A stretch of DNA of 64,000 nucleotides from Desulfobacter postgatei 2ac9 (GTDB lineage: Bacteria > Desulfobacterota > Desulfobacteria > Desulfobacterales > Desulfobacteraceae), in assembly GCF_000233695.2 (NCBI RefSeq), contig NZ_CM001488.1:3583601-3647600 (forward strand). Reading direction: 5' to 3'. Positions 1-64,000 of the stretch are shown here, in pieces. The position numbers and the translations under genes were made by a program. How positions within the stretch are numbered: position 1 is the first letter of the stretch; every line of letters begins with the position of its first letter. The notes beneath the pieces were generated by a model. It was not told the origin of the DNA and ran no database searches. It worked only from the letters and a program-made list of their open reading frames with translations.

Positions 1-576
1 CGCAGCCTGAAGGTAAAGCCGTCGGCTAGATTGGCATCCGCTCTGATGCTTGGGATAAAAACAGATACGGCCAATTTTACCCGCCAGGCCTCTTCCAGGG
101 ATATCCGGGCTTTTCAGTTTCTGTACAAATATGCGAACATGAATATTGTCACTAAGGTGGAACGGGCATATATGACTGAATCTGACTTGGATTTTCTGGG
201 TAACGCCATAAGACAAAGGATAATCCGGGACAACCGGGCCTTTTATCATGCCGGAACCATTCACAAACCCGATGAACTGGTGGTGGTTGCCGATTTTTTT
301 CTATCCATTGCCGGGGTAAATTGGAGCGTGGTGTCGGGAGTGGTGGATAAAAAACTGATAGTAATCCTGCGCAACGACGGCCTGCGCAAAGGCGCCGGAA
401 AGACTGCCCAGGAAGCATTCGGTAAATTCGGGTCTGCCGGGGGGCATAAAACCATGGCCAGGGCTGAGCTGGATATTTCTTTGATCCGTAAGGAGATCAA
501 GCGGGTAAACCAAAAGGCCTTGACCCGGTGGGTGGTTGAACGGATCACCCAAACCGCCGGGAAAAAGATTGAATAG
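1..576 (+). CDS. DHH-family phosphoesterase, C-terminal part (cut by window edge)
   Basis: The reading frame is open from base 1, so the gene starts before the window; the TTG at 31 is internal. The visible part is the end of a DHH/DHHA1 phosphoesterase, a family that hydrolyses short oligonucleotides (nanoRNA), pAp or cyclic dinucleotides in the cytoplasm. Support comes from the GIKTDTANF segment typical of the end of the DHH domain, and from the DHHA1 glycine motif GSAGGHKTMAR near residue 145 of the fragment. The catalytic DHH residues lie upstream and cannot be seen, so the exact substrate is open. It converges on the rubredoxin gene across an inverted repeat. Confidence 0.8.
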   Translation, partial: RSLKVKPSARLASALMLGIKTDTANFTRQASSRDIRAFQFLYKYANMNIVTKVERAYMTESDLDFLGNAIRQRIIRDNRAFYHAGTIHKPDELVVVADFFLSIAGVNWSVVSGVVDKKLIVILRNDGLRKGAGKTAQEAFGKFGSAGGHKTMARAELDISLIRKEIKRVNQKALTRWVVERITQTAGKKIE

Positions 577-603
577 CCGGTACCGGTTTTAGGGGGAAGT
601 GAA

Positions 604-636
604 AACGCCGGTTGACAATCAAGTGCAACCGGCGTT
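604..636. terminator. Inverted repeat between convergent genes
   Basis: AACGCCGGTTG (604-614) and CAACCGGCGTT (626-636) form a perfect 11-bp stem with an 11-nt loop. It lies between the DHH gene and the convergent rubredoxin gene, so a bidirectional terminator is likely. The T-tracts on either side are weak (GTTTT on the plus side begins only after 5 nt). Confidence 0.5.
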
Positions 637-695
637 GAATGTTTTAGGCGATTCCCGGACCTGCCTACAATTTGTGACAGGGCCGGGAGAGGGCG

Positions 696-854
696 TTACT
701 CTTTTTCAAATTCGTCTTTGGATGCGCCGCAGACAGGACAGACCCAGTCTTCGGGAAGATCTTTAAAAGCGGTGCCGGGATCAATACCGCCATCTGCATC
801 ACCTTCTGCCGGGTCATACACGTAACCACAGGGACCGCATACATATTTGTCCAT
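696..854 (-). CDS. Rubredoxin
   Basis: A 52-residue protein beginning [19 protein letters not shown] and ending with [19 protein letters not shown]. The two C-x2-C-G knuckles (YVCGPCG and WVCPVCG) are the four cysteine ligands of the single iron of rubredoxin, a small cytoplasmic one-electron carrier. The length is exactly that of the family. The ATG at 852-854 has a GGAG Shine-Dalgarno sequence about 7 nt upstream (861-864). It sits immediately downstream of cydAB on the same strand and may be co-transcribed. In anaerobes rubredoxin feeds electrons to rubrerythrin or to rubredoxin:oxygen oxidoreductase, which fits an oxygen-defence role here (inference). It is easily missed because it is so short. 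Confidence 0.95.
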
Positions 855-937
855 ATTTTTCTCCTTATTTCTTTTTGTTGCTTTATAACTACAGGCTCAA
901 TCCAATATTAAACCTGCGGGTAGATTTGATTATATAG

Positions 938-1966
938 CTAATACGCTTCGTCCATGTCCAGATCTTCGTCAGTAATAGGGTCTTTGAACAAATGGTAGGA
1001 CCAGGACTGGTATGCAATGACAATGGGAATGAAAATTGAAACCACGACCAGCATTATTTTAAGGGTCAGAGGGCTTGACGATGCGTTAAATGCAGTCAGG
1101 TTCCAGGCCGGGTTCATGCTTGAGGGAAACAAAGCCGGAAAAAGGCCGAAGATTCCGAAAAAAGTACATCCCATAATAGTCAGGGCCGATGCAAACCAGG
1201 CTTTGAACCATGCCTTTTTTGCGTTGAAATAACGTGCAAGAAACATAGCCGCCACAGCCAGGACAATCACTAAGAACAGGGCTGGGGATTTGATGTAATT
1301 GTCATAGAGACTTGTTGCAAAAAATGAGGCGATCAGAAACGCCACGGCTACAGGCACAAGCACCATCCATGTTTTGGCGGCAATTTGGGCAAAGCGTTCC
1401 TGCAGTTCTCCTGTGGCCTTGATGGTCATCCAGTTGGCCCCATGAAGAATGAACAGCAGGACAAACAATATACCGCCGAGAAGTCCGTAAGGGTTCAGCA
1501 GCTTCAAGGTATTGCCGTGGTACAGGCCCTGGTTGTCAAAGGGAATTCCTGCAAAAATGTTGGCAAAAGCCACCCCGAACAAGAGGGCCGGAAAAAAAGA
1601 TCCCAGAAAAATCAAGGTATCCCATGTTTTTTTCCAGCCTGGGCTTTCAATTTTTCCCCTGAAGTGCAGAGCCACACCCCTGAAGATCAATGCAAATAAA
1701 ATGAGCAGCAGCGGGGTGTAAAGGGATGAAAACATGGTGGCGTATACTTTTGGGAACGCTGCGAAGGTTACGCCGCCGGCTGTGATCAGCCATACTTCGT
1801 TTCCGTCCCATAAAGGGCCCTTGGCATTGAGCATAACCCGTTTGTCCCGATCTGTTTTTCCGGCAAACGGATATAGGATACCGATGCCGAAATCAAATCC
1901 GTCTGTCAGGAAAAAAATCGCCCAAAGAAGTCCCCATAGAAAAAACCAAATTGATTGAAGTTCCAT
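938..1966 (-). CDS. cydB: Cytochrome bd ubiquinol oxidase subunit II
   Basis: A 342-residue polytopic inner-membrane protein with about eight hydrophobic helices. It starts MELQSIWFFLWGLLWAIFF and has the family segment DGFDFGIG followed by WDGNEVWLITAGG. CydB is the structural partner of CydA in the bd-type quinol oxidase, which reduces O2 to water without pumping protons. The gene lies 14 bp downstream of cydA and has a strong AAGGAGG ribosome-binding site before its ATG. It is slightly shorter than E. coli CydB. No CydX-like small ORF was recognised between it and rubredoxin. In a presumed anaerobe, this high-affinity oxidase probably scavenges oxygen. Confidence 0.95.
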   Translation of the reverse strand: MELQSIWFFLWGLLWAIFFLTDGFDFGIGILYPFAGKTDRDKRVMLNAKGPLWDGNEVWLITAGGVTFAAFPKVYATMFSSLYTPLLLILFALIFRGVALHFRGKIESPGWKKTWDTLIFLGSFFPALLFGVAFANIFAGIPFDNQGLYHGNTLKLLNPYGLLGGILFVLLFILHGANWMTIKATGELQERFAQIAAKTWMVLVPVAVAFLIASFFATSLYDNYIKSPALFLVIVLAVAAMFLARYFNAKKAWFKAWFASALTIMGCTFFGIFGLFPALFPSSMNPAWNLTAFNASSSPLTLKIMLVVVSIFIPIVIAYQSWSYHLFKDPITDEDLDMDEAY

Positions 1967-1980
1967 TTACTCTATCCTCC

Positions 1981-3291
1981 TTATGCGGTAACGGCCTCAG
2001 GGCCTTCTTTAACGGATTTGGCCATCAGGTAGAACCCCACAGCCCCAAGCAGGCCATAGACCAAGATAAATGCCGTAAGTGATACCATAACCTGGGCGCC
2101 GGCAATCGGGGACGCCGCATCGGACGTACGCATCAGATTGTAAACAATCCAAGGTTGGCGTCCCACTTCAGAAACCACCCATCCCATTTCCATGGCGATA
2201 TATGGCAAAGGAATGGACCAGAACATGATTTTTAAAAAATTGGGGCTTTCCAGCAGCTTGTTGCGCCGGATCCAGCCGTAAATCATAAGAAGAATGAAGA
2301 GGGTGCCAAGTCCCACCATGGTCCTGAAGCCGACAAATGTCGGCAGCACCGGTGGACGATCCTGTTTGGGGATATCTTGTAACCCAATGACCTCGGCATT
2401 GAAATCATGAAACCCTAAAAAACTTAATAATCCGGGAATAGAGCCGATTTCGATCTTGTTTTTTTCCTGGGTTTCATCGGGTATGGCAAACATGACAATG
2501 GGAGCCTGAGCACGGGTTTCCCAGTGGGATTCCATGGCTGCCAGTTTGGCCGGCTGGGTTTTGGAGACGTTAACGCCATGCATATCTCCTGTTAACCCTA
2601 CAGTCAGAGAACTGACAAGGCCGACAACCAGAGCGATCCTGAAAGATTTTAAAAAAATTTCGGTATGCTGTTTTTTCAGCAGATGGTACGCAGAGATGCC
2701 CATCACAAAAAAGGATCCTAAAAGCAGGGATGCCGGGACCACATGGATGATTTCCAAAAGACCGTGCTTGTTGGTGATCACCGCCAGAAAATCAGTGAGT
2801 TCCGCACGCCCGTTTCTGATATCATATCCCACTGGATTTTGCATGAACCCGTTGGCAATCAAAATCCAGACGGCACTGAAATTGCCGGCTATTGCCACCA
2901 GCCACATCACAATGGCATGGGCCTTGGCTGAAATCTTTTTCCAGCCGAAAATCCAGATCCCGATAAAGGTGGATTCAAGGAAAAAGGCGGCGGATGCTTC
3001 AATGGCCAGAAGGGAACCAAATACATCCCCCACATACTCACTGTACCGGGACCAGTTGGTGCCGAATTGAAATTCCAGAGTGATGCCGGTGACAACGCCC
3101 AGGGCAAAATTAATTAAAAACAGCTTTCCCCAGAATTTGGTCATCCTCAAATAATTTTTGTCCCCTGACCAGGCATACTTGGTCTCCATGTACGCGATCA
3201 AAATGGACAGGCCAAGGGTTAATGGAACAAAAAGAAAATGGAACATGGTTGCTGCTGCAAATTGCAGTCTGGACAGAAAAACCGGATCCAT
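1981..3291 (-). CDS. cydA: Cytochrome bd ubiquinol oxidase subunit I
   Basis: A 436-residue membrane protein carrying the three hemes of the bd oxidase. Visible landmarks are His18 in MFHFLFVPLTLG (equivalent to the heme b595 ligand near residue 19 of E. coli CydA), Glu98 and Glu106 in AIEASAAFFLES (the conserved proton-channel and heme glutamates), and the GRQPW motif near the C-terminus. The periplasmic quinol loop is short compared with the about 520-residue E. coli enzyme, so this is the short-Q-loop type. It is first in the cydA-cydB unit. The ATG follows a GGAGG-like site. Upstream there is an A/T-rich promoter region with a small palindrome. Confidence 0.96.
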   Translation of the reverse strand: MDPVFLSRLQFAAATMFHFLFVPLTLGLSILIAYMETKYAWSGDKNYLRMTKFWGKLFLINFALGVVTGITLEFQFGTNWSRYSEYVGDVFGSLLAIEASAAFFLESTFIGIWIFGWKKISAKAHAIVMWLVAIAGNFSAVWILIANGFMQNPVGYDIRNGRAELTDFLAVITNKHGLLEIIHVVPASLLLGSFFVMGISAYHLLKKQHTEIFLKSFRIALVVGLVSSLTVGLTGDMHGVNVSKTQPAKLAAMESHWETRAQAPIVMFAIPDETQEKNKIEIGSIPGLLSFLGFHDFNAEVIGLQDIPKQDRPPVLPTFVGFRTMVGLGTLFILLMIYGWIRRNKLLESPNFLKIMFWSIPLPYIAMEMGWVVSEVGRQPWIVYNLMRTSDAASPIAGAQVMVSLTAFILVYGLLGAVGFYLMAKSVKEGPEAVTA

Positions 3292-3854
3292 AAATTCCTC
3301 CAGGTTAAAAGTTGATTAAAAAAGTTTTTATAACGATTGTTACAATTAAAATTGTGTTTTCCATGCTTTGCGCTTAATTGGCTTGCTCCTTTAGGTTTAA
3401 AGTTGTCTGGATTAACTTTAGCAAGGCTTTAGGCAAGTAACATGCCAGTTTCCAAGTTGGATTGTAATGACGCCGAAGATCTTTTTGAATTTTGTTGTCA
3501 GCATACCGGAATGTTACCGGATTTTCAAGTCGAGCCTGGACTTTTGAAAATCATTTTTTTGACATCTGGTTTATGTCGAATGTCTGTATTTCAGCGTCAG
3601 CAATTTGTTGGTCAGGAATTTACTGTGTTCCGCGCCGCATGCCATCATCAAACTTATGACTGACGAGTAAAAATCTGTCGTCTTTTTTATCCTATGATTT
3701 TGTGCTATTTTGACTTTTCTGTAATGGTTAATCGGGGGTGAATGCCTCTATTCCCCAATGTCGGTATATTTTTTACGATTAAAATGCCCGGCATGTAAAC
3801 AACTATAACAACATTGGAGCAGGTAGCTTTAAGGTTGGTTAAGAAGGACTGAAA
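3292..3854. other. Intergenic region with cydA promoter and candidate operator
   Basis: This is 563 bp between divergent cydA and the thioredoxin gene. It contains the perfect palindrome ACAATT-AA-AATTGT at 3342-3355, about 50 bp before cydA, in an A/T-rich stretch. It could be a redox-regulator site, but it does not clearly match an Fnr or Rex consensus. A 73-codon ORF at 3442-3663 has no ribosome-binding site and no recognisable family, and was not accepted. Confidence 0.4.
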
Positions 3855-4409
3855 ATGAGAAAAGAAAATATATTGGTAGGGATACTGGTGGTACTGGCGG
3901 TGGGTGGGATATATCTATACAACCGGTCTGCGGCGGATTTAGATACCGGGGCCCCCCGGGTCAACATTGAACCGCCTGCTGCTGGAAATTCAACCTCGCA
4001 AAATTCATCAATGTCACCGCCCCAAAATATATCCTGGAATGATTACACGCCGGGCATGAGCCTGGCCAGGGAAGAGGGTAAAAGCATTTTTCTTTATTTC
4101 CATGCAGCCTGGTGCGGATACTGTGTTAAATTAGAAAAGGAAACATTCACGGATGACCGCATTAAAGCCTATCTGAACGATCATTTTATCAGCATTGGCG
4201 TAGATACGGATAAACGTGAAAAACTGGCACGCCAATGGGGGGTCCGGGGGCTTCCAAGCCTTTGGTTCCTGGAAGCGGACGGGACAAAAATTAATAATCT
4301 GCCCGGATTTGTCAATGCGGATCAGCTGCTCTCGATATTACAATATATCCACACCCAAAGTTACAGAACCATGAATTTCCAGGAATATGTCCAACAAGAA
4401 AGCTCTTGA
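3855..4409 (+). CDS. Membrane-anchored thioredoxin-like protein
   Basis: A 184-residue protein with one N-terminal hydrophobic helix (about residues 5-21), a Ser/Pro-rich linker, and a thioredoxin-fold domain from about residue 60. The redox motif is WCGYC (Cys87 and Cys90), followed by the conserved cis-proline segment RGLPSLWFLE. This resembles the thioredoxin_7/DsbD-gamma group. The protein is expected to face the periplasm and to reduce or isomerise thiols there, possibly in cytochrome or envelope-protein maturation; the partner is unknown. The ATG at 3855 is preceded by AAGGACTG. Neighbours are functionally unrelated, so context does not refine the role. Confidence 0.85.
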   Translation: MRKENILVGILVVLAVGGIYLYNRSAADLDTGAPRVNIEPPAAGNSTSQNSSMSPPQNISWNDYTPGMSLAREEGKSIFLYFHAAWCGYCVKLEKETFTDDRIKAYLNDHFISIGVDTDKREKLARQWGVRGLPSLWFLEADGTKINNLPGFVNADQLLSILQYIHTQSYRTMNFQEYVQQESS

Positions 4410-4504
4410 TTCATTCTTCTGATAAATTCCTGCTTGAATATCTGATGCGATCTATGATAGCGCAAAGGTCTTGTTGATTGGTTTTTATTTTAGGAGAATT
4501 GAAG

Positions 4505-5260
4505 ATGATACGGGTCGGCATTATTGGCGGGTCGGGACTGGATGATACTGATATTTTAGAAAAGTGTAAAAAAATTGAGGCAGACACCCCCTATGGTCCG
4601 CCTTCCTCTGATATCATGACCGGTCTGATCAACGACACCCAGGTATTGATTCTGGCAAGACACGGCCGCAAGCATCAGTACAGCCCCACCCAGGTGAATA
4701 ACCGGGCAAATATATATGCCCTCAAACAGGCCGGTGCCACCCATATCCTTGCCACAACCGCCTGCGGCAGCCTGAGGCAAGAAATCGACCGGGGCCATTT
4801 TGTGATTCTGGATCAGTTTATTGATTTTACCCGGTTTCGTAAAAATACCTTTACCGACTCTTTTGAGCAAGGCGTGGTTCACACGGCCATGGCGCATCCC
4901 TTTGATGAGTCCCTGCGCAATGTGCTGTACAGATCCGCCACGGAGCTGGGACTGAAGGTCCACGGCAAAGGATGCGTGGTAACCATCGAAGGCCCTCGAT
5001 TTTCAACCGTGGCCGAATCCAACATGTTCAGGCTGTGGGGCGCGGATGTCATCAATATGTCTACGGCACCCGAGGCCATGCTGGCCAATGAGGCGGGCAT
5101 CCCTTATGCGGCCGTGGCCATGGCCACGGATTATGACTGCTGGAAACAGGATGAAGCCCCGGTCACCTGGGATGAGATTTTATCTGTGTTCAACAAAAAT
5201 GCAGATAATGTCAAGCAATTGTTCATCAAGACTGTTTCAGAAATAACAACCATGGCCTGA
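4505..5260 (+). CDS. mtnP: S-methyl-5'-thioadenosine phosphorylase
   Basis: A 251-residue cytoplasmic enzyme of the purine nucleoside phosphorylase superfamily. It splits methylthioadenosine with phosphate into adenine and methylthioribose-1-phosphate. The N-terminal GIIGGSGLDD phosphate loop, the RHGRKHQYSP segment, the NMSTAPEAMLA motif and ATDYDCW (whose aspartate is the adenine-recognising residue of MTA phosphorylases) identify it. A longer frame starts at 4478, but the ATG at 4505 sits 6 nt after TAGGAGAA and begins with the family-typical MIRVGIIGG, so it was chosen. The next gene, apt, uses the adenine released here, so the pair forms an adenine-salvage unit. Confidence 0.93.
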   Translation: MIRVGIIGGSGLDDTDILEKCKKIEADTPYGPPSSDIMTGLINDTQVLILARHGRKHQYSPTQVNNRANIYALKQAGATHILATTACGSLRQEIDRGHFVILDQFIDFTRFRKNTFTDSFEQGVVHTAMAHPFDESLRNVLYRSATELGLKVHGKGCVVTIEGPRFSTVAESNMFRLWGADVINMSTAPEAMLANEAGIPYAAVAMATDYDCWKQDEAPVTWDEILSVFNKNADNVKQLFIKTVSEITTMA

Positions 5261-5346
5261 TCCGGTCTGTCCACCCAGGCGCAACCTGGAACAAAAAATG
5301 AAAGTAAAGTATCAACTATATATGCGTAGAGGAGAAACAATAAAAA

Positions 5347-5868
5347 ATGGATTTAAAGCAAAATATTAGAAGTATTCCCAACTGGCCCATCAAAGGGGTG
5401 ATTTTCAGAGATTTGACCACATTGATGCAGGACCCTAACGCATTTAGATATTCCTGTGATATTTTCTACGACCGCTATAAGGACAAGAATCTTGACAAGA
5501 TGGTCGGCATTGATGCCAGAGGCTTTGTGTTCGGTGCAGTGCTGGCCTATCGCCTTGGTATCGGTTTTGTCCCGGTGCGCAAGAAAGGAAAGCTGCCCCA
5601 CAAAACCATTGAGCAGAGCTACAGCCTTGAATATGGGGAAGGCATCCTTGAGATGCACGAGGATGCGGTTACCCCCGGCGAAAAAGTGGTCATTGTGGAC
5701 GATCTCATTGCAACCGGCGGCACTGCGGGGGCCACGGTCAAATTGGTTAAACAGCTTGGGGCTGATCTGCTGGAATGCGCCTTTGTTGTAGAACTGCCTG
5801 ATCTTAAAGGTCGGGAACAGATCCTCGGCTGTCCCGTGTTCAGTATCACTGAGTTTGAAGGAGAATAA
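5347..5868 (+). CDS. apt: Adenine phosphoribosyltransferase
   Basis: A 173-residue cytoplasmic enzyme of full family length that converts adenine and PRPP to AMP. The PRPP-binding loop VVIVDDLIATGGTA is intact, as are DARGFVFG and the KKGKLPHKT loop. It lies 86 bp after mtnP in the same direction and consumes the adenine that MtnP makes. A GGAG site precedes the ATG. Confidence 0.96.
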   Translation: MDLKQNIRSIPNWPIKGVIFRDLTTLMQDPNAFRYSCDIFYDRYKDKNLDKMVGIDARGFVFGAVLAYRLGIGFVPVRKKGKLPHKTIEQSYSLEYGEGILEMHEDAVTPGEKVVIVDDLIATGGTAGATVKLVKQLGADLLECAFVVELPDLKGREQILGCPVFSITEFEGE

Positions 5869-5899
5869 TTTAATGTGAGGGCTCAGGAGGAGCAGATTC

Positions 5900-6373
5900 A
5901 TGAAAATTAACCTTATCCATTTAGGCTTGCAGGTGACCGCCTTCCTGCTTCTTTTATTTTTTTTCATTCCGGCAGGATGCGGATTTCGTACGACAGGACA
6001 TATGGCGCACAGTCCGGCACTCATGGAACAGTACCGGGAAAAGCTGCTCCCTGAACAGTTATCCTATTTTTACTGTGGCAGGGAAAATCTGCCCTATGCT
6101 GTGGTGGGCATTGACCCTGCCTATACGTTTGAAACAAAATTCTGGGTTCCCATTGAAGCCGGACCGGATCTTTATCGCAAGATCGACCATTTAAGTAATC
6201 TGGAAACCGGCCGGAACAGAATGTACGCCAGAAGCATTATTGGTCCGGCTGGAAACACCATAGGTGTTTGGTTCTCATTTTATTATTCCACAGGTATGAT
6301 TGTAGATGATTCAAATCACAAGATTCAGGTGTTCAACCCTTACAGGCCTGAATCCGGATTCCATTTTTTTTGA
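5900..6373 (+). CDS. Predicted lipoprotein of unknown function
   Basis: A 157-residue protein with an N-terminal hydrophobic stretch ending in the lipobox IPAGC (cysteine near residue 27), so it is probably a lipid-anchored envelope protein. The mature part is rich in aromatic residues (YFYCGREN, FWVPIEAG, VWFSFYYSTG) and matches no family I can name. It overlaps the TTG that precedes recC by a few bases and may be co-transcribed with recCB, but no functional link is evident. The ATG is preceded by AGGAGGAG, which supports the start. Confidence 0.75.
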   Translation: MKINLIHLGLQVTAFLLLLFFFIPAGCGFRTTGHMAHSPALMEQYREKLLPEQLSYFYCGRENLPYAVVGIDPAYTFETKFWVPIEAGPDLYRKIDHLSNLETGRNRMYARSIIGPAGNTIGVWFSFYYSTGMIVDDSNHKIQVFNPYRPESGFHFF

Positions 6374-6378
6374 TTTCT

Positions 6379-9300
6379 ATGTTCAATCTGATCAAAAGCA
6401 ATCGTATGGAAAATCTGGCCCAGGCCCTTTGCACCGTAATCGGCAAGGTCCCTGACAATCCCATATCCTCCGAATTTATAGGGATTCAGTCCCGGGGCAT
6501 GAAACAATGGCTCTCCCAGGTGATTGCCCGTCATTTCGGGGTGTGCGCCAATGTTCGTTTTATGTTTCCCCGGCAGATGCTTGAATATATCCGGGAGCAG
6601 AGCTGCGACAATCAGGAGACAGGCGTTTCAGAATCGGGTTTGCTGAACCGGGACATGATGGCCTGGGCTGTTCTGGATATACTCATGGCCAAGGGGTCGG
6701 AGTCGGCCCGGGCAGATATTGATTTTATCGGTCCTGGAACATACCTAAAACATGATGACACCGGTACCAAAGCCATGGCGTTAAGCCACAGAATAGCAAA
6801 CGTTCTGGATGATTACCAGGTATACCGTCCGGACATGCTCGCGGCCTGGGGCAGGGGGGAGAACCAAGCATTTGCAGATCCCCATGCCTTGTGGCAGGCT
6901 GTTTTGTGGCAGGAGTTGATCAAAAAAGGCGTGTCCCTGCCCGACCAAATGCAGGCCTGTGTTGCCGCCCTTGAAACCGGTGCCGTCAATACAACGGCTT
7001 TACCCCGGCGTATATCCCTGTTCGGGATCTCTGCCATGCCCCCATTTTTTCTGAATCTTTTTAATCTGTTGGGCGGGAAGATAGATGTGTTTCTGTTTTT
7101 GCTCACCCCAACCCATCAGTTCTTTTTTGATCTGCCTTCGCCGCGACAGCAGGAAAAGGCAGCATTGAAAAATAAGGCTGTTTCAGAGTTGCCGGAAGAG
7201 GGAAATCCCCTGCTTGGTGCCCTCGGTCAAAGCAGCAGGGAAACCCAGGGCCTTCTTGAAAATTTTGATTATGATGAGCCCATGGGCGATCTGTTTGAGG
7301 ACCCGGCTGCCATGCCGGATGACACGACGCCGGATGGCCAGGGCGTTGCCGATATGCTCAGGGTGATTCAGTCCGATATCCTGAACCTTGTCTGGCGGGG
7401 CAAGGGCAGGGCAGATGCCGCCATTGCCGTTTTAACCGGCGATGATTCCCTGGCCGTTCATGCCTGTCATTCCCCCATGCGCGAAGCCCAGGTGCTCAAA
7501 GATCTTATCCTGGATGCCTTGGACCGTGATCCCGGTCTTTGCCCCCATGACGTGGTGGTGATGATGCCGGATATCGAAGCCTATGCCCCGTTTCTGGAGG
7601 CTGTGTTCTCCCAGTCACCGGGGCTGCCCTTTACTGTGTCGGACCGCCGCCGACGTTCTGAATCTTTAACCCTTTCCGCCTTTTTAAATATCCTTGACAT
7701 GAAAGAGGCGCGTCTTGAAAAATCAAAAATCATGGGACTTTTATCCTGCCCTGTCATTGCCGATAAGTTCGGGCTGACCATGGGAGACCAGGACCTTGTT
7801 TCTTCCTTATTTGACGCTGCCGGGATCTTGTGGGGCAGGGACGGTGCCCATCGCGAAAAAATTCTGGGCCGGCCCTATGAACAAAACACCTGGACCTTTG
7901 GCCTGAACCGGCTCATGGCAGGGTTTGCCCTGCCCGAGGCAAGTACCGTGTTTGTCAATGATGTGCTTCCCTGCGACGGATTTAAAGGGCTTGAAGGGGA
8001 GATTTTAGGAAAAGCCGCCCATTTTATTTATTCTCTGTTCAAGGCACTGGACCTGATGGATTCCCCCGGCACGATCCGGGAGTGGACCACCCGGTTTCGG
8101 ACCATTATTTCGGACATACTGGCAAAGGATCTTGGCAATGACGGGGACATGGCTGTACTGCTCAATGCCCTGGATGATATGGAAAAGCAGGCCGGTCAGG
8201 CCGGGTTTGAAAGACCGATCTCTTTTTGCGCTGTTCGCCTGGCCCTGACTGCCAAACTTGATGTGCATATTTCCCAGGGCAGTTTTCTTTCCGGGGGCAT
8301 TACATTTTGTAATCTCATGCCCATGCGCAGCATCCCGTTCAAGCTTGTCTGCCTTATGGGAATGGATGCCCAAAGTTTTCCCAGGACAGGCACTTCCCCC
8401 GGATTTGACCTGATCCGCCCAAACCCCCGGCTTGGGGACAAGCAGGATCGCCAGGAGGATTGTGAGCTTTTTCTGGAGGCTTTGCTGTGCGCACGTCTTC
8501 GGCTTATTATTACCTATACCGGCATGCGCATCAGTGACAACGCTCCGGTTCCCGTGGCCTCCCCTGTGGCGGAACTGGTTGATACCGTTAAAAACAGCTT
8601 TGTCTTTCCCCAGGGGTTCCAATGGCAGTTTGCCCACCCTTTGCATCCGTTCAGTCCGGATTATTTTTCAGATACCCGTGGGCCTGGATATTTCTCCTAT
8701 TCAAAAGCCCAGTGCCGTATCAGCAGGAGCCAGAGCACCAGGAACAAAGGACAAGGAGAGAATGCCGGCGCACCCGGTTTTTGTTTTCGGGCTCCGGATG
8801 GTGACAACGCTGTGAAACAGCAGGCATCGGAAGAGATGCCGATGATTGCACTTTCCGATCTCATTGCGTTTTTCAGGCATCCTGTCCGGTATTATGTCAC
8901 GGATACCCTGGGCGTGATATATCCGGAGCCGGGAGAGGAGCCTGATGAGCGGGAGCCTTTCAGGCTGTCCGGGCTCTCCCTTTACGATCTGGGTTCCCTG
9001 GCGGTTGAAAATCGTGAAGACATTGATCTCTATTCCTTGGTAAAGGCCCAGGGCCGGCTGCCTTTTGGAAACAAAGGAAAGCAGGAATGGGCCAGGATTA
9101 ATGATCTGGCAGAACCTGTAAAGTATCTGGCCCAAAATGAACTCCCTGACACAAATCCACAGATACTGGATTTGTGTTTCCAAACAGAGACCTGCTGCAT
9201 CACAGGCCGGGTGACGGATGTGTATGACCAGGGCCGGGCCGTGGCAGGTTTTGGCAGACTGAACCCCTCCCGGCTGCTGACCCAGTGGATTATGCACCTG

Positions 9301-9747
9301 GCCTATTCGTGTGTTGAAGAACACCCAGGCGCCACCGTGATGGTGGGGCAGGACCCCAAGGGCAAAAAGCTTGCGGTAAGATTTCAATTTTCTGCCGTTA
9401 AAGAAAAGTCCCAAGCCCGGGCGTTGCTCCTGGATCTGGCCGGATATTTCCTGGACGGAAAGGCACGAGTTTTTCCCTTTTTTGCCGATCTTTGTTTCCA
9501 TCTGGTTTGGGATTTATCCTCACGGAACTATGACCTGTCAGCATCATCCCTCTCAACGGCGACAGGCAAATGTGCCGGCTTGTGGCGCAACACGTTTAAT
9601 TCAACCGGGGAGAGCTTTAACCGATACACTGCCCTTGTTTTCGGCCAGGACAACCCCTTTTCAGATCCGTTGACCCTTGAGCATTCCGGGGTGCTGGATG
9701 CAGGCCTTGCCGTATACAGGCCCATGCTGGCGTGTTTAATATTATGA
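6379..9747 (+). CDS. recC: Exodeoxyribonuclease V subunit gamma (RecC)
   Basis: A 1122-residue protein, the same length as E. coli RecC. The ATG at 6379 was preferred to the TTG at 6370 because it gives the family-typical beginning MFNLIKSNRMENLA. RecC is the Chi-recognition and scaffold subunit of the RecBCD helicase-nuclease, which processes DNA double-strand ends. Internal family segments include GIQSRGMKQWL, HSPMREAQVLKD and SLFGISAMPP. The stop codon overlaps the recB start (ATGA), indicating translational coupling. No recD is adjacent in this window. Confidence 0.93.
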   Translation: MFNLIKSNRMENLAQALCTVIGKVPDNPISSEFIGIQSRGMKQWLSQVIARHFGVCANVRFMFPRQMLEYIREQSCDNQETGVSESGLLNRDMMAWAVLDILMAKGSESARADIDFIGPGTYLKHDDTGTKAMALSHRIANVLDDYQVYRPDMLAAWGRGENQAFADPHALWQAVLWQELIKKGVSLPDQMQACVAALETGAVNTTALPRRISLFGISAMPPFFLNLFNLLGGKIDVFLFLLTPTHQFFFDLPSPRQQEKAALKNKAVSELPEEGNPLLGALGQSSRETQGLLENFDYDEPMGDLFEDPAAMPDDTTPDGQGVADMLRVIQSDILNLVWRGKGRADAAIAVLTGDDSLAVHACHSPMREAQVLKDLILDALDRDPGLCPHDVVVMMPDIEAYAPFLEAVFSQSPGLPFTVSDRRRRSESLTLSAFLNILDMKEARLEKSKIMGLLSCPVIADKFGLTMGDQDLVSSLFDAAGILWGRDGAHREKILGRPYEQNTWTFGLNRLMAGFALPEASTVFVNDVLPCDGFKGLEGEILGKAAHFIYSLFKALDLMDSPGTIREWTTRFRTIISDILAKDLGNDGDMAVLLNALDDMEKQAGQAGFERPISFCAVRLALTAKLDVHISQGSFLSGGITFCNLMPMRSIPFKLVCLMGMDAQSFPRTGTSPGFDLIRPNPRLGDKQDRQEDCELFLEALLCARLRLIITYTGMRISDNAPVPVASPVAELVDTVKNSFVFPQGFQWQFAHPLHPFSPDYFSDTRGPGYFSYSKAQCRISRSQSTRNKGQGENAGAPGFCFRAPDGDNAVKQQASEEMPMIALSDLIAFFRHPVRYYVTDTLGVIYPEPGEEPDEREPFRLSGLSLYDLGSLAVENREDIDLYSLVKAQGRLPFGNKGKQEWARINDLAEPVKYLAQNELPDTNPQILDLCFQTETCCITGRVTDVYDQGRAVAGFGRLNPSRLLTQWIMHLAYSCVEEHPGATVMVGQDPKGKKLAVRFQFSAVKEKSQARALLLDLAGYFLDGKARVFPFFADLCFHLVWDLSSRNYDLSASSLSTATGKCAGLWRNTFNSTGESFNRYTALVFGQDNPFSDPLTLEHSGVLDAGLAVYRPMLACLIL

Positions 9748-12700
9748 ACAGACCTGCATTGCCTCTGCCCCTTGACCCCTTTGCCCTTGATCTTCAAAAG
9801 ATCAGCCTGATCGAAGCCAGTGCAGGAACCGGAAAGACATATACCATCACCACCCTGTTTGTCCGGCTGGTGGCCATGGGATATAAGGTGGAATCCATTC
9901 TCGTGGTGACATTTACGGAAGCCGCTGCCGCAGAGTTGAAATTAAGAATCCGGAAACGTCTGGTTCACTGTCTGATGGTCTTGTCCGGCCAGGAAAGTGA
10001 TGAATACGCGCCGGACGATCTCACTGTCTTTTTGCAAAGACAAAATGATGCGGATAGAATCCGTCGCCTGCTTCGTCTCGCAGTGACCTGTTTTGACCAG
10101 GCCGCAATTATGACTATTCACTCTTTTTGTTTTTCGGTACTCAGGGAAAATGCCTTTGAAAGCAATGCCCATTTTGACATGGAACTTATGGCGGATAACC
10201 GGGGCTTTGTTGACCAGGTGCTTCGGGACTTTTTTTCAGGCCGCATCAACCATCTGGATCCATTGTTTTTATCTTTTCTGGACCAGAACAATATTACCCC
10301 GGAGACCTTTGCCAAAGGCCTTCTTCGTGCCGCATCCCAGCCGGACGTCAGAGTGGTGCCGGAACAGCCGGCGTTTCAAGACATTTGGGATGATTACAGA
10401 AAGACCGTTAATTCAGCCGCGCAAATTTTGAGCCAAGAACCGGAAGGTATCCGGAACCTGATCCAGAACCATGCAGGGATAGATAAACGAAGTTACAATA
10501 AAAAGAATCTTTCCAACTGGCTGGATGCCTGTCAAGCAAAATTTGAAAGAAGCCCCGGCACCGATCTGCTGTTTGACATGAATGAACAGGGAGATGCCCT
10601 GTATAAATTTACCCGGACCCGGCTGACAGAAAAAACAAAGGCCGGCCACACCCCTCCGGTCCATCTTTTTTTTGACCTTTGTGAACGCCTGCTTGACCTG
10701 TCCCGGTCCATGGCGGCAAATCTTATTGCATTACGATATCTGTTTCTTGATGATTATGCAAAGGCCCTGGCTGCCATGAAGCAGGGGCAGGGTGCATGTT
10801 TTTTTGATGATCTGATCAATGATCTTTCAGCTGCCCTGGACGGGCCGGGCGGCCATGTGTTGAAAGCGGCTGTGAGAAAACGGTTCCATGCCTGCCTCAT
10901 TGATGAGTTCCAGGACACGGACCCGGGACAGTACAAAATTTTTTCCATCCTGTTCACGGATCCGGGTACTCCCTTTTTCATGATCGGCGATCCCAAGCAG
11001 GCCATTTATGGTTTCAGGGGCGGTGATATTTTTACCTATATGACCGCGTCCAGGGCCTGCGACCAACGCTTTACCCTGGCAAAAAATTATCGTTCCGCGC
11101 CGGCCATGGTGCAGGCCGTGAATACCATTTTTTTATCAAAAGACAATCCGTTTGAATTTGAACTCATTCCTTTTCAACCTGTGGGAACCCCAGAGACAGC
11201 TGTTGAGCGACTGGTCTGCAACGGTCTCCCTGTTCCGCCTGCAACCTTTGTGCTTGTGGACACAGAAGGGCTGCCCGGTAACAAAACCGGTGTAATAAAT
11301 AAATCCGATGCCCAGGATCTCATATTAGACACCTTTGCAAAGGATATGCTTTCCATTTTAAAGGATCCCCAGACCTGTCTGCAGGGCAAGGACAAATCCG
11401 GCGATCAAGGTGCGGCAACACCGGTGACGCCGGGGGAGATGGCTGTGCTGGTGCGCACCAATCTCCAGGCCGAGGCGGTGCAAAAGGCACTTGTTAAACG
11501 GGGCATCCCCTGCTTTTTGTCCAAAACGGGTTCTGTGTTCGATTCCGTTCAGGCCCGGGAGCTTTATGACATCCTTTGCGCAGTGGCCCGTCCCGGGGAG
11601 ATGGGCCTGATCAAGGCGGCTTTGGTATCATCAGTGTACCAGGCGGATGAGGCGTTTTTAAGGCGCATGAATACCGATGATACCCTTACGGGATTCTGGC
11701 AGGACCGGTTTGCAGGCTACAGGCGGATCTGGGAAGAAAAAGGCTTTGTTCCCATGATCACGGCCCTTTTGTACCAGGAGGATGCCCTGCCTTGCCCGTG
11801 TCTCCATATGGATGAACGGGGACTGACCAATCTATTTCATTTAAAGGAGCTTTTGGCCCAGGCCGCCATGAACCTGGGTAAAGAGAGCGCGTCCAAGATC
11901 AGTTTGCTCATTGAATGGTTTCGAAAACAGCTGTTTGAACAAACCCGGCAGGCCACAGCCGATGAGCTTCGCCTGGAAAGCGATGCCCGGGCCGTGGCAA
12001 TTGTCACCATCCACAAAAGCAAGGGACTTGAATACCCCATTGTATTTCTGCCTTTTTTGTGGCACGTCGGCACCGTCAAGGATACCCATGCGCCTGTTTT
12101 ATTCCATGACCCGGAAGAGAACAATGTCCTGGTGCTGGATCTGGGTTCGGAGAACAGGGAACGGGCCGTGCAGCTGAACCGGAACGAAGCAGCTGCCGAA
12201 GAGATGCGTCTGCTCTACGTGGCCCTGACCCGGGCGTCGTCCGGTGTAAGGATATATTGGGGAAATTTTGCAGGCATTGAAGGCTCTGCGTTAGCACGCC
12301 TCTTGCATCCTGGCAGTTCAGGGAAAGATCACAGCTTGCTTGCGGATCTTGAAAAATTGTGTGAAAAGTCAGATCAAAGCATTGAAGCCTTCATACTGAA
12401 ACCCGGTGCCCTGCCCGAAGGCATCTTTGATGCTCAAACGGTTCAAGATAATGATTTTACCCCAAAGATCATGACCAGAAAGGTTGCCCCTGCCTGGCGA
12501 GTATCAAGCTATTCAGCCCTGGCTTCAGGACACAACCATGATCCTGTGCAGGACGGGCAAAAGGAGAGGCAGGAACCTGCCCCCGATCTCTTTGTGAAAG
12601 ATGCTGCACCTGCCACGGATATTGTGCCCCTCTCCACCTTTCCCAAAGGCCCGGGGGCAGGTGATTTTTTCCACAAGGTGTTTGAGGAAATTGATTTTTG

Positions 12701-13355
12701 CGATCCTGCTACCATTGAACCGTCTGTTGTCAGCAACCTTGACCGGTTTGGGTTTGCCATGCCGAAGGCTGTTCCGGATATCTGCGATGCCGTCAAGGGT
12801 ATTTTATCCGCCCCCCTTGATACGGGGCAGGGCCGTTGTTTTTCCCTGGATCAGATTCCGCTGAGCCACCGGCTGGTCGAGATGGAGTTTAACATCACCA
12901 TAGACCGGTTTAGCCCGACAGCCCTTGGTAAACTGTTCGAAAAGGTTGACAAAGATGAAAAAACTGCCGGTTACGGTGCCAGGATATTATCCATGCAGTT
13001 ATCCGGGTTTCAAGGGTTTTTAAAAGGATTTATCGATCTTGTGGTCTGCCATGAAAACCAGTGGTATATCCTGGATTACAAGTCCAATTACCTGGGGCCT
13101 TGTTTCAGTGATTATAGTCCTGCAGCGCTGACGTCGGCCATGATCAGTCACGATTACATTCTGCAATATCATCTTTACCTTGCGGCCCTGGACAGGTATT
13201 TAAGGTTACGAGTGAAAGATTATAATTATGGGGAACATTTTGGCGGCGTCTTTTACCTGTTTATCCGGGGGATGGCCGGGAACACAAACACCGGGATCTA
13301 TTTTGACAGGCCCGGCAATGAATTGATAAAACAGTTGAGAACACTTTTATCTTGA
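9744..13355 (+). CDS. recB: Exodeoxyribonuclease V subunit beta (RecB)
   Basis: A 1203-residue UvrD-type helicase-nuclease. Walker A is EASAGTGKT at residues 24-32. The Walker B region is DEFQDTDPGQ, further helicase motifs are GDPKQAIYGFRGGD and TIHKSKGLEYPIV, and VALTRASSG is motif VI. The C-terminal RecB-family nuclease is intact: GFIDLVV followed by ILDYKSNYLG carries the metal-binding Asp and the D-x-K pair. The ATG at 9744 overlaps the recC stop (ATGA); the GTG at 9732 is less likely. Helicase and nuclease therefore look functional, although the usual RecD partner is not encoded next to it. Confidence 0.95.
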   Translation: MNRPALPLPLDPFALDLQKISLIEASAGTGKTYTITTLFVRLVAMGYKVESILVVTFTEAAAAELKLRIRKRLVHCLMVLSGQESDEYAPDDLTVFLQRQNDADRIRRLLRLAVTCFDQAAIMTIHSFCFSVLRENAFESNAHFDMELMADNRGFVDQVLRDFFSGRINHLDPLFLSFLDQNNITPETFAKGLLRAASQPDVRVVPEQPAFQDIWDDYRKTVNSAAQILSQEPEGIRNLIQNHAGIDKRSYNKKNLSNWLDACQAKFERSPGTDLLFDMNEQGDALYKFTRTRLTEKTKAGHTPPVHLFFDLCERLLDLSRSMAANLIALRYLFLDDYAKALAAMKQGQGACFFDDLINDLSAALDGPGGHVLKAAVRKRFHACLIDEFQDTDPGQYKIFSILFTDPGTPFFMIGDPKQAIYGFRGGDIFTYMTASRACDQRFTLAKNYRSAPAMVQAVNTIFLSKDNPFEFELIPFQPVGTPETAVERLVCNGLPVPPATFVLVDTEGLPGNKTGVINKSDAQDLILDTFAKDMLSILKDPQTCLQGKDKSGDQGAATPVTPGEMAVLVRTNLQAEAVQKALVKRGIPCFLSKTGSVFDSVQARELYDILCAVARPGEMGLIKAALVSSVYQADEAFLRRMNTDDTLTGFWQDRFAGYRRIWEEKGFVPMITALLYQEDALPCPCLHMDERGLTNLFHLKELLAQAAMNLGKESASKISLLIEWFRKQLFEQTRQATADELRLESDARAVAIVTIHKSKGLEYPIVFLPFLWHVGTVKDTHAPVLFHDPEENNVLVLDLGSENRERAVQLNRNEAAAEEMRLLYVALTRASSGVRIYWGNFAGIEGSALARLLHPGSSGKDHSLLADLEKLCEKSDQSIEAFILKPGALPEGIFDAQTVQDNDFTPKIMTRKVAPAWRVSSYSALASGHNHDPVQDGQKERQEPAPDLFVKDAAPATDIVPLSTFPKGPGAGDFFHKVFEEIDFCDPATIEPSVVSNLDRFGFAMPKAVPDICDAVKGILSAPLDTGQGRCFSLDQIPLSHRLVEMEFNITIDRFSPTALGKLFEKVDKDEKTAGYGARILSMQLSGFQGFLKGFIDLVVCHENQWYILDYKSNYLGPCFSDYSPAALTSAMISHDYILQYHLYLAALDRYLRLRVKDYNYGEHFGGVFYLFIRGMAGNTNTGIYFDRPGNELIKQLRTLLS

Positions 13356-13371
13356 AATTTCAGGAGGAACA

Positions 13372-13758
13372 ATGACCTTTTTATTGAATCTACTCTGGTT
13401 TGTACTTGGCGGGGGATGGGCTGCAGGCCTTTTATGGATTCTTACAGGCTGCATTTTAATGCTTACGGTTATAGGCATTCCCTTTGGCTGGGCTGCGTTC
13501 AGAATTGCAGGATTTGCCGCCTTTCCTTACGGCAAGACACTTGTGGATGCCAGGGCTGTGGGCGAAGAGGTGATCACCGGTACAACCCTCGCCAACATTT
13601 TGTGGATCATCTTTGCCGGGATATGGCTGGCCCTTTCGCACATTCTGGCAGGCATCAGTCTTTGTGTGACCATTATCGGCATTCCCTTCGGCTTCGCCCA
13701 TTTCCGGCTGGCTGCTGTATGTTTTGCACCTTTAGGAACACGTACGGTTTCGATTTAA
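13372..13758 (+). CDS. YccF-domain inner-membrane protein
   Basis: A 128-residue membrane protein made of two related halves, each with the repeated motif VIGIPFGWA/IIGIPFGFA. This is the hallmark of the YccF family (DUF307). It has about four hydrophobic helices. The molecular function of the family is not established. It follows recB by 16 bp with a good AGGAGG site, so read-through from recCB is possible. Confidence 0.85.
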   Translation: MTFLLNLLWFVLGGGWAAGLLWILTGCILMLTVIGIPFGWAAFRIAGFAAFPYGKTLVDARAVGEEVITGTTLANILWIIFAGIWLALSHILAGISLCVTIIGIPFGFAHFRLAAVCFAPLGTRTVSI

Positions 13759-13822
13759 CACATAATGAGTTAAATTTATAAAACAAAACCTAAAAATACA
13801 AAAAATCAGGAGAAACTATATA

Positions 13823-14626
13823 GTGAACACAACAAAGGCATATGCGACAAGATCATTGATAGTTATTGTGCTGTTTATGGTGACCATTGGCGGGGCGATA
13901 GGTGCCGGAATCTATTTTGGATTCAAGAAGATGGCATTGCTCTTTGCACCAGGATCTGATGGCATAATCACTATACCGGGAATTAATGCGACAATTACAA
14001 TTCAAAGCCTGGCTGATGTGGCTCAATTTTCAGATATGGTCACGACCCAATATATTGCCCAGGTTGTCCTATTTACAATCCTTGTTTTTTTAGTTTTAGG
14101 CCTTATTCTCTGGGGTGTTTTAAAATTAAGCGTCGCTTCATTGTTTGGCGCTCTTGCTTCCATGCCGGTTGATCAAAAAGGCCGTGAAGGAGATGACGGC
14201 GCAAAGAAAAAGGACTTTGTGGATAAACGATTGGAACAAGAGCGGCAAAAAAGACTTTTTCTGCATTTTATATCGGTGTTACAACGGGAAGGGCGGTTGC
14301 TGGATTTTTTTGCCGAAGAACTGTCGGTCTACGATGATGAGCAGATTGGCGCTGCCGTTAGAAGCATACAGGAAGACTGCAAGAAAAGTGTCAACAAGTA
14401 TCTGTCCCCGGTGCCGGTTATTGATAAAGAAGAAGGGGATATTGTTGAAGTTGAATTGGGGTTTGACCCCAATGCCATAAAATTAACGGGGAATGTTTCC
14501 GGTGAACCTCCTTTTAAAGGGGTGTTGAGGCATCGGGGATGGAAGGCTGCAAAAAATGAGGTACCCAAACTGTCAGATGTACAAGACACCTCCATTATCG
14601 CACCGGCAGAAGTAGAACTTGAATAA
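13823..14626 (+). CDS. DUF2760-type membrane protein, first gene of the Hsp70 operon
   Basis: A 267-residue protein with two N-terminal hydrophobic helices (about residues 10-32 and 75-98). A charged cytoplasmic domain follows, with segments such as LLDFFAEELSVYDDEQIGAAVR and HRGWKAA. It resembles the DUF2760 family, which I recall being found beside divergent Hsp70 genes; a domain search should confirm this. Translation starts at a GTG preceded by AGGAGAAAC. It is followed at 30 bp by two Hsp70-like genes. The layout suggests a membrane protein working with a dedicated chaperone pair (inference). Confidence 0.75.
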   Translation: MNTTKAYATRSLIVIVLFMVTIGGAIGAGIYFGFKKMALLFAPGSDGIITIPGINATITIQSLADVAQFSDMVTTQYIAQVVLFTILVFLVLGLILWGVLKLSVASLFGALASMPVDQKGREGDDGAKKKDFVDKRLEQERQKRLFLHFISVLQREGRLLDFFAEELSVYDDEQIGAAVRSIQEDCKKSVNKYLSPVPVIDKEEGDIVEVELGFDPNAIKLTGNVSGEPPFKGVLRHRGWKAAKNEVPKLSDVQDTSIIAPAEVELE

Positions 14627-14656
14627 AAAAAATTTATTGATTTGTAGGAGTGAGCC

Positions 14657-16480
14657 GTGAAAGAGGGCCGATATATCGTTGGAATAGATCTTGGGACAAC
14701 AAATTGCGTAGTGGCCTACGCAGATATGCAGGTTGAAAGAGTACCCAGGGAAATGGCAAAAATAAACCTTTTCAGGGTGCCGCAACTCACAGGCCCCGGG
14801 GTGGTTGAATTAAGAGACTCTCTTCCCTCTTTTCTTTATGTCAAGCAAGGACATGAAGACGATTCGGACGCCTTACAGCTGCCATGGCAAGAAGATGATG
14901 CGGTGACTGTCGCAGGCGAATTTGCCAGGGAGCGAGGTGCCGAAGTTCCCCATAAACTGATCTCTTCGGCAAAGTCATGGTTGTGCAATTCGGCGGTTGA
15001 CAGGGAGACGCCTATCCTGCCCTGGGAGACCACAAAAGATATTAAGAAGTTGTCTCCGGTTCAGGCCTCATGTGCGCTGCTCAGGCATATAAAAAATGCC
15101 TGGAATCATGAAATGGCTGCTGATGATCCATCTCTTTGTCTTGAAAATCAATCCATCTACCTGACGGTTCCGGCATCATTTGATGCGGTGGCCAGGGAAT
15201 TGACGGTGAAATCTGCGCAGATGGCCGGTTTGAAAGATATTGTCCTCATTGAAGAGCCGCAGTCCGCCTTTTATGCCTGGATTGACAAAGCAGGTGACGA
15301 CTGGAGAGATGAAGTCGAAAAAGGCGATATTGTCCTGGTCTGTGATATCGGCGGCGGTACCAGCGATTTCAGCCTGATTGAGGTGAATGAGGGGGAAGAC
15401 GGCCTTTTAAACCTTGAGCGTGTGGCTGTGGGCAATCACCTTCTTGTCGGGGGGGATAATCTGGATTTAACACTCTCATACTTTCTTGCGGCAAAGCTTC
15501 GGGAAAAAAATCAGAAACTGGACGCCTGGCAGATGAGAGGGCTTGTTCACTCCTGCAGAAAAGCAAAAGAAGAATTGTTTTCATCCCAGGGCGCCGATGA
15601 ATATCCCGTAACGGTTCTGGGAAGAGGGTCCGGCCTGATTAAAGGAACGATCAAACTGAGCTTGAAACTGGCAGATATACAGCAGGTCGTGCTGGATGGT
15701 TTTTTCCCAGTATGCAGCCTGGATGACAAACCTGCGCGAAGCAGTGCTGCAGGCATCAAAGAGTTTGGTCTTTCCTATGAATCCGATCCTGCCATCACAC
15801 GGCATTTGGCCCAATTTATATCTTCTCACACAGACGATCAGGGCAATCCAAGGCTGCCGACGGCGGTTGTTTTTAACGGTGGCGTCATGAAGTCCCCTAT
15901 GATCAGGGAACGGGTTTTAAGTGTCCTGAAACAATGGCACAGTGCATCCGGGGGTGGAGAGATTCGGGAAATCAATGCGGTTGACTATGATCTTTCCGTG
16001 GCTTGGGGTGCCTCTTATTATGGTCAGGCCGCCCGGGGAGATGGAATTAAAATACGCGGTGGGCTGGGTATGTCCTACTATATGGCTATTGAAGCGGCCA
16101 TGCCCGCCATCCCCGGGCTTGCCATGCCGACCAGAGCCCTTTGCATTGCCCCCTTTGGCATGGAAGACGGGAGCCATGCAGAAAGCAAGGATCGTCTGTT
16201 TAATCTGGTTGTGGGCGAGAAAGTCACTTTTGATATCATGAGTTCGCCCAATCGCCATGATGATCAGCTCGGAGATGTGATCGATAATTGGGATGATATG
16301 GGGATCACGGCGTTAACCTCCATTGAAACAGAGCTGGACAGAACGGGAACGGATGAAGGATTTATACCTGTCACCTTTGAAGTCAAGGTAACCGAGATCG
16401 GCACGCTCGAATTTTGGGCCTGTTCACGGGATGATGATCGCAAATGGCGTTTGGAGTTGAATGTAAGGCCCAAGGCGTAG
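14657..16480 (+). CDS. Hsp70-family protein (divergent DnaK-like ATPase)
   Basis: A 607-residue protein with a complete actin-like ATPase fold. GIDLGTTNCVVAYAD is phosphate loop 1, CDIGGGTSDFSL is phosphate loop 2, and VVFNGGVMKS is the adenosine motif. The C-terminal substrate-binding part is shorter and unlike DnaK, with no EEVD-like tail. The start is a GTG after TAGGAG. It is the middle gene of three (DUF2760, this gene, and a larger Hsp70). It differs from classical DnaK in insertions such as AKSWLCNSAVDRE and has no grpE or dnaJ neighbours. A specialised chaperone or regulatory ATPase is likely. Confidence 0.88.
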   Translation: MKEGRYIVGIDLGTTNCVVAYADMQVERVPREMAKINLFRVPQLTGPGVVELRDSLPSFLYVKQGHEDDSDALQLPWQEDDAVTVAGEFARERGAEVPHKLISSAKSWLCNSAVDRETPILPWETTKDIKKLSPVQASCALLRHIKNAWNHEMAADDPSLCLENQSIYLTVPASFDAVARELTVKSAQMAGLKDIVLIEEPQSAFYAWIDKAGDDWRDEVEKGDIVLVCDIGGGTSDFSLIEVNEGEDGLLNLERVAVGNHLLVGGDNLDLTLSYFLAAKLREKNQKLDAWQMRGLVHSCRKAKEELFSSQGADEYPVTVLGRGSGLIKGTIKLSLKLADIQQVVLDGFFPVCSLDDKPARSSAAGIKEFGLSYESDPAITRHLAQFISSHTDDQGNPRLPTAVVFNGGVMKSPMIRERVLSVLKQWHSASGGGEIREINAVDYDLSVAWGASYYGQAARGDGIKIRGGLGMSYYMAIEAAMPAIPGLAMPTRALCIAPFGMEDGSHAESKDRLFNLVVGEKVTFDIMSSPNRHDDQLGDVIDNWDDMGITALTSIETELDRTGTDEGFIPVTFEVKVTEIGTLEFWACSRDDDRKWRLELNVRPKA

Positions 16481-16499
16481 TGGCGGGTAGGAGCTTATA

Positions 16500-19361
16500 G
16501 TGGATTTTCAAGATAAAAGATACGTGGTCGGGATTGATCTGGGAACTACCAATTCGGCGGTATCATATGCTGATCTGACCTGCATGGACACAAAGGGAAC
16601 CGGTGTCGGCATTGACAATGAAATAAAAGTGTTCAAGGTGCCACAATTAACCGGGCCGGGCGAGTTTTCCCCTGTCTCAGTGCTGCCCTCTTTTTTATAT
16701 ATTCCGGGTGAGTATGATGTTTCCAAAGATGCACTAACGCATCCATGGAAAAAGGAAAACGACATGTTTGCCGGTCTGTTTGCAAGGGAGCATGGTTCAC
16801 AAATTCCTTCCCGGCTGGTTTCATCTGCAAAAAGCTGGCTGTGTCATTCCCGGGCCGACCGTGAAGCGCCTATTCTGCCGTGGGGATCCCAGAATGTGGA
16901 GAAAATTTCTCCGGTCAAAGCGACCAGTGAATATTTGAGACATATTCGAAAAGCGTGGAATCACTTTGTTAAAGATGAGGATTTGTTTCTTGAAAATCAA
17001 TTTACGGTCATCACCGTTCCTGCATCATTTGATGAAGCGGCCCGTGAATATACCCTGAAGGCCGCAAGAGATGCCGGGTTTGGCAACAATATAACACTGC
17101 TCGAAGAGCCCCTTGCCGCCTTTTATGCATGGGTGACACGCCATGAGCATGACTGGCAGTCCCATGTCAAGACCGATGATCTGATCCTTGTGTGTGATGT
17201 GGGGGGAGGAACCACCGACTTCACCTTGATCTCATTGAAAGAGTCCCAGGGCAGTCCCCGGTTTGAGCGGGTGGCTGTCGGGGATCACCTCATTTTAGGC
17301 GGAGACAATATAGACCTGATGCTGGCGCGTTATGTCGCATCAAAATTTACCCAAAAAGCAAACCTTACACCGGATCAATGGAAAACACTGAGTTACAAAT
17401 GCCGGGCCGCAAAAGAAAAGCTTCTTTGTTCGGACAGTGATAAAAACGGTGATAAAAACCGGGTTAGAATTGTCTTAAGGGGTGAGGGACGCTCTCTTAT
17501 AGCCAATACATTGTCGGCAGATCTGGAAAAAAATGAGCTGGAAGAGATCTTGTGCAACGGCTTTTTCCCAGAGGTTGAGCCCAGCATTGCCAATCCCAAA
17601 AAAGCAGGAAAGGCAATGGCCGAATTTGGTCTTCCGTATGAGCAGGAGCCTGCAATAACCCGTCATATCGGATGGTTTTTAGAGCGCCATCGTAACAGTA
17701 TTAAAGAGACTCTGGGTAAAGAGCCCATACCTGATCACATTTTGTTTAATGGCGGATCACTGAAACCATCCGTGTTTCAGAACAAAATCAGGTCGGCTAT
17801 TCGAAAATGGTTTTCCTGTGAGGATCAGGCGTTGCCGGTGATGCTGGACAACAGTGATCCGGATCTTTCTGTTGCCCTGGGGGCCTCTTATTATGGTCTT
17901 GTCAAGCAGGGTGTCGGCGTGCGTGTCGGCAGCGGCAGCCCCAGAAGTTATTATATCGGAATTGCTTCGGATATTCTCCGGAATACAGATCGTTCCCCCA
18001 ATGAACATAAAAACGGTGAAACCAACGGGACAACCTGTGAAAACGTACTGTGCATTGTGGAGCGTGGTCTGGATGAAGGCTCGTTAATCCAGTTGCCGGA
18101 GATGGAATTTGAGGTCGTAACCAACCAGCCGGTTCTTTTTTCAATGTACAGCTCCAGTTTCAGATCCGGTGATAAAAGTGGGCAGATACTGCAGGTTGAT
18201 GACTCCCTGACACCGCTGCCGCCTCTCAAGACCATTATTAAATTTGGAAAAAAAGGGGACTCAAAACGGATTCCGGTTAAGGTTGAGGCTGAATATACCG
18301 AGATGGGAACCCTTGCGATGTGGTGCCGCTCAAGCGTATCCTCCCATCGTTGGAAACTTCAGTTTCAATTGCGGGAACCCCAAGCCGGTGAAACCGACGA
18401 GAGTGAAGTGTATGATGATGATACGGTAAATAATGTCCGCAATCTGTTGACGGACGCCTTTTCCGGATCTGCCGACAACGCCCGGTTATCTTCCGTTGTA
18501 AAAAATATAGAAACGCTGGTTGAGACAAAGAAAAATAAATGGCCGTTATCCTTCCTTAGAGCCGTGGCAGATCATCTGATTGAAAATGTCAGATGGCGGG
18601 AAAATAGTCCGGAGCATGAAATTCGATGGTTAAACCTGACCGGGTTTTGTATGAGACCGGGCTTTGGTGATGCTTTTGATGAAGCGCGTATGCCAAAATT
18701 GTGGAAGGTGTATTTACAAAGAAACGTTTTCCCTAAAGCAAAGCAAAATGCCGTTGAATGGTGGATATTTTGCCGCCGAATTGCAGGGGGGCTGACTGCC
18801 GGTCAACAGCGGCAGTTTTTTCAGGATGTTTCCGGCTATTTATTGGCAAATAACGGTGCGGGGAAAAAAGTACCTAAGCAGGAGATGACTGAAGTGTGGA
18901 TGGCTGCAGCAAATATGGAGCGCTTGTTGATAAAGGACAAAATCGCTTTGTCACAAAAGCTGATCCCACAGTTGAAACCGGACAAAACACCGCATCAAAT
19001 GTTTTGGGCCTTGTCCAGACTTGGCGCAAGAGAGCTTCTTTACGGTTCTGTGGATAGAGTTGTCCCTGCAAAAGAGGTGGAACGGTGGACAAAAAAATTG
19101 ATCAAGATCCGTTGGAATCCCAAGGATCAGATCGCTGCTGCCTTGGCCCAGATTCTTAGGAAAACCGGAGATCGAACGCGTGATGTTTCCCGGGATATTA
19201 TTCAAATAATGGTTCCGTGGCTTGAACAGATGCAGGCGCCTAAAAAGTCATTTGATATAATTCATACCGTTGTGCCCATTGAATCAGCCGATGAAGCGTC
19301 CATTTTTGGGGAAAGTCTGCCCCAGGGCCTTATACTCAGCAGTCTCCCCAGGAAACAGTAA
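16500..19361 (+). CDS. Large Hsp70-family protein with C-terminal DUF3731-like extension
   Basis: A 953-residue protein. The first about 620 residues parallel the preceding Hsp70: GIDLGTTNSAVSYAD, CDVGGGTTDFTL, ILFNGGSLKP, and the shared AKSWLCHSRADREAPILPWG segment. The remaining about 320 residues form an alpha-helical extension that corresponds to the DUF3731 module known from such long Hsp70 homologues. Translation begins at GTG 16500, 19 bp after the previous stop. The two genes look like an ancient duplication with one copy extended. Together with DUF2760 they probably form one complex; the substrate is unknown. Confidence 0.86.
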   Translation: MDFQDKRYVVGIDLGTTNSAVSYADLTCMDTKGTGVGIDNEIKVFKVPQLTGPGEFSPVSVLPSFLYIPGEYDVSKDALTHPWKKENDMFAGLFAREHGSQIPSRLVSSAKSWLCHSRADREAPILPWGSQNVEKISPVKATSEYLRHIRKAWNHFVKDEDLFLENQFTVITVPASFDEAAREYTLKAARDAGFGNNITLLEEPLAAFYAWVTRHEHDWQSHVKTDDLILVCDVGGGTTDFTLISLKESQGSPRFERVAVGDHLILGGDNIDLMLARYVASKFTQKANLTPDQWKTLSYKCRAAKEKLLCSDSDKNGDKNRVRIVLRGEGRSLIANTLSADLEKNELEEILCNGFFPEVEPSIANPKKAGKAMAEFGLPYEQEPAITRHIGWFLERHRNSIKETLGKEPIPDHILFNGGSLKPSVFQNKIRSAIRKWFSCEDQALPVMLDNSDPDLSVALGASYYGLVKQGVGVRVGSGSPRSYYIGIASDILRNTDRSPNEHKNGETNGTTCENVLCIVERGLDEGSLIQLPEMEFEVVTNQPVLFSMYSSSFRSGDKSGQILQVDDSLTPLPPLKTIIKFGKKGDSKRIPVKVEAEYTEMGTLAMWCRSSVSSHRWKLQFQLREPQAGETDESEVYDDDTVNNVRNLLTDAFSGSADNARLSSVVKNIETLVETKKNKWPLSFLRAVADHLIENVRWRENSPEHEIRWLNLTGFCMRPGFGDAFDEARMPKLWKVYLQRNVFPKAKQNAVEWWIFCRRIAGGLTAGQQRQFFQDVSGYLLANNGAGKKVPKQEMTEVWMAAANMERLLIKDKIALSQKLIPQLKPDKTPHQMFWALSRLGARELLYGSVDRVVPAKEVERWTKKLIKIRWNPKDQIAAALAQILRKTGDRTRDVSRDIIQIMVPWLEQMQAPKKSFDIIHTVVPIESADEASIFGESLPQGLILSSLPRKQ

Positions 19362-19363
19362 CG

Positions 19364-20956
19364 TTACCAGTCTATGGGAAAATAATCCTTTAAAAATTTT
19401 CCACACCAGTGTTTTCCAGTTAGAATGCCGTGGAAAAAAGGATCGCAGATCCGGGCTGCGCCATCCACAATATCCAACGGGGGCTGAAAATCGTGGCGTT
19501 CCTGTTTTAATTGGGCAAGGCGTGCCGGATCCTCATCCGTGACCCAGCCGGTATCCACGGCATTCATATAAATGCCGTATTTGGCAAGATCCTCGGCAGC
19601 CGTGTGCGTGAGCATGTTTAGCGCTGCTTTGGCCATATTGGTATGCGGATGACGGCTGCCCTTTTTAAAACGCAGGAATTTGCCCTCCATGGCCGATACA
19701 TTGACAATGTGTTTTTGACCGGTAATGTCTGCTTTCATCATCCGGGCCAGACGGTTGCACAGAACAAAGGGGGCCACATTGTTGACCAGCTGAATTTCCA
19801 GCATCTCCGCAGTCTCAATTTCTCCCAGTTTCAGCCGCCAAGAGTTGGTTTTCCGAAGATCCACCTGCTGAAGATCGGCATCCAGCATCTTTTCGGGAAA
19901 TACCTCGGGCGTATTTATACTGTGGTCATAGGCGTAGGGGATCTGGGAAAGTTGAGCAGACTGCCGCAACCCGATGCCGGGGGCTGTGCCGTTCCAGGAG
20001 ACCGGCAGCACCTCTTTTTCGCCCACAGGACGGGGGATCTGTGTTGTAACCTGGGCCAGGCAGTCCCGGTAATGGCCTAAGAGCATGGCCGCTTCAGGGG
20101 ATAAAGATGAAATATCTTTTTGTTCGGTCTCCATCAGGTGGGCATAAAATCCGGGTGGACGTCGGACGGTCTGGGCCGCATTATTGATCAAAATATCAAG
20201 GCGTTGATATGTCTGTTTGACATGATCGCAAAATAGCTCCACGCTGGGAATATGACGCAGATCCAGCCCGTAGATATGGAGCCTGTGCCCCCATTGGTCA
20301 AAATCAGGTTCTTTGGAAAATCTTAACGCGGAATCCTTGGGAAAGCGTGTGGTGGCGATTACCCTGGCCCCGGCTTTAAGCATCATCAAGGTGGCCTGGT
20401 ATCCGATTTTAAGCCTGGAGCCTGTGATGACGGCAATTTGTCCTTCAAGGGATGCGGTCTGGAACCGCTTTTGGTAATTGAGTTGTGCACATTCAGGACA
20501 CATGCTGTCATAAAAATGGTGAAGCAATGTAAATTCCGCTTTGCATACATAGCAGTTGCGGGGGGAATCGAGGCGTTCTGCCGCTTTAGGGCTTTCAACC
20601 GCAGGGCCTTCAAGCCGGGGGGGCGCCGAGAATACGGAGGCTTCCCTGGCCTTTCTGATCCCTGTTTGGGCTCGCATCTGCCGCTCTTTTGCCACAACGG
20701 CTAAGCGAATTTGTCGTTTTTTATCCTTGTTGCGCTTTTTTATTTCAGCTTTGTCCGGCCGGGATATTTTGCCGGCCGCCTTAATCAAAGCAATGCGATC
20801 GGATTCGGAAATTTTTGCCAAAAGCTCAGACCGGTTCGCCAAGGTTTCCAGTACCCGGATGCAGCGGTTAATGTCTTCAAGTATCTGGTTTTCATCTTCT
20901 GGGGCGGTTTGTTCCCGGCAAAGGGTTTCCACGGTATTGGTTTCCTTTTTAAACAT
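19364..20956 (-). CDS. Atypical SDR-family oxidoreductase with N-terminal zinc-ribbon extension
   Basis: A protein of about 530 residues if started at the ATG at 20956; a TTG at 20998 is possible but lacks support. The N-terminal part is charged and helical, followed by a CYVC...MCPEC putative zinc ribbon. The Rossmann domain then has [13 protein letters not shown] and LINNAAQT. The usual catalytic Tyr-x3-Lys appears as TNMAK, so the tyrosine is replaced and classical SDR catalysis is doubtful. It converges on the Hsp70 operon with a 2-bp gap. Substrate and pathway are unknown. Confidence 0.75.
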
Positions 20957-21036
20957 AGAAAAATGGCAATTATTATAGCTGATTAGAAAAATTGTCAACC
21001 CGGGTATGGATTTGTCAATGATCGGCCTTAAAAAAA

Positions 21037-21066
21037 AGCCGGCAGTCTAATTTTAGACTGCCGGCT
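21037..21066 (-). terminator. Rho-independent terminator of the Fe-S selenoprotein gene
   Basis: AGCCGGCAGTCTA (21037-21049) and TAGACTGCCGGCT (21054-21066) form a perfect 13-bp stem with a 4-nt loop. On the minus strand it is followed by an uninterrupted T-run (A-run at 21029-21036 on the plus strand). It lies 26 bp after the stop codon of the leftward Fe-S oxidoreductase gene. Confidence 0.9.
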
Positions 21067-21091
21067 CAGTATTTGCCCAAAGAGAATCGTT

Positions 21092-22417
21092 CTACATGGC
21101 AGTTTCAGGGTGGAAGACATTTACTTCTTTAAGGTCATCTCCCAAGTATTCTCTTTCGTTGGGTCCAAGAATGCCCAAAGACAGAGCGAGCAAGGTCCAT
21201 AAATGAACAACGCCGTAATGCCCTTCGTAATGTTCGCTGAGCTCATGAATCTGGGCATGACAGTTGTGACAGGCGGCAATGCAGTAATCCGCACCGGTGG
21301 CCTTAATCTGATCGTCTTTTATCCGCCCGTAGGCCAAACGTTCCTTTTTGAACCCAGACTGAAGCGTTCCGCCACCACCGCCGCAGCAGTAGTTGTTGGA
21401 ATGATTGGGCTGCATGTCAACAAAGTTCTCTTCACCTACAATGGATTTCACAACAAAACGCAGGTCGTCGGCAATGGGATCGCCATAGCTTTTTCTGACA
21501 ATCTGGCAGGGATCCTGTACCGTGAATTTAATTTTCAGGTCTTTGTTCCAGTCGGAACTGGGTTTAAGCCGACCTTCACGGATCCATTTTGCATAATATT
21601 CATAAATGTTTTTGATTGCTAAATCGTCACTCTCAAGATTAAATTTTTTCGCTCCGGCCCGGACCGAGTAAGTAACGTGCCCTCACTCGGTATTGAGGAA
21701 CGTCTTACACCCCAACTTCCTGGCCTGATTAATGCTCATTGATGTCAGATGTTTCCAGTTTTTGTCATCTGCCAAAAACATACAATAATTTTCACCACCC
21801 CATCCCTTGGAGCCGTAGGTCCAGTCGATTCCGGCGGTGTGAAGAATTTTCCATAAGGGGACCATCTCGTCAGGTTCGGTGACCGGCTCCCTGGAGTTCT
21901 GGTTAAGGAAGAATTCAGCCCCTTCCTTGTCAATGGGGGCTTCCATATCTTCAAATTCCGGTTGGGCTTCCTTATATTCTTCGAGAACATCATTAACCAC
22001 AAATTCAAAATCTTCCTCAGAGGTACCCATGGCTGAACCGGTATCATGCATCAAGGCCGCGTCACAGGAATTCACGAGGCCTACTGGGCGCTCTTCTCTG
22101 GGGCATAAGTTCCTGGCGTTGTAAACAAGCTGAGGAATATCAATTTTCATGGGGCAGACATAAATGCAGCGCATGCACATGGTGCACATCCAGGGCCAGT
22201 TCGATGCAGCAATTTCCTCATCCATGCCCAGGGCAGCCATACGCAAAAATTTTCTGGGGTCCATATCTGCCAGCCCGGTGGCCGGGCAGCCTGATGCGCA
22301 GACGCCACATGTCAGGCAGGCATTTAGATTTCCGCCCTCGGGCAGAATCTCTTTAACCTTGTCGATAAAAGTTGAGGCCTTTTTCTTCCGGCCCAGTTTG
22401 ATGACAGTTTCTGCCAT
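21092..22417 (-). CDS. HdrD/GlpC-type Fe-S oxidoreductase, putative selenoprotein (in-frame UGA)
   Basis: One continuous frame of 441 residues is interrupted only by UGA at codon 245 (21683-21685). Before it are two ferredoxin motifs, CLTCGVCASGCP (residues 34-45) and CTMCMRCIYVCP (78-89). After it come Cys304, CCG at 344-346 and the C-x3-C-x2-C group at 379-386, which form a C-terminal CCG domain. The UGA falls in FLNTE-UGA-GHVTYS, where relatives have the cluster cysteine of an E-C-G-H motif, so selenocysteine is the natural reading. A candidate SECIS hairpin follows. The downstream half has no start codon or ribosome-binding site of its own. The role is probably electron transfer among thiols, flavins or a membrane partner, as in HdrD or TmcB. 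The ATG follows AGAAAGGAAACG. Confidence 0.82.
21649..21691 (-). promoter_or_regulatory. Candidate bacterial SECIS element at the UGA codon
   Basis: Two alternative hairpins surround the in-frame UGA in the mRNA. One starts 16 nt after UGA: UCGGUCCG pairs with CGGAGCGA (21667-21649) with one G-G mismatch and a GGC loop. This fits the bacterial rule of an apical loop with G shortly downstream of UGA. The other is a 10-bp stem ACCGAGUGAG/CUUACUCGGU (21691-21663) that contains the UGA itself. They overlap, so only one can form at a time. The call rests on the pairing seen by eye. Confidence 0.5.
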
Positions 22418-22462
22418 GTCGTTTCCTTTCTTAAATACAGTTAAAGGTGAACAATCAGCATG

Positions 22463-22537
22463 TTAATGGTAGTTGTGGGTTCCCATGATCACCTGGATAT
22501 CTGTTTTTCCCTTGATAATGTCAGACAGTTTTCTCAT
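22463..22537 (-). CDS. Possible 24-residue leader ORF upstream of the selenoprotein gene
   Basis: A short frame MRKLSDIIKGKTDIQVIMG and five more residues ends at TAA, 45 bp before the Fe-S oxidoreductase ATG on the same strand. A purine-rich AAGGGAATAAGG stretch precedes its ATG. I recognise no family. It could be a regulatory leader or chance; the amphipathic sequence and the position are the only support. Confidence 0.3.
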   Translation of the reverse strand: MRKLSDIIKGKTDIQVIMGTHNYH

Positions 22538-22982
22538 GGTTTACGCCTTATTCCCTTAGGGTACTGTTTCTATAACATCTTGATTATATTTGGTATAATA
22601 TTTGCCAAAAAAAAACAACCCTCTATGGGTAAAAAACTATAGCAAATAATAATAGTGAATTCAATTGAATGATCAAAAATTGGTGCCTGTTTTCCTGTTT
22701 ATATGAAAATCTCAACAAGTTGTTAAATTAACTTCATCTTTTCTGGGGATTTAGTCTGGGCGCAGACATACCGGATAAGGCTCATGGCTGTTGCTCTTAA
22801 TCCGGCAGTCGTGAAATTTGATAAAAATTCTTTCCACGGCCTGAAAGTATGGGTTAGAATACCTGAGGGTTTTTTTATAATAACGTCTGGGTAAGTGACT
22901 CAGATCTTTCAAGCGTTGTTGTGGGCTATGCCTGGCAGTTGATATGTCAGGTCAGCCCATGGCTGTTATAAAAAAGGAGAAA
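22538..22982. other. Intergenic region between divergent units
   Basis: This is 445 bp, A/T-rich, with TATAAT-like boxes around 22575-22600 that could serve the leftward Fe-S gene. No ORF or strong repeat was recognised. An AAGGAGA site at its right end belongs to the next gene. Confidence 0.4.
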
Positions 22983-23324
22983 ATGTCAATGTTGATCAAC
23001 ATTCTGATTCTAAGCGTCGCGGTATTTCTGGTGGCTAATTTTTTACCCGGTATCCGGGTTAAACATTTTGGAACAGCCATTTGGGTGGCCATTGTCTACA
23101 GCCTGATCAATTTTTTCTTTGGCTGGCTGCTGATTCTTTTATCTCTTCCTTTTATAATCATCACATTCGGGCTGTTCAAACTGGTGATCAATGCCGTGTT
23201 GCTCTGGCTCACCAATAAAATGCTCGATGATTTTGAAATTAAAGATTTTTTCACAACGTTTATCGCTGCCCTATGCATCACCATTGTGGACTCTGTGATC
23301 AAATGGACCATGGCATCCATGTAA
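22983..23324 (+). CDS. Small four-helix membrane protein of the phage-holin-like superfamily
   Basis: A 113-residue hydrophobic protein beginning MSMLINILILSVAVFLVANF, with about four transmembrane helices and the typical LPGIRVKHFGTAIWVAIVYSLINF pattern of the Phage_holin_4_2/YvlD-like family. Despite the name, chromosomal members are not phage genes and their function is unclear. A longer frame begins at 22944, but the ATG at 22983 has AAAAAGGAGA directly upstream and was chosen. Confidence 0.82.
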   Translation: MSMLINILILSVAVFLVANFLPGIRVKHFGTAIWVAIVYSLINFFFGWLLILLSLPFIIITFGLFKLVINAVLLWLTNKMLDDFEIKDFFTTFIAALCITIVDSVIKWTMASM

Positions 23325-23508
23325 AACAGGAGACAAAAATAGAAAGAGGCAAAGAAAGCAATGAACTCATTACAAATTTTTTGGTTTTCTGGGCTCAGGG
23401 GTGACAAAAAATTGGCCTTTGATTAAGATAAAAAGAAGCTAATTGCTCTGATTTAGTGGGTTAAAAAATGATGACCAACGGACAACAGAGCCTATGAGTG
23501 GGTAGATT

Positions 23509-24339
23509 ATGATTATAGACGACGAATTTAAAGAAATTTCATTTGAAGCATTTGAACAGTACCGTGCTGCAAACAAGGAAGCCGATTTTATCCTGGTTGA
23601 TGTCCGGCAGGAACGAGAATATGCGGCCGGACATCTTCCGGGGGCCAAACTGATCCCCTTAAATACGCTGGGCAACCATTTATCGGAACTTGCTCTGGAC
23701 AAGGACCTGTTTTTTTACTGCCATAGCGGTGCCCGATCGGAAGTGGCCGGCATCATGGCGGCAGAAAGCGGCAGAGACCCACAGAAAACCTACAATATCA
23801 CCGGCGGATTTCTCTCTTACCAGGGCCATTCCCTGGAAGGATTTCCCCGGCTGCAGGTGTTTGACTACCAAGAAAGCGATGACCAGCTGCTTTACCAGGG
23901 AATGGAACTGGAAAAAGCCGCAGAGCGGTTTTATGAAAGTCTTCTCTCCTTTACCCCGGATCAAAATTTTATAGCCCCGCTTGAACAACTGTCAAAGGCT
24001 GAAATTGCTCATGCCCGAACTATTTATTCGTACTGGAAGAAAAGCGTTGAAAACCCGTTACCCTTTGAAGAGCTTTATGGATCTCTGAAAGGGGAAATCC
24101 TTGAAAATGGCCGTCCCCTTTCAGACGTGATGACCGATTTGTACGCCAATCAAAAAGTCACATGGACAGATATCATAGAGATGGCGTTGAGCATTGAAAT
24201 ACAGGCCTATGATCTTTACCGCACCATGGCAGACCGTCGGGGGCAGGGTGAGGCACAGGACGCCTTTCTCTCCATTGCCCAGATGGAGAAATCACATATG
24301 AAGCTGGTGGCTAAAATGCTCGGGGATGATACAATTTGA
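23509..24339 (+). CDS. Rhodanese-ferritin-like (rubrerythrin-type) fusion protein
   Basis: A 276-residue protein. Residues about 8-115 are a rhodanese domain with VDVRQEREYAAGHLPGA and the active-site loop CHSGARS (Cys71). Residues about 125-276 are a ferritin-like four-helix domain with spaced Glu and His ligands (ELEKAAERFYE, KAEIAHA, IEIQAYDLY, QMEKSHM), typical of a di-iron rubrerythrin without the rubredoxin tail. Such fusions are known in sulfate reducers and other anaerobes. A role in sulfur transfer combined with peroxide or oxygen defence is inferred. It lies alone, with its own A/T-rich upstream region. Confidence 0.87.
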   Translation: MIIDDEFKEISFEAFEQYRAANKEADFILVDVRQEREYAAGHLPGAKLIPLNTLGNHLSELALDKDLFFYCHSGARSEVAGIMAAESGRDPQKTYNITGGFLSYQGHSLEGFPRLQVFDYQESDDQLLYQGMELEKAAERFYESLLSFTPDQNFIAPLEQLSKAEIAHARTIYSYWKKSVENPLPFEELYGSLKGEILENGRPLSDVMTDLYANQKVTWTDIIEMALSIEIQAYDLYRTMADRRGQGEAQDAFLSIAQMEKSHMKLVAKMLGDDTI

Positions 24340-24491
24340 TTTACAGGGTATTGCATAAATTCTATATTTTTATGTGATAATTCTATACACAGAAACAAAA
24401 AGGGTTGACAAAAATCTTATAACCATCGTAGGAGTCTGGTCCAATCAGGTTTTTTTTGGCATTTTTTAGTATATTTAAAAAGGAGAGAAAG

Positions 24492-25538
24492 ATGAAAAAA
24501 ACTATTGTAGTTTTCGCGGCACTTGCTCTAATGATGGGTTCTGCCTATGCAGCAGAGTGGAATTTTTATGGAAGTGCCCGTATAGCTACCTTTTGGGATG
24601 ATACTGACATCATTTCAGGCGATGACGGCAATACACAATATTCTGAATACCTTCAGGTGAACGCCCGTATCGGTGCAAACGTTAAAGTCTCCGACGAACT
24701 GACCGGACGTTTTGAATATGGGGCTTCCGGTGGAAACGCCAATATTCGTTTGCTTTATGGGCAATGGGACTTTGGTGCCGGTAAATTAACAGTGGGTCAG
24801 GACTACGCGCCGATGTCCTGGCTCTGGTCCAACCAGGTCTATGGCCATGATGGTGATCTGCTGGCACAGGGTGCTCTTTATTCCCATCGCGCGGCTCAAA
24901 TTCGTCTGGATTTCGATGGTTTTAAAATTGCTTTTCTTAACCCGGACACTACTGTAAACAACAACGGAGCAGGTTATGCCGGAGATGACCAAGTCATTAT
25001 TCCTGCCATTGAAGTTGGTTATACCCTTGACCTTGACATGCTTGTTCTGGACTTTGGTGCCGGTTACAGTACCTTTGAGACCACTGTTGGTTCGGACGAG
25101 GAGGATGTTGATTCCTATGTTCTGGGTTTAGGCGCTCAGTTTAACACGGCGGGTTTCTTCATGAAAGGCGATGTCTACTATGGTCAAAACGCCGGTAACT
25201 TAATCTGGATTTCTGTTGACGGCGACACCGCCATAAATGACGGTTTTGCAGAAGTCTCCGGTGGAAAACTGATTGATAACGAATGCATTGGTTTCATGCT
25301 GGTTGCCGGTTATAAAATTAATGACACCTTTACCGTTGAAGCCGGTTACGGTTATAATCAAACCGACCTTGATGACAATGATGAAGATGAAGATGAATCG
25401 GCCACATACTATCTTAATACCACCATCCATCTGGCGCCTGGTGTTTTCGTTGTTCCTGAAATTGGTTTCTTGGACGGTAGTGAAGACGGCGACACTGAGA
25501 CTATTTACTACGGCATGAAATGGCAGATCAACTTCTAA
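24492..25538 (+). CDS. Outer-membrane porin
   Basis: A 348-residue protein with a clear signal peptide (MKKTIVVFAALALMMGSAYA, cleavage before AEWNFYG). It then has alternating beta-strand sequence ending in the C-terminal aromatic signature MKWQINF, as in trimeric general porins. Acidic loops (DDNDEDEDES) suggest cation preference or calcium contact. The frame extends upstream to 24456, but the ATG at 24492 follows AAGGAGAGAAAG and begins the signal peptide. The isolated position, long A/T-rich leader and strong ribosome-binding site suggest high expression. Confidence 0.88.
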   Translation: MKKTIVVFAALALMMGSAYAAEWNFYGSARIATFWDDTDIISGDDGNTQYSEYLQVNARIGANVKVSDELTGRFEYGASGGNANIRLLYGQWDFGAGKLTVGQDYAPMSWLWSNQVYGHDGDLLAQGALYSHRAAQIRLDFDGFKIAFLNPDTTVNNNGAGYAGDDQVIIPAIEVGYTLDLDMLVLDFGAGYSTFETTVGSDEEDVDSYVLGLGAQFNTAGFFMKGDVYYGQNAGNLIWISVDGDTAINDGFAEVSGGKLIDNECIGFMLVAGYKINDTFTVEAGYGYNQTDLDDNDEDEDESATYYLNTTIHLAPGVFVVPEIGFLDGSEDGDTETIYYGMKWQINF

Positions 25539-25963
25539 TGATCTAATGATTTAAAGGGATACCAGAAAACCTGAGGGTTTCCAGGCTTGCTGCCCATAAA
25601 AATATATGCTGCAATCTTGAGAAAAAGTATCATCTCCCAAAAGTTGTGAACCATTCCGGCGTTTTCAGCAAAGGCGGTTTTGGGAAGGAAGTGGGAAACC
25701 AGATTTTTTTAAGGACAGAGAGGGAGCGTCATCTTCAAGATATCAAGGTTAAAGCGGCCGTTGGCTGCACCAGAACTTTGGTAACTAAAGAAGATGGCGC
25801 TTTTTTATTAACAGCCTGTTGCAGGGGGTAATCAAACAATGTTGGTGTCAAAAAAATTAGGCCGCCTGCGCGTTCTTTTGCCTTGACACCGGCAGGTACA
25901 GGTTTATATGTTTTCTGATAGGTGTGAGTTCAGCCAACTGATATGTAATCAAGGAGCGTTTAT
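25539..25963. other. Intergenic region downstream of the porin
   Basis: This is 425 bp. A weak hairpin AAACC/GGTTT lies near 25567, and a perfect 8-bp inverted repeat GGTGTCAA (25844-25851)/TTGACACC (25883-25890) with a 31-nt loop lies nearer the next gene. The 61-codon ORF at 25646-25831 has no ribosome-binding site and was not accepted. Confidence 0.35.
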
Positions 25964-26293
25964 ATGGTGATTGAAAAATTTCTTGAACTTAAAGAGAACT
26001 TTGAACTGAAAAAGTATGTCAGAAATATGGATTTTGATAAAAAGAACTGCTGCTCATTTTATGGATCACCCAAAAAACATCCATATGGAAAAGAGCGCGT
26101 TATTTTGGTGGCGGATCCATTTGGTGAGCACACCTTTTACTATGATTTTAAACTAAAAGATATTTTGTCAATAGAGGAGCAGGGCTGTATTACAAGTCCG
26201 GCAGGGGATTCGATTGCCATGGTCCGGCTATGGGTAAAAAACGGCAGCGTCGGACTGCAGTGTACCCCGTTTGCCGTGGGACAAACCATTTGA
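25964..26293 (+). CDS. Conserved small protein of unknown function
   Basis: A 109-residue soluble protein starting MVIEKFLELKENFELKKYVR and containing NCCSFYGSPKKHPYGKERVILVADPFGE, MVRLWVKNGS and a C-terminal CTPFAVG. The ATG at 25964 is preceded by AAGGAGCG. The sequence has the look of a conserved single-domain protein from sulfate-reducing bacteria, but I cannot name a function. No neighbours suggest one: the porin lies upstream and the tdh operon follows after a hairpin. Confidence 0.65.
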   Translation: MVIEKFLELKENFELKKYVRNMDFDKKNCCSFYGSPKKHPYGKERVILVADPFGEHTFYYDFKLKDILSIEEQGCITSPAGDSIAMVRLWVKNGSVGLQCTPFAVGQTI

Positions 26294-26330
26294 GTTGATC
26301 AAGAACTTTTACCCTTCTAATATATAAAAA

Positions 26331-26366
26331 TACTGCCGTTGACATTTGATACAAAGAACGGCAGTA
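26331..26366. terminator. Hairpin between the small protein gene and tdh
   Basis: TACTGCCGTT (26331-26340) and AACGGCAGTA (26357-26366) form a perfect 10-bp stem with a 16-nt loop. No clean T-run follows, so it may be a weak terminator or an mRNA structure in the tdh leader. Confidence 0.45.
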
Positions 26367-26403
26367 TGTAGGAAAACCTTTTGAATAAAGGATTTTTCTT
26401 GTC

Positions 26404-27453
26404 ATGACGCCATCCATTCCCAATACCATGAAAGCCCTGGTAAAGGCCCAGCCCAAAGAAGGGCTCTGGCTGCAAGATATACCGGTTCCCGGCATCAGCC
26501 ACAACGACGTGCTTATTAAAATTTTAAAGACAGCCATCTGCGGCACGGATGTGCATATTTACAACTGGGATAAATGGTCCCAAAAAAATGTGCCCGTGCC
26601 CATGCACATAGGGCACGAATTTGTGGGAAAAATTGTTGCCGTCGGTTCCCATGTAAAAGATTGCAGGCCCGGGGATCTGGTTTCCGGGGAAGGCCATATT
26701 ATCTGCGGCCATTGCAGGAACTGTCTTGCCGGGCGTCGTCATCTGTGTCGAGACACAAAAGGCGTGGGCGTCAACCGGCCAGGCGCCTTTGCCCAATACC
26801 TGGCTATCCCGGTAACCAATGTGTGGTTTTGTGATGAAAAAATCCCCTTGGACATTCTTGCCTGTTTTGATCCTCTGGGTAATGCTGTTCATACCGCTTT
26901 AACCTTTGACGTTCTCGGCGAAGATGTACTGATCACGGGTGCAGGGCCCATAGGATGCATGGCAGCGGCAATTGCAAAACATGCGGGCGCCAGAAATATT
27001 GTGGTAACGGATCCGAACCCTTTCCGTTTAGGTCTTGCCAAAAAGGCAGGTGCCACCCGGGTCGTGAATCCGGAAAAAGAAAACCTGACCAAGGTTCAAA
27101 AGGAACTTGGTATGAGAGAAGGATTTGATGTGGCCATGGAAATGTCCGGGAGCCCTGCAGCACTCGACGCCATACTCGATAACATGTTCCACGGCGGAAA
27201 AATCGCTCTTCTAGGCATTCTGCCTGAAAAAATTCCCATGGACTGGAACAAGGTTATTTTTAATATGCTCACCATCAAAGGGATATATGGACGCCAGATG
27301 TTTGAAACCTGGTATAAAATGACCGCCATGGTTCAAAGCGGCCTTGATATTTCCCCGTTGATTACCCACAGGTTCGATTACACGGAATTTCAAAAGGGAT
27401 TTGATGTGATGCGGACAGGAAAATCAGGGAAAGTGATACTGGATTGGGACTAA
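26404..27453 (+). CDS. tdh: L-threonine 3-dehydrogenase
   Basis: A 349-residue zinc-dependent medium-chain dehydrogenase that oxidises L-threonine with NAD+ to 2-amino-3-ketobutyrate. The catalytic zinc site ([11 protein letters not shown] and GHEFVG), the structural-zinc cysteines (CGHCRNC...C) and the NAD-binding GAGPIGCMA are all visible. The sequence is close in pattern to E. coli Tdh. It lies 18 bp upstream of kbl, forming the usual threonine-to-glycine operon. The hairpin and A/T-rich stretch upstream probably hold the promoter. Confidence 0.95.
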
Positions 27454-27471
27454 ACTACAAAGGGCCTTGAT

Positions 27472-28764
27472 ATGACAACAGAGAAATTGGACAAAAGCCT
27501 TCAAACCGAGTTGGCCGCCCTCGCTGCTGAAGGCAGGGCAAAAGCCCCAGAGAGAATTATTACGGAATATATCCCCCCAGCAAACGATTCAGGTCCAAGA
27601 TACCGGCTTGCAGGATCCAGCAGAGAATATATCCGGCTCAATTCAAACTCCTATCTGTCTTTATCCACCCATCCGGCGCTTGTTCAGGCGGCCGACAAAG
27701 CAACGCGTGAATTTGGTGTGGGCCCTGGTGCGGTCAGATTTATAGACGGAACATTTAGTTACCACGCTGCATTGGAAAAACGAATTGCCGAATTTGTCGG
27801 CATGCCTTGTGCAAAAATTTTTAACTCAGCCTATACCGCCAATTGTGGCCTGGCTTTGTCCATCTCCAGTCCAAAAACACACTGGATAGGGGACCAGCTC
27901 AATCACAATTCCATTATCAGGGCCATGCGTATTTCAAATATCCCTTCCGCCAACAAGGGTATTTTCAAACACAATGACATGGAAGATCTGAAGCGCTGCC
28001 TTGATGAGGTCCCCCCGCACATCGAACGTGTCGTGGTCATTTTTGACGGTATTTTTTCCATGCGTGGCGATTTTGCCCCCATTGACGCAATCCTCAAGGT
28101 CTGCAAACCCTATGACGACAAATTTAAGGACGGCGTTATAACCGTTGTGGACGACTCCCACGGCATCGGTGCCTATGGCGCAACAGGCCGGGGCACCAGC
28201 GAGCATACAGGCGTCCGGCCAGACGTCATTGTCGGCACTTTCGGCAAAGCCTTCGGGGTTAACGGCGGCTTCATCGCAGCAAGTGATACCATTATTGAAG
28301 CGGTTCGACAAAAGGCAGATACATATATCTATACCAACCCTTTAAGCGTTGCAGACTGTGCCGCGGCCCTGGCCGCCATTGATATTTGTGACAGTGACCA
28401 GGGTCTGGACCTTCTGGATCATTTAGGCACAATAACCACAGTTTTTCGAAACGGTCTTAGGAATATGGCCCTTGAATCAATTGACGGTCCTCATCCCGTG
28501 GTGCCGCTCATGGTCAGGGATACCGCCAGAACCCATGATCTGGTAAATTTTCTTTACGAAAACGGTGTGCTCGTGGTGGGCTTGACCTTTCCGGTTGTTC
28601 CCAAAGGAGATGAAACCATACGGTTTCAGATCAACGCCTGCCATACCCATGCGGATATTGATTATGTCCTGGGGTTGATCAAGGTTTTCGTCAACAAGGT
28701 TGTACCTCAAGTACCGCAAAATGTCCGGGTTACCCGTTTTTCATCGGCGGGTGCCTGGGCATAA
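27472..28764 (+). CDS. kbl: 2-amino-3-ketobutyrate CoA ligase (glycine C-acetyltransferase) family
   Basis: A 430-residue PLP enzyme of the alpha-oxoamine synthase family. DDSHGIGAYG holds the cofactor-binding residues and TFGKAFGVNGGF holds the Schiff-base lysine. Next to tdh the expected reaction is cleavage of 2-amino-3-ketobutyrate with CoA to glycine and acetyl-CoA. It is about 30 residues longer than E. coli Kbl, with N- and C-terminal extensions. Family relatives (BioF, SPT) cannot be fully excluded, but the operon supports Kbl. Its 3' end overlaps the convergent selO gene by 58 bp. Confidence 0.88.
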   Translation: MTTEKLDKSLQTELAALAAEGRAKAPERIITEYIPPANDSGPRYRLAGSSREYIRLNSNSYLSLSTHPALVQAADKATREFGVGPGAVRFIDGTFSYHAALEKRIAEFVGMPCAKIFNSAYTANCGLALSISSPKTHWIGDQLNHNSIIRAMRISNIPSANKGIFKHNDMEDLKRCLDEVPPHIERVVVIFDGIFSMRGDFAPIDAILKVCKPYDDKFKDGVITVVDDSHGIGAYGATGRGTSEHTGVRPDVIVGTFGKAFGVNGGFIAASDTIIEAVRQKADTYIYTNPLSVADCAAALAAIDICDSDQGLDLLDHLGTITTVFRNGLRNMALESIDGPHPVVPLMVRDTARTHDLVNFLYENGVLVVGLTFPVVPKGDETIRFQINACHTHADIDYVLGLIKVFVNKVVPQVPQNVRVTRFSSAGAWA

Positions 28765-30206
28765 TCGGTAAACTTGGGCTGTTCCGTAAAAGGATTTTCA
28801 TAAAGCGCTGTCAGCAGGTGTACCTGACTGAAATCATCTCTGGCTTCAGCATCCTCAATCGCCTTGTGAATCCGGTGATTTCTGGGAATGAAAAGGGGAT
28901 TGATCCGGTTCATTTTTGCCTGAATGACGTCAGGACGATTTTCTTCAGCCAGCCGCTTCCGCCATGATTCAAGCCAGGCAGAAATAGCATCCGGTGCTTT
29001 GAAAAGTTTTTGAAATTGCGGCGTCATGGTTGATCCTTCCCTGATTTGATCTGCCAGATAGCGAAACGTCAGGGTAAAATCGGTTTTTTGACTCTGCATG
29101 AGAGCAAGCAGTTCCCCAAGAAGGGAAAAATCCTGGTCACCTGGTTTTTCTATTCCGATTTTTTTGAGCAAACCAACCTTTTGGGCGTGAAGAAATTCTT
29201 GTTCAAACGCAGTTAAGGTGGCATCAATCACATCCATTGCCTCTTCCTCTGTGTTACCTAAAAGCGCTTGTAAAGAAATGCCAAGAGCGTGCAGATTCCA
29301 CTTCATAATGGCGCCCTGGTTGGCATAACGGTATCTTCCCATGGTATCAATGGAACTGAAGACCATGTTCGGGTCATAATAATCCATAAAGGCACAAGGC
29401 CCATAATCAATGGTCTCTCCTGAAATTGAGGTGTTGTCCGTATTCATGACCCCGTGAATAAATCCAAGCTGCATCCATTTGGCCACAAGCCTGGCCTGCC
29501 TTGTGGCAACCGATGAAAAAAATTGCCTGTATCGGTCTTTTGTTTCCAAAATTTCAGGGTAATGGCGGGCAATCACGTAATCGGCAAGCTCGCCAATTGC
29601 CGCTTCATCTCCCCGGGCGGCAAAATACTCGAAACTGCCCACCCGGACAAAACCCGATGCGACCCTGGTCATAACGCCGCCCGGATGTATCCCATCCTCG
29701 CGCAGGATTCGTTCTCCTGTGGAGACGATTGCAAGGGCCCTGGTGGTGGGCACCCCTAACGCGTGCATGGCCTCACTGACAATGTACTCACGGATTACAG
29801 GCCCCAGAGGCGACTTGCCGTCTCCGCCCCGGGAAAACCGTGTTCTGCCGGAACCTTTGAGTTGAACATCAACGCGTTTACCGTCCGGGGTGATCTTTTC
29901 TCCGAGCAGAATGGCCCGGCCATCGCCAAGCTGGGGCACAAATCTGCCAAACTGATGCCCGGCATATGCCATGGCAACAGGTGTGGAATCTGCAAAAACA
30001 AGATTTCCTGCCAGACAATCTGTCAGTTCCGGCGTCTCTTGAGTAAAATTAAACCCCAGTTCACGGCCCAGTTTCCAGTTGTATTTTTGCAACACAGGGT
30101 CGTGTACGGTTTCGGGCGTAATGGGTTCATAAAATTTTTTCGGAAGCATTGCAAAACTGTTTTTAAATCCCGCGTTAAGGGTTGACACTGAAGGTGCTTT
30201 TTCCAT
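28707..30206 (-). CDS. selO: SelO/YdiU pseudokinase-fold protein adenylyltransferase
   Basis: A 499-residue protein of the SelO family, which transfers AMP from ATP to hydroxyl side chains of proteins. Recognisable segments are AGHQFGRFVPQLGDGRA, the ribose/ATP-binding KGSGRTRFSRGGDGK, the HGVMNTDNTS catalytic loop and the metal-binding DYGPCAFMD. The C-terminus is FCGT, with the conserved near-terminal cysteine that is selenocysteine in many eukaryotic versions. The ATG at 30206 follows AAGGAGCG; a longer frame to 30317 lacks support. It is convergent with kbl, sharing 58 bp. Confidence 0.93.
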   Translation of the reverse strand: MEKAPSVSTLNAGFKNSFAMLPKKFYEPITPETVHDPVLQKYNWKLGRELGFNFTQETPELTDCLAGNLVFADSTPVAMAYAGHQFGRFVPQLGDGRAILLGEKITPDGKRVDVQLKGSGRTRFSRGGDGKSPLGPVIREYIVSEAMHALGVPTTRALAIVSTGERILREDGIHPGGVMTRVASGFVRVGSFEYFAARGDEAAIGELADYVIARHYPEILETKDRYRQFFSSVATRQARLVAKWMQLGFIHGVMNTDNTSISGETIDYGPCAFMDYYDPNMVFSSIDTMGRYRYANQGAIMKWNLHALGISLQALLGNTEEEAMDVIDATLTAFEQEFLHAQKVGLLKKIGIEKPGDQDFSLLGELLALMQSQKTDFTLTFRYLADQIREGSTMTPQFQKLFKAPDAISAWLESWRKRLAEENRPDVIQAKMNRINPLFIPRNHRIHKAIEDAEARDDFSQVHLLTALYENPFTEQPKFTDYAQAPADEKRVTRTFCGT

Positions 30207-30339
30207 GTATGCGCTCCTTGTTTGGCTTTCATGAAATATTTCATTGTTAATAAAAATAATGCATGAATATGGAGAAGTCATCATTCGTGTCCGTTTCTTT
30301 ATGCAGCTTTTGCTCAATTAACATTGGGTTGCAGTATGA

Positions 30340-30528
30340 GGAAACCTATGCCTATACCCTGCCGGGATTATAGCAGACCTGGGCTGTCCGGCGCTGGTGA
30401 TCTCCAATGGATATGAAAAGGATGCCGAACAGGTGATAACCTCGTGTCAGCTCGCTGTGGAAAGTCTATATTTAAGAAAAAAGCATTATGAATATTGCCG
30501 GACTGCAGCGCATGTGATATTTCCCTGA
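30340..30528 (+). pseudogene. Possible C-terminal remnant of an unidentified gene
   Basis: An open frame of 62 codons without a convincing start has protein-like composition ([31 protein letters not shown]) and ends at TGA 30526. It lies between selO and the YchJ-type gene and could be the tail of a decayed gene. The family is not recognised, and chance is possible. Confidence 0.25.
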
Positions 30529-30566
30529 GATTCAAACTAACTGATTTCCATGGAGGAAATGTAAAT

Positions 30567-31049
30567 ATGGAAGAATGTCCCTGCGGAAGCAACCTTGCTT
30601 ATGCCGAATGCTGCGAACCCGTCATTACCGGAACAGAGCCTGCCCGGACTGCACAACAACTGATGCGCGCCCGTTATAGCGCCTATACAAAGGTTGATAC
30701 GGATTTTATTTTTAACACCACCCATCCGGATCACCGGGAGGGGTACGATCATGCCAGCACAAAATCATGGGCGCAAAATTCGGAATGGCTGGGCCTTGAA
30801 ATTGTTGCAACAGAAGCCGGCTGTTCCGAAGACCAGGAAGGCACGGTTGAATTCATAGCCACTTACCGGACAAACGGCACTGTTCAAAATCATCATGAGC
30901 TTGGCCGATTTTCAAAACAGGACAATGCATGGTTTTTCACCACCGGTGAGATGGTGAAACCAAAACCTGCTGTTTCCACCAAGGTGGGCCGGAATGCACC
31001 CTGTCCCTGCGGCAGTGGGCGCAAGTACAAGAAATGCTGCGGTAAATAA
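30567..31049 (+). CDS. YchJ-family SEC-C motif protein
   Basis: A 160-residue protein with an N-terminal zinc-binding motif ([13 protein letters not shown]), the family segment [13 protein letters not shown], a compact NTF2-like middle and a C-terminal SEC-C motif ([13 protein letters not shown]). This is the UPF0225/YchJ layout. The function is not established; SEC-C motifs bind zinc and often mediate protein contacts. The ATG at 30567 follows GGAGGAAATGT; the longer frame from 30495 is rejected. Confidence 0.88.
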
Positions 31050-31128
31050 AAGACATTTTTAAAGATACAAGTTCCGTAATCTGACATGGGCCCGGACCCG
31101 ATTTCCTGGAATCCGGGCTGATGTCGTT

Positions 31129-31476
31129 TTAGAACGTAATGATCTTGTATCCTTTTTCGATGAACGCGCCCATGGAAGGATGGTTGGCCATATCCCCAAC
31201 CAGGGGAATGCCTTCCTTTTCAATGGGAGCAAGGGCGTCAAGTTTGGTTGCACAGGCCTTGCAAGCGCCGTAGATAAGGCCGGCCTCTTTGGCTTTTTTG
31301 TAAAGGGGGTTTAAAAAATGCCCGGATTCCGACATGGGCCCGACAAGTTTGACAGATTCTCCCTCCAGAACAATAAGTCCTTCCTGGCCCCGCCGTTTTA
31401 GGTCAAGGGCATTGAGAAGTACGTGAACAAAGCATAAAGGGTCTCCCCGGAATGCAAATAATACGGTTTTTTCCAT
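31129..31476 (-). CDS. DsrE-like small sulfurtransferase-family protein
   Basis: A 115-residue soluble protein starting MEKTVLFAFRGDPLCFVHVLLNALDL, with the alpha/beta pattern of the DsrE/F superfamily and a central YGACKACATKLDA segment containing two cysteines that could carry persulfide sulfur. Many sulfate reducers encode such orphan DsrE proteins; the partner is unknown. An AGGAGG site precedes the ATG. It is separated from the GGDEF gene upstream and is probably transcribed alone. Confidence 0.75.
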   Translation of the reverse strand: MEKTVLFAFRGDPLCFVHVLLNALDLKRRGQEGLIVLEGESVKLVGPMSESGHFLNPLYKKAKEAGLIYGACKACATKLDALAPIEKEGIPLVGDMANHPSMGAFIEKGYKIITF

Positions 31477-31542
31477 GATAAACCTCCTGATTTTGAATTT
31501 TTGGGAAAGTGGATTGACAATATATGACGGCCCGAAAAAGCG

Positions 31543-32052
31543 CTATCGATCCCTGAAAATACTGGTATTCCGGCCGCTCTCCTTGGCCTGGCAAAGGGTT
31601 ATGTCCGCCTCTTGTAACAGGCTGCCCAGGGAATTGAATTCAGGATATTTACGTCCAATTCCAATGGAAATTGTACAGGACACAGCACTGCCGTCCTTCA
31701 GGGGAATCCGGGTTTCGGCAACGGTTTTCAGGATATCCGAAACAATATCCATAGACACTTCGTGGGTCTGTGCCGTGTACATGACGGAAAAATCTTTACC
31801 GCCCATGCGCCCGAATATTGCATCCGGTGGCAAGACATCTTTGATGACATTTGCCACTGTTTTTAAAACGATGTCGCCCACATCATGGCCATACTGATCA
31901 TTGATCTTTTTAAGATAGTCAATATCAATCATCAGGACATATAATTCACTGCCTGACGCATTGAACAGGGGCTCTCCAAGTTCAAAAAATCTCTTTCGGG
32001 TCAACACACGGGTTAAAACGTCCCGGGTGGCCATCATATCAAGTTGATTCAT
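31543..32052 (-). CDS. GGDEF-domain protein with degenerate active site
   Basis: A protein of about 170 residues made almost entirely of a GGDEF domain: TRDVLTRVLTRKRFFE, MIDIDYLKKINDQYGHDVGD and the signature region GRMGGKDFSV. The canonical GG(D/E)EF reads GGKDF; the third position, an acid needed for metal and catalysis in active diguanylate cyclases, is Lys. Cyclase activity is therefore doubtful, and c-di-GMP or GTP binding, or dimerisation, may remain. The ATG at 32052 gives a bare domain. A GTG at 32172 would overlap the preceding gene by 50 bp and lacks a ribosome-binding site. It is last in the ABC/receiver cluster. Confidence 0.8.
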   Translation of the reverse strand: MNQLDMMATRDVLTRVLTRKRFFELGEPLFNASGSELYVLMIDIDYLKKINDQYGHDVGDIVLKTVANVIKDVLPPDAIFGRMGGKDFSVMYTAQTHEVSMDIVSDILKTVAETRIPLKDGSAVSCTISIGIGRKYPEFNSLGSLLQEADITLCQAKESGRNTSIFRDR

Positions 32053-32122
32053 ACATTCTTTCGCAAGGTGCCTGATGAGAGCACTTTTTTTTCGGAAAAA
32101 GTATCCATGGTTTTTTCCGCTA

Positions 32123-32815
32123 TCACTCTTTTTTCTTTTCCCAGAAGTTACGGTTTTCCTGCAGAATGTCACTTATATCGTCATCAACTACATTCTCATC
32201 GTTTTCCTTGTCTTCCAGATTAATATCTGTAAATGCATCAATGTTTAAATCTTCTATATCATCCTCATCATCCTCTTCGGATAAATCAATCAGTTCATCA
32301 GCATCATCTGAGTCAAGGATGTTGAGGTTCTCCTGATCAAATCCAGGTTCATCTTCAAGGTCTTCAATTTCCAGTTTGGGATCAGCCCCCTGCATCTCAT
32401 CAGACAGCTCTTCGGGTTCGGTATCCTCTGCCTTTACTTGGCCGGGCTCATCATCCGGGGCATCATCATCATCGGGAAAGTGAATAGACAGATTGTCATC
32501 CAGATCTGATACCGGGGCAGCATTTTCATCATTTTCATCCTGAGTGTCTTGTTTAGACGCCGTACTTTCACTATCTTCAATCAGGTTTCCGTTCCGGTCA
32601 AAAAGCAGGCTGCCGTTAATATTAATTTTATAATCAAGCCTGAACGCCACATGATTGTTATGTACCACAATCTGGCCGCCTTTGGGGGACAGCGCCTTTG
32701 CGGTCAGACGCTCCTTGAGCAGATCCCTGACTGCATCAAGATCCAGATCTTTTTGGACAGATGCAATGAGGTCTTTTTCTCCGTTCAGTATGACTTGGGG
32801 ATCTGTAATTCTCAT
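32123..32815 (-). CDS. Highly acidic protein of unknown function
   Basis: A 230-residue protein. The first about 85 residues form a compact domain (ITDPQVILNGEKDLIASV, GGQIVVHNNHVAFRLDYKI). The rest, from about residue 85, is a low-complexity tail dominated by Asp and Glu (PDDDDAPDDEP, SEEDDEDDIEDLN), expected to be disordered. It starts 10 bp after the receiver-SBP gene and overlaps the possible start of the GGDEF gene, so co-transcription is likely. No family was recognised. The tail could be a binding platform or cation-interacting linker (inference). Confidence 0.7.
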   Translation of the reverse strand: MRITDPQVILNGEKDLIASVQKDLDLDAVRDLLKERLTAKALSPKGGQIVVHNNHVAFRLDYKININGSLLFDRNGNLIEDSESTASKQDTQDENDENAAPVSDLDDNLSIHFPDDDDAPDDEPGQVKAEDTEPEELSDEMQGADPKLEIEDLEDEPGFDQENLNILDSDDADELIDLSEEDDEDDIEDLNIDAFTDINLEDKENDENVVDDDISDILQENRNFWEKKKE

Positions 32816-32825
32816 ACATAACTCC

Positions 32826-34202
32826 TTAATTTATATTAAATGCGATGTTGGCAAAACTGGGGTCAATAAAGTTTTCAAGGTCAATAATTTTGCCGATCTC
32901 CATGACATCGTGCATGTATCTTTGAATTTTATCTAAATCTGATGCTTCCGGATAGAGTCCGTCCCAACAGATGGCCATGGGCTGGGAAAATACATTTTGA
33001 AGCACCTGAGAACTCAACCCCATTTTACCTTCGGGGTCCAGGAATTTTACGGCAATGTTCGCCGCCCGGGCCTTATCGTTTTCAATAAACTCGCCGGTAT
33101 CGACCAGCAGAGAGACAAACTCCTGAACAGCTTCAGGATGTTTCTGGATAAAGTCCTTTTGCATGGCCACAATGCAGCAGGGATGATTCTCCCAGCGTGT
33201 GGCTGAATAAAATTCCAGGTTGCCGATTCCCCCCTTGATGGCTTTGGTGGCAACCGGTTCGGCAACCATAAATCCCCCCACATCTTCGTTTTCTTTCATA
33301 ATGCCGGGCATCTTAATGGGTGGAACCACCTCAAAGCGCACATTAATCGCTTTTTTCCCCGGAACACCGGGTTTGAGCCCCAGTTCCTTCAAAAATTGAT
33401 GTGCAAGCATGTGGTGAACCGACATTTTGTGAGGAATATCCACAACCTTGTATTTGTAAAAGCTTTGCAAAGAGTCAAACCTGTAATCATAATGCCGGGA
33501 GCGCACAAATGTGGAACCGTTCTTGTGGGCAAACAGGACCAGCTGAATAGGGGAGTCATAGGCAAACAGGTCCATGGCAATGGGTGCCAGAACAAAGGCG
33601 CAGTCAATTTCCCCGCTTTCAAGGCCTTCCTGTATCGGGTTCCATCCACCCATCAGGCTGGTGGACAGATCAAAGTGCTGGGGGGTCACATCCCCTTGGT
33701 TAATGCGGTGTTTCAGGGCGCCCAGAGCAAGGTGGTCGGTAATCTGAATGTGGGCGACATTGAGTTCAACGCGCCCTCCAATAATGCTTCGCTTTTTTGT
33801 TATCCGCTGTTTTTTCATCCCTCCGGAGAAAGCCCTTTCAATCGCCTTTGTTATTTCCTGTTCATTAAACGGCTTTGGGCAATGGGCATTCCCACCGGCT
33901 TCCAGGATGGCTTTCTGCTGGCCCATGTCGGCCTGGGCCGTGGCCATGATAAAAGGCAGATCCTTAAATGCTTCAGAGGCTCTTAATTCTTTGAGAAATC
34001 CAAGGCCATCGAGCGTGGGCATGTTCCAGTCGGAGATGACAAGATCAGGTTTTTCAACTTTTACTTTTTCAAGGCCGTCTACACCGTTCACCGCCATAAC
34101 AAGATTTGAAAATCCGGCTTTAGCCAGGATTTGTTTGAACATTATCCGCATAGTGCCTGAATCATCTGCCACAACAATTTTGATATTCGGGTCTACCGCC
34201 AT
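32826..34202 (-). CDS. CheY-like receiver fused to a NitT/TauT-type substrate-binding domain
   Basis: A 458-residue protein without signal peptide. Residues 7-130 are a complete receiver domain: acidic pocket Asp13/Asp14 in VVADDSG, phosphoacceptor Asp58 in ISDWNMP, Thr88 and Lys110 in PKPF, all very CheY-like. Residues about 140-445 resemble the periplasmic binding proteins of nitrate/taurine-type ABC importers (VDIPHKMSVHHML, MVAEPVATKA, WENHPCCIVA). It sits 58 bp downstream of the permease gene of such an importer. The binding domain must be cytoplasmic here, so it may sense an imported ligand or dock onto the transporter, gated by phosphorylation. No histidine kinase is nearby. Confidence 0.85.
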   Translation of the reverse strand: MAVDPNIKIVVADDSGTMRIMFKQILAKAGFSNLVMAVNGVDGLEKVKVEKPDLVISDWNMPTLDGLGFLKELRASEAFKDLPFIMATAQADMGQQKAILEAGGNAHCPKPFNEQEITKAIERAFSGGMKKQRITKKRSIIGGRVELNVAHIQITDHLALGALKHRINQGDVTPQHFDLSTSLMGGWNPIQEGLESGEIDCAFVLAPIAMDLFAYDSPIQLVLFAHKNGSTFVRSRHYDYRFDSLQSFYKYKVVDIPHKMSVHHMLAHQFLKELGLKPGVPGKKAINVRFEVVPPIKMPGIMKENEDVGGFMVAEPVATKAIKGGIGNLEFYSATRWENHPCCIVAMQKDFIQKHPEAVQEFVSLLVDTGEFIENDKARAANIAVKFLDPEGKMGLSSQVLQNVFSQPMAICWDGLYPEASDLDKIQRYMHDVMEIGKIIDLENFIDPSFANIAFNIN

Positions 34203-34260
34203 AAAATACTCCTTATGTCCTGAAAAGGTATAGTATATAAAAAATTAAAAATTTTATCTC

Positions 34261-35097
34261 TTAAACATCGTCGGTCCATGACCAGCTGAACCTGTGCTGC
34301 AATTTCTGGAAAACTTTGTCGAGTATAAATCCCAGCATGCCGATGGCAATGATTACGGCCATAAGTTTGTCATATTCCATGGTATCCCTGGCATCGTTAA
34401 TCAGATAGCCGAGACCCGATGATACCCCTAAAAATTCTGCCGGGACCAAAACAATCCATGCAATCCCCAGCGCCAGTCTGATGCTGGTCATCATATGTGG
34501 GATGGAATATGGAATAACAATCGTTTGAATGAGTTGAACGTTATTGGCACCCTGGTTCAAAGCCATTTTTATCCACTGGGGGTTAATATCCATGACACCA
34601 ATGGCTGTATTGAGTATTATAGGACAAATTGTCGCCATTACAATCAAAAAATGAACTGCGGATTCAAAGCTGGTAAATAAAAGCAATGCAATGGGCATCC
34701 ATGACAGGGGGCTGATCATTCTTACGAATTGAATCGGCGAATAGGTCAGCTTGCGAAGACGAGTGAAAAAACCGATCAGTATGCCCAATGGGAGTCCGAT
34801 GACTGCTGATATGGCTATCCCTACAACGATTCTACGCAGGCTTGCAAAAACCGACATCCAAAATCTGGAATTCTGAAAAGCGTCTGCCATGGCCGTTAGA
34901 GTCGGGCCGGGTAGAAAACCTTTAAAATGGGACAGTCCAGGCCTGGTGAAGATAACCTGTGTGATAACGGCCCAGGCACAGGCAAACAGGACAAGTCCGG
35001 CAAGTTCATATTTCCAGCCCGACCATACCCGGGTGAAAAATGATGATAAGCCGACCTGGACGGCTCTATCCTGGAAATTTTTTTCAATTGATTTCAA
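34261..35097 (-). CDS. ABC transporter permease, NitT/TauT type
   Basis: A 278-residue membrane protein with about six helices and the BPD_transp_1 signature in the EAA loop region (ALNQGANNVQLIQTIVIPYSIPHMMTSIRLALGIAWIVLV). It forms the channel of the importer encoded by the neighbouring ATPase and TAT-exported binding protein genes. Its start overlaps the binding-protein gene by 14 bp. The family imports nitrate, sulfonates, taurine, thiamine precursors and similar small ligands; the substrate here is not evident. Confidence 0.9.
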   Translation of the reverse strand: MKSIEKNFQDRAVQVGLSSFFTRVWSGWKYELAGLVLFACAWAVITQVIFTRPGLSHFKGFLPGPTLTAMADAFQNSRFWMSVFASLRRIVVGIAISAVIGLPLGILIGFFTRLRKLTYSPIQFVRMISPLSWMPIALLLFTSFESAVHFLIVMATICPIILNTAIGVMDINPQWIKMALNQGANNVQLIQTIVIPYSIPHMMTSIRLALGIAWIVLVPAEFLGVSSGLGYLINDARDTMEYDKLMAVIIAIGMLGFILDKVFQKLQHRFSWSWTDDV

Positions 35098-36286
35098 CGG
35101 TTTCTTCCCTGGAAAAGAGATCTTCTGTGTCGCGATGGCTGAACGCTTTCACTCCCCCCATGTCGTCAAGGGCTTTTCTGACAAAACGGTCGTCCACAAG
35201 CTGTGCAACGGCTCTATTTACATCAAGGGTTGTCAGAAAATCCGTGTTGCCTTCAACCTTGGTTTTTTTCATCTGTTCCAGAATAAATCGGGTGGCTGAT
35301 GGAAAAGGAAAGGGCTGGAAACCGATTCTTTCTACATTCCACTGGGGGTGTATCAGTTCTTTTTCGGGGATGGCACCAAAAACCCTGTGAAGAATTGATT
35401 CTTTTACCGGCAAAAATCCTTCGCCGTCCCTGCTGAGCAGATGAGCCGTTTCCTCTGGGTTTTGCAGGCACCACGCCTGGGCTCTTACAATGGCATTTAC
35501 CGCCTTTTGAATTACTATGGGGCTTTCTTGGATCAGGTGGTCATTGGCGACGACAACACAACAGGGATGATTTTTCCAGATATCTCCGGAATATCGCATA
35601 ATTTTTGCCGAAAATTTTTCCTGAGCCAGCGCGTTGAAGGGGTCCGCCACGATAAATGCGTCTATCTTATTTCCCAAAAGCGCCTGGGGCATATCCGGGG
35701 GGGGCAGAATAAAAAGATTCACCTCGTGGGGGGCAAGCTTTGAGCCCGGCGGTCGGATCACAGCTTCAAGCCCCTGGACCTGAAGTCCTAACTGCATGAC
35801 CAGATTGTGCATGGAGTACCATGAGGGCACGGCCACCTGTTTGCCGGCCAGATCCGCAAACCGGTTGATGCCGGCGTCTGTTTTAACAGTGACCGCACTG
35901 CCATTGGTGTGATTCCAGGCCAGAACCTTGACGGGTACGTTCTGCTTGAATCGCATCCATACGGGGATGGGAAAAAGCATGTGGGCCAAATCAAACTTAC
36001 CCGTTAAAAAGGATTCGGAAAGTACTTTCCATGACCGCACCATGACCGGCGGTTCCACATGAAGTCCTTCGTGGGAAAAATAACCCAGAGTGTATGCAAC
36101 GAGTAAAGGGGTGGCATCTGTAATGGGCAGATAACCTATTTTTAACGGTCTTTTTTTTGCCGCTGCCGAGCAAGGAAATACCATGGGGGCACAGGCGGCT
36201 ATGCCTGCTGTCCCTATTGCTGTTTTTAAAAAACTTCGCCGTGAAATACTGTTGGGGCATACCGGCTTTACATGGTTAAATTCCAT
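35084..36286 (-). CDS. TAT-exported ABC substrate-binding protein, NitT/TauT type
   Basis: A 400-residue protein with a twin-arginine signal (SISRRSFLKTAIGTAGIAA) and an NMT1/SsuA-like binding domain from about residue 48 (LKIGYLPITDATPLLVAYTLGYF). Motifs shared with the two cytosolic relatives in this cluster are VPSWYSMHNL, VADPFNALA and WKNHPCCVV. Export folded through Tat is common for NrtA/CmpA-type proteins. It overlaps the ATPase gene by 11 bp and the permease by 14 bp, so the three are one operon. The ligand is unknown. Confidence 0.9.
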   Translation of the reverse strand: MEFNHVKPVCPNSISRRSFLKTAIGTAGIAACAPMVFPCSAAAKKRPLKIGYLPITDATPLLVAYTLGYFSHEGLHVEPPVMVRSWKVLSESFLTGKFDLAHMLFPIPVWMRFKQNVPVKVLAWNHTNGSAVTVKTDAGINRFADLAGKQVAVPSWYSMHNLVMQLGLQVQGLEAVIRPPGSKLAPHEVNLFILPPPDMPQALLGNKIDAFIVADPFNALAQEKFSAKIMRYSGDIWKNHPCCVVVANDHLIQESPIVIQKAVNAIVRAQAWCLQNPEETAHLLSRDGEGFLPVKESILHRVFGAIPEKELIHPQWNVERIGFQPFPFPSATRFILEQMKKTKVEGNTDFLTTLDVNRAVAQLVDDRFVRKALDDMGGVKAFSHRDTEDLFSREETVEIN

Positions 36287-37052
36287 TCGTCAGGCTCCGT
36301 TTAACTAAATATGCGATTTTAAATCGTTCAAGAATATCGGTTCTCAACGCTTTGATCACAGGATCATGCTGTTTTCTGGGGTAGGGTACATTGATATCGA
36401 AAATATCGGAAATCCCGGCAGGGGAACCAGCCAGAACAACAATTTTATTGCCAAGGCGTATGGCTTCATCAATATCATGGGTGACAAAGACCGCGGTAAA
36501 GCTTTCGGACATCCACAGGTTTACCAGTTCTTCCTGGATATGGGCCTGGGTAAAGGTATCTAACGAGGCAAAGGGCTCGTCAAGCAGCAGGACCTGGGGA
36601 CGTCCCACCAGCGCCCTGGCCAGGCAGACCCGCTGAGCCATACCTAAAGAGAGCTGGCTGGGTTTTGCATCAGCCGAACCTGTCAGCCCCATGATTTCGA
36701 GAAACTGGCTTACCCGGTATTCCAGATACTGGGTCTCTTTCCTGATTTTACAACCATAGGCCACATTCTCCTTAACGCTGAGCCATGGGATCAGGGCCGG
36801 TTGCTGGAACAGCATGGAACGTGAGGGATGGATGCCGACAATAGGGTTGCCGTTCACCCGAATTTGACCGCAGGTCGGATTTTCAAGCCCAGCCAGCATG
36901 TTCAGCAGGGTGGTCTTTCCACAACCCGATTCACCCAGAATAATCACAAAATCCCCAGGATTTATGGAAAAGGAAATATCCTTGAGAATCTGATGTTTTT
37001 TTTTCCCCGGCCCGTCGTAGGATTTACAGATTTTTTCAATATCTATTTTCAA
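36276..37052 (-). CDS. ABC transporter ATP-binding protein, NitT/TauT type
   Basis: A 258-residue ATPase with Walker A GESGCGKTT, Q-loop region FQQPALIPW, an ABC signature reading LSLGMAQRV (consensus LSGGQ is relaxed), Walker B LLLDEPFASLD and the switch histidine VTHDIDEA. It powers the importer formed with the adjacent permease. The 3-bp gap from the upstream gene and 11-bp overlap with the downstream gene indicate coupled translation. Confidence 0.93.
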   Translation of the reverse strand: MKIDIEKICKSYDGPGKKKHQILKDISFSINPGDFVIILGESGCGKTTLLNMLAGLENPTCGQIRVNGNPIVGIHPSRSMLFQQPALIPWLSVKENVAYGCKIRKETQYLEYRVSQFLEIMGLTGSADAKPSQLSLGMAQRVCLARALVGRPQVLLLDEPFASLDTFTQAHIQEELVNLWMSESFTAVFVTHDIDEAIRLGNKIVVLAGSPAGISDIFDINVPYPRKQHDPVIKALRTDILERFKIAYLVKRSLTNGI

Positions 37053-37055
37053 GTA

Positions 37056-38015
37056 CTATAATTCCGATAGAACAGTATCAATAAATTCGGGCCTGACAAA
37101 TCCATTGAGGTCGGCTTCGATCGGCATGACCTTCATGGTTGTACGCATATAATCAAGCACGATGTTCAAAATTTGCATATCCGGAGCCAGAAGTTTTGGG
37201 CAATAGGTAATCCCGGAGGTGTTAAGTGTCCTTCGTATCTGCTCGCCAGAAAGGCCTAAAAAAGAGGCGGAGATGCGTTCAATGGTGTTTTCGGCGGTGT
37301 CCGGGGATGATGACATATACCGGTCAAGTTCCCGGGCGCTATAAAGGAGACAGCTGACCATCAGGGCCAAATCCTCCCCTTTGGTCACAAGCAGATCCTG
37401 GTGTACCACGAATACACTACCCGGATGATCCTTCCACAAATCCCGGGAAAGGAGCAGATGTTTGAATCCTTTTTTTTCAACCTCCGCGTCACCAAAGGGG
37501 GCAGGGCAGATAAAAGCTGCAATATCGCCGTCAAGATCCGAACTGGCCATTTCCGGCATCAAGGCAAACGGTACTGATTCAATTCTGACGCTTTCTCCTA
37601 ATTTTCCCGAACCGGCGATTTTTAAATTTCCTGCACTCAGCAGTCTGTGCAAAAGCAGATGTTGAATACTGAGCCTGTGCGGAATCAAAACGCTTTTACC
37701 TTTAAGATCCGCCAATCTTTGAATTTGGTTGGCCATAATGACTCTGCTGCCTGCCCTGTGAGTGAACATGAGCATGGATATTGCCGAACCCTTGTTAAAC
37801 AGATACATGGCCTGGGCAATATCCATAAAAGCGGCATGAATATCCCCGGATGCAAATCCCCTCTCCACCTGTTCCCAGGAACGCATGGTAAAAGGTATAA
37901 TATCCGAATCGGCACCAGACCCTTTACGCTGGATGTAACGGGGTAAAGCAAGTCCTAATATCAGATGATCAATACTAATAAAATGTCCGATTCGGATAGT
38001 CAGGGGCAGCCTCAA
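37056..38015 (-). CDS. Substrate-binding-protein homologue without signal peptide
   Basis: A 319-residue protein beginning MRLPLTIRIGHFISIDHLIL, with an NMT1/SsuA-like fold. It carries the same landmarks as its two relatives (IPHRLSIQHLLLHRLL, ICPAPFGDAE, WKDHPGSVF) but has no Sec, Tat or lipoprotein signal, so it is predicted to stay in the cytoplasm. It is the first gene of the ABC cluster and ends 3 bp before the ATPase. The function may be ligand sensing or regulation of the importer rather than periplasmic capture (inference). Confidence 0.75.
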   Translation of the reverse strand: MRLPLTIRIGHFISIDHLILGLALPRYIQRKGSGADSDIIPFTMRSWEQVERGFASGDIHAAFMDIAQAMYLFNKGSAISMLMFTHRAGSRVIMANQIQRLADLKGKSVLIPHRLSIQHLLLHRLLSAGNLKIAGSGKLGESVRIESVPFALMPEMASSDLDGDIAAFICPAPFGDAEVEKKGFKHLLLSRDLWKDHPGSVFVVHQDLLVTKGEDLALMVSCLLYSARELDRYMSSSPDTAENTIERISASFLGLSGEQIRRTLNTSGITYCPKLLAPDMQILNIVLDYMRTTMKVMPIEADLNGFVRPEFIDTVLSEL

Positions 38016-38117
38016 ATCTTTTAGACTTATTGATTTTGGATTTTATTGAGAAAAACTTTAACACAGCCCGGAATGCGTTGGCAAGTTTGTAGACGCAATT
38101 TATTTCATCTGCGGTAC

Positions 38118-39797
38118 TTAAAGTCGCCCGCTGCGAATAATGGCCACCAATAGCCAGACACCAAGGAGAGCAGCAGCAATGAATCCGGCAATGCCGATGA
38201 TGGAGACGCCGAGAATCATGGGCGGGATCCGGGAGTTGAGTACAATGGCCGAGCCCAGGATCAGGGCGGCAATGATAATGGCAAAAGAGATCCGATTGGA
38301 TGTCTGATCCTGGGTCATCATCAGCCGCTCCAGACCATCAAGGCTTACCGTGATCTTTATTTTTCCCTTTTTGATCTGGGTCATGATGCTGCTTGTATCC
38401 CCGGGCAGGGTCTGAAGCAGGGAAAAGAGATCCCTGGCGATGCCTAAAAACTCCCGGGAGAGCCGGGGTAATGAATATTTTCTTAGGGTTGCGGACTTGA
38501 TATAGGGCCGGGCATGGTTAAGGAGATCAAATTGAGGGTCTAGTGTGCGTGCCACCCCCTCAATACTGATAAATGCCTTCATCATTAAAAACAGGTCCGG
38601 AGGGATTCTCAACCCGTGCCGGGTGCAAAGCTCAAGAAACTGGTGAATCATGCGGCTGGGATTGATTTCTTCAAGCTTTCTGGACAAATATACCGCGCAA
38701 AATTGTGCGATATCCTTTTCCAGGGCCGCCATATTGACCGATGGGTCGGGCTCGGTCAGACGGCAAAGCAGACGGGCTGTATTCCTGGTATTTTTTGAGG
38801 CAAGCGCCTGGAGCAGATCAATGAATAACTCCCGGGTAGTTGAATCCACAAATCCCGTCATGCCAAAATCAATCATGCAGATGCGCTGGTCTTCCAGAAT
38901 AAAAATATTGCCCGGATGGGGATCGGCATGGAAGAAACCAAACTCAAATATCTGACGCATGACAAAATCGGCGCCAATGCGGGTGATTTTTTTTCTGTCA
39001 AGAGCTGCCCGGTCAATGGCTTCAACGTCATCGGCCTTGATCCCCAGGATATATTCCATACACAGCACCCGTTGTGTGGAATGGGACCAGTAGACTTCGG
39101 GAATGCGGATGTCCGGTTCTCTGGCGAACTGGTCAGCCATCTGTTCCATATTGGCCGCCTCCACCATGTAATCGAGCTCTTTTTCCAGGGATTGGGCAAA
39201 TTCTTCAACAATTTTCACGGGTCGGAATATGGCCATATCTTCCAGGTTTTTTTCCATGACCTGGGCCAGATAGTGGATGATTTCCAGATCAACCTCGATT
39301 GTTTTACGGATGCCGGGGCGCTGAATTTTTACCGCCACCTGCTCCTTTGACGACAGTTCCGCCCGGTGAACCTGTCCGATGGAGGCCGAAGCAAAAGGAG
39401 CCTCCTCAAAGGAATAGAATACCTCACTGATGGGTCTGCCAAACTCTGAAAGAATAATTTGTCCGACCTGTTCAAACGAAAATGACGGCACCTTGTCCTG
39501 GAGTTTGGCAAGCTCCCGGGTCAAGTCCAGGGGGATCAGATCCGGCCGTGAGGATAATACCTGGCCCATTTTAATGAAGGTGGGCCCAAGCTCCTCCAAA
39601 ACCATCCTGATCCGCTGATTCCTGGACAGTTTCTCATGGGGTTTTGAGAACGGAATTTTATCAAGATAATGATCAATCCCCATGGCATCAATAATATTTT
39701 CAAATCCGTACTTGAAAATAATGCCGATAATCTGTTGGTAACGAACCAGATGCCGGTATCGTTTCGTGACCCTGGAAATGGTCTTAAAACTGAGCAT
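38118..39797 (-). CDS. AarF/UbiB-family atypical kinase
   Basis: A 559-residue protein of the ABC1/UbiB family. It shows the KxGQ motif (FIKMGQVLSSRPDLIP), AVKIQRPG (ATP-binding Lys), HADPHPGNIF (catalytic loop) and MIDFGMTG (DFG-like), plus two C-terminal hydrophobic helices that anchor it in the membrane. UbiB proteins support quinone biosynthesis or lipid handling through ATPase activity. It lies directly after a phasin-like gene and an acyl-CoA dehydrogenase on the same strand and is probably co-transcribed with them. Confidence 0.9.
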   Translation of the reverse strand: MLSFKTISRVTKRYRHLVRYQQIIGIIFKYGFENIIDAMGIDHYLDKIPFSKPHEKLSRNQRIRMVLEELGPTFIKMGQVLSSRPDLIPLDLTRELAKLQDKVPSFSFEQVGQIILSEFGRPISEVFYSFEEAPFASASIGQVHRAELSSKEQVAVKIQRPGIRKTIEVDLEIIHYLAQVMEKNLEDMAIFRPVKIVEEFAQSLEKELDYMVEAANMEQMADQFAREPDIRIPEVYWSHSTQRVLCMEYILGIKADDVEAIDRAALDRKKITRIGADFVMRQIFEFGFFHADPHPGNIFILEDQRICMIDFGMTGFVDSTTRELFIDLLQALASKNTRNTARLLCRLTEPDPSVNMAALEKDIAQFCAVYLSRKLEEINPSRMIHQFLELCTRHGLRIPPDLFLMMKAFISIEGVARTLDPQFDLLNHARPYIKSATLRKYSLPRLSREFLGIARDLFSLLQTLPGDTSSIMTQIKKGKIKITVSLDGLERLMMTQDQTSNRISFAIIIAALILGSAIVLNSRIPPMILGVSIIGIAGFIAAALLGVWLLVAIIRSGRL

Positions 39798-39820
39798 GGT
39801 CAGGGCAAGATGCCTGGATT

Positions 39821-40123
39821 TCAGGCCTCTTTTTCAATTTTTTTAGACAGCTCGTCAATCCGGGCATTGAGTTCATCAATATCCCCACGGGTGGGCAGAT
39901 CCAGGCGTTTAAGTACCGATTCCACAACTGCTTCAACTTTTTTATCAAGGCTGGATTTTGCTTCGTCGTACCGTTTTTTACACTCTTCCAGAAAGTCCTT
40001 TGCCTCTTTCTGGTTCATTTCAGACTGTTCTGCGAACTCCTTGGCAAAGGTTTCAATTTCTTTTTTGGAGCGCAGCGCCATACCCACCCCGGTGAGCAGA
40101 CTGTTTTTTAAGGTTTCAAGCAT
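39821..40123 (-). CDS. Phasin-like/PHA-granule-associated small protein
   Basis: A 100-residue, highly charged helical protein (MLETLKNSLLTGVGMALRSKKEI, then EECKKRYDEAKSSLDKKVEAVVESV and a C-terminal heptad-like stretch ARIDELSKKIEKEA). This is the pattern of the phasin/COG3937 group that coats polyhydroxyalkanoate granules or forms coiled-coil accessory proteins. The ATG at 40123 has GGGAGGAAAAG upstream; the longer frame to 40225 overlaps the acyl-CoA dehydrogenase and is rejected. It sits between the acyl-CoA dehydrogenase and the AarF kinase. Confidence 0.75.
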   Translation of the reverse strand: MLETLKNSLLTGVGMALRSKKEIETFAKEFAEQSEMNQKEAKDFLEECKKRYDEAKSSLDKKVEAVVESVLKRLDLPTRGDIDELNARIDELSKKIEKEA

Positions 40124-40148
40124 GTTCTTTTCCTCCCTTTTATTTTTA

Positions 40149-41996
40149 CTATTTTGAGCCAAAGGAGACGTCCAATATATCCTCCACAGAGCTATCCCCT
40201 TCAAGAATGGCATCCATCTTACCATAAGATCCGGGCAAAAGGGTATTGATAAAAAATCTGGCAGAGGCCATCACGCCGGCATAAAATGCTGCCTCTTTGT
40301 TTTTCCCAACCTTGGCAGCCACAGCTTCAGGGTCAAGAGAGCCTACTTTTTCAGCCAATTTAGGTGCGGCAACACAGGCTCGCCACAGATGCATCCAGGC
40401 AAAGACGATATCCCCTGTAATCTCCAGGAAGGGGTGAGCAAAGGCATAAGCGTTAAGCACCTTTTCAGACCTTGCCCTTGCACCGATCTCATAGGCAACA
40501 ACATCATACCGGTCCAGAGCAAGTTCGACCTTTTCGAAAAGTACTTCAAGTCCTTCAATTTTTTGGGCTTCAATTATGGTTTTTCTGATCTGATCCAGGA
40601 AGTATACAAAACTTTGCCCATTGTTCATGGAGAGCTTGCGACCGAGAAGATCCATGGCCTGGATCCCGTTGGTGCCTTCGTAAATCATGAAGATTCTGGA
40701 ATCACGCATGAGCTGCTCTGCCGGAAATTCCTTGCAGTATCCATATCCGCCGTAAACCTGGACGCCGTGGGAGCAGACCTCAAGGGCCTTATCCGTGATA
40801 TAGCCTTTGACAATTGGGGTGAGTACCTCAATTAAAGCGGCGGTATTGGCCTTTAATGCCTCATCATCCGTGGTATGAACAATGTCCTCGCATTTGGCAT
40901 AGTAATAGTGCAGGGACCGCATGCCTTCGGTGTATACTTTCATATTCAGCAGCTGGCGTTTAACATCCGGGTGATTAATAATGGTTACGTTTTTGGCTGT
41001 GGCATCCTTGCCCGCTGTAAGATGTCGGCCCTGTACCCGGGTTCTGGCATAATCAAGGGCGTTCATATAAGCGGCGGACGCCACGGCAAAACCCTGGACA
41101 CCCACAAATGCCCGGGATTCGTTCATCATTTGAAACATTGCGGACATGCCCTTGTTTTCTTCGCCGAGAAGGGTGCCGATGCAAGGTCCTTTGTCTCCCA
41201 AAGCCAGGGTGCAGGTAGCATTACCGTGAATGCCCATCTTTTCTTCAAGGCCCGTGCATACCACATTGTTGAATTCACCCAGGGAGCCGTCTTCATTAAC
41301 CAGGTATTTGGGCACCAGAAACAGGGAGATTCCCCGGGTGCCCGCAGGTGCGCCCTCAATACGCGCAAGGACCGGATGGATAATATTATCGCAAAGATCG
41401 TGTTCACCCGCAGAGATGAAAATTTTTGTACCCTGGATGGTGTAGGTGCCGTCATCGTTCAAGGTGGCTGCGGTGGTCAACGCGCCCACGTCGGAACCGG
41501 CCTCGGGTTCCGTCAGGAGCATGGTGCCGCCCCACTGGCCTGCAAACATTTTTTTCATGTACAGTTTTTTCTGGGTTTCATTACCAAAGGCTTCCACCAG
41601 CTTGGATGCGCCGTGGGTCATGCCGTAATAGAGCATAAAGGCGGAGTTGGCGCCTACCATATATTCCAAAGCTGCGCACCCCACGGTTTTGGGCATGCCC
41701 TGGCCGCCCACCTCCGGATCATCACACATGGCCAGCCATTCACCTTCGCAGAAGAGCTTCCAGGCCCGTTTGAAAGATTGGGGCGTGGTCACTTTACCGT
41801 TTTCAAGGGTGCAGCCGATCTCATCTCCGTCTTTAAATGTGGGCAGAATCTCCTTAATGGCAAGCTTCCTTGCTTCCGAGACAATCAGGTTAACGGTCTT
41901 TTTATTGAATTGCTCAAATAACTCATGGTCAACCGTTCCGATTTGTTCATGCAATACAAAGTCGACATCGCGCCTGTCTGCAATTGGCTGTGCCAT
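40149..41996 (-). CDS. Acyl-CoA dehydrogenase (long, about 600-residue type)
   Basis: A 615-residue flavoprotein. It has the AcdA-type N-terminal extension, LTEPEAGSDVGAL (FAD and substrate binding), IHGNATCTLALGDKG, and YGGYGYCKEFPAEQLMRD followed by YEGTNGIQAMDLLGRK. A C-terminal extension ends GKMDAILEGDSSVEDILDVSF. This is the long acyl-CoA dehydrogenase subgroup that includes DmdC-like enzymes. It oxidises an acyl-CoA to the 2-enoyl-CoA and passes electrons to ETF. The chain-length preference is not visible. It leads a minus-strand unit with the phasin-like and AarF genes, and a near-palindrome in its leader may bind a regulator. Confidence 0.92.
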   Translation of the reverse strand: MAQPIADRRDVDFVLHEQIGTVDHELFEQFNKKTVNLIVSEARKLAIKEILPTFKDGDEIGCTLENGKVTTPQSFKRAWKLFCEGEWLAMCDDPEVGGQGMPKTVGCAALEYMVGANSAFMLYYGMTHGASKLVEAFGNETQKKLYMKKMFAGQWGGTMLLTEPEAGSDVGALTTAATLNDDGTYTIQGTKIFISAGEHDLCDNIIHPVLARIEGAPAGTRGISLFLVPKYLVNEDGSLGEFNNVVCTGLEEKMGIHGNATCTLALGDKGPCIGTLLGEENKGMSAMFQMMNESRAFVGVQGFAVASAAYMNALDYARTRVQGRHLTAGKDATAKNVTIINHPDVKRQLLNMKVYTEGMRSLHYYYAKCEDIVHTTDDEALKANTAALIEVLTPIVKGYITDKALEVCSHGVQVYGGYGYCKEFPAEQLMRDSRIFMIYEGTNGIQAMDLLGRKLSMNNGQSFVYFLDQIRKTIIEAQKIEGLEVLFEKVELALDRYDVVAYEIGARARSEKVLNAYAFAHPFLEITGDIVFAWMHLWRACVAAPKLAEKVGSLDPEAVAAKVGKNKEAAFYAGVMASARFFINTLLPGSYGKMDAILEGDSSVEDILDVSFGSK

Positions 41997-42039
41997 ATTA
42001 TCATTCCCTTCTTAAAACTGTTCATGGTTGATATAGGTA

Positions 42040-42066
42040 GGCATCTGTTGCACGCAACAAGATGCC
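42040..42066. promoter_or_regulatory. Near-perfect palindrome upstream of the acyl-CoA dehydrogenase
   Basis: GGCATCTGTTGC-AC-GCAACA-A-GATGCC forms a 12-bp dyad with a single bulged A, 44 bp before the acyl-CoA dehydrogenase ATG. Its size and position suit a TetR- or GntR-type repressor operator, but no matching regulator gene is seen nearby. The rest of 41997-42301 is A/T-rich without other recognisable signals. Confidence 0.4.
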
Positions 42067-42301
42067 GACTAACGAAAAGCATGGTATATGTAGTATAAAA
42101 AATTTAATATTTCCAAATTTTTTTGAAAATTGTTTAGCTGAATTTCTAAAATCTTTTTTTCATTCCGGCCTTTATTAATATAAGAAGGTTTAAATATGAT
42201 TATTTTTTTGCTAAATAGAGTTAATTATCGGCCCGGTTTCATATGAGTCTAAGATGTTAGTTCCGTAAAATAAATGTCTAACTGATGGATACAAAAGACG
42301 C

Positions 42302-43141
42302 ATGCGAATAAAATGTTGGGGTTCTAGAGGATCAATCTGTGTATCAGGGCAACAATATACCAAGTACGGCGGCGATACCACCTGTTTTGAGATCCAGGCA
42401 AATTCGGGTGAGGTTGTGATCATTGACGCCGGTACCGGCATCCGCAGGCTTGGAAAATCCATGGTTCAAAAAAAAATTAAGAGATGTTATCTGCTTTTGA
42501 CCCATACCCACTGGGATCACATCATTGGTATGCCCTTTTTTCATCCCCTGCTTGATGCGGATACCACAGTCCACATCCAGGACCGGACCTTTGCCGGACT
42601 GACAACGAAACAGGTTATTGACCGGGTCATGTGTATGCCTTTTTTCCCCGTCGGGTTAAAGGCCTACAACGCTGATATCCGGTTTGATTCATCCCTGAAC
42701 AACCGTTTTTCCATCGGCAGCCTGGATATTGAAACAATCCTCACCTCCCATTCCCAGGACAGCATTGGATACAGGTTTACGGAAAATGGGAAAACATTTG
42801 TGTTTCTTACGGACAATGAACTGGGATATACCCACTCCCAGGGCAGAAGTGTTAAAGAATACATCGCCTTTTCAAAAGATGCGGATTTACTGTTCCATGA
42901 CACCGAGTACACGGATGATGAATACCTGAATAGAAGCGGGTGGGGTCACTCCTGCCTGTCCGATGTTTTGGATTTAAGCGTTAAGGCGTCAGTGGGGCAG
43001 CTTGGCCTTATTCATATCAACCAGGACAGAACCGATGACCAGGTGGATGCCATGGTTGACCAGTGCCGTCGATTTTTCAATAATAATCACCTCTCCACCT
43101 CCTGTTATGCTGTTGCTGCGGATTTTGAAATTTTTCTATAA
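42302..43141 (+). CDS. MBL-fold metallo-hydrolase
   Basis: A 279-residue protein of the metallo-beta-lactamase fold. It starts MRIKCWGSRGS and has the zinc motif THTHWDH and further ligands in TSHSQDS, FLTDNE and a terminal histidine region. This resembles the cyclic-nucleotide-phosphodiesterase/PqsE-like group. The substrate cannot be assigned. It overlaps the start of the AmpG-like transporter gene by 35 bp, so the two are probably translated from one mRNA. Confidence 0.85.
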   Translation: MRIKCWGSRGSICVSGQQYTKYGGDTTCFEIQANSGEVVIIDAGTGIRRLGKSMVQKKIKRCYLLLTHTHWDHIIGMPFFHPLLDADTTVHIQDRTFAGLTTKQVIDRVMCMPFFPVGLKAYNADIRFDSSLNNRFSIGSLDIETILTSHSQDSIGYRFTENGKTFVFLTDNELGYTHSQGRSVKEYIAFSKDADLLFHDTEYTDDEYLNRSGWGHSCLSDVLDLSVKASVGQLGLIHINQDRTDDQVDAMVDQCRRFFNNNHLSTSCYAVAADFEIFL

Positions 43142-44684
43142 CCCTTCAAAAGCCTGGGAGGCTGCCAAGAATTTTTCCCACCCCAGGGTGGTCACCATGC
43201 TTTTTTTCGGGTTCAGCGCAGGGCTGCCCATTCTGCTGATTTTTTCATCTCTGTCGCTTTGGCTTCGTGAGGCAGGTATCCAGCGTTCGGCTGTCACCTT
43301 TTTCTCCTGGGCAGCCTTAGGGTATTCCTTTAAATTTATCTGGGCACCCTTGGTGGATCAAATGCCCATTCCCGTAATGACTCGAAGGCTTGGCCGGCGC
43401 AGGGCCTGGATACTTCTGGCCCAGATCTGCATTGCTTCGGCCATTTTTGCCATGTCCATGATTGATCCGGCAAAGGCAGAGAACTGTTTATTCTTGATGG
43501 CTCTGGCTGCCGTGGCCTTAGGCTTTTCTTCGGCCACTCAGGACATTGCCATTGATGCCTACCGCATTGAATCAGCAGGCGAAGCGCTCCAGGCTTTGAT
43601 GGCTTCGATGTATATTGCCGGATACCGGATCGGGATGCTGGCCGCAGGTGCAGGTGCCTTGTTTATAGCCCAGATCCAAGGCTCAACCCCGGGCGCTTAT
43701 GATTACACGGCCTGGCGCACGGCCTACCAGATCATGGCCGGGCTGATGGCCATTGGGATGATCACGGTATTTGTAATTAAAGAACCTGCAATAACGGAAA
43801 AAGAAGCAACTTGCGCCCGGAACAGGGATCATGCCCGGTTTTTTATTCTTTTTTTAATTTCTGCGGCTGCCTTTGTGGGGTGGTTTTATTTTTCATCCGG
43901 GATTGCATCCACATTAAAAGAACAGGTGGCCCTTGTTGTGAAAAACCATTCTGCCGCCGGATTTATAGTTGAAACCGCACGGCTTGCCGCAGGCCTTTGT
44001 TCAGCACTTCTGGCGGCAAGGGTGATGGTGGCCCTGAAAGTGGCGGACATGGAGATGATCCGGTCCGCCTATGTTGAACCGGTTTCGGATTTTTTTTTGC
44101 GGTACGGCGCAGGCCTGGCCTGGATGCTTCTTGCGCTTATCGGCCTGTACCGGATTTCGGATATTGTTCTAGGTGTTATTTCCAATGTCTTTTACCAGGA
44201 CATGGGTTTTTCAAAAATTCATATCGCAAGCATCGTAAAAACCTTCGGACTGTTCATGACCATTGCCGGCGGTTTTCTGGGTGGCACCCTGTCAATTCAG
44301 TTCGGGGTGATGCGCATTCTTTTTGCCGGGGCATTGCTGTCAGCGCTGACAAACCTGCTGTTTGTTCTCATGGCCTGGACCGGTCCGGCCCTGCCCATGC
44401 TCTACCTTGTGATCTCCGCGGATAACCTGGCCGGCGGCCTCGCCGGCGCTGCATTTGTGGCCTTTTTATCCAGTCTGACCAATGTCAGGTTCACCGCCGT
44501 TCAATATGCCGTATTTTCGTCATTAATGACCCTTGTACCAAAGGTGTTTTCCGGATATTCCGGGGCCATGGTGGACCAACTGGGATACCCTGTGTTTTTC
44601 ACGATAACCGCCGTGATGGGTATCCCGGTTCTTATTTTAATCCTGATCTGCGGGGTTAAACTGCAAGTGAAGAACCGCAGATGA
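43107..44684 (+). CDS. AmpG-like MFS transporter
   Basis: A 525-residue polytopic membrane protein of the major facilitator superfamily. The segments VVTMLFFGFSAGLPILLIFSSLSLWLREAGI, KFIWAPLVDQM, RLGRRRAWILLAQ and SSATQDIAIDAYRIE match AmpG, the permease that imports anhydro-muropeptides for peptidoglycan recycling. A long insert (about residues 235-330) between the halves is unusual. The ATG at 43107 was chosen because it begins the family-like N-terminus. It overlaps the MBL gene. Confidence 0.85.
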   Translation: MLLLRILKFFYNPSKAWEAAKNFSHPRVVTMLFFGFSAGLPILLIFSSLSLWLREAGIQRSAVTFFSWAALGYSFKFIWAPLVDQMPIPVMTRRLGRRRAWILLAQICIASAIFAMSMIDPAKAENCLFLMALAAVALGFSSATQDIAIDAYRIESAGEALQALMASMYIAGYRIGMLAAGAGALFIAQIQGSTPGAYDYTAWRTAYQIMAGLMAIGMITVFVIKEPAITEKEATCARNRDHARFFILFLISAAAFVGWFYFSSGIASTLKEQVALVVKNHSAAGFIVETARLAAGLCSALLAARVMVALKVADMEMIRSAYVEPVSDFFLRYGAGLAWMLLALIGLYRISDIVLGVISNVFYQDMGFSKIHIASIVKTFGLFMTIAGGFLGGTLSIQFGVMRILFAGALLSALTNLLFVLMAWTGPALPMLYLVISADNLAGGLAGAAFVAFLSSLTNVRFTAVQYAVFSSLMTLVPKVFSGYSGAMVDQLGYPVFFTITAVMGIPVLILILICGVKLQVKNRR

Positions 44685-44927
44685 AATTCGGTGTATTCTA
44701 ATTGTTGAAATATAAGGGTAAAAATCAAGGTTTGACCCCATGACACGCAGGTGATATATATTGCGGCCTACATTATGTTATCGTTTGACATCAACTTATT
44801 GGATAAAAAAACTTGAACATCGAGTAACAGATAAAATTTTTTGGAACCTATTCTGGATGGTTATAAACACTCTGTGTTTGGATTTTTTGTGATACTTCCA
44901 TATGTTCAATTTTGTAAGGAAAATGAA

Positions 44928-45494
44928 ATGAAAAAAATGATTTTTTTTATATCTATATTTTTTATATTTATATTTATAGCATCAAATCAAGCTGTTGCGT
45001 TTCCAGAAGGCTTGCAACCAAGCACTGAGAAAATGTTAATTGGTTCGTGGGAAGTATCTGTATATATTTCGCCTGCTGAGATAGCACAGATGCTTGGTGA
45101 ATCTCTTCCACAAAATTTAAGTATAGCACTAACAGGCTCTGGTTCTCACACTTATCATGTTGGAGGGAAATGCAATACTGATGGGCAAGTTACATTAAGG
45201 TTGAATCTGGAAGGTCAAGAGTTACCGCTCAATTTTTTAGTACGACATGCAGGGACATGGGAGATACACGACAACATAATAGTCGAAACTAATATTAATT
45301 CGGTTGTAACCCCTAATGATCCAATTACTATGAACGTAGTGAACGTATCACCGGAATATCAATCAATGTTTACGCCTGCTTCGGGAGACTCCACGTCTAT
45401 GAAAATAATTCACATTTCAGAAAAAATAGCAGAATTGAAGATGATGGAATCACCATACCGCAGTTTTACATTAAGAAAAAAGATTGGAAAATAG
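44928..45494 (+). CDS. Secreted protein of unknown function
   Basis: A 188-residue protein with a very hydrophobic signal peptide (KKMIFFISIFFIFIFIAS, cleavage near NQAVA-FPEG). The mature domain is beta-rich: LIGSWEVSVYISPAEIA, GSGSHTYHVGGKCNTDG, HAGTWEIHDN. It looks lipocalin/META-like in pattern, but no family is assigned. AT content is clearly higher than that of the upstream genes, which suggests horizontal origin. Its TAG stop at 45492-45494 directly abuts a remnant IS end, so the C-terminus may have been altered by insertion. AAGGAAAA precedes the ATG. Confidence 0.7.
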   Translation: MKKMIFFISIFFIFIFIASNQAVAFPEGLQPSTEKMLIGSWEVSVYISPAEIAQMLGESLPQNLSIALTGSGSHTYHVGGKCNTDGQVTLRLNLEGQELPLNFLVRHAGTWEIHDNIIVETNINSVVTPNDPITMNVVNVSPEYQSMFTPASGDSTSMKIIHISEKIAELKMMESPYRSFTLRKKIGK

Positions 45495-45552
45495 GGGACT
45501 TGGCCGATCTCAACTTACCGTTAATGGTCGAATAGTAATATCCGACTGAGGA
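45495..45552 (-). mobile_element. 58-bp terminal remnant of an ISAzo13-type element, inverted
   Basis: The reverse complement of this stretch matches the right end of the IS at 48821-50136 (50079-50136) with about five mismatches, including the last codons of its transposase and the terminal GGGACTT. It is oriented opposite to that IS and starts at the stop codon of the secreted-protein gene. Confidence 0.75.
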
Positions 45553-46357
45553 ATTGATTATAAGAGCCAAAAAGAACTGTGTGGCCTATTTCGAAGCACA
45601 GATACCTCAAAAAAAAAGCCCGGGTAGACCACCAGAGTATGGTTAAAAAGTACGGTTATTAGAGCTATTTGATCATCAACACCTATTCTCAAAAATCGAA
45701 TGCACAATTTATGGGAAAATTGAAGAGATTTCAATCACTTCCCTGGATTTACTCTGGAAGCCGACAGCTGGTCTGATCCGTTTTGTGCTGGCAATTACCA
45801 GTCGTGGTCCTATCGTATTGATGTGCAGTGACCTGCATCAAGATCCTGTTATGGCCCTTGAACTTTATTGCGCCAGGTTCCGTATCGAAACTATGTTTGA
45901 TATGCTCAAAAATGTCATGGGTGTTTTTCGATATCGATTTTGGACAAAGGGTTTGCCGCGCCATTCCAGAAAGCCCAGAAAGAATAAATATTTGAATCCT
46001 CCGATGGGCATTGATCAAAAAAGAAAAGTCAGACGCTGCTTTGATGCATATGAACGATTTGTCATGATCGGTTCAATTGCCCTTGGTTTGCTGCAACTGA
46101 TTTCATTAAAATATCAAAATTCTGTATGGCGTGAATTTCAAGGCTTCTTGAGAACAAAATCCAGAAGCCTCCCCTCTGAACGAACGGTCAAATTTGTAAT
46201 CGCCAACTTATTGATCGTTGATTTATTCAGTTCCGCTCCAGGAGCGATAATACGGAAAATTCAAAAGTACCGTTTCAAGAAAAAAATGCTCAAACCAGGT
46301 GTTTTGCCGGAGAAGCTGGTGCCAGATCCAGAAATGGCTTTGCCAAAGCTTGAATGA
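45551..46357 (+). pseudogene. Degenerate DDE transposase (C-terminal half)
   Basis: A frame continuous in translation from about 45551 to 46357 except for one TAA at 45644-45646. The upstream part reads VAYFEAQIPQKKSPGRPPEYG and the downstream part includes CSDLHQDPVMALELYCARFRIETMFDMLKN, then DAYERFVMIGSIALGLLQ. This is the C-terminal half of an IS4-like DDE transposase in which the D/E catalytic region is followed by RFRIE. The N-terminal half is missing, apparently lost at the junction with the ISAzo13 remnant. The exact IS family is not assigned. Confidence 0.75.
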
Positions 46358-46541
46358 ACCGTGTCGAAAGTACTCCCATGGTCTCAAATTTGGAACATTA
46401 AGGGAAGGAGTACGTCGATATATTGCCTCCCAAAGTTACGACTCACGAGTCAGTTTAATGTCTTTTTGTCTCCGGATCGGTTCAACAGAAATATGGCTTC
46501 CTTTCTTAGGATGATTCAAATTTTTCATATTTTCAAGAATT

Positions 46542-46576
46542 CCCAACTTTTAATAAAAAGTTGGATAAAAGTTAGG
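46542..46576. repeat. 35-bp hairpin repeat, copy 1
   Basis: Stem CCAACTTTT (46543-46551)/AAAAGTTGG (46556-46564) with loop AATA, followed by GTTAGG at 46571-46576. The same layout recurs exactly 121 bp downstream. It lies between the transposase relic and hipBA. Confidence 0.7.
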
Positions 46577-46662
46577 ATATGTTTTTCGAAAAAGCAAGTC
46601 CAAATTTTCAATAAAAGCCCCCAACGCTTTTATTGATGAGCCTTGGGGAGAATTCTTATAAT

Positions 46663-46697
46663 CCCAACTTTCTTGTAAAAGTTGGGAATTTGTTAGG
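46663..46697. repeat. 35-bp hairpin repeat, copy 2
   Basis: Stem CCCAACTTT (46663-46671)/AAAGTTGGG (46678-46686) with loop CTTGTA, followed by GTTAGG at 46692-46697, the same total length as copy 1. It lies about 220 bp before hipB. The conserved arms with different loops suggest selection on structure or a protein-binding site. Confidence 0.7.
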
Positions 46698-46914
46698 GGA
46701 GAAGCTTCTTAATCTGAATAAAAAAATTCTTCATTATACAGGGACGATTCTGGAATGGTAGAGATGTGAGAGCCTATCTTGAAAGTATTTGGTGAAAAGG
46801 CAATTATTTTTTTTCATAAGGCTTATATGGCGAAAGCGGCATAAAATAAAAATATAGCTTTTTAAACATAATTTGATATTATACCGTTATCGACATATTT
46901 TTTTGGAGGACGCG

Positions 46915-47187
46915 ATGCAGCAGATCATGGTCTCCCCCAGTGATCTTGGGGTAACGCTTAAAGAATTGAGGAAACAAAAAGGGATGACCCAAAGAGCTTT
47001 GGGTAAACGGGTGGGGCTTGACCAAAAACGGATCTCCCTGATGGAAAACGGCAATCCCAATATCCGGGTAGCCAGCCTGTTCAGGCTACTTTCCGCCCTT
47101 GACGTGGGCATGACCCTTGAGCCCAAGGCCATTGAAGGAACGACTCCAGTCCAGGGGAGTCAGGAAGATAATAAGGATGAATGGTGA
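46915..47187 (+). CDS. hipB: HipB-like antitoxin/transcriptional repressor
   Basis: A 90-residue protein with a Xre-type helix-turn-helix (GVTLKELRKQKGMTQRALGKRVGLDQKRISLMENG) at about residues 12-45 and a short C-terminal tail. HipB neutralises HipA and represses the operon by binding palindromic operators. The ATG at 46915 follows TGGAGGACGCG; the longer frame is rejected. The stop overlaps the hipA start (ATGGTGA), as is typical of coupled toxin-antitoxin pairs. Candidate binding sites are the hairpin repeats upstream. Confidence 0.9.
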   Translation: MQQIMVSPSDLGVTLKELRKQKGMTQRALGKRVGLDQKRISLMENGNPNIRVASLFRLLSALDVGMTLEPKAIEGTTPVQGSQEDNKDEW

Positions 47188-48512
47188 TGGGAAAGGCAAA
47201 AAATCTTACCGTTCTTATGAACGGTGTTCCTGTGGGCCATCTGACCCGAAGTGCCAAAGGGATTATCTCTTTTGGTTATGACGAGGATTGGCTTTCAGAC
47301 CGCAATAGAAGACCCTTGTCCCTATCTCTGCCTCTTACAACCCAGGTTTATTCTGGTGACCGGGTTGAAAATTATTTTGACAACCTGCTGCCTGACAACA
47401 TGACATTGCGCAACAGGCTGCAGGCCAGGGTCGGGGCTTCGTCCACCCGGGCCTTTGACCTGCTCTCCCATATCGGCAGGGATTGTGTGGGGGCTGTGCA
47501 GCTTGTGCCTGAAGGGGAAAGGCCAAATGTCAAAATGGTCACGGCAGATCGAGTGGATGAATCACAGATAGAGGCTATTCTTAAATCTTATTCCGCCATG
47601 CCCTTGGGGGTGGACATTGATGCCGATTTCAGGCTTTCCGTTGCCGGAGCCCAGGAAAAAACCGCTTTCCTCAGAATGCAAGGCAACTGGTACCGCCCTT
47701 CCGGGGCCACGCCCACCAGCCACATTTTCAAGCTGCCCATGGGCTGGCTGGGCCAGACCGGCCTGGATTTGTCAGGTAGTGTGGAAAACGAATGGCTCTG
47801 CCAGAAACTTTTGGACGCTTTTGGCATGGCTGCGGCTGACACCCGGATGGCGAATTTCGGCAGCCAGAAGGTACTGGTAGTGAAGCGGTTTGACCGGCGC
47901 TGGTCCGCTGACGGCTCCTGGCTGATCCGGCTTCCCCAGGAAGATATCTGCCAGGCCACGGGAACGCCTTCTGCTCTGAAATATGAGACGGACGGGGGAC
48001 CGGGTATGGCTGCGATCATGGGCCTGCTTCTGGGCTCTGACAGAGCCCATGTGGACAGGACCGTCTTTATGACTGCCCAGGTGCTTTTCTGGATGCTGGG
48101 GGCCATTGACGGCCATGCCAAAAATTTCAGCATCTTTCTTCGGCCCGGCAGCCGCTTTCACCTGACCCCCCTTTACGATGTCATTTCGATCTATCCTTTG
48201 GTCAAAGCCGGCCAGATTTCCATGCACAAGGTGAAGATGGCCATGGCCGTGTCAGGGAAAAACCGCCATTACAGATGGAACAGCATAGCCAGAAGACATT
48301 GGCTGGACACGGCAAAAAAATGCAGGTACCCGGAAGATGAGATGAAGCAGATCATTGAAAAATGCTGCGATATAACACAAGAATGTATAGATCACGCAGG
48401 TGCGGCCCTGCCCCCTGGATTTCCCGGTCAGATTTCATCAGCAATTTTTTCAGGGATACACCAGGCAAGGGAACAGTTAATAAAAGAGCAGCCCCAATAC
48501 CGGGGCAGATAA
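47181..48512 (+). CDS. hipA: HipA-like serine/threonine kinase toxin
   Basis: A 443-residue protein of full HipA length (E. coli 440). It has the N-terminal subdomain (LMNGVPVGHLTR), GAQEKTAFL with the ATP-binding region, SHIFKLPMG, VVKRFDR, LPQEDICQATG (activation segment), the catalytic GAIDGHAKNFSIF and the metal-binding YDVIS. HipA phosphorylates a tRNA synthetase (GltX in E. coli) to induce dormancy; the target here is unknown. Codon use is GC-rich compared with the AT-rich flanks, consistent with acquisition as a unit with hipB. Confidence 0.93.
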   Translation: MVMGKAKNLTVLMNGVPVGHLTRSAKGIISFGYDEDWLSDRNRRPLSLSLPLTTQVYSGDRVENYFDNLLPDNMTLRNRLQARVGASSTRAFDLLSHIGRDCVGAVQLVPEGERPNVKMVTADRVDESQIEAILKSYSAMPLGVDIDADFRLSVAGAQEKTAFLRMQGNWYRPSGATPTSHIFKLPMGWLGQTGLDLSGSVENEWLCQKLLDAFGMAAADTRMANFGSQKVLVVKRFDRRWSADGSWLIRLPQEDICQATGTPSALKYETDGGPGMAAIMGLLLGSDRAHVDRTVFMTAQVLFWMLGAIDGHAKNFSIFLRPGSRFHLTPLYDVISIYPLVKAGQISMHKVKMAMAVSGKNRHYRWNSIARRHWLDTAKKCRYPEDEMKQIIEKCCDITQECIDHAGAALPPGFPGQISSAIFSGIHQAREQLIKEQPQYRGR

Positions 48513-48581
48513 ACGAGGAAGCAGATGGAAAACGAATCCAGAATTGGAAGCTTGGCAGACTAATTTTACCGAGCTACAACC

Positions 48582-48820
48582 TTACTCTTTTGGTATCGTT
48601 TTCTTTGAAGGGCCTTCTACCTGTTTGGACAGCCTTTGATTTTCTGCGATAGCCACATCAAGATCGTGTTTTAATTTTGCCATGTCAGATAAAAGTGTTT
48701 CCTGATTCCTAAGCTGGCTCCTGACTGCTTCCAACTCTCCTTTGACCTGTGCTGCAGCCGTTCTTTCTGCATTGATCTTTTCTACACAAATTATTTTTTC
48801 CGCGGTCAAGTTCTCTTTTA
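48582..48820 (-). pseudogene. Coiled-coil protein fragment truncated by the IS
   Basis: An open frame of about 79 codons running leftward out of the IS left end to TAA at 48582. It is strongly helical and heptad-like (KGELEAVRSQLRNQETLL, KLKHDLDVAIAENQRLSKQV). The 5' part is missing at the IS boundary, so it is the tail of a disrupted gene. KfrA-like DNA-binding proteins have such tails, but this assignment is speculative. Confidence 0.5.
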
Positions 48821-50136
48821 AGGGAGTTGGCCGTTTTTGAATTCCCGATTTTATGTTATGCTCGCCGCTCAACTCGAAAGGATAAAAGGTCATGAAGATA
48901 TCGACAGTGGAGAAGAACGGGATAACACCGGAAGTCGTGGAGATGGTTTGCTCTCTGGTTGGGCGCATCCCTTGGCCTGAGCGTCGGCAGGCAATGGCGG
49001 ATGTAACAAATAGGCTGTTGGATGGCAAGCCCCGGGTTGCGGAAGACGTATTCGGATGGGGGCGTGCAACCGTAGAGATGGGGATAAACGAACTGAGAAC
49101 AGGTATTGTGTGCCTCAACGACATTTCCAAACGGCACAAGCCCAGGACTGAGGACAAATATCCACAAATGATCAAGGATATTCATGAGATCATGGTTCCC
49201 CAAAGCCATGCCGATCCCCATTTGCGTACCACCTTGGCGTATACGAACATGACAGCGGCAGCTGTACGCGATGCCCTGTTGAAAAAGGGTTGGCCGGAAG
49301 AGCAGGTGCCCGCAGTGCGCACGCTCTCGGAGATTTTGTTGCGCCAGGGTTACAGGCTGCGAAGCGTGGCAAAAACCAAAGTTCAAAAAAAAACGAATGG
49401 ACAGACCAGATTTTCAAAAATGTCCATGAGGTAAATGCCGAAGCTGATTCGGACCCCAAAACGGTTCGCATCAGCGTGGACACCAAAGCCACCGTCCATG
49501 TCGGCGACTACTCTCGAAAGGGCAAATCGCGTGGATTGGAAGCAGTGAAGGCCCTTGACCACGAGATGATGCCCAAGGAAAAGCTGGTGCCTGGGGGAAT
49601 AGTGGAAACAGAGACCGGCAAAGCATTCCTGTTCTTGACGGACAGCAACAAGACCAGCGATTTCCTGATGGACGGCATTGATCTTTGGTGGAATAGCCGC
49701 AGGGAAAGCCTTGGAGATGTTACCCGTCTTGTCATCAACATGGACAATGGCCCGGAATGTAGCGGCCGCAGAACCCGTTTTCTCCAACGGATGGTCGAGT
49801 TTGCGAACACGAGCGGTCTTGAGATTCGCCTTGCGTACTACCCACCCTACCACAGCAAATACAACTACATTGAGCACTACTGGGGTGGATTGGAACAATC
49901 ATGGAACGGCTATCTCCTTGATAGTGTGGAAACCGTGCTCAAAAGAGCAGGAAACTTCGTATGGAGAGGCGTAAAGACAACCGTCAGCCTCCTTACATCA
50001 GTATACCAGAAGGGAATCACCCTATGCACAAAGGAGAAAGCAGAACTTGAAAAGCGCCTTGATCGTTTTACCCAGCTTCCTCAGTGGGATATTACTATTC
50101 GACCATTAACGGTAAATTGAGATCGGCTAAGTCCCT
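48821..50136 (+). mobile_element. ISAzo13-type insertion sequence
   Basis: About 1316 bp. The ends AGGGAGTTGGCCG (48821-48833) and the reverse complement of the right end, AGGGACTTAGCCG (50136-50124), are inverted repeats with two mismatches in 13. The element is flanked on both sides by TA (48819-48820 and 50137-50138), a possible 2-bp target duplication. It contains one transposase gene split over two frames. The flanking reading frames belong to different genes (coiled-coil fragment on the left, integrase tail on the right), so the insertion landed in already rearranged DNA or was followed by deletion. Confidence 0.8.
48892..50120 (+). CDS. ISAzo13-family transposase, requires -1 frameshift
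   Basis: The first frame (48892-49434) carries the helix-turn-helix and N-terminal part. The second (to 50120) holds the DDE catalytic core with VRISVDTKATVHVGDYS, NMDNGPECSGRRTRFLQ, YYPPYHSKYNYIEHYWG and the tail LPQWDITIRPLTVN. They join at the A9 run 49385-49393: moving -1 there gives a smooth family-like protein (KVQKKNEWTDQIFKNVHEVNAEADS). The run could be a programmed slippage site or a one-base indel that killed the gene. With the shift, about 409 residues result, a normal size. Confidence 0.8.
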
Positions 50137-50138
50137 TA

Positions 50139-50296
50139 GAAGACATGCCGCCACGTATGCCAGCCGGTCAGGAGTTCCCATTGAAATCGTTTCAAAAATT
50201 ATCCTCCGGCACTCCAACCTATCTACCACCCAGAGGTATCTTGGAAAAATCAGCGACACCGAGGCCATGTATTGGATTGAGAATATTTACCGTTAA
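50139..50296 (+). pseudogene. C-terminal stub of a tyrosine recombinase (integrase)
   Basis: About 52 codons read SLRRHAATYASRSGVPIEIV, then LRHSNLSTTQRYLGKI. They contain the Arg/His-x2-Arg-type and catalytic Tyr (TTQRYLG) regions of phage-type integrases. The upstream part of the gene is absent, replaced by the IS right end. This marks the site of a former integrative element. Confidence 0.8.
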
Positions 50297-50304
50297 AAAT
50301 CGAA

Positions 50305-50329
50305 GGGGATTGGGGTGATCCCAATCCCC
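50305..50329. terminator. Perfect 10-bp hairpin after the integrase stub
   Basis: GGGGATTGGG (50305-50314)/CCCAATCCCC (50320-50329) with loop GTGAT. It lies 8 bp past the integrase stop. On the minus strand TTCGATTTTT follows, so it may terminate leftward transcription from the HsdR-N gene. Confidence 0.5.
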
Positions 50330-50349
50330 AACAATAGAAACTCCAGTGC

Positions 50350-50532
50350 TCATGGGATTTTTCGGAACAATAGAGTTTTTTCATAGACACATTGTAGGGC
50401 CTCTAATTCCTCAAAATCTTTGAAGATGGGCGATTCACGGCGGCGGAGCCGCCGTAAACGTGAAAACCACCAGTTTATCTGGTGAATTTTATGATTGTGC
50501 CAAGTGTCAAAGATCCTGTTTATTGCACCCAT
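50350..50532 (-). CDS. Possible small basic protein downstream of the HsdR-N gene
   Basis: A 60-codon frame starting 3 bp after the stop of the HsdR-N-domain gene: MGAINRIFDTWHNHKIHQIN, then WWFSRLRRLRRRE and a mixed tail. The basic run RLRRLRRR is encoded by a GC-rich perfect hairpin (ACGGCGGC/GCCGCCGT, 50437-50455), so it may be an incidental product of a structured element. No family or clear ribosome-binding site was found. Confidence 0.3.
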   Translation of the reverse strand: MGAINRIFDTWHNHKIHQINWWFSRLRRLRRRESPIFKDFEELEALQCVYEKTLLFRKIP

Positions 50533-50535
50533 GTT

Positions 50536-51606
50536 TTATGCGCTCTGTGCTTGCTCATAAAACCCAACCGTTTCTTTGATTTTATTGGCATATTTGTAAA
50601 TTTCGTTCAGGCCTTGTATTGGTTGTTTCGTCTCGGTTTTATCGCTGGCAATTAGTCCTATATACTTTTGAGAAGTATTAAAGTGGAGGCGGCAGAGCGG
50701 TTTTCTGTTATTATCATCCAGGAGAATACCGAAATAACTTTTGTTGTCTCTATGGACGACTCTGGATACATCGACTACTTCATGTAATATTGCTCTCACA
50801 ATATAGAATCCATCTAATTCTTCTTGTGTGGTCACCACGCCTGTTTCTTTAGTGGGGATGGTTTCTTCCTCAAGCACTTCCTTCTTTTCTTCATCGCTTG
50901 TAAGAGCTGATTTGAGACGATCATTAATTCTACCATTAATCAGCAGATTGATGGCCTGTTTGACTATCGGAGTGAATTGTTCAATAACCGGTTGTGTTTT
51001 TAGACCTGTGTAGACATTACCTAATATAAACTTTACTAGCTCTTGCGATGGTGAGGCGAACTCACTTTCGAGCAGGTTTTTTATCTCCCTAGTATATTTC
51101 AAGTCATTTGCCGAAAGAAGCATCTTGTCGAGTTCGAAAGAGTTTTTTGTAAGCTTTTTCAATTCGGGAATGATTTGAGGATCGATTTCTAGCAGGTTAA
51201 TTTCCATGAACGGTTTTTCATCCATCTTGTTCGGTTCTTCAAGATCTGAAAAAAATCTATATGATATCCCGTTGGTTAAGACAGATATTCTCGCTGTCGT
51301 AACATGGAAGTACCGACGTAACTGTGAAGCATGGCAGTCGATGAGATTGGATCCACAATTTTTACATTCGAACAACATAGTGACCTTGCCATCCGAGACG
51401 ATAGCATAGTCAACTTTTTCTCCTTTTTTGCTACCAACATCAGCAATATATTCTGGGATAACCTCGGATGGATCAAAAACATCATAACCGAGGGCCTGAA
51501 TGAACGGCATGACAAGAGCGTTTTTTGTCGCTTCCTCAGTTTTTATAATATCTTTTTGTTTGATCGCCCGTGTTGAAAGTGCAGCCAACTGGTCAGTAAA
51601 TTCCAT
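50536..51606 (-). CDS. Orphan protein with type I restriction enzyme R-subunit N-terminal domain
   Basis: A 356-residue protein with a PD-(D/E)xK nuclease fold of the HSDR_N type: ATKNALVMPFIQALGYDVFDPSEV, VDYAIVSDG with the catalytic Asp, and LFECKNCG with the Glu-x-Lys pair. The C-terminal half is unassigned; the helicase domain of HsdR is absent. Such stand-alone proteins are common in accessory regions and may take part in DNA defence. The AT-rich coding sequence and mobile surroundings suggest transfer. An AGGAGAGG site precedes the ATG. Confidence 0.82.
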   Translation of the reverse strand: MEFTDQLAALSTRAIKQKDIIKTEEATKNALVMPFIQALGYDVFDPSEVIPEYIADVGSKKGEKVDYAIVSDGKVTMLFECKNCGSNLIDCHASQLRRYFHVTTARISVLTNGISYRFFSDLEEPNKMDEKPFMEINLLEIDPQIIPELKKLTKNSFELDKMLLSANDLKYTREIKNLLESEFASPSQELVKFILGNVYTGLKTQPVIEQFTPIVKQAINLLINGRINDRLKSALTSDEEKKEVLEEETIPTKETGVVTTQEELDGFYIVRAILHEVVDVSRVVHRDNKSYFGILLDDNNRKPLCRLHFNTSQKYIGLIASDKTETKQPIQGLNEIYKYANKIKETVGFYEQAQSA

Positions 51607-51705
51607 TACCTCTCCTCAGTCTAATAATTATCGTGTTAGTGCCATCCACCAGTAAAAATAGGGTCAACGCCATTCTTTTGCCCAGCGGATAATCGCGGAG
51701 CCGCC

Positions 51706-51792
51706 GAGAACGTCTAAGCTAAGCGGCTCGGTGTTAGCCGCGTCCGGTAGAGCGCGAAGCGCGGAACGAACTTGAGCGACTTGTTAAGCATT
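51706..51792 (-). promoter_or_regulatory. attC-like (integron recombination) sequence
   Basis: On the minus strand the stretch begins GCTTAACAAGTCGCTCAAG, which resembles the RYYYAAC-led half of gene-cassette attC sites. It contains the palindromic GCGCTTCGCGC and further GC-rich arms (GCGGCTAACACCGAGCCGC), and ends near TTAGACGTT. The expected GTTRRRY at the far end is degenerate. It lies about 205 bp past the alcohol dehydrogenase stop in the cassette orientation. A GTTAGGC core is also seen at about 53232-53238 before that gene. Confidence 0.3.
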
Positions 51793-51874
51793 TGGCTGCC
51801 TCTGCGCTTTGTGCTGAATTAGTGCCGTACGCATATGACCAGGAGACTTCTCATATGCGTCATCACTCAGAAAC

Positions 51875-51919
51875 TGGGGTCAGATGAAGGTTCACGCAAT
51901 AAATGTTCATCTGACCCCA
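51875..51919. repeat. Inverted repeat of the ggggtcagatga type (REP/RAYT-like)
   Basis: TGGGGTCAGATGAA (51875-51888) and TTCATCTGACCCCA (51906-51919) are a perfect 14-bp inverted repeat with a 17-nt loop. A single further arm TGGGGTCAGATGA occurs at 53162-53174 on the other side of the alcohol dehydrogenase gene. Such GGGGTCAG arms are familiar at the borders of IS200-like REP transposase units. No transposase is present here. Confidence 0.6.
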
Positions 51920-51999
51920 ATTTACTCAGGTCGTCATACGGAGGCGAGTCTTCTTTGTTCTTCGGCATAGTGGTTCCGTCTGGGAAGTTGGCAGCATGG

Positions 52000-53016
52000 C
52001 TATTGCGTTAGGTCGATCACGACCTTGCCGAAATGCGCTCCCGACTCAAGGTAGCGGAACGCCTCCTGCGCCTCGGCAAACGGGAATACGCGATCGACTA
52101 CCGGCTTCATGCCGGTTTCAGCAACCAGCCTTGCGACTTGCTCCAGCATTGCTCGGCTGCCGACGTAGATGCCGACCATGCGCTTGGCACCGAGCGTCAG
52201 GGTCAACGGATTGACCTCGCCACCGAAGCCGCTGACGCCTCCGATGACGGCGATGGTCCCGCCCACGGCGGTGGATGCGACAGAGCGGGTAACGGTTCCC
52301 TGCCCGCCGACCTCCAGCACCACATCGACTCCCTCGCCGCCAGTTTGGTTTAGCACCTCGTCCTGCCATTCGGGGGTCGCACGGTAGTTGATCGTCACGT
52401 CCGCACCCAGGGCGCGGGCGCGCACCAGCTTCTCATCGCTGGACGATGTGATGATCACCCGCATGCCTGCAGCCTTTGCCAGTTGCAGACCCAGGATTGA
52501 AACACCACCGGTGCCAAGCAAGAGAACAGTATCGCCGGGGCGAACGTCGGATGACTCGAAGATCGAATTCCACGCGGTGACGCCTGCACACGGGAGGGTT
52601 GACGCCTCGACGTATCCCAGCTGGTCCGGGATCTTGGCGAGGGTTTCCTCATGCAGCGTGACTTCCTCGGCCAGCATACCGTCAACGTCGCCACCGAGCG
52701 AGTTCCGGACCTTACTTCGATCAGGTCTACCTTCGAGCCAATGGGGGAAGAAGGACGCCGCCACCCGGTCGACCGGCTTGACCCGGCGGACCATCGAACC
52801 GACTGCGATGACATCTCCCGCGCCATCGGAACAGGGAATGACTGGGTGATCTACCTTTGTCGGATCCATCCCCTTGGCGACCACCAGATCGCGATAGTTT
52901 AGCGACACAGCACGTACCCTGACGCGTACTTCGTAGGGCTCGAGCGGGCGCTCGACGATGTCTTCCAACTGCAGTCCGTCGATCTGCCCGCCATGCGAGA
53001 TCCGATAGGCCTTCAT
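52000..53016 (-). CDS. Zinc-independent alcohol dehydrogenase/quinone oxidoreductase (MDR family)
   Basis: A 338-residue medium-chain dehydrogenase/reductase: SLNYRDLVVAKG, IPCSDGAGDVIAVG, the NAD(P) loop LLGTGGVSILGLQLAKAAG, and VVDRVFPFAEAQEAFRYLES, typical of YhdH/quinone-oxidoreductase-like proteins. The structural zinc cysteines are absent. Base composition is markedly GC-richer than the surroundings, and the gene is bracketed by GGGGTCAG repeats and attC-like sequences, pointing to recent acquisition. The physiological substrate is unknown. A GAGGAGCAATC site precedes the ATG. Confidence 0.88.
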   Translation of the reverse strand: MKAYRISHGGQIDGLQLEDIVERPLEPYEVRVRVRAVSLNYRDLVVAKGMDPTKVDHPVIPCSDGAGDVIAVGSMVRRVKPVDRVAASFFPHWLEGRPDRSKVRNSLGGDVDGMLAEEVTLHEETLAKIPDQLGYVEASTLPCAGVTAWNSIFESSDVRPGDTVLLLGTGGVSILGLQLAKAAGMRVIITSSSDEKLVRARALGADVTINYRATPEWQDEVLNQTGGEGVDVVLEVGGQGTVTRSVASTAVGGTIAVIGGVSGFGGEVNPLTLTLGAKRMVGIYVGSRAMLEQVARLVAETGMKPVVDRVFPFAEAQEAFRYLESGAHFGKVVIDLTQ

Positions 53017-53584
53017 GATTGCTCCTCAAAGTTGCCACTCATCGCGCGTTTCCGCTACAAACGGAGCCGCCTTGCGGCATGCATCGTACGCCATTAAGTT
53101 GCACGCAACCAATCGGTGTATCGCGTTTTGCGGCTGACGGCTGACGGCTGAAGCGAGTAATTGGGGTCAGATGACCATTAACACAAGTAAGTACAAGTCG
53201 CTCTATCAACTCAGCACCCTTCCTGATCTGGCCTAACAATATGTTCAGCAGATCTGTATATCATCCAAGAGTGATTATCTAACTGCATAACATGATATTT
53301 TTAATGTTAACCAGATCTGCATAATTCCTTTTGCAAATCACCACTCTTGGAATAATTAAACATCCCCTGCGCCAAATTGCAATAGTCAATTAAATACCCT
53401 GTACAAATTACCTTTATTCTTGGCCAGAAGACCGATGACTTATGGTATCATTCAGGCCCAAAGCCATTATTGAAAGGAATGTTGACTACTTCTGTTATTG
53501 ATTGTATCAAGATCCAAATCTTATTAAAGTATAAACAGAACCGAAAACGCCCATTATTCAGAGTCCTGGGTTTGATATTCCGGG
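53017..53584. other. Non-coding stretch with short repeats
   Basis: This is 568 bp. It contains three tandem CGGCTGA units (53131-53151), the single GGGGTCAG arm, and an A/T-rich part with repeated CAGATCTG (near 53249 and 53319) and inverted CCAAGAGTG/CACTCTTGG boxes. The boxes suggest a decayed mobile element. No gene is supported. Confidence 0.4.
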
Positions 53585-53850
53585 CTACAGATAGTACCAG
53601 CAGCGGGTGTCCTGTGAGATATTTCCGCCCAGTGTTCCCTGGTTGCGGATCTGGGGAGAGGTGACTTCTCCGGCCGCATCGGCAAAGCTCATCACCTGTC
53701 CTGCCTCTTTTGATGTCACCTGTCCGTCGCTGACAATGAAATCTTCAGGCCTGCCGCCCGTTGACGTTCAAGGTAATGAGCCGCTCTGCCACTTTGACGG
53801 TGGGCGCGGCTTGTGCCTGGGCATGGCCGCCGAGTAATCCCGCCGGTTCA
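53585..53850 (-). pseudogene. Relic of a molybdenum hydroxylase (xanthine dehydrogenase-like) gene pair
   Basis: Two fragments in different frames lie side by side. 53745-53850 reads LLGGHAQAQAAPTVKVAERL then ITLNVNGRQ, like a Tat-exported 2Fe-2S subunit start (YagT type). 53585-53745 reads SPQIRNQGTLGGNISQDTRC and ends WYYL, the hallmark of the FAD-binding subunit (YagS/CoxM type). Both are short and frameshifted against each other, so a larger operon was deleted to this scar. Confidence 0.7.
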
Positions 53851-53984
53851 TCCCCCCCCCGGTCTGGCGTGTTTTCCCACATCGTTACAATCACACATGT
53901 CGGTTTTCTTTTTGAAGTCAAATCCCGATATCGGATTTTTTGATGGCAATTAAGATGCTGCGTTTATGTTGATTTATTTTTAAC

Positions 53985-54014
53985 CCCAATTGCATGGCAT
54001 TCTATGCAATTGGG
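53985..54014 (+). terminator. Strong hairpin with T-run
   Basis: CCCAATTGCAT (53985-53995)/ATGCAATTGGG (54004-54014), a perfect 11-bp stem with an 8-nt loop, followed by TTTTTT at 54019-54024. No intact plus-strand gene lies immediately upstream, so it may be a leftover of the deleted operon. The remainder of 53851-54187 shows nothing else. Confidence 0.6.
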
Positions 54015-54187
54015 AAGGTTTTTTATAAGAAAGTTTCCAGCAAGCAACTGGATTCTTTCTGTCTTTGTTGTGGGCCGAAGTCTCGGTGTCGATAGACCAA
54101 TGACGGCCCGTGGTCGTTATATGAAAGTACCGATAAGTTGTTAAGTTACTTTCATTTTTGGGTGTTGGACGCGATAGGGTGGTGATA

Positions 54188-54235
54188 AATCCGGTCCCTG
54201 GCCGTTACTTCGTTATTCCGGCCAGGGACCGGATT
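54188..54235 (-). terminator. 17-bp perfect hairpin spanning the 3' end of the ADP-ribosylglycohydrolase gene
   Basis: AATCCGGTCCCTGGCCG (54188-54204) and its complement (54219-54235) pair perfectly, with the TAA stop (54205-54207) inside the 14-nt loop. There is no T-run. It may block 3' exonucleases or act as a factor-assisted terminator. Confidence 0.5.
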
Positions 54236-55110
54236 CTATCTGCCAGCCGCATCTCTTTTATCCACTGTTCCGGGACGGCATTCATGCCGTTACATATTCC
54301 CAGGATAAACCCGCACAAAATGCCCCGGGCAGAAGAATCCCCGCCGGCCATGACATTTTCAACCATTGCGGTTTTCAGATCATTGGGATATTTGGCAATC
54401 AGATGAATCGTGCCGGGCAGGGCGGCCTGGGTTTCACACATCTGGCCGAAACCTGCGATGGCCTGTGTTGTCTCTTTATCGACACTTTCAAGACCATCTG
54501 TGATCATCTGGTAGATAGGAGAATTTGAAGAAAGTTCTTTTTGGGCCATTTCCAGGGCATCCAGCGGTTTTCTGCCTTCAGCCGTCTCTATTGCAGCGCT
54601 TGCAAAAAAACGGGCGCTCTGTATAACCTGGGGGTGATTGTGGGTCATTGCGGTTTGTGTCTCTGCATTTGCCATAAACGTCTCACGGTCCTCCCCATAA
54701 AAAAGTGCCAGTGGAACCATCCGGGAGGCACCGCCTAAATCAGTTGAGCCTGACCCGGCTTCTTGGGGTGACTTTCCCGCTTCTAAATTGGCCAGTGTTT
54801 CCTTGGTGGCGCCGTCCACCCAACCGCTGTAATCCTCGAACATCGCCTTCCACTGGGTTGAAAAATTGTCAAAATCGAAGCCTGAGCAATATGAAAGGGA
54901 CTCAAGCAGCAGGAACATCTGATCTCCATAATGGGTGAAATCGCCTTTCTTTTTTCCTTTATGGAACGGTGCGATTTCCGGCGATGCCATAAAATCCAGA
55001 CGTCCGTATTTGTCTTTTATCTGGGCGATGTCGTAAACCCAGTGTGCGCCCAAAGCCAATGCGTCTGCCGTGAAAGCAGCCATGATGCCTGCTTGTATTT
55101 TTGCTCTCAT
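54205..55110 (-). CDS. ADP-ribosylglycohydrolase-family protein
   Basis: A 301-residue protein of the DraG/ARH family: AAFTADALALGAHWVYD near the N-terminus, DGATKETLANL, a central GGASRMVPLALF and the metal-site region MAGGDSSARGILCG, where acidic and polar residues bind the two Mg ions. The family removes ADP-ribose from Arg or other residues, or acts on related small molecules. The DSSAR variant of the usual GGDTDT suggests a substrate different from classical DraG. It stands alone. AAAAAGGAAATT precedes the ATG. Confidence 0.83.
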   Translation of the reverse strand: MRAKIQAGIMAAFTADALALGAHWVYDIAQIKDKYGRLDFMASPEIAPFHKGKKKGDFTHYGDQMFLLLESLSYCSGFDFDNFSTQWKAMFEDYSGWVDGATKETLANLEAGKSPQEAGSGSTDLGGASRMVPLALFYGEDRETFMANAETQTAMTHNHPQVIQSARFFASAAIETAEGRKPLDALEMAQKELSSNSPIYQMITDGLESVDKETTQAIAGFGQMCETQAALPGTIHLIAKYPNDLKTAMVENVMAGGDSSARGILCGFILGICNGMNAVPEQWIKEMRLADRIRSLAGITK

Positions 55111-55201
55111 AGTTAATTTCCTTTTTAATGTTGTTGACGGTATTCAGTACCTGAAGATGGATTCGTGTTGCTTTGTTATACATAACATTCCTTATCAATA
55201 C

Positions 55202-55361
55202 TTCGGACACTTTTTATATGCCCCAGTACAATAATTTTAGATGGTTAGCGGAACTGATTTTAATTATTTGCAACTTAGGTCCGCTTCAGTCACCCCTGAG
55301 TTGCAAATAATTGCTGCTCAGCCTTATTTTATTGGGTTTTCTGAGCTAAAAACTGTCCGAA
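55202..55361. mobile_element. MITE-like element with 15-bp terminal inverted repeats
   Basis: The ends TTCGGACACTTTTTA (55202-55216) and TAAAAACTGTCCGAA (55347-55361) are inverted repeats with one mismatch. Inside is an 18-bp near-perfect hairpin (55262-55279/55295-55312; core AATTATTTGCAACT). At 160 bp and without coding capacity it fits a miniature inverted-repeat element; no clear target duplication is seen. Confidence 0.55.
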
Positions 55362-55457
55362 CCATTGCTTATATGAATACGGGATAAATATGTATTTTAA
55401 AAGGGTTAATAAGATTCATGTCTCTGATTGGCTTCACGATAAGCTGTAAAAATAATG

Positions 55458-55527
55458 TTGTACAAAAAAATACTTGTAAAGCATTCTCTGCCGCATTATC
55501 TATTGTACATAGAATATTTTTGTACAA
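55458..55527 (+). promoter_or_regulatory. Three TTGTACAW boxes upstream of the MerR gene
   Basis: TTGTACAA at 55458, TTGTACAT at 55503 and TTGTACAA at 55520; the last two are spaced 17 bp apart. This spacing and sequence are like the operators of LitR/CarH-type MerR regulators, so autoregulation of the merR-photolyase cluster is likely. Confidence 0.55.
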
Positions 55528-55547
55528 CCTTTTATAGGAGAGACATT

Positions 55548-55622
55548 ATGGGCAGACATCTTATACCCGCTGCTATCAGCAATGCGTATCCCAGGGCCTT
55601 GGTAATTAATTATGGTCGCTGA
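55548..55622 (+). CDS. Possible 24-residue leader ORF coupled to the MerR gene
   Basis: ATG at 55548 has an ideal AGGAG (55536-55540) 7 nt upstream; the frame MGRHLIPAAISNAYPRALVI plus four residues ends at TGA 55620, overlapping the merR start at 55612. The merR ATG itself lacks a ribosome-binding site, so translation may be coupled through this leader. Confidence 0.45.
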   Translation: MGRHLIPAAISNAYPRALVINYGR

Positions 55623-56496
55623 TAAGCAAAATTTAAACAAACAAACGGCTTGTCGGGACAAACCGAAGAATATCGTGAATGGCTTGGATGGGCAGACTGG
55701 TACCGGTGTTATCATTCGTAAGGCCGCAGAGCTTACCGGTGTTAAACCTGTGACCCTGCGTGCCTGGGAACGCCGGTATCACTTGATTACCCCGGAACGA
55801 AACGCCAAAGGGCATCGCCTGTACAGTCCGGCTCAGATTGAGACCATCCGGGAAATATGCCGCTGGCTGGAGCGCGGGGTCTCCATCGGAAAAGTCAAAG
55901 GGTTGCTTTCGGGTTCCGGAAAAGTGACGGCCCCTGCGCAGTCGAATGATACCCTTGCTGCCGCAGATGATCTGCTGCAGGCGCTGGCCGACTTAAACAG
56001 CAGGCGGGCTGAAAATATTGTCAATCGGATATGCCGGGAGTACCCGCCAAATATCGCTATACGTCAATGCTTTTTGCCTGTCATTGACGCATTGGGGCAG
56101 TGGAAACGCCAACAGGGTTCTGTGGCCGCGGCATTGCTGCAGTTCCTATTAATCAGCCGTCTGAGTGCAATGATCCGATCTGAAAATAAGTCCGCCTCCA
56201 TACCGTGTCTTGCCATCAGCCTGGATCCTCCCGGCAGCCTTGCCGCCTGGCTTTGGCTGGTTTCCATGGCCGGCCAGGGGTTGCATATTACCCTGCTGGA
56301 CGGCGTTGAACATATTTCAGGCCTTATTGATCATGCACGTCTTCAAACGTATGAACATCTGGCCGTATTTGCCAACCGGGTGCCCACAAAAAAGCAGCAG
56401 CAAGATATCATTAAACTTAGCCGGCTGTTTGATGCCGACCATTTTCACGCATCCACGGTCATTAAAACCCTGTGTGGTGCTGAACTTAAAGGATAA
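55612..56496 (+). CDS. MerR-family regulator of the light-response (LitR/CarH-like) type
   Basis: A 294-residue protein with an N-terminal MerR helix-turn-helix (IIRKAAELTGVKPVTLRAWERRYHLITPER, then GHRLYSPAQIE) at about residues 34-75 and a helical plus Rossmann-like C-terminal half. The cobalamin-binding E/D-x-H-x2-G motif of CarH is not visible, so B12 photosensing is uncertain. It is directly followed by a photolyase gene, as in known light- or stress-induced clusters. TTGTACA boxes lie upstream. The start lacks its own Shine-Dalgarno sequence, suggesting coupling to a leader ORF. Confidence 0.83.
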   Translation: MVADKQNLNKQTACRDKPKNIVNGLDGQTGTGVIIRKAAELTGVKPVTLRAWERRYHLITPERNAKGHRLYSPAQIETIREICRWLERGVSIGKVKGLLSGSGKVTAPAQSNDTLAAADDLLQALADLNSRRAENIVNRICREYPPNIAIRQCFLPVIDALGQWKRQQGSVAAALLQFLLISRLSAMIRSENKSASIPCLAISLDPPGSLAAWLWLVSMAGQGLHITLLDGVEHISGLIDHARLQTYEHLAVFANRVPTKKQQQDIIKLSRLFDADHFHASTVIKTLCGAELKG

Positions 56497-56512
56497 TAAA
56501 AAGGAGCTTGTC

Positions 56513-57928
56513 ATGCAGTTGGTTTGGTTCAGGCGGGATTTGCGAATTCAGGACAATACGGCCCTGCATGGGGCGGTCAGCTTTGCCCGAGCACATAATG
56601 AGGCGGTGGTCGCGATATTTACGGCCACCCCGGATCAATGGGCAGGGCACGATATGGCCCCAATCCAGGCCGATCTTATTTACAAACGGCTTTTTGCCCT
56701 TCAAACAGATCTGCAGGCACTGAACATTGATCTTTTGTACACAGAGGCAAAAGATTATGATGCGGCAGCAAGATGCGTGGCCGCTACAGCTGATCGTCTA
56801 CAGGTAGGCACGCTGTGGTTTAATTGCGAATACCCGCTCAACGAAAACCGCCGTGATAAGCTGGTCGAAACATTGATGTCCATACAGGGCGGCAAGACCC
56901 AGGCCTGCCATGATACCTGCCTGTGTCCCCCAGGCACGGTTCTTAATCGCCAGGGAGCGTATTACAAGGTGTTTACGCCCTTTGCCCGAGCCTGCAGTGA
57001 GCACCTGCAAGGTCTTGTGCCGTCTTTGATGCCGCTGCAGCCCGTGACTAAAGCTGAACTACCTTCGGATATTCAAAGTCAAATCCTTTCACCGGAACAG
57101 CCCTTCAGCTATCCCAGAGTGTCCAGCAGGGCATATCATGTGAGCACAAAAGCCATCCAAAAAAAATTAACGGATTTTTGTACAGGCCCCATGAACGTCT
57201 ATGACCAGGAGCGGGACTTTCCGGCTGTTGCCGGAACCAGCGGTCTTTCTCCCTATCTTGCCATTGGGGCAGTGTCGTCACGCATGTGTCTTGCCGGCGT
57301 TATTTCAGCAGAACAGAGCCGGGGCGGTACCACATGGAAAAATGAACTGTTATGGCGGGATTTTTATCATCACCTGATGTTTTTTATCCCGGACCTTAGT
57401 CGGCAGGCTTGTTTCCATGCCTGGGGCGATAGGCTTTTATGGGACGACAATCCGGAACTGCTTGCAGCCTGGCAGGCGGGTAAAACTGGATACCCCATCG
57501 TTGATGCGGCCATGCGTCAGCTTAACCAGACCGGCTGGATGCACAACAGGCTGCGCATGATTGTGGCAAGTTTTTTGACCAAGGATCTTCACATTGACTG
57601 GCGCCATGGCCAGGCCTATTTCATGCGCCATCTGGTAGATGGCGATTTCCCCGCCAATAACGGTGGCTGGCAGTGGTCTGCATCCACCGGCTGTGACGCC
57701 CAGCCCTATTTTCGAATCTTCAATCCCGTCAGCCAGGGGAAAAAATTTGATCCCGGCGGGCGGTTTGTCCGGGCCTGGATTCCTGAGCTGGAGTCGGTTC
57801 CGGACCGTTATGTCCATTGTCCGTGGACATGGAAGGGCAGCACACAGAGCAGCGCATACCCGCTCCCCATCGTGGATCATGCCAAAGCACGCCTTGTTGC
57901 CCTTCAACGTTATTCACAAAAAAAGTAA
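56513..57928 (+). CDS. phrB: Deoxyribodipyrimidine photolyase (cryptochrome/photolyase family)
   Basis: A 471-residue flavoprotein that repairs cyclobutane pyrimidine dimers using light. The N-terminal antenna domain starts QLVWFRRDLRIQDNTAL. The FAD domain has KNELLWRDFYHHLM, VDAAMRQLNQTGWMHNRLRM, WRHGQAYFM, and DFPANNGGWQWSASTGCDAQPYFRIFNP. These include the Asn and Trp residues of class I CPD photolyases. The ATG at 56513 follows AAGGAGCTTGTC. It is co-directional with merR (16-bp gap) and the next methyltransferase gene (12-bp gap). Confidence 0.95.
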   Translation: MQLVWFRRDLRIQDNTALHGAVSFARAHNEAVVAIFTATPDQWAGHDMAPIQADLIYKRLFALQTDLQALNIDLLYTEAKDYDAAARCVAATADRLQVGTLWFNCEYPLNENRRDKLVETLMSIQGGKTQACHDTCLCPPGTVLNRQGAYYKVFTPFARACSEHLQGLVPSLMPLQPVTKAELPSDIQSQILSPEQPFSYPRVSSRAYHVSTKAIQKKLTDFCTGPMNVYDQERDFPAVAGTSGLSPYLAIGAVSSRMCLAGVISAEQSRGGTTWKNELLWRDFYHHLMFFIPDLSRQACFHAWGDRLLWDDNPELLAAWQAGKTGYPIVDAAMRQLNQTGWMHNRLRMIVASFLTKDLHIDWRHGQAYFMRHLVDGDFPANNGGWQWSASTGCDAQPYFRIFNPVSQGKKFDPGGRFVRAWIPELESVPDRYVHCPWTWKGSTQSSAYPLPIVDHAKARLVALQRYSQKK

Positions 57929-57940
57929 AAGGAAGTGACA

Positions 57941-59134
57941 GTGAACGTTAAAGATACAGCAGCCATCGAGTTTTCCCTGAACTGGGACAGTGGTGATGCA
58001 CACCATACAGATACCACCTATCTGCCGGCAATTGATTTCTGGCGGGATTTTTTTCCACAAAAACTTGAACAAGCGATTAAACAAATGAAAGCCGGGGAGA
58101 ATTGCCGGGTGGATTTTTCTGCCGGTGAGCTGGTGCCGGGGTTTTCTTCCCGGAAACTCATTGAGTTCCACCAAAATGGGTTTGACAGCTCCCAGTCACC
58201 GTTTCCGGTGTCGGCAGAAGTCGGGCGCTTTTATCCAAGCGGCTATGCGCACAAAGCCCTGAACTGTTTTCCACAGAACGTCACCCCCTTTCGCATTATT
58301 GCCATGGAAAATGAAATGATTACCGCCGACAGCAATCATCCCCTGGCGCAATACCCCATCAGCGTTCATGCCCGGATGTTGTCACGAAAAATTGCCGGTG
58401 CCGAGCGGGGTGGGACCTGCCAGGATATTTCCGAGGTCATCACCAAAGACGGTCCGGGAATGCAGCGCCTTTGCCAAAACGCATATAACATCAGCCTTGG
58501 TCAATCGCCCCTGCCGAGGAAAAACAACCAGCCTGACAGCGATTTTTACAGCTATCCAAGGATGGTGCCGCATCTGGACAGCTGTGCCCGGGAACATATT
58601 CGTGAACGATACGGCAAGCTTTTAAAGCCCGGCAGCCGGATACTGGACCTGATGTCCAGCTGGGATTCTCATTTACCGGATACCTTGTCAGATTGCCACG
58701 TCACAGGGCTTGGCATGAATGTCGAGGAGCTGGATGCAAACGCTAAACTTGACACCCGGCTTGTTCAGGATCTCAATCAAACACCCAAACTGCCCATGGA
58801 TGACAACAGTTTTGATGCCGTGATCTGCACTGCCTCCATCGAGTACCTCACACGGCCGGTGGCGGTATTGCAGGAAGTAAGGCGGGTTTTATCCCCGAAT
58901 GGAATTTTCATCATATCCTTTTCCGACCGCTGGTTTCCCGGTAAACAGATTGCTGTCTGGGGTCAGATGCATCCGTTTGAGCGGTTGGGCCTGGTCTTGA
59001 AAATGTGCATGAATGCTCAACTAAGCAATCTGCATACAAAAACCATTCGGGGATATCCTCGACCCTGGGATGATCCGCATATTCGTGAGCGCTACACCTC
59101 GGATCCTGTATTTGCTGTGTGGGGTAACGCCTGA
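57941..59134 (+). CDS. FKBP/SlyD-like domain fused to a SAM-dependent methyltransferase
   Basis: A 397-residue protein. Residues about 1-150 resemble an FKBP-type prolyl isomerase with SlyD-like features: LEQAIKQMKAGENCRVDF, VGRFYPSGY, FRIIAMENEMITADSNHPLAQYPI, the last matching the D-x-NHPLAG signature. Residues about 215-397 form a class I methyltransferase with ILDLMSSWDSHLP, FDAVICTASIEYLTRP and LQEVRRVLSPNG. The glycine-rich SAM loop is unusual (LMSSWDS). GTG at 57941 was chosen over GTG 57935 because of spacing to AAAGGAA. It belongs to the merR-photolyase operon; the substrate is unknown. Confidence 0.75.
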   Translation: MNVKDTAAIEFSLNWDSGDAHHTDTTYLPAIDFWRDFFPQKLEQAIKQMKAGENCRVDFSAGELVPGFSSRKLIEFHQNGFDSSQSPFPVSAEVGRFYPSGYAHKALNCFPQNVTPFRIIAMENEMITADSNHPLAQYPISVHARMLSRKIAGAERGGTCQDISEVITKDGPGMQRLCQNAYNISLGQSPLPRKNNQPDSDFYSYPRMVPHLDSCAREHIRERYGKLLKPGSRILDLMSSWDSHLPDTLSDCHVTGLGMNVEELDANAKLDTRLVQDLNQTPKLPMDDNSFDAVICTASIEYLTRPVAVLQEVRRVLSPNGIFIISFSDRWFPGKQIAVWGQMHPFERLGLVLKMCMNAQLSNLHTKTIRGYPRPWDDPHIRERYTSDPVFAVWGNA

Positions 59135-59149
59135 TACAAATATGGGATA

Positions 59150-59225
59150 TTGACAACCCGGGGCTTGCAGCGGATAACCCTGGAACCTGATGCGGGTAAT
59201 ACCGATTTAGGAAAATAGAGATACC
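59150..59225 (+). ncRNA. Divergent TPP-riboswitch-like element
   Basis: The sequence has the conserved 3' half of a thi-box: AACCTGATGCGGGTAATACC then GATTTAGGAAA. The 5' half GGGGCTTGCAGCGGATAACCC is shortened, and CAGCGG stands where CTGAGA is expected, so the pyrimidine-sensing arm is degenerate. CAACCCGG (59154-59161) is complementary to CCGGGTTG (59235-59242), a possible switching helix before the next start codon. Downstream tenA supports a thiamine link. Confidence 0.72.
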
Positions 59226-59271
59226 TTGTCTGCACCGGGTTGATACTAACGGTTTTTGTTTGGAGGGCAGC

Positions 59272-59979
59272 ATGGATAAAAAGAGAAGTTCTGACGAATT
59301 TGCACAGGCATATGATGCCTGGTTTTTTAACAATATGAATCTGTTGAATTCAGAAGTGAATCTGGTCGCTCATTTTTTGAAAGATGTGGGTGATACCTTT
59401 TCTGTGGGTTGCGGAAGCGGTCTTTTTGAATCAATACTGAAAAAAGATTTTAATATTCCCATTCAGTACGGTCTTGAACCATCGGACGGAATGGCCGATA
59501 TTGCACGAAAACGCGGGCTGACTGTTGACGTCACCACAGCCGAAGATGCCGATCTGGGCCAAGAGCAATACGATACGATTCTATTCAACGGCACGCCAAG
59601 CTATATCAACGACCTGCAGTCCGTGTTTCACAAGGCCTATGCTGCGTTGAGAAAAAACGGTAAAATCGTGGTGATTGATGTGCCCAAGGAAGGATCATAT
59701 ACAATCATGTATAACCTGGCAAAAAGTCTGGAAACATGGGACCATCCACTATTGGAAGGCGTTCACCCAAGGGACCCGTACCCAATAGAATTTGTAAAGG
59801 TTGCCAACTGGCGTACAACTGCTGAGAAAGTCGAGATGCTGGAAGCAGCAGGATTTCAAGACTTTGATTTTGCACAAACCCTGACAAAGCATCCGCTGTA
59901 CTCAAACAACGTGGAAGAAAAACCCATCCCCGGCTTTGACTGCGGTGACTATGTCGCCATTTGTGCCTTAAAAAAATAA
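59272..59979 (+). CDS. Class I SAM-dependent methyltransferase
   Basis: A 235-residue protein: a helical N-terminus (DEFAQAYDAWFFNNMNLLNSEVN), the SAM loop FSVGCGSGLFES, the acidic residue in LEPSDGMADIARKRG, YDTILFNGTPSYIND, and a C-terminal substrate region with WRTTAEKVEMLEAAGF. It lies directly after the TPP-like element and 29 bp before tenA, so a role near thiamine or pyrimidine salvage is inferred. The substrate cannot be named. The ATG at 59272 follows TGGAGGGCAGC. Confidence 0.85.
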   Translation: MDKKRSSDEFAQAYDAWFFNNMNLLNSEVNLVAHFLKDVGDTFSVGCGSGLFESILKKDFNIPIQYGLEPSDGMADIARKRGLTVDVTTAEDADLGQEQYDTILFNGTPSYINDLQSVFHKAYAALRKNGKIVVIDVPKEGSYTIMYNLAKSLETWDHPLLEGVHPRDPYPIEFVKVANWRTTAEKVEMLEAAGFQDFDFAQTLTKHPLYSNNVEEKPIPGFDCGDYVAICALKK

Positions 59980-60008
59980 CAACAGCAGAATCAGGAGGGA
60001 TGAAGAAT

Positions 60009-60671
60009 ATGAAAGCTGCAGGAAAACAGACCCAAAAGATGTGGGATGCGGTTGCTTGCATTTATGCGGATACAGTTTCTCATCCCTTTGTTGTCAGACT
60101 TGCCCAAGGTACCTTGGATAAAAATAGTTTTGCACATTTTTTGTCCCAGGATATCCTTTATCTCAAGGATGACAATCTGGCGTTGGATGTGTTGGCCGAA
60201 AAAGCGCCCAACACATCTGAAAAACAATTCTTTAAATTGTTGGCCAAAGATGGACTGGACATTGAACGGGCCCTTCACAATGAGTTCCTGGGCTATTTTA
60301 ATATCAAGGCGGCTGAAGAAAAGTCTCCTGCCATTGAAAAATACACAGCCTTTCTGCTCGACCACAGTAAAAATTCTGCGTTTGGGATTGCTGCCGCGGC
60401 TCTTTTACCTTGTTTCTGGGTCTATAACAGCGTCGGCAATCATATCTTGACCATTGCGGAAGTCCCCAACGCCTACCAGATGTGGATCGACACCTATCAC
60501 AGTGAAGCATACGAACAATATACACAAAGATTTATTGATATTGTAGAGCGGGTGGCATCAGAGGCCGATGAAGAACTATATCAAAAAATGTTGAACGCTT
60601 TCATGCAATCAACACAATATGAACTCGATTTTTTTAAAGAAGCGATGAACTGCAATTGCAGCACCCTTTAG
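60009..60671 (+). CDS. tenA: TenA/thiaminase II family protein
   Basis: A 220-residue all-helical protein. Family residues seen are HPFVVRLAQGTLDKNSFAHFLSQDILYL near the N-terminus, the catalytic cysteine in AALLPCFWVYNSVG, DTYHSEAYEQY and a late FFKEAM with the acid residue. TenA salvages thiamine breakdown products by hydrolysing aminopyrimidines. The ATG at 60009 fits AGGAGGGATGAAG spacing better than 60000 or 59961. It is controlled together with the methyltransferase by the upstream riboswitch-like element. Confidence 0.9.
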   Translation: MKAAGKQTQKMWDAVACIYADTVSHPFVVRLAQGTLDKNSFAHFLSQDILYLKDDNLALDVLAEKAPNTSEKQFFKLLAKDGLDIERALHNEFLGYFNIKAAEEKSPAIEKYTAFLLDHSKNSAFGIAAAALLPCFWVYNSVGNHILTIAEVPNAYQMWIDTYHSEAYEQYTQRFIDIVERVASEADEELYQKMLNAFMQSTQYELDFFKEAMNCNCSTL

Positions 60672-60853
60672 ACGGTCCTCCAATCGAATTGCTGCGTTTT
60701 TAACCACGCTTTTAGACGGCAGCATGATGGGCATGGTCCGAAAGCGCAAATGAGATGACATCATTGGGGACTGTAACCGGCGTCAACGGGGGGGGACTTT
60801 GACTTTTTTCTTGAACTGGATCACCGTTTGAACTATGCCTGATAGACTGGAGT

Positions 60854-61033
60854 CGATCATCTGTAGATGGATCGTTTGCTGCCGGCAAAGGTGGCGGCGA
60901 AGATGTCCAGTATGGCTTTAAAGGCAAGGGGGTTACACTCCATGCTCTGGTTGATGGCAACGGACTTCCCCTCTCCATTATTTCTACAGGAGCCGCAGAA
61001 AGCGAGAGAGCACAGGTTGAGCCACTTAAGTAG
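60854..61033 (+). pseudogene. IS5-family transposase fragment
   Basis: About 60 codons read VDGSFAAGKGGGEDVQYGFK, then GVTLHALVDGNGLPLSIIST and GAAESERAQVEPLK, ending at TAG 61031. This is the DDE-core beginning of an IS5 (IS427-type) transposase. The N-terminus and the rest of the element are missing; an IS630 end starts one base later. Confidence 0.75.
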
Positions 61034-61034
61034 G

Positions 61035-61987
61035 TGGACAAATATAATTCCTGTATAATTATTGCTTTGCAATAAATCATTTTTTTTTAAATTTGCATAG
61101 CAAGGATATCAGATGAGACGTACGGGTAAATTTATTTCTCCAATTGAGCCGTTGGCATTAAAATGGCTGTCACTTATTGAATTTTCGGATGAAGAGTCAA
61201 ACCGTACTAAACTCAGGGCTCAAGCACTCCGATTGAGCAACTCTGGGTATATAGTATCAGTCAGATTTCACAAATATGTTTGACCACTCAGGAAACAGTT
61301 TCGAAGTGGATTGATGGATGGGAAAAATATCAATTTGACTCTTACGGATTATAAAAAAAAACTGCGTTGGTGTCGAGGACGGAAATCTCTCAAAAGCAAA
61401 CGCAATGAGAACGAGTTCAGGGAAGCGCAAAAGGAAATTGAAATCTTGAAAGATGAAGATCAGGCAAATATCATTGACTTGTATTATTTTGATGAATCTG
61501 GCTTTACCGGCGTGCCTGAGATTCCATATGCCTGGCAAGATGAGGATGAGCAGCTTTTGCTTCCGAGTGGAAAAACCTCAAGAATCAATGTGTTGGGATT
61601 CTTGAATAAGCAAAATGATTTCTTTCCTTGCGTTTTTGACTGCTCAGTTACTTCAGATATTGTAACCGCCTGCTTTGATGCGTTTTCACGTTACATAACA
61701 AAAAGAACCATTGTTGTTCTGGATAATGCTCCAATACATCACAGCGCCATTTTTAAATCTCAAATTGGGACATGGGAAGAAAGAGGCCTTTTTCTATACT
61801 TTATCCCCAAATATTCACCGGAGTTGAATCTGATTGAAATTTTATGGAAACATATCAAGTACTTTTGGCTATCAACATCTGCTTATAAAGGATTTGAATT
61901 TTTGAAAACTGAGTTGAATAATATATTGGCAAGCGTCGGTAAGGAATTTACAATTTCGTTTTCTTAACCTGGATTTATATTTGTCCA
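61035..61987 (+). mobile_element. IS630-type element, internally deleted
   Basis: The ends TGGACAAATATAATTCC (61035-61051) and GGATTTATATTTGTCCA (61971-61987) are 17-bp inverted repeats with one mismatch. The 953-bp interval holds one defective IS630 transposase gene. It lies against the IS5 fragment on the left. Confidence 0.85.
61113..61967 (+). pseudogene. IS630-family transposase, frameshifted and deleted
   Basis: The N-terminal helix-turn-helix frame starts at ATG 61113 (MRRTGKFISPIEPLALKWLS) and stops early at TGA near 61280. Continuation QICLTTQETVSKWIDGWEKY lies in another frame. The catalytic part from about 61340 is intact: YYFDESGFTGVPEIPYAWQ, VVLDNAPIHHS and YSPELNLIEILWKHIKY, giving the D, D, E residues. 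The middle linker is missing. It cannot produce an active transposase without multiple corrections. Confidence 0.85.
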
Positions 61988-62038
61988 TGTACTTATATCA
62001 ATGTTTGAATTGTGAATTGTTAAATATCGGAGACACTA

Positions 62039-62230
62039 ATGACCTTCAATGAGATGAACACCATCGAAAATGCGTTGCGGAACCACCTCTGTGGAAGACA
62101 AAAGGATGAGGACGGAAGGAGGCATGAAGTCCGGGAACAATCCCTACCATATGGTTCATCCTTCCACCTTCCCAAAAATGTGGATTATGGTAATGTGAAT
62201 AACATTCACAAACTCAGACACGGCTATTAA
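62039..62230 (+). pseudogene. Duplicated start of hsdR (truncated)
   Basis: The frame begins MTFNEMNTIENALRNHLCGR, nearly identical to the hsdR start at 63465 for about 50 bp, then diverges into unrelated sequence and ends at 62230. It is therefore a broken copy of the hsdR 5' end lying before the AlbA_2 gene. Confidence 0.6.
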
Positions 62231-62238
62231 GGTGATAT

Positions 62239-63468
62239 ATGTTAAAAACAGAATTGCTTGAAATCATTGCCAATGGTAAAAACTCCGGTGTGGAGTTCAA
62301 AAGAGACGATATCCGACCCGAACAGTTGGCTAAAGAAGTTGTGGCCTTGCTCAATTTCCAGGGGGGCAGGGTTTTCATAGGGGTTGATGACAATGGGACT
62401 ATTTCAGGCATTCAAAGGCCGAATATTGAAGAGTGGGTCATGAATGTCATTTCAGAAAAAGTCCATCCATCTATCCTGCCTTTTTATGAGGAGGTAAAAG
62501 TTGATGATAATACAAAAGTTGCGGTTCTCACTTTTCCCCAAGGTAATAGTAAGCCCTATGTCAGACGGCACAAAAAAGCAGAAGAGGTGTTCATTCGTGT
62601 GGGGTCAACTTCACGGCTTGCGACCCGTGAACAGCAAATGAGACTGTATGAAATAGGGGGGATGCTTCACACTGAGTTATTGCCGATTTCCCGTACGTCA
62701 TCCGAAAACCTGGATTTTGTTCGTCTGGAAAATTATCTGCGACAGATTTTAAATGATCCTGATATTCCCTCATCCCAGAATGATTGGGAAAACAGATTGG
62801 CAAATCTTGGCTTTCTATCCGAACCCCATGGGATGTGTACGATTGCCGGAATGGTGCTTTTTGGGAAAAAACCACGACAGATTTTGAAACAAAGCGGTTT
62901 ACGCATATTTGCTTTTGACGGTACGGATAAAGAATATAAAGCTAAGTTAGATGTGATTCTGGATGCGCCGCTTTCAGGCAGGTGGGATTTTTCACAAGGT
63001 GCAAAACAACTGATTGATGAAGGGCTGGTTGAACGTTCAGTTCAGACAATTACGCCTTTTATTTCTGAAGAGTCAAGTGAACTTAACTTGGGTTTACAAC
63101 GTGAAAAACGATGGTTTTATCCCATTGAAGCTGTTCGAGAGGTGCTGGTCAATGCATTGGTTCACAGAGACTGGACTCGTTTTGTCGATATTGAAATCGG
63201 TATTTACTCTGATCGTTTTGAAGTAATCAGTCCAGGAAGCCTTCAAAACTCCATGACGGTTGCCAAGATGCTTGCCGGGCAGCGTTATACTCGAAACACG
63301 GTCATCATGGAAGTTATGCGTGACTATGGCTATGTTGATTTCCGTGGTATGGGACTTAGAACAAAAGTTGTCCCTTTGATGCGATCCCATAATGGTTGTG
63401 ATCCAATATTTGAAGCAACTGAAGATTATCTGAAGGTCACTCTCCCGAAAAGGAGTGATAGTCAATGA
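62239..63468 (+). CDS. AlbA_2-domain ATP-binding (Schlafen-like) protein
   Basis: A 409-residue protein. Residues about 5-125 form the AlbA_2 DNA/RNA-binding domain (GVEFKRDDIRPEQLAKEVVALLNFQGGRVFIGVDDNG, then EEVFIRVGSTSRLATREQ). The C-terminal part has NALVHRDWTRFVDIEIGIYSD and FRGMGLRTK, a GHKL-ATPase-like module. Such genes are often found inside type I restriction operons between hsdS and hsdR. The stop overlaps the hsdR ATG (ATGA), confirming coupling here. The role in the restriction system is unclear; a regulatory or defence function is inferred. Confidence 0.85.
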   Translation: MLKTELLEIIANGKNSGVEFKRDDIRPEQLAKEVVALLNFQGGRVFIGVDDNGTISGIQRPNIEEWVMNVISEKVHPSILPFYEEVKVDDNTKVAVLTFPQGNSKPYVRRHKKAEEVFIRVGSTSRLATREQQMRLYEIGGMLHTELLPISRTSSENLDFVRLENYLRQILNDPDIPSSQNDWENRLANLGFLSEPHGMCTIAGMVLFGKKPRQILKQSGLRIFAFDGTDKEYKAKLDVILDAPLSGRWDFSQGAKQLIDEGLVERSVQTITPFISEESSELNLGLQREKRWFYPIEAVREVLVNALVHRDWTRFVDIEIGIYSDRFEVISPGSLQNSMTVAKMLAGQRYTRNTVIMEVMRDYGYVDFRGMGLRTKVVPLMRSHNGCDPIFEATEDYLKVTLPKRSDSQ

Positions 63469-64000
63469 CCTTCAATGAAATGAACACCATCGAAAATGCA
63501 CTGCGGGATCACTTAGTAGGCAGACCGGTATCCGAACAAACCGGAATGGTGGCCGAAGAGACCGCCGAATATATTGCAGGCAGCCAGGACTTGAAATGGA
63601 AATATGTCCATGGTGAGAACCTGATATTTGATTGATTTTTATGCGCCGCAAAACAACCATTATGTCTTGAGCCAACAGGTGCCGTTCATTGGGACAAGGG
63701 ATTGTTACTTTGATCTGGTGCTGTATGTCAACGGCCTGCCTCTGGTGGTCGGCGAGGTCAAAACCCCGGTACGCGATGCCATCAGCTGGCAGGATGGTGC
63801 GGCGGATTTCCTGGGGGGCAACAAGCACTACTGGGAAAACCAAAAAGCCTTTTTTGTTCCCAACCTCCTCTGTTTTGCCTCGGAAGGAAAAACATTTTAT
63901 TACGGGTCCATCGGTGCCTGTTTTAAAAACTGGGCACCCTGGCACAGCACCGAAGACCGTGATGAGATCCCCCAAAACCTGAGAACCGTGTTGAAAAGTG
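63465..64000 (+). pseudogene. hsdR: Type I restriction enzyme R subunit, N-terminal part, frameshifted, cut by window edge
   Basis: The first frame runs from ATG 63465 (MTFNEMNTIENALRDHLVGR) to TGA 63633-63635, ending KYVHGENLIFD. The protein clearly continues in the +1 frame from 63634: DFYAPQNNHYVLSQQVPFIG, FDLVLYVNGLPLVVGEVKTP (nuclease D...E-x-K residues), and WQDGAADFLGGNKHYWENQK, open to base 64000. One extra base near 63633 explains the break. HsdR is the ATP-driven translocase and nuclease of type I systems. Either the gene is inactivated or phase-varied, or the base is a sequence error. Confidence 0.82.

Follow-up and report, generated by a model that had tools for sequence, protein, structure and literature searches.

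A receiver domain fused to a predicted cytosolic substrate-binding domain in an importer operon of Desulfobacter postgatei, with relatives pointing to a probable chemosensory role

The window analysed here, a whole stretch of 64,000 nt from the genome of Desulfobacter postgatei 2ac9, carries on its minus strand an operon for an ABC importer of the NMT1/TauT type. Alongside the ATPase, the permease and an exported substrate-binding protein (SBP), the operon encodes a protein in which a receiver domain (REC) is joined to an SBP domain (REC-SBP), as the first-pass annotation had recognized. The genes and features are:

37056..38015, minus strand: second SBP-type protein, signal-less (PF13379, 3.5e-18)
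36276..37052, minus strand: ABC importer ATPase (PF00005, 5.3e-35)
35084..36286, minus strand: exported SBP with the twin-arginine signal SRRSFLK (TAT-SBP), the importer's own binder (PF13379, 6.4e-45)
34261..35097, minus strand: ABC importer permease (PF00528, 2.2e-18)
32826..34202, minus strand: REC-SBP fusion protein, 458 aa
33837..34178, minus strand: CheY-like receiver domain of REC-SBP, aa 9-122
34029-34031, minus strand: codon of D58, the candidate phospho-acceptor of REC-SBP
32829..33782, minus strand: predicted cytosolic SBP domain of REC-SBP, about aa 141-458
33174-33185, minus strand: HPCC motif of the SBP domain, aa 340-343
32123..32815, minus strand: d230, with a conserved small N-terminal domain, an acidic disordered tether and a C-terminal helix with an FW motif
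31543..32172, minus strand: GGDEF protein (PF00990, 2.1e-32), overlapping the end of d230

From 38015 down to 32123, the operon order is signal-less SBP, ATPase, TAT-SBP, permease, REC-SBP and d230, followed by the GGDEF gene, and the operon genes overlap or are spaced by about 60 bp at most; membership of the GGDEF gene in this unit is uncertain. Over 172 aa, the GGDEF protein shares 76% identity with the GGDEF portion of a REC-GGDEF protein at a related locus (L067). It lacks the receiver domain of that relative and has the motif GGKDF instead of GGEEF, and may therefore be a diguanylate cyclase that is decayed or no longer active. The signal of the TAT-SBP scores 18.2 bits with TIGR01409 (NCBIfam), above the 16.7 cut-off, and 17.9 bits with the Pfam TAT_signal model, under its 22.7 cut-off. 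The NCBIfam matches of the permease to SaoP and NtrB are both under their cut-offs, and no export signal was seen in the second SBP-type protein, because its SBP fold begins at the N terminus in the alignment.

The single 458-aa frame of REC-SBP matches PF00072 with 81.3 bits (cut-off 30.2), with an intact Asp/Asp/Thr/Lys site, and PF13379 (NMT1_2) above the Pfam cut-off, with an SBP fold predicted; both the fusion and the nature of its C-terminal half are thereby confirmed. Within E <= 1, the domain search returned REC and NMT1_2 only, and no ANTAR, DNA-binding or CheW domain. An assembly artefact joining two genes is contradicted by the occurrence of the fusion in one frame in 80 of 80 named loci (the best 80 of 211 relatives) and by the grouping of the sampled receiver-linked SBPs on a single branch. 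REC-SBP has no lipobox and, with the receiver domain occupying its N terminus, no export signal, and so does not qualify as a periplasmic binder; the importer ATPase is a separate ORF (36276-37052), not joined to the SBP domain. The idea that the usual periplasmic binder has here become cytosolic holds for the predicted location of the SBP domain but not for the importer, which keeps its own TAT-exported SBP, and REC-SBP is therefore something other than the importer's binder.

Constraint on the protein was read from an alignment of the window's REC-SBP with 86 of 87 references (L087 was left out; L046 and 26 loci taken as near-duplicates were excluded beforehand), and the most distant of these 87 proteins share 39% overall identity with the window's REC-SBP. 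In the receiver, D14, D58 and K110 are invariant, T88 is present in 86/87 and position 13 is D or E in all, which leaves intact the phospho-acceptor set described on first pass. In the SBP domain, 16 polar or aromatic positions, chosen from 42 columns that never vary along the protein, have one and the same residue in 87/87: H151, T155, D156, H157, W187, N188, D211, H226, S230, H258, S261, E315, W337, H340, C342 and C343. The TAT-SBP keeps T155, D156, W187, H226, S230, S261, W337, H340, C342 and C343 and differs, by alignment, at H151, H157, N188, D211, H258 and E315. Among solved structures, those of NrtC and CmpC rank with the nearest to the SBP domain, by sequence and by fold. The cysteine pair aligns with the KK position of NrtC, where a lysine presumably takes part in nitrate coordination; its replacement argues that nitrate is unlikely as the ligand. 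Aligned to NrtC and to 3un6, as opposed to placed by coordinates, the invariant SBP residues would line the cleft. The latter structure, a Staphylococcus aureus SBP 'with Zinc bound', is free-standing, unlike REC-SBP, and its zinc may be a crystallisation effect.

An SBP match at E <= 1e-10 is present in 60 of 98 relative genomes, and the receiver-linked form, as read from the table of SBP matches, in 52 of the 98. A scan of genome contigs retrieved 211 relatives, of which the best 80 are mostly titled Desulfobacterota or Deltaproteobacteria and also include Spirochaetes, Latescibacterota, Melioribacteraceae and Gammaproteobacteria (among the last, Rhabdochromatium marinum). In a phylum sample, 23 of 395 genomes match at E <= 1e-50: D. 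postgatei itself, 19 with a whole REC-SBP-CheW protein, one with an incomplete SBP-CheW (G174) and two with lone SBPs only (G273 and G474).

Across the loci, 197 distinct SBP-bearing proteins comprise 87 REC-SBP (a class in which L042, L064, L087 and L113 are longer, with C termini that bear no label), 40 REC-SBP-CheW, 60 lone SBPs, 3 REC-SBP-HATPase-STAS, 2 REC-SBP-SpoIIE, L046, L065 (a REC-SBP-CheW whose SBP label is split) and 3 SBP-CheW ending at locus edges. Labels for loci are phmmer matches to our own domain references, not Pfam; Pfam was run on the proteins that supplied the che, CheW, SpoIIE, HATPase and STAS references. It was also applied to 18 REC-SBP proteins of greater length or atypical make-up, in sets of 10 and 8. 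The first set yielded CheW in five of ten (L034, L035, L036, the second L038 protein and L039), SpoIIE above its cut-off in L037 and L040 and under it in L042, and HATPase with STAS in L041; the second yielded CheW in five of eight (L043, L044, L046, L047 and L065) and HATPase with STAS in L048 and L049. Nothing beyond REC-SBP was recognized by Pfam in the first L038 protein or in L045. The HATPase-STAS and SpoIIE fusions suggest partner-switch signalling as another output. L046 (5790-9407) is a tandem REC-SBP-REC-SBP-CheW protein of 1205 aa.

A quick, unrooted maximum-likelihood tree of 99 of the 181 usable SBP rows (picked by k-mer thinning) has all 59 sampled receiver-linked SBPs on the same side of a branch supported at 100% by SH-aLRT; support is weak for many of its inner branches (42 of 96 open). 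A group of 66 with 98% support joins the receiver-linked SBPs to lone SBPs of the L002 type, and 20 un-extended proteins including the window's REC-SBP form a 99% group, with three Spirochaetes records; four further un-extended rows fall outside that group of 20. This topology fits one fusion event, followed by changes of C-terminal domains. L002 itself (1477-2424; D. postgatei genome 3454294-3455205) is a lone signal-less SBP whose neighbours resemble HPr and ispD by eye, and its relatives sit immediately upstream of REC-SBP in other families.

Several loci connect the module to chemosensory (che) genes. REC-SBP lies inside che clusters in three genomes: at L052, with CheD, HDOD, REC, CheX, CheB, CheR and CheD (Pfam); at L053 (= L111), with CheA, a second CheA-like protein, REC and CheX, the last at its cut-off (Pfam); and at L055 (= L110), where the cluster was called by phmmer labels. 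By the same labels, REC-SBP-CheW neighbours CheA and CheR in L142, and CheR, CheB and CheA in L196, and two genomes of one genus (L197 and L198) show the order REC-SBP-CheW, CheX, lone SBP (CheX of L197 by Pfam). A divergent CheD adjoins the importer operon in 22 of the 31 loci for which five or more genes upstream are available (the L075 copy matches at 9.2e-22 in Pfam); by phmmer labels it is absent beside the operon in the other nine, including all four titled Desulfobacter (L068, L069, L071 and L072). The D. postgatei genome has nine CheW and four CheD matches, none within the 64,000-nt window, and no che or importer genes were labelled by phmmer near several un-extended relatives (among them L116, L119, L120, L121, L125, L128, L134, L143 and L147).

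At the level of whole genomes, CheW is present in 52/52 REC-SBP genomes versus 34/46 others among the 98 relatives, a comparison that ignores relatedness and in which the genomes without REC-SBP are often smaller or less complete, and REC-SBP is found in 0 of the 12 CheW-less genomes. Within two genera, six REC-SBP genomes have 9-16 CheW matches versus 0-9 in the eight without. Genome size and common descent may account for part of this co-occurrence. The per-genome lists of REC-SBP, CheW and TAT-SBP were compiled by hand from the search tables.

Among the 98 relatives, TAT-SBP is present in 51, REC-SBP in 52 and both in 50, so that TAT-SBP accompanies 50/52 REC-SBP genomes versus 1/46 others; in the sole genome with TAT-SBP only (G040), the operon meets a contig end after the permease. 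Outside the family, TAT-SBP occurs in 5 of 39 genomes, all among the 7 with REC-SBP (Fisher, 3.6e-5). Of the 67 loci with no CheW label, 41 have REC-SBP immediately after the permease. In G071, G055, G082 and G096, the importer and the receiver-linked genes were found on different contigs, both retained. The CheW-fused form heads the operon in L039 (G080), in the order REC-SBP-CheW, ATPase, TAT-SBP, permease, and in L038 (G076) it is followed by an importer-type ATPase at the contig end. At the phylum level, TAT-SBP at E <= 1e-40 was found in none of 20 genomes with the CheW form (19 whole, G174 incomplete), which argues against a general importer link. The only TAT-SBP matches among the 39 genomes of that test are in G273 and G474, whose match is a 327-aa frame also found as a lone SBP in the SBP search.

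Wherever the permease lies directly upstream of REC-SBP, d230 lies directly downstream (41/41 loci). The protein has no Pfam match over the cut-off and no NCBIfam or PDB match. Its model has a mean pLDDT of 62.5, with the blocks of residues 1-80 at 69-91 and the last two blocks at 75-80; the acidic tether is variable, and the C-terminal FW motif is conserved. The motif resembles FliM/CheZ docking peptides. We propose, weakly, that the motif of the C-terminal helix is a docking peptide and, as a guess from the arrangement of small domain, tether and helix, that d230 might be a tethered docking protein. In the copies at L114 and L127 the FW motif is present twice.

We consider it reasonably probable that REC-SBP serves a CheA-type (chemosensory) network as a signalling protein in the cytosol and reports an internal ligand, because CheW, SpoIIE or HATPase-STAS lie behind the SBP domain in relatives, other relatives reside in che clusters and REC-SBP genomes always have CheW among the 98 compared. 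The first-pass annotation, partly supported overall, had left the choice between output and sensor domain open; these fusions and clusters favour an input module of the chemosensory type. In such a system, the NrtA/NrtC-like domain would bind a small molecule in the cytoplasm, and its ligand state would bias either the phosphorylation of the receiver, presumably by CheA, or the contacts of the receiver, a direction of coupling that we infer. Ligand state and CheY-like phosphorylation would then be read jointly, and the chemosensory pathway would thus be told the cytoplasmic amount of the molecule. CheW, where present, would pass the signal to CheA, and the CheW-fused relatives could be direct members of the CheA/CheW array; the window's form, having no CheW, would be expected to act through its receiver (as a phospho-sink or a CheY-like output) and partners such as d230. 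In Desulfobacteraceae-type genomes, the sensed molecule is most likely the substrate of the neighbouring importer. Against this reading stand the lack of CheW in the window's own protein, the location of all CheW and CheD matches of the genome outside the window, the nine loci with no CheD label beside the operon, the CheW-form genomes of the phylum sample without TAT-SBP, the un-extended relatives with neither che nor importer labels nearby, and the SpoIIE and HATPase-STAS forms, which point also to partner-switch outputs.

Three other explanations can be envisioned. REC-SBP could regulate the transporter, with the receiver adding phospho-control, as the kinship of its SBP domain to the NrtC/CmpC regulatory domains, its frequent position after the permease and the near-complete co-occurrence with TAT-SBP among the 98 relatives would suggest; we hold this to be unlikely, as the module occurs without this importer in 20/20 phylum-level genomes tested and its relatives are in che clusters or fused to CheW. 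SBP folds can be recruited as scaffolds, and the SBP domain, for which no ligand is known, could likewise be a scaffold for protein interactions that binds no ligand, carried on a CheY/CheV-like protein. The identity of the 16 polar or aromatic SBP positions, judged to line the cleft by alignment only, makes this distinctly unlikely. Finally, ligand binding by the SBP could release or change the receiver and thereby control expression of the operon via a partner, in the manner of NasS, an NrtA-type sensor of the cytosol with a REC protein as its target (PMC3795266). L002-type lone SBPs do lie immediately upstream of REC-SBP in 11 of the 67 loci without a CheW label (L114, L115, L118, L122, L123, L124, L126, L127, L129, L130 and L131), but the absence of ANTAR and DNA-binding domains from REC-SBP and, as weak evidence, the lack of any Rfam match above the gathering score in 30000-41000 render such a mechanism very unlikely.

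A bolder form of the chemosensory reading, which we put forward tentatively as possible but short of probable, is that REC-SBP and REC-SBP-CheW are undescribed soluble intracellular chemoreceptors. A cytoplasmic binder of the ABC-importer type would feed the level of an imported ligand, possibly a metal or a thiol-reactive compound, into CheA/CheW with no membrane receptor, and CheD, CheX and d230 would be partners in adaptation or termination. The usual view is that bacteria steer by receptors that face outward and that their binding proteins work outside the cell. If this proposal is true, a widespread binder of transporter type that sits in the cytoplasm and carries a receiver, and in many relatives CheW, would couple the level of a nutrient inside the cell directly to behaviour, and 'metabolism-dependent taxis' could be tested on a single purified protein.

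CheV, which we take to be a CheW-REC adaptor with CheW preceding REC, resembles the CheW-fused relatives in joining a receiver to CheW, but these relatives reverse the order and place the SBP between; the window's REC-SBP is not a CheV, since CheW is found only in its relatives and in the opposite order. CheWS of Treponema denticola, a soluble CheW protein that belongs to the chemotaxis array, carries a fused sensor for intracellular SAM (PMC10653840). REC-SBP-CheW would resemble it as a soluble array-type protein with its own sensor for a small molecule inside the cell, but the CheWS sensor is a CheR-like SAM binder, not an SBP, and the text consulted mentions no receiver. The authors of that paper counted 30 unstudied CheW architectures, and its Fig. 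S10 may list REC-SBP-CheW among them.

Cytosolic NrtA-type domains are likewise known elsewhere. NasS, an NrtA-type SBP without a signal sequence, holds the REC-ANTAR protein NasT (PMC3795266), and NrtC and CmpC have an SBP-type C-terminal regulatory domain on the ATPase (PMC6603209 and PMC11349869). Like NasS-NasT of Paracoccus and others, REC-SBP pairs a cytosolic NrtA-type SBP with a CheY-like receiver, but NasS and NasT are described there as two proteins, the latter with an ANTAR RNA-binding domain, whereas here REC is fused to the SBP and ANTAR is absent. REC-SBP is thus neither a NasS, being fused to REC and having CC at the NrtC KK position, nor a NasT, having no ANTAR alongside REC. 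It also departs from NrtC/CmpC in that its SBP is joined to a receiver instead of an ATPase and the module often occurs without the importer. The first-pass remark that no characterised example of this architecture was known agrees with the open-licence literature, in which no characterised REC-SBP fusion or CheW form was found; cytosolic SBP sensors as such are already characterised in NasS and NrtC/CmpC. In the REC-SBP module and its CheW form, a cytosolic SBP sensor is combined with a multi-domain chemosensory protein, both kinds already known, and REC-SBP would offer a third signalling context for cytosolic binding domains of the NasS/NrtC type. The module is real and conserved, and its significance exceeds what a single operon suggests.

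The neighbourhoods of the relatives show a few further associations. REC-SBP-CheW genes adjoin an HDOD gene in L138, L139, L141, L144, L145 and L146 (phmmer labels; Pfam for L145), and an Hsp90 gene follows in L138 and L145 (Pfam). At a locus titled Gammaproteobacteria (L133, 7593-10311), REC-SBP is followed by a REC-GGDEF gene, and a CheW-labelled gene lies about 3 kb upstream.
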